Assembly: GCA_947177935.1 (NCBI GenBank)
Contig: CAMWWG010000013.1
Span: forward strand, 1-11,099
Direction of reading: 5' to 3'
DNA: 11,099 nucleotides
Origin: an uncultured Ruminococcus sp.
Lineage (GTDB): Bacteria > Bacillota > Clostridia > Oscillospirales > Ruminococcaceae
Position 1 is the first letter of the stretch, and every line of letters starts with the position of its first letter. Positions 1 through 11,099 of this stretch are shown one piece after another. The notes below the pieces were generated by a model that did no database searches, was not told the DNA's origin, and worked only from the letters and a program-made list of their open reading frames with translations. The translations under genes and the position numbers were made by a program.

Positions 1-331
1 GTCTGCCGTAGGCATTGCGTTTTACATAGACGGGGAGTGTTCCGAAACAGGTTTGATTCTGATTCTGGATTTCCTTTGCTAGGAGGATCAGACCGGCACA
101 CGTGCCAAGAACAGGCATATTTTCGGAAATTTTATCCCGTAGGATCTGGAACAGATCCAGTTCATGAATTAATTTTGATTGCACAGTGCTTTCACCGCCG
201 ACCAAGATCAGGCGGTCGAGATTCTGAGGAATGTCCTGTTTTTTCCGGATCAGGATGTAATTTTCTGACAAAAGATCTAAAACATGGGCATGTTCTGCAA
301 AAGCGCCTTGTACTGCAAGAATTCCCGTCAT
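1..331 (-). CDS. pdxT: PdxT, glutaminase subunit of PLP synthase (partial, 3' end off left edge)
   Basis: The first 110 codons of pyridoxal 5'-phosphate synthase glutaminase. In this family the enzyme hydrolyses glutamine and channels ammonia to PdxS in the cytoplasm. Visible motifs are the N-terminal GILAVQGAFAEH, the oxyanion-region GGEST at residues 45-49 (family PGGEST, here preceded by Val), and the nucleophile elbow GTCAGLILLA with Cys78 as the expected catalytic cysteine. The fragment ends in the family signature RNAYGR. The catalytic His and Glu lie beyond the window. The ATG at 329-331 is only 2 bp after the pdxS stop, and its ribosome binding site (AAAGAGG, plus positions 341-347) is inside the end of pdxS. 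The two genes are therefore almost certainly co-transcribed and translationally coupled. Class I amidotransferase identity is clear from motif order. Confidence 0.96.
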   Translation of the reverse strand, partial: MTGILAVQGAFAEHAHVLDLLSENYILIRKKQDIPQNLDRLILVGGESTVQSKLIHELDLFQILRDKISENMPVLGTCAGLILLAKEIQNQNQTCFGTLPVYVKRNAYGR

Positions 332-333
332 GA

Positions 334-1221
334 TTATTTGCCTCTTTCCGCCATCAGCAAGGCAATTTCCTGTTCGTTGATCCCTACCATTGCTTCACCG
401 AGGTTTTCGGAGAGACTGGCGAGTAGTGCAGGATCATTATAATTTGTCACAGCTTTGACGATTGCGGCAGCACGTTTTTCCGGATTGCCGGATTTGAAGA
501 TGCCAGAGCCGACGAATACACCCTCTGCACCGAGTTGCATCATAAGGGCGGCATCTGCCGGAGTTGCTACACCACCGGCGGCGAAATTCACAACCGGGAG
601 TTTTTTATTTTCATACACAAATCTGACAAGTTCAACCGGGACTTGGAGCTGTTTTGCTGTTTCAAACAGTTCATCTTCACGCATGGAAGTAATAGCGGCA
701 ATCTGGCTTTGCATTTTTCGCATATGACGGACAGCCTGGACAACATCGCCTGTACCCGGCTCGCCTTTCGTGCGGATCATGGATGCACCCTCAGCGATTC
801 TGCGGAGAGCCTCACCGAGATCTTTTGCACCGCAGACGAATGGGACTTGAAATTTGGATTTATCAATATGATAGACATCATCCGCCGGGCTGAGGACTTC
901 ACTCTCATCAATATAATCAATTGCAATTGCTTGCAGGATCTGTGCTTCTGCGAAATGACCGATCCGGCATTTTGCCATGACAGGAATACTGACAGCATTC
1001 TGAATGCCTTTGATCATAGCAGGATCACTCATTCTAGAAACACCGCCTGCGGCACGAATATCTGCCGGAATGCGTTCAAGAGCCATAACCGCACATGCGC
1101 CGGCGGATTCGGCAATTTTCGCCTGTTCGGGTGTCGTGACATCCATAATTACACCGCCTTTGAGCATTTGAGCAAGTTCCTTGTTGAGTGCATAACGATC
1201 TGCATTTTGATGATTCTGCAT
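334..1221 (-). CDS. pdxS: PdxS, PLP synthase lyase subunit
   Basis: A 295-residue protein, the normal length for PdxS (also called SNZ or YaaD). The family makes pyridoxal 5'-phosphate from ribose 5-phosphate, glyceraldehyde 3-phosphate and ammonia supplied by PdxT, in a 12+12 subunit complex. It is a TIM barrel with the conserved blocks [55 protein letters not shown] and [20 protein letters not shown] all present. By alignment with B. subtilis PdxS, Asp27, Lys84 and Lys152 correspond to the catalytic Asp24, Lys81 and Lys149. The reading frame is open 25 codons further upstream, but the start at 1219-1221 fits both the family N-terminus and a strong ribosome binding site (AAAAGGAGA, plus positions 1229-1237). 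It is followed by pdxT after 2 bp. Transcription is expected from the promoter at 1285-1313. Confidence 0.98.
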
Positions 1222-1240
1222 AAAAAAATCTCCTTTTCTG

Positions 1241-1262
1241 GAATTGTCAGGATTGACAATTC
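1241..1262. repeat. perfect 9-bp inverted repeat in pdxS leader
   Basis: GAATTGTCA (1241-1249) and TGACAATTC (1254-1262) are exact reverse complements around a 4-base loop. In the pdxST transcript this would fold into a hairpin ending 3 bases before the pdxS Shine-Dalgarno stretch. On the other strand its right arm contains most of the -35 box (TTGACA, 1253-1258) of the pdxR promoter. It could be an RNA hairpin affecting pdxS translation, a DNA site for PdxR or another regulator, or both. The repeat is directly visible; the role is inference. Confidence 0.6.
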
Positions 1263-1281
1263 TGTATTCATTTTGTATAAT
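1253..1281 (+). promoter_or_regulatory. pdxR promoter (consensus sigma-A)
   Basis: TTGACA at 1253-1258 and TATAAT at 1276-1281 with exactly 17 bp between them, a perfect match to the vegetative consensus. The start of transcription should be near 1288, giving pdxR a leader of about 70 bases that includes the two 13-bp direct repeats. It lies face to face with the pdxST promoter. Confidence 0.82.
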
Positions 1282-1284
1282 GAT

Positions 1285-1313
1285 AGTATACTGCAATTCT
1301 GGTCTGATGACAA
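1285..1313 (-). promoter_or_regulatory. pdxST promoter (sigma-A type)
   Basis: Read on the minus strand: TTGTCA (plus positions 1308-1313), a 17-bp spacer, then TATACT (1285-1290). Transcription would start near 1278. Its -10 box is separated from the pdxR -10 box by only 3 bp, so RNA polymerase bound at one promoter should exclude it from the other. The direct repeats at 1314-1345 sit immediately upstream of its -35 box, the position expected for an activator. Confidence 0.75.
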
Positions 1314-1345
1314 GAACCAGATCAGATATTCTGAACCAGGTCAGA
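1314..1345. promoter_or_regulatory. putative PdxR operator: two 13-bp direct repeats
   Basis: GAACCAGATCAGA (1314-1326) and GAACCAGGTCAGA (1333-1345) differ at one base and are spaced 19 bp start to start. A partial inverted copy, TCTGGTCTGAT (1298-1308), lies inside the pdxST promoter spacer and also uses TCTGGT and TCTGAT. MocR-type PdxR proteins studied in other bacteria bind direct or inverted repeats between pdxR and pdxST, activating pdxST and repressing pdxR. These copies lie directly upstream of the pdxST -35 box and downstream of the pdxR start of transcription, which fits both actions. Assignment to PdxR is inference. Confidence 0.6.
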
Positions 1346-1357
1346 AAGGAGAATTTT

Positions 1358-2659
1358 ATGCTTACTTATGAATTGGAGCAGTCCAGAACTGAACCGTTAT
1401 ATAGCCAGATTTATCAATTAATCAGACAGGATATCGAAACAGGACGCATTTCAGCAGGAGAGAAACTGCCGTCTAAAAGAATGCTGGCATTGCAGTTAGG
1501 TGTCAGTGTCATGACAATTGAGAATGCCTATCAGCAGTTGCAGGCAGAGGGATATATCAAGTCAGTTGCCCGCAAAGGATGGTATGCAGAAAGATTAGAA
1601 AGCCAGTTAATAAAAAAATCGGATTCTGGGATTTTCATTCCGGAGCAGGAGCAGTTGGAAGAACAGCAGGGCTTGTTTCCGTTTACCGTATGGGCAAAGA
1701 TCATGCGGGAAGAGCTTGCCGGGAATCAGAGAAAATTACTGACAAGAACGCCGTCTAAAGGTGCATTGGAACTGCGGCAGGCAATTGCAGTGCATTTGAA
1801 AAATTTCCGGAACATGGATGTGCAGCCGGAGCAGATTATTATCGGTGCAGGCACGGAATATTTATATATGTTGATTCATATTCTGCTTGGAAATCTGCAT
1901 TTCGGAATTGAAGATCCGGGTTATGCAAAGATTGCGGCGATTTATGCCAGTCTGGGATTGCAGTATGAATATATTTCCATGCAGGAAGATGGAATTGATA
2001 TAAATGCACTGCGGAACAGTCAGGCGGATGTAATGCATATTTCACCGTCGCATCATTTTCCTACGGGAGCGATTACATCCATCGGAAAACGGTATACATT
2101 GCTTGGCTGGGCATCGGAACAGGCGCAGAGATATATTATTGAGGATGATTATGACAGTGAATTTCGATTATCCGGAAAGCCTATTCCGGCGTTGTTTAAT
2201 ATTGATGTCATGGAAAAAGTGATTTATATCAATACATTCAGTAAGAGTTTAACACCTACAATCCGCATTAGTTATATGATACTGCCGATGGGGTTATTGC
2301 AGAAATTTCAGGAAAAATTGAATTATTATTCCTGTACGGTTTCCAATTTTGAACAGTACACATTGGCAAGATTTATACAGGAAAATTATTTTGAAAAGCA
2401 TATTCATAGAATGCGGAAATATTACAAAGACAGGAGAAATTTGTTATTTGCGGAAATGAAAAAGCATTCTGTTTTCAGAAAATCTGTTATTTCCGGGGAA
2501 GATGCCGGATTGCATTGTCTGGTGAAGTTTGAAACGGGTCTTACGGATGCAGAATTATTGGAACATGTGAAAAGTTTAGGATTTCATGCGGCGGCTTTAC
2601 AGGAATATTATCATACAAAACCGGCGGAGGAGCTGCATGTTCTGGTATTTTATTATTAA
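1358..2659 (+). CDS. pdxR: PdxR, MocR-family regulator of PLP synthesis
   Basis: A 433-residue GntR-type regulator fused to a fold-type I aminotransferase domain. Residues about 8-75 form the winged helix ([19 protein letters not shown], then [25 protein letters not shown]). From about residue 100 the aminotransferase-like domain follows, with [29 protein letters not shown] and the PLP lysine in NTFSKSL (Lys296). In this family PLP bound as an internal aldimine reports vitamin B6 status. The divergent position next to pdxST supports PdxR over other MocR members. The frame is open upstream to 1244, but the ATG at 1358 has a good ribosome binding site (AAAGGAGA, 1345-1352) and matches the family N-terminus. 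The protein stops at LHVLVFYY, where relatives usually continue for roughly 20 more residues, so it may lack the final helix. Confidence 0.93.
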
Positions 2660-2665
2660 TTAAAA

Positions 2666-2700
2666 AAATCCGGTCGGGAAATAGCATCCTGACCGGATTT
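2666..2700. terminator. bidirectional terminator between pdxR and the peptide-binding protein gene
   Basis: AAATCCGGTC (2666-2675) pairs with GACCGGATTT (2691-2700). Three more pairs, one of them G-U, extend the stem to 13 bp with a 9-base loop. On the minus strand the stem is followed by a run of seven T, a strong terminator for the gene ending at 2704. On the plus strand the T-run is shorter, but it still serves the end of pdxR (stop at 2657-2659). Confidence 0.9.
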
Positions 2701-2703
2701 ATA

Positions 2704-4824
2704 TTAGGATTTCAAAGAAATTCTGCGTTGTGTGAGCCATTTTTCATAAAGCCGTTCATATTCGTTCATGTTAGTAGAAGTCGTACTGATACGGCAGAAC
2801 TTTAATTTATAGGATGAAATACCTGTCAACGAGTATTCCAGTTCAAAGGGGGTAAGTCTGGAGATTTCATAGCCATTTATTTCTGTAGAGAGTGGAATGA
2901 CAATTGCATGGGAGATCAAAATTTTCTCTGCTTCGGCAAAAGCCGTGTATCTGGTGAATTTATCACCGTAATTCTCTGTTGCCTGCGTGTATTTTTCCTG
3001 CCAGTTCTGGAAAATTTCCTGTGTAGTACGATATTCGCTCTGATCCCAGTAAGTATAATCCTGTCCGGCCTGGAATGGTTCTGCCCAGGTCTGCGGATCT
3101 ATGTAATTTGCTGTGACGGAACATTTCATAAAAGCAAAGTTTCCTGATTCCCGGAGATTAGACTGTCGGGATGCGTAAAGTTCCACTTGGATGAAATCCG
3201 TGCCAAGTGTTGTTTCAAGTTGGCTTTTGAGAAGTTCACATTCCTGTTCCAGATGTGGCACACTGGAATCATACGGCATAAAAACCTGAATCGGGAATAC
3301 TGCCCCTGCATTGGTAAGTTCTTCCCTTGCCAGATCCCGAAATTCCTGTGCCTGTGTCGGATTGTAAGAATCTGCCATAGTGATGGGCGCAAGGGCGGTG
3401 AACTGTGTGTAGTCCGTTCCTGCACCAAATGTGAATTCTTTCGGCGTAATTGTACGATTCAGGAAACGTTCCGGCTGATAGGATTCATACAGAGAAACTA
3501 ATGCAACAGGATTGATTGCATGAGTGATCGCTAGCCGGAAATTTTCATGATTAACGGCAATTTTCCAGTTTTGCGGATTATATTTTTCATCAAACTGCGG
3601 GTCAAAATTAAATACATAGAAGTAACTGGTGGCGTGATCCGGCTGCATGGGATGGACAAGATCCTTTGTTTCTGCATCATTCATCCATTGATCAAGGGAA
3701 TCCGAAGAAATCAGAATCCGGTCAATCTCATGACTAAGGAAGGAATCTTCTTTAAATTGTTCCGGGTTTTCGGAATAAATTAATTCCAGGCGGTCAATAT
3801 AGATATTCTGTTTGTCCCAATACTGGGAATTTTTTGTCAGGATCTGTTTTTCATCCGGAATGTCTTCCGTCAGCAGATAAGCGCCGTTATAAAGAATATG
3901 CTGATAATCCTGTCCAAAATTCTCTTTGGATTGTTCCAGGAACTGTCTGTTGACGGGCATGAATGCCGGACTGCTGAGCAGATCCAGGAAATACGGACAT
4001 GGGGAATCCAGTGTAAACACAAGCGTATTTTTTTCAGGCGCCTGAACGCCAATGTCTCGTGGGAGAATTTGCCGGATTTGTTCACTGGTTTCCTGCGTGT
4101 CTTCTGTAAATTCTGTGAATTCTGTAAAATCCGGATTGTTTTCAGAAGTTTCTGAATACCAGGACGGCTTGCTTGTTGCCGGTTCTGTTTCTTCTGTTTC
4201 TCCGGTGGTTTCTGTTGTTTCTATCGAATCAGATGTTTCAGAATTGTTTTTTTTCTGATGCAGACTTTCCCGGATTTCTTCCGCACGTTGACGTTTTTCA
4301 TTCCGGATGTCAATCTTGTACGCTGTATAGTCATAATATGCCTGTGCATTCTGGACTGTCATATGTGTGGTGTAAGATGTCTGCCAGTCAGAATTATTTT
4401 CAGCGTTGTTGATATATTCCGCCGCCGCCACCCAGTCATCTGCAACAACTTCTGCATAGGGGTTTCCCTCAGAATCCAACCACTGGACACCTGGACGGAT
4501 CTGAAACGTCCATTGCGTCATGCTGTCATTGTAAGTCCAGCTCTCCGCAAGTGATGGGATGATATTCCCATAGGAATCATATTCGACAAGGCAGTCGATT
4601 GTATTTGCCAGGATGGTAGAGAGTATTTCAGAATCTGTCACAAGATAATTATAATCCTGGATTTTTTCTGTTTCATATATCCGGAACAGATTATTTTCTG
4701 ATACGGATGTTTTCTTCGGAACGGAAACGGAGTCTGTTTCCGGACTGCACGCCGTCAGCAGGAAACATGTTCCGGCACAGACGACGGCGAGCAGTCTCCG
4801 ACAGAATCCGGTATTACATAACAT
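2704..4824 (-). CDS. family-5 (OppA-like) peptide-binding lipoprotein
   Basis: A 706-residue extracytoplasmic solute-binding protein of the SBP_bac_5 family, which delivers oligopeptides or similar solutes to an ABC importer. Residues 1-26 form a lipoprotein signal (Arg-Arg, hydrophobic core, lipobox LTAC with Cys26). The typical N-lobe follows (NTIDCLVEYDSYGNIIPSLAESW, then WTFQIRPGVQWLDSEG and VVADDW). The C-terminal lobe has AITHAINPVALVSLYE and a family-like end (AEAEKILISHAIVIPL). An acidic Ser/Thr-rich insert at about residues 190-247 makes it longer than usual relatives. The start is uncertain: ATG 4822-4824 gives the most compact signal peptide and overlaps the upstream foldase gene by 11 bp, ATG 4840-4842 is an alternative, and neither has a good Shine-Dalgarno, suggesting translational coupling. 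No permease or ATPase gene is nearby, so the substrate is unknown. Confidence 0.85.
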   Translation of the reverse strand: MLCNTGFCRRLLAVVCAGTCFLLTACSPETDSVSVPKKTSVSENNLFRIYETEKIQDYNYLVTDSEILSTILANTIDCLVEYDSYGNIIPSLAESWTYNDSMTQWTFQIRPGVQWLDSEGNPYAEVVADDWVAAAEYINNAENNSDWQTSYTTHMTVQNAQAYYDYTAYKIDIRNEKRQRAEEIRESLHQKKNNSETSDSIETTETTGETEETEPATSKPSWYSETSENNPDFTEFTEFTEDTQETSEQIRQILPRDIGVQAPEKNTLVFTLDSPCPYFLDLLSSPAFMPVNRQFLEQSKENFGQDYQHILYNGAYLLTEDIPDEKQILTKNSQYWDKQNIYIDRLELIYSENPEQFKEDSFLSHEIDRILISSDSLDQWMNDAETKDLVHPMQPDHATSYFYVFNFDPQFDEKYNPQNWKIAVNHENFRLAITHAINPVALVSLYESYQPERFLNRTITPKEFTFGAGTDYTQFTALAPITMADSYNPTQAQEFRDLAREELTNAGAVFPIQVFMPYDSSVPHLEQECELLKSQLETTLGTDFIQVELYASRQSNLRESGNFAFMKCSVTANYIDPQTWAEPFQAGQDYTYWDQSEYRTTQEIFQNWQEKYTQATENYGDKFTRYTAFAEAEKILISHAIVIPLSTEINGYEISRLTPFELEYSLTGISSYKLKFCRISTTSTNMNEYERLYEKWLTQRRISLKS
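4085..4255 (-). other. acidic Ser/Thr-rich low-complexity insert in the peptide-binding protein
   Basis: About 57 residues composed mostly of Glu, Thr and Ser, including IETTETTGETEETEP and the tandem FTEFTEFTED. It interrupts the binding-protein fold between the AQAYYDYTAYKID segment and the QAPEKNTLVFTLDSPCPYF strand. It is probably a disordered surface loop, possibly glycosylated. That role is inference; the composition is directly visible. Confidence 0.75.
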
Positions 4825-6178
4825 GGAATTTAAATGGGTCATAACGCTTGAAAGAAGCGTCATTCTTCTGGATGTTGAGAATCGCAGACCACTCGTCCAT
4901 TTTTTCCTCGAACGCATCGGAATACTTGGAAACCCGGGCATTATAGATATTGCTCTCATTCCAGAGATCTTCTTCCGTCATTCGGTCACGAATCGCATAA
5001 CGTGTGACAAGATAATAAGCTTCGTCTTCCTCGACAAGATAGACTTTGCCATAATCAGTGTCCGTGATCGAAAGGAGCTGATTGTAAACATCTTCACTTG
5101 GTGTGTAGTAGATTTCCTCATCATCTTCGTAATCTTCGAGATTGATGACAGAAATGATAGATTCATTTGTGTAAGAAACAGTTTCTGTTTCTGTTTCAGA
5201 ATCAGAATCCAGATTAGAATCTAAATCAGTGTCTAAATCAGATTCGAATTCAGCATCTAAATCAGATTCAGAATCCAGATTAGAATTTAAAACCTCTGTT
5301 GTCGTTTCTTCCGGATTTTCAGAATCTTCAGAATCTGTTACGGTGGTTGTCTCCGTCGGGACTGTCTCGGCTTTCGCCGTTGTCGTGGTTAATTCTTCTT
5401 CCGGAATGCCGGCTTCCTGTTCAGAAACAGAAGTCATGTAGTAATCATAATCATCCTGGATGCGATTCATTTCGGTCATAACGGCTTCTGCACCGCCGTC
5501 CTGATAGGCTTTTTCTGCCTGATTCTGATATTTTTTGGCTAATTCCAGAATTTCTGCTTTTTCAGAATCTTCCAGGACATTCCCCTCGCTGTCGTGGAGA
5601 TCAAATTTGACATACTGCGCACGGATGTTGTTTTCGGCATAGTAATCCTGTAATTCTTCTTCTGTGACGCCTTCTTCGGCACCGATTTCATAATAATGAT
5701 CAAAAACAGCTTCACTCTTGTAACTGGATGTCATGACCTTGCGGAATGATTCTTCACTTACACCCAGTTCCGTCATAGAATCTGCGTAATAACTCCAGTA
5801 ATATTCTAGCATACTTTCCAGTTGTTCTTTTGTTTCCGCATCCAATTCCAGACCAAGTTCATCGAATTTCTTTTCTGTTGTCACGAAATCGACACAGAGC
5901 TCTGTTGCCTTGTCTTCCACCCATGTTCGAATATCCTTATTGTCAAGATACAACGTCTGGAGCATTTTGGTGTCTGTCGTGTCCAGGCTTTCATTTTCAG
6001 AAGAAAGCTGTGAAAGCGCATTACTATAAGAAGAATTCAGATAATACAGGTAGACACCTGCCGGGACAACGTAATCATCAATTGTCATTGCGGTTGTGGT
6101 ATTATGGCCACAGCCTGTGCAGGCTGCAATCAATGTGACAACAGTCAGGACAGCAGGGACTTTTTTAAAAGAAAACAT
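4814..6178 (-). CDS. PrsA/SurA-like lipoprotein, putative extracytoplasmic foldase
   Basis: A 454-residue predicted lipoprotein. The signal peptide has FKK, a hydrophobic stretch and two possible lipobox cysteines (IAAC at Cys20, CTGC at Cys23). The N-terminal half (DDYVVPAGVYLYYLNSSYSNAL, a region rich in charged helices, then EEGVTEEELQDYYAENN) resembles SurA_N/PrsA-type chaperone domains. A C-terminal part (SEDVYNQLLSITDTDYGKVYLVEEDEAYYLVTRY) could be a degenerate rotamase-like segment. I see no convincing parvulin catalytic residues, so isomerase activity is not claimed. An acidic Thr/Glu then Ser/Asp-rich linker (about residues 258-338) separates the halves. The start at 6176-6178 is set by a perfect GGAGGT ribosome binding site (plus positions 6186-6191). 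It heads a two-gene unit with the peptide-binding protein, which begins inside its last codons. Confidence 0.7.
   Translation of the reverse strand: MFSFKKVPAVLTVVTLIAACTGCGHNTTTAMTIDDYVVPAGVYLYYLNSSYSNALSQLSSENESLDTTDTKMLQTLYLDNKDIRTWVEDKATELCVDFVTTEKKFDELGLELDAETKEQLESMLEYYWSYYADSMTELGVSEESFRKVMTSSYKSEAVFDHYYEIGAEEGVTEEELQDYYAENNIRAQYVKFDLHDSEGNVLEDSEKAEILELAKKYQNQAEKAYQDGGAEAVMTEMNRIQDDYDYYMTSVSEQEAGIPEEELTTTTAKAETVPTETTTVTDSEDSENPEETTTEVLNSNLDSESDLDAEFESDLDTDLDSNLDSDSETETETVSYTNESIISVINLEDYEDDEEIYYTPSEDVYNQLLSITDTDYGKVYLVEEDEAYYLVTRYAIRDRMTEEDLWNESNIYNARVSKYSDAFEEKMDEWSAILNIQKNDASFKRYDPFKFHVM
5184..5290. repeat. degenerate coding repeat for a Ser-Asp/Asp-Leu linker
   Basis: The block is built from variants of CAGATTCAGAATC. 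The 19-mer TCAGAATCCAGATTAGAAT occurs exactly at 5202-5220 and again at 5268-5286, 66 bp (22 codons) apart, so repeat gain or loss can keep the frame. It encodes a run of Asp, Ser, Leu and Asn (SNLDSESDLD and similar) inside the foldase-like protein. This makes it a likely site of length variation among strains. Confidence 0.75.
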
Positions 6179-6218
6179 GTTTTTTACCTCCGATGATAGA
6201 TTATAATAGATCATCTTT

Positions 6219-6247
6219 ATTATACTACAAAATCAGAAATAAGTCCA
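6219..6247 (-). promoter_or_regulatory. putative promoter of the foldase/peptide-binding protein unit
   Basis: On the minus strand, TGGACT (plus positions 6242-6247), a 17-bp spacer, and TATAAT (6219-6224). The -10 is perfect and the -35 matches four of six bases. Transcription would begin about 34 bases before the ATG at 6178. A second TATAAT at 6200-6205 lies too close to the ribosome binding site to be a likely promoter. Confidence 0.55.
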
Positions 6248-6296
6248 TAGCTTTTGTAAAATTTTTTCCGAATTTCACAGAATTTTCAGAATAGGC

Positions 6297-6325
6297 TTGT
6301 GAAATATTATCCAGTATGTTATAAT
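6297..6325 (+). promoter_or_regulatory. putative promoter of the SDR gene
   Basis: TTGTGA (6297-6302), a 17-bp spacer and TATAAT (6320-6325). Transcription would start near 6332, leaving an A+T-rich leader of about 55 bases before the coding region. I see no operator-like repeat or riboswitch in this leader. Confidence 0.65.
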
Positions 6326-6385
6326 AGAAAGGGGAACTTATTAAATTAAATGTAATTTAAATAAAATTTTAGTTCAGAAAGGCGA

Positions 6386-7168
6386 ATGATAGCCATGGAA
6401 TTTATGAAAACCAAAAAAAGAGCACTGATCACAGGGGCAACGTCCGGAATTGGCTTGCAGATGGCAATTTATCTGTATCAGAACGGCTGGAAGCTGACAT
6501 TGACCGGCAGGAATGAAATAATCCTGAAACGCTTGGCGGAGCGTTTCGGACGTGATACCCGGTATCTTGCATTGGATCTGGCTAAGCCGGGCGTAGCAGA
6601 ACAATTATTTGATTTCTGCAAAGATACCAGAATTGACTTTTTAATTAATAATGCTGGATTCGGCGTATTCGGAGATTTCACAGAAACATCCCTGGAACAG
6701 GAACTGGAGCTGATCCAGGTGAACATTATCGCACTGCACACATTGACGAAGTTATTCCTCCGGGAATTTGTCAAACGTGACAACGGCTGCATCCTGAATG
6801 TGGCATCCAGTGCCGGTTTTCTGGCAGGTCCAAAATTGTCCAGTTATTACGCATCCAAAAATTACGTTGTCCGGCTGAGTACGGCAATCCGGGAGGAATT
6901 ACGGCGCAAGCATTCGCATGTCCATGTCAGTGTGCTTTGTCCCGGACCTGTGGACACGAATTTTAACCGCCGTGCAGGCGTGAATTTTTCTGTGAAGCCG
7001 GTCTCTGCAAAGTACATTGCACAATACGGCATTGCGGGTGCATTGGCAGGCAAGGGGATTCTGATCCCGACATTTGGCATGAAACTGGGCGTAATCGGTG
7101 CGAAGTTATGCCCGGAACAGCTGGCAAACCGGTTTGTCTACGAAATGCAAAAGCGCAAGGAATCGTAA
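6386..7168 (+). CDS. classical short-chain dehydrogenase/reductase
   Basis: A 260-residue NAD(P)-dependent oxidoreductase of the classical SDR superfamily, cytoplasmic, substrate unknown. The Rossmann nucleotide-binding motif TGATSGIG is at residues 16-23. TGRN with Arg42 after the second strand suggests NADP(H) preference, and NNAG is at 88-91. The catalytic triad is Ser141 (NVASSAG), Tyr154 and Lys158 (YYASK). GPVDTNF matches the usual PG-motif after the active site. The pattern recalls DltE/YqjQ-type reductases, but a specific reaction cannot be assigned. The start could be ATG 6386, 6395 or 6404: AAAGG at 6378-6382 is very close to the first and rather far from the others. The gene is monocistronic, with its own promoter and a strong terminator. 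Confidence 0.9.
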   Translation: MIAMEFMKTKKRALITGATSGIGLQMAIYLYQNGWKLTLTGRNEIILKRLAERFGRDTRYLALDLAKPGVAEQLFDFCKDTRIDFLINNAGFGVFGDFTETSLEQELELIQVNIIALHTLTKLFLREFVKRDNGCILNVASSAGFLAGPKLSSYYASKNYVVRLSTAIREELRRKHSHVHVSVLCPGPVDTNFNRRAGVNFSVKPVSAKYIAQYGIAGALAGKGILIPTFGMKLGVIGAKLCPEQLANRFVYEMQKRKES

Positions 7169-7180
7169 ATTAAATACTAG

Positions 7181-7217
7181 AAAAAACTCTCCTGAGACGA
7201 AATCAGGAGAGTTTTTT
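7181..7217. terminator. strong bidirectional terminator
   Basis: Perfect 15-bp stem: the arm at 7181-7195 pairs with the arm at 7203-7217 around the 7-base loop GACGAAA. The GC-containing core is ACTCTCCTGA/TCAGGAGAGT, flanked by A-runs and T-runs on both sides. It ends transcription of the SDR gene (stop at 7166-7168) and, on the other strand, of the surface protein gene (stop at 7240-7242). Confidence 0.93.
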
Positions 7218-7239
7218 TATTTTGGGATTAGGGGAGCGT

Positions 7240-7362
7240 TTACGCTCTCTTTCTGCGGTTTCTGCGCCGTCTAGCGAGGATGTAAGAAGCCGTACTGCCA
7301 CACATCAGGATTGCGCCAACGGTGTGACTTCTACCCACGCCGGGACCACCCGTAGAAGGCAT
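7240..7362 (-). other. C-terminal sortase sorting signal (MPSTG)
   Basis: Residues 1246-1285: the motif MPSTG followed by GPGVG, a short hydrophobic segment (AILMCGSTASYILA) and a strongly basic tail (ARRRRNRRKRA). This is an LPXTG-type cell-wall anchoring signal with Met in place of the first Leu. No sortase gene is in the window. Confidence 0.9.
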
Positions 7363-10300
7363 AGAAATTTCATGACTTTCTATTTTGGTATTCCGGATAG
7401 TGATTGCGCCGTCGCCGGGGTTTGTAGCGTTGATTGCATAAATTGTGGTGTTGTCGCCATCTTCAAAGAGATAACTTACATCAAAGCCAACATGAGACTC
7501 TTCGACTACCCAATAGTAATAGAGATTACCCTCTGCGTCATATACATCAAGATCTTCTACAACCGTTTTCCAACCTGTCGTTGCGGTGATGTCTACTGAT
7601 TTTACTAGCTCTGTGTCGTTGTTTGCGCCTTCCGGCTCTGTCCCGTTTGCGAATGCATAGAATGTTGTAACATTCTGGAGGGAGAGCTTTGCAGGATCAG
7701 AAGAAACTTTGAATGTTTCTGATGTGCCATCAGCATAATTTATGGTATAACTATAAACATATATCGTGGAAGTGCGTTCTTTAAGTTCTTCTACATGGCT
7801 TTTATCGTTATTATTATACACACCCCAACTTGTTTTTCCAGTACGACTAAGATCATAAGTTACTATATTACCATTAATAGATGCTGATATATAATTTTCT
7901 GTAAATTGATAATTTTCTATTACATTTCCATCATAATAAACAGTACCATGCTGATAAGACCAGTCAGAACTTGTAATGTAGAGATCAATATAACCTGTAC
8001 TACCTTCTAACTTAAATGAAATACTATTTATAGCTTTGTTTGTAGTAATATCAAAATGCTCTCCTGCATTCAAAGTGTGTAATGGTGTAGCATTTTCAAC
8101 TTTTATAGTGAAATAATTTTCTAGTTTATCATCACGCACAGCTGTAATTGTGGCTGTACCCTCAGCCTTGCCTGTTATCTCACCAGTAATTTCATCTACT
8201 TCAGCAATATTAGAATTAGAAGATGACCACTTAAACGATCCGTAATTTGGATTAACTTCTAATTGGACTTTATCACCTGGTGCAATCGTATCAATGCCAA
8301 TAATCTCAAAATTATTTGGCAGTTTTATTTCAAGATTTACGCTTGCAGTGTTTCCACTTTCATCAGTTGCAGTAATGGTAACAACGCCTTTATTTCTTCC
8401 TGTTACTGTTACTGTATTACCATCTATGCTGACATCACTTGAACTTGCAGAATAAGTTACATTACCTATATTTTTCTCTATTGACAGTGTTGCTGTTTCG
8501 TTAGTGCCTAACACAATTGCGCTAGGACTAATTGTGAGAGACATATCCGAAACTGTAACCTTAATTTCTGCTGTGTTATCATTCTCGTCTGTCACTGTAA
8601 TCGTAGTTGTACCCTCTGCATTGCCATGAATTATGATTGTTTTATCATCAAATGTTACCGTTGCAATATTTTCATCCTTTGATGTAGCAGAGGCAATAGT
8701 TTTATTTGCACTTACAGTTGCATCTTTATTCACGCCAACAGATACCGTGCTTGGCACTTTCAGAATCAGCTCCGCATCACTCGGCACATCCGCAGGATTG
8801 GTAGAACGGTAGATATTCACGCTGATACTGCCTTGCGGATCATCCACACCGACCCAATCTTTTTTCAGCGTCAATGCAAGCTGTCTTGTGTTGGTGAGTG
8901 TGAGCGTACCTGTTTCGGTTTTACTAGCTTGCCAAATATCAGGCGTGTCATACTGAACCTTGTAGCCTTCCATCTCAGCTTCTTCTACTTTGTAGGAGTA
9001 AGTTTTGCCGGCGTTGTTTGTTACAGGAAGATTTTCGTATGTGTACGTCCAGGTATTTCCATCCTTAGTAGGTGTAGGCATATCTACAGCGACTTCTTCC
9101 CAATTAGTGCCATCCACACTACACATCAGTGCAAGGGAGATGCCGTCTCTTTTGCTTGTGTCTGCACTGTCACCGACCCAATTCTTCACAACAGAAATTT
9201 CCGTTTTGGGAGTTTTCTCCTTTGTGTTCATAGCAATGATTGGTGTTGCAGTGCCTGGCTTTAAACCTTGACCGGAATAGGTAACAGTCCAACCATCCGG
9301 AACGTTTATTTCCTCGATATAGTATTCACCATCATCCGGAACGTCTACGACTGCTGTCCAGTTATTGCCTTTTTTGAGTGAAACAGAAATCCGGTTGCCA
9401 TTTTTATCAACTACATATTCTTTCCCATCAACAGCTGTACAAGTATCTACATAATAAACATTATTAGCGGACTCTGCATATGCTTCTATTTGAGCATTGT
9501 AATTGTCAATCAGACCATTTGCCTCTTTGCCATCATTTTCTTGATACTGTGATGGCCACCATCTACCGCCTTCTGTAATTGCACCATTCTTATAGAAATC
9601 AAAGTGCGGGATGCTGCCTACAAAAATTGTAGCATTAGGGACATGCGCCTGAATTTCTTCAATACAAGCTTGCAATCTTCTCATACATTCATTGGGATTA
9701 GCCTGACCACTCCCACTTTGATGAATATCATTGGTACCACCAAGCAGAAGAACAATATTTGTATCTGATGGAATATCTCTACTTATTCGACCTCTAAAAC
9801 CGTCAGTATCTGAATTGCCTACTTGTTCTCCAGAATTACCCTTATTAGTTACATTGCCACCAGCAAGTTGATAACTTGCGTTAGTTAAAAGTGTTGTCAA
9901 TTGTTCAGGATAAGGTGTTCCAGTATTATAACTATGTGTAATAGAATCACCCAAAGCCACAATCTTCAATTCAGTATTTTTACTTTCACTATACTGACTT
10001 TCAATTGCATCAAAGTATGCTTTAGCAATTGCTGCATAACCTTCTGTATTCGGATGACATCCATCAGCAAGTAATGGATCAGCAGCTTGCTTATACAACT
10101 CCAATGTAATGGACGGCAAACCATCTGTATTATTTGCCACAATATTGCCATCTTCATCATAGATGTCTATGATCGGTTCGCCGGTTTCATCAAACCACTG
10201 CTTTTGTACCACAATTGCTGTTCTGGTGTTCTTCACGGTGTATGTGGTTTTCGCACCGTTTTTGATAGGGGTATAAGTTGCAGTATACTTGACGTTGTTT

Positions 10301-11099
10301 GTCACGCTGTCCATGTTTTCCAGTACATAATAATAGTACGTTACTGGATTGTTCGGATCAGCACCCTCAGCACCTTCATCATCCATGGGCAGACCCGTCC
10401 AGGTATAAGACCAGTCATTTGCTGCATTCAGTACAATGTCTTCATAACCTGTTGTATTGCCCTCGGCATCTGTCATTACTTTGGCAGATTTTAAAGCATT
10501 TTTCAATTCATCATGCGTCATGCTTGAAATGTTCTGGATTTCACGTTCTGACTGATACAGCGTTACTAGCACTTTATCTTTCGTGTGATTTGCTGCACCA
10601 TCACTCCAGGTCTTGTTTACGGTAACAGATGCCTCCGTTGCCACTTTGCTCTTATTAGTGACGGTAATATCACCAGTATTCTCATTCAGATTGAATACAC
10701 AGCTTATGACATAATCATCCTCGTTCGGGAGACCGGTTTCTTCTGCACGGAAACTTACATAACCTGATAATTTTTTATTTCCTAACTCTTCCAGTTTATC
10801 AGTGATGTCAAGTTTCCAGTCTTTGGCTCTCTCAAGTTTAATTTCCTCAAAGAGCTTCTCTTCTGCACCAAGTGCCGTCACACCATAGATGTCTACTGTG
10901 ATTTGATCTACTGGAATTTTACCCTCACTTAATTCATCATTAGAAGAATTCTTCCAGACTTTTTTCAGCATTAATTGCTTAGAGTTCGTAATTGTGACGT
11001 TAGAATCTGTATTGGCAGCATTTCCCACATAAGTCGGATAATATGCGCCCTCTTCTTCGTTAGCCTTGTACTTGCCGGTAGTTTCGTCCAGTGTATAAG
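7240..11099 (-). CDS. giant sortase-anchored Cna-B surface protein with nested SGNH and Ig-like domains (partial, 5' end off right edge)
   Basis: At least 1285 C-terminal residues of a cell-wall adhesin or pilin-like protein (numbering from the first complete codon, 11095-11097). The frame is open to the edge and reads as Cna-B throughout, so the GTG near 11028 is internal. After the tail of one Cna-B domain come five more: A about 41-151, B 152-292, C 293-626, D 627-738, E 739-1238. Each shows a Lys-X-Trp start (Lys46, 162, 299, 638, 746), a Glu (119, 260, 595, 705, 1199) and a final Asn (148, 290, 624, 736, 1236), the pattern of intramolecular isopeptide bonds. C is interrupted by a permuted SGNH hydrolase, E by three Big_2 repeats and an unknown beta domain. 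A sorting signal ends the protein. Likely role: adhesion plus esterase activity at the cell surface; substrate unknown. Confidence 0.92.
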   Translation of the reverse strand, partial: YTLDETTGKYKANEEEGAYYPTYVGNAANTDSNVTITNSKQLMLKKVWKNSSNDELSEGKIPVDQITVDIYGVTALGAEEKLFEEIKLERAKDWKLDITDKLEELGNKKLSGYVSFRAEETGLPNEDDYVISCVFNLNENTGDITVTNKSKVATEASVTVNKTWSDGAANHTKDKVLVTLYQSEREIQNISSMTHDELKNALKSAKVMTDAEGNTTGYEDIVLNAANDWSYTWTGLPMDDEGAEGADPNNPVTYYYYVLENMDSVTNNVKYTATYTPIKNGAKTTYTVKNTRTAIVVQKQWFDETGEPIIDIYDEDGNIVANNTDGLPSITLELYKQAADPLLADGCHPNTEGYAAIAKAYFDAIESQYSESKNTELKIVALGDSITHSYNTGTPYPEQLTTLLTNASYQLAGGNVTNKGNSGEQVGNSDTDGFRGRISRDIPSDTNIVLLLGGTNDIHQSGSGQANPNECMRRLQACIEEIQAHVPNATIFVGSIPHFDFYKNGAITEGGRWWPSQYQENDGKEANGLIDNYNAQIEAYAESANNVYYVDTCTAVDGKEYVVDKNGNRISVSLKKGNNWTAVVDVPDDGEYYIEEINVPDGWTVTYSGQGLKPGTATPIIAMNTKEKTPKTEISVVKNWVGDSADTSKRDGISLALMCSVDGTNWEEVAVDMPTPTKDGNTWTYTYENLPVTNNAGKTYSYKVEEAEMEGYKVQYDTPDIWQASKTETGTLTLTNTRQLALTLKKDWVGVDDPQGSISVNIYRSTNPADVPSDAELILKVPSTVSVGVNKDATVSANKTIASATSKDENIATVTFDDKTIIIHGNAEGTTTITVTDENDNTAEIKVTVSDMSLTISPSAIVLGTNETATLSIEKNIGNVTYSASSSDVSIDGNTVTVTGRNKGVVTITATDESGNTASVNLEIKLPNNFEIIGIDTIAPGDKVQLEVNPNYGSFKWSSSNSNIAEVDEITGEITGKAEGTATITAVRDDKLENYFTIKVENATPLHTLNAGEHFDITTNKAINSISFKLEGSTGYIDLYITSSDWSYQHGTVYYDGNVIENYQFTENYISASINGNIVTYDLSRTGKTSWGVYNNNDKSHVEELKERTSTIYVYSYTINYADGTSETFKVSSDPAKLSLQNVTTFYAFANGTEPEGANNDTELVKSVDITATTGWKTVVEDLDVYDAEGNLYYYWVVEESHVGFDVSYLFEDGDNTTIYAINATNPGDGAITIRNTKIESHEISMPSTGGPGVGRSHTVGAILMCGSTASYILARRRRNRRKRA
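7699..8091 (-). other. unrecognised beta-rich domain nested in Cna-B domain E
   Basis: Residues about 1003-1133. It has alternating hydrophobic strands with many aromatics (SISFKLEGSTGYIDLYI, SSDWSYQHGTVYYDG, TSWGVYNNND, IYVYSYTINYADGT). The layout suggests a beta-sandwich such as a carbohydrate-binding module, but I cannot name a family. The DNA here is very A+T rich (11 G+C of 60 at 7861-7920), unlike the flanking Cna-B scaffold. Confidence 0.5.
8092..8760 (-). other. three bacterial Ig-like (Big_2) repeats nested in Cna-B domain E
   Basis: Residues about 780-1002 hold three units of roughly 70-75 residues: 780-851, 852-928 and 929-1002. Each has the Big_2 pattern: a strand opening, a variant of W/Y-S-S-S-(N)-x-x-I/V-A/S-x-V in the middle (KWSSSNSNIAEVD, TYSASSSDVSID, SATSKDENIATVT), and a G-x-x-x-G-x-x-x-I-T-(A/V) ending (GKAEGTATITAV, GRNKGVVTITAT, GNAEGTTTITVT). 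Such domains usually act as spacers or adhesive modules on the cell surface. Confidence 0.85.
9418..10086 (-). other. circularly permuted SGNH/GDSL hydrolase domain nested in Cna-B domain C
   Basis: Residues about 338-560. In protein order: the block V piece ADGCHPNTEGYAAIAKAYFD (Asp345, His348), a short polar linker, block I IVALGDSITHSYN (Ser385), block II around NKGNSGEQ (Gly420-Gly423), block III LLLGGTNDIHQ (Asn456), then the late strand NNVYYVDTCTAVDGK. In ordinary SGNH hydrolases the DxxHP block comes last, right after a strand like VYYVDT. Here it has moved to the front, with the break exactly between those two elements. All catalytic residues (Ser, Gly, Asn, Asp/His) are present, so activity as an esterase or deacylase is plausible. 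Cna-B sequence (LELYKQ before; NGNRISVSLKKGNNW after) resumes on both sides. Confidence 0.85.

Follow-up and report, generated by a model that had tools for sequence, protein, structure and literature searches.

Evidence for circularly permuted SGNH hydrolase domains in a Cna-B loop of predicted wall-anchored proteins from gut bacteria

The window, meaning the whole 11,099-nucleotide stretch of DNA analyzed here, is an entire contig (C13) of an uncultured Ruminococcus sp. MAG that is 57.6% complete. It carries a minus-strand frame that reads through without interruption and encodes the C-terminal part of a surface protein (Table 1). The contig end falls within this gene, and residue numbers are counted from position 11097 because the open reading frame is open at its 5' end. 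Many of the relatives among the matches listed are 3.4 to 4.1 thousand residues long. Pfam matches in the protein are to Cna_B, Lipase_GDSL_2, Lipase_GDSL, and Big_2. Close to the C terminus lies MPSTG, which we take to be a sortase-type motif, and its sequence thus has the LPxTG-like motif, hydrophobic segment, and basic tail of sortase-anchored proteins; the protein looks like a predicted wall-anchored surface protein of the sortase type. Elsewhere in the window, genes for SNO (PdxT-like) and SOR/SNZ (PdxS-like) proteins (2 to 1296, minus strand) diverge from a GntR/aminotransferase regulator (1244 to 2659, plus strand), and this cluster is an ordinary PLP synthesis locus. Between 2704 and 6214 (minus strand), a family 5 solute-binding protein adjoins a lipoprotein-like ORF without a Pfam match above the cutoff; the frames overlap by 146 bases (4814 to 4959), and therefore one start is probably mis-set.

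Table 1. Features of the surface protein gene, in reading order, with window positions
Feature	Positions	Strand	Basis or remark
C-terminal 1285 residues of a large Cna-B-rich, predicted sortase-type surface protein	7240..11097	-	5' end off contig
Host Cna-B, first half, residues 290-337; candidate isopeptide Lys K299 in VVQKQW	10087..10230	-	alignment, motif
Moved segment with SGNH block V and the final helix (residues 338-373), found at the C-terminal end in standard relatives	9979..10086	-	alignment, profile
DGCHPN, block V, catalytic Asp345 and His348	10048..10065	-	motif, alignment
SGNH core, beta1 to beta5, residues 374-558	9424..9978	-	Pfam Lipase_GDSL_2 and Lipase_GDSL, structure matches
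GDSIT (383-387), block I, catalytic Ser385	9937..9951	-	motif
NKGNSG (418-423), block II Gly420	9829..9846	-	alignment, motif
GGTNDIHQ (453-460), block III Asn456	9718..9741	-	alignment, motif
VYYVD (547-551), beta5, followed by the permutation cut	9445..9459	-	alignment, model
Host Cna-B, second half, residues 570-630; candidate E596 and N624	9208..9390	-	alignment, motif
Second insertion, Ig-like (Big_2) and unassigned modules in the apparent matching loop of the last Cna-B domain	7615..8775	-	Big_2 match
MPSTG sortase-type motif (residue 1246), then hydrophobic segment and basic tail	7348..7362	-	read from sequence

Within one Cna-B domain of this protein lies an SGNH domain in which ADGCHPN, at residues 344 to 350, stands ahead of GDSIT in the same frame. 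The Pfam Lipase_GDSL_2 profile matches residues 381 to 557 (2e-21) and stops at profile position 154 of 178. A profile built from the SGNH domains of eight standard-order relatives matched the window genome out of order, with model positions 159 to 230 (E = 2e-10) upstream of positions 3 to 205 (E = 6e-70). The domain shares with SGNH/GDSL hydrolases (Lipase_GDSL_2) the three-layer alpha/beta/alpha fold, the catalytic residues, and blocks I (GDS), II (Gly), III (Asn), and V (DxxH). It differs from them in its insertion in a Cna-B loop, in its setting in a predicted wall-anchored giant protein, and in having block V first; the block order is H-S-G-N rather than S-G-N-H, and the domain is therefore a permuted relative of these hydrolases. 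The insert is one complete in-frame SGNH domain of normal length, with the native C-terminal helix joined to the native beta1 via a short linker. A disulfide between Cys553 (VYYVDTC) and Cys347 (DGCHP) might bridge the cut. By a simple pattern, both cut-flanking cysteines are present in 36 of 50 domains, and the first of the pair is absent from L086 and P0068.

The host Cna-B domain runs up to the strand SITLELYK (329 to 336) and picks up again at ISVSLKK (570). The Pfam Cna_B profile matches three stretches of the protein, the best at 634 to 736, and the split domain that forms the slot was recognized by its strand pattern and homology. The candidate isopeptide residues K299, E596, and N624 stand at the expected motifs on both sides of the insert, at what we presume to be the isopeptide motif positions of this domain. 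Of 155 proteins, 135 have the K, E, and N motifs by a simple pattern, and those missed include truncated rows as well as P0056.

Apart from the protein of the window itself, 38 relatives came from the first protein search. Both blocks are kept in 34 of them, always with the Ser block before the Asp-His block, and the other four are truncated. In an alignment of these 34 relatives and the window protein, the SGNH domain lies between the same Cna-B strands, a placement read from 8 rows. Candidates in the protein searches were limited to 0.55 to 1.75 times the query length. Among relatives with both blocks, the P0001 query yielded standard order only, and a short-length search added one relative, P0040, also of standard order; a longer query brought in permuted proteins of a second kind, described below. 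After the third search, the matches listed amounted to 159 proteins, of which 155 have a complete domain, 149 in standard order and 6 permuted (window included); 120 of the 1595 matches to the longer query were listed, and the order counts are therefore not frequency estimates. For this tally, slot borders were located by pattern and P0036 to P0039 (truncated domain) were dropped. Permuted inserts measure 235 to 239 residues and standard inserts 239 to 278 (median, 242), and this likeness in length means that the domain has been neither partly lost nor doubled.

Genomic contigs extended these comparisons. With the window domain as query, the contig scan gave no confirmed relative among 33 candidate stretches, and when 394 genomes sampled across the order were scanned, the genome of the window was the only one matched at E up to 1e-25. 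With the profile of standard-order domains, nine loci were found. Six have standard order in large frames (L079 to L082, L084, and L086), and L087, a 367-residue frame of an Ignavibacteriales MAG, also has standard order. The remaining two have the block order and cut of the window: L083 (JAFTWL010000046.1, Ruminococcus sp. RGIG4212, roe deer colon) and L085 (JAGAQS010000095.1, Ruminococcus sp. RGIG8687, water deer colon). Among 87 loci examined, they and the window's own copies (L001 and L026) were the only out-of-order matches. Their inserts are 56 to 57% identical to that of the window. Because the proteins are only 51% (L083, over 677 columns) and 47% (L085, over 845 columns) identical to the window protein, the permutation of this type (permA) is shared and not recent. 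One relative genome, G250, contains five matches to the same profile, on contigs C4, C17, C48, C55, and C56, four of them in open frames of 2687 to 3684 residues.

AlphaFold gave a confident model of the SGNH domain within the Cna-B domain (pLDDT 91.7, pTM 0.80; the other four models averaged pLDDT 84 to 87), which is no independent proof of the packing because most standard relatives entered its alignment as three pieces, so that block V aligns at its moved place, L083 and L085 being the only continuous rows besides the window. The 50 Foldseek matches to solved structures listed have modest target-normalised TM-scores of 0.23 to 0.60 and rmsd values up to 11.5, such as a sequential aligner would give, though this proves nothing. 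Solved-structure matches include CE2/CE3-type and other carbohydrate esterases, with 2vpt (C. thermocellum CE3), Axe2, and sialate O-acetylesterase among the matches. An earlier note on this DNA had described an Asp-His block before the Ser block in one frame with four blocks intact, as motifs, Pfam, and the profile confirm, and had correctly put the cut between the VYYVD strand and block V. Its proposal of a circularly permuted SGNH unit inserted within one Cna-B loop gains support from the relatives, which carry a standard-order domain between the same flanking strands, and from the confident model. We consider it very probable that the slot holds a permuted, catalytically competent SGNH domain.

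The layout extends beyond the window protein not only in L083 and L085 but also in a second, different permutation in the same slot. The second form (permB) comprises P0056, P0057, P0060, P0064, and P0069, proteins of 3579 to 3805 residues on 13 contigs in all, with inserts approximately 74 to 100% identical to one another. Their cut follows the SIPHFDF strand, so that the insert starts with the segment preceding NIYFADVC and ends soon after HFDF. For a tree, 50 domains were rearranged into the standard register, leaving out duplicates, split matches, locus matches with frames of 900 residues or fewer, and any that covered no more than 200 model positions. The permA domains form one clade (98/95) and the permB domains another (100/100), with the standard-order P0047 as sister of permB (98/97). 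permA groups with standard-order domains of the slot, its joining point among them being weakly placed. The starred branches force two changes of order, although several long branches are flagged and recombination inside domains could disturb the topology. In an earlier 33-row tree without L083 and L085, a constraint that grouped all six permuted rows was rejected (103 log-likelihood units; p-AU 1e-80). Because of the two clades, the forced changes, and the rejected joint grouping, the likely history suggested by these sequences is that domains in this slot were permuted independently at least twice, with a different cut each time.

The native ends of an SGNH fold are on the edge that faces away from the catalytic loops. 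Both the permA and the permB cuts follow a beta strand, and by fold topology both likely lie at the catalytic edge, with the frame facing the active site. In the window, 8 residues separate the host strand from Asp345; in standard forms, the median distances are 17 positions between the host strand and Ser and 37 between His and the point where the host restarts. As the new ends fall between beta5 and the Asp-His loop, the Cna-B frame would be joined to the domain at its catalytic edge rather than at the opposite one, and because of this edge and the short spacing to Asp345 it would sit beside the active site. Two events are no proof that such placement was selected for.

The inserts and the frames around them appear not to share one history. 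Among 32 representatives (496 pairs), identities of the 150-residue upstream and downstream flanks correlate at 0.82 with each other but only weakly with insert identity (0.36 and 0.34), and the nearest neighbor by flanks is the nearest by insert in 4 of 32 cases. P0070 and P0072 have flanks 99 and 98% identical around inserts that are 44% identical; the corresponding values are 97 and 85% around 41% for P0047 and P0062 and 91 and 89% around 39% for P0061 and P0068. The identity borders are sharp, one immediately ahead of beta1 and the other near where the last helix ends. The permuted P0064 shares its frame with the standard P0061 (87 and 84% identical, insert 40%) and its insert with P0069 (80% identical, frames only 64 to 67%). 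Because flank and insert neighbors disagree and P0064 shares frame and insert with different proteins, whole SGNH cassettes, permuted ones included, have likely been swapped in and out of the slot, to judge from these identities. The G250 loci are possible donors for such exchange.

How the permuted forms arose is less sure than that the domain is permuted. The SGNH domain likely rotated while within the slot: a tandem duplication inside the slot may have been followed by trimming in which the first copy lost its front and the second its back. No such tandem intermediate was present among the 155 complete-domain proteins listed. Alternatively, the permutation may have arisen elsewhere and the slot captured a ready-made permuted cassette, and the apparent exchange of cassettes, with the 80% identical permB insert in the two diverged frames of P0064 and P0069, fits this explanation. 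However, the permB linkers at either end of the slot match its own flanks (LDVxKK; KVGSITL), and the tree places permB as sister to P0047, a standard domain from the same slot. We regard capture as somewhat unlikely and favor rotation within the slot.

The window insert likely still works as a wall-anchored esterase, and by analogy with its fold neighbors the likely substrate of the permuted domain would be an O-acyl ester of a glycan from plants or the host. It could instead be an inactive relic that serves as a spacer or for binding, given that the inserts diverge far more than the flanks. We think this doubtful, as the catalytic and oxyanion residues are kept in three permA and five permB proteins, and we return to a catalytically competent domain as the preferred reading.

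The earlier note knew of no described protein with this layout, but the H-S-G-N block order itself was already known from AlgX, AlgJ, and the DHHW protein PatB1, as passages of PMC9487903 and PMC4148444 relate. That the slot holds a member of one of these acyltransferase families, with no new permutation, is very improbable despite the common order. Pfam at E up to 1 returned Lipase_GDSL_2 and Lipase_GDSL and neither AlgX nor DHHW, and the blocks are the canonical GDS, GTND, and DxxH, where the same passages give GTSYS and DxH for AlgJ and KDS for PatB1, together with cap domains and acetylation pathways. Unlike those families, the window's slot also houses standard-order relatives, with which the window domain groups (in trees without AlgX and DHHW). 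AlgX and DHHW chains were absent among the structure matches listed, which carries no weight alone. An assembly chimera of two SGNH domains can be dismissed: misassembly at 9418 to 10086 was named beforehand as one way in which the reading might fail, and although the window protein is alone in its 90% cluster (1 member, 1 contig) and its contig stops inside the gene, contigs of two other MAGs (L083 and L085) repeat the order and the cut, and the insert is a single complete in-frame domain of normal length.

Circular permutants in nature usually come to light only long after they diverged, which makes it hard to tell event, cause, and effect apart. In related gut bacteria, one enzyme occupies the same host loop in its standard form and in two permuted forms, and the slot flanks show where each cassette starts and stops. 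With loop and host shared, the effect of permutation on activity, stability, and orientation is therefore testable with the rest nearly equal. These proteins also suggest that an isopeptide-type domain can be a natural scaffold displaying enzymes on the cell wall. More tentatively, and with some doubt, we propose that the Cna-B loop is a register-free socket that exchanges whole SGNH enzymes en bloc and that the two rotations, by turning the catalytic edge toward the isopeptide-locked frame, make the frame part of the active-site entrance.

In influenza C HEF, as in the window, an SGNH esterase domain is carried in a loop on the surface of another domain, but the protein is viral, and its description in the relevant passage (PMC3779223) includes neither a permuted order nor a Cna-B host. 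Loops of the CnaA and CnaB folds tolerate insertions, usually isopeptide or adhesion domains, according to a passage of PMC12617251; the slot insert differs in being a predicted enzyme that occurs in three circular registers and seems to move as a cassette. Circularly permuted domains inserted in a host are mentioned for RNA polymerase, a different protein, in a passage (PMC13114784) that does not speak of standard and permuted registers at one site. In the open-license PMC literature, we found no paper joining Cna-B and SGNH and none joining Ruminococcus, GDSL, and Cna; for LPXTG with SGNH hydrolase, the one paper listed concerns lipolytic enzymes of a skin bacterium. What is likely new is the twofold permutation of one family at a single socket.

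Two Cna-B loops of the window protein appear to hold inserts. The second insertion lies between the strand SISVNIYRST (757) and the restart TELVKSVDI (1162), in what looks by sequence like the matching loop of the last Cna-B domain. It includes a module of approximately 130 residues (1005 to 1135; 7693 to 8085, minus strand) with no Pfam match above the cutoff, the best being BspA_v (E = 0.06).
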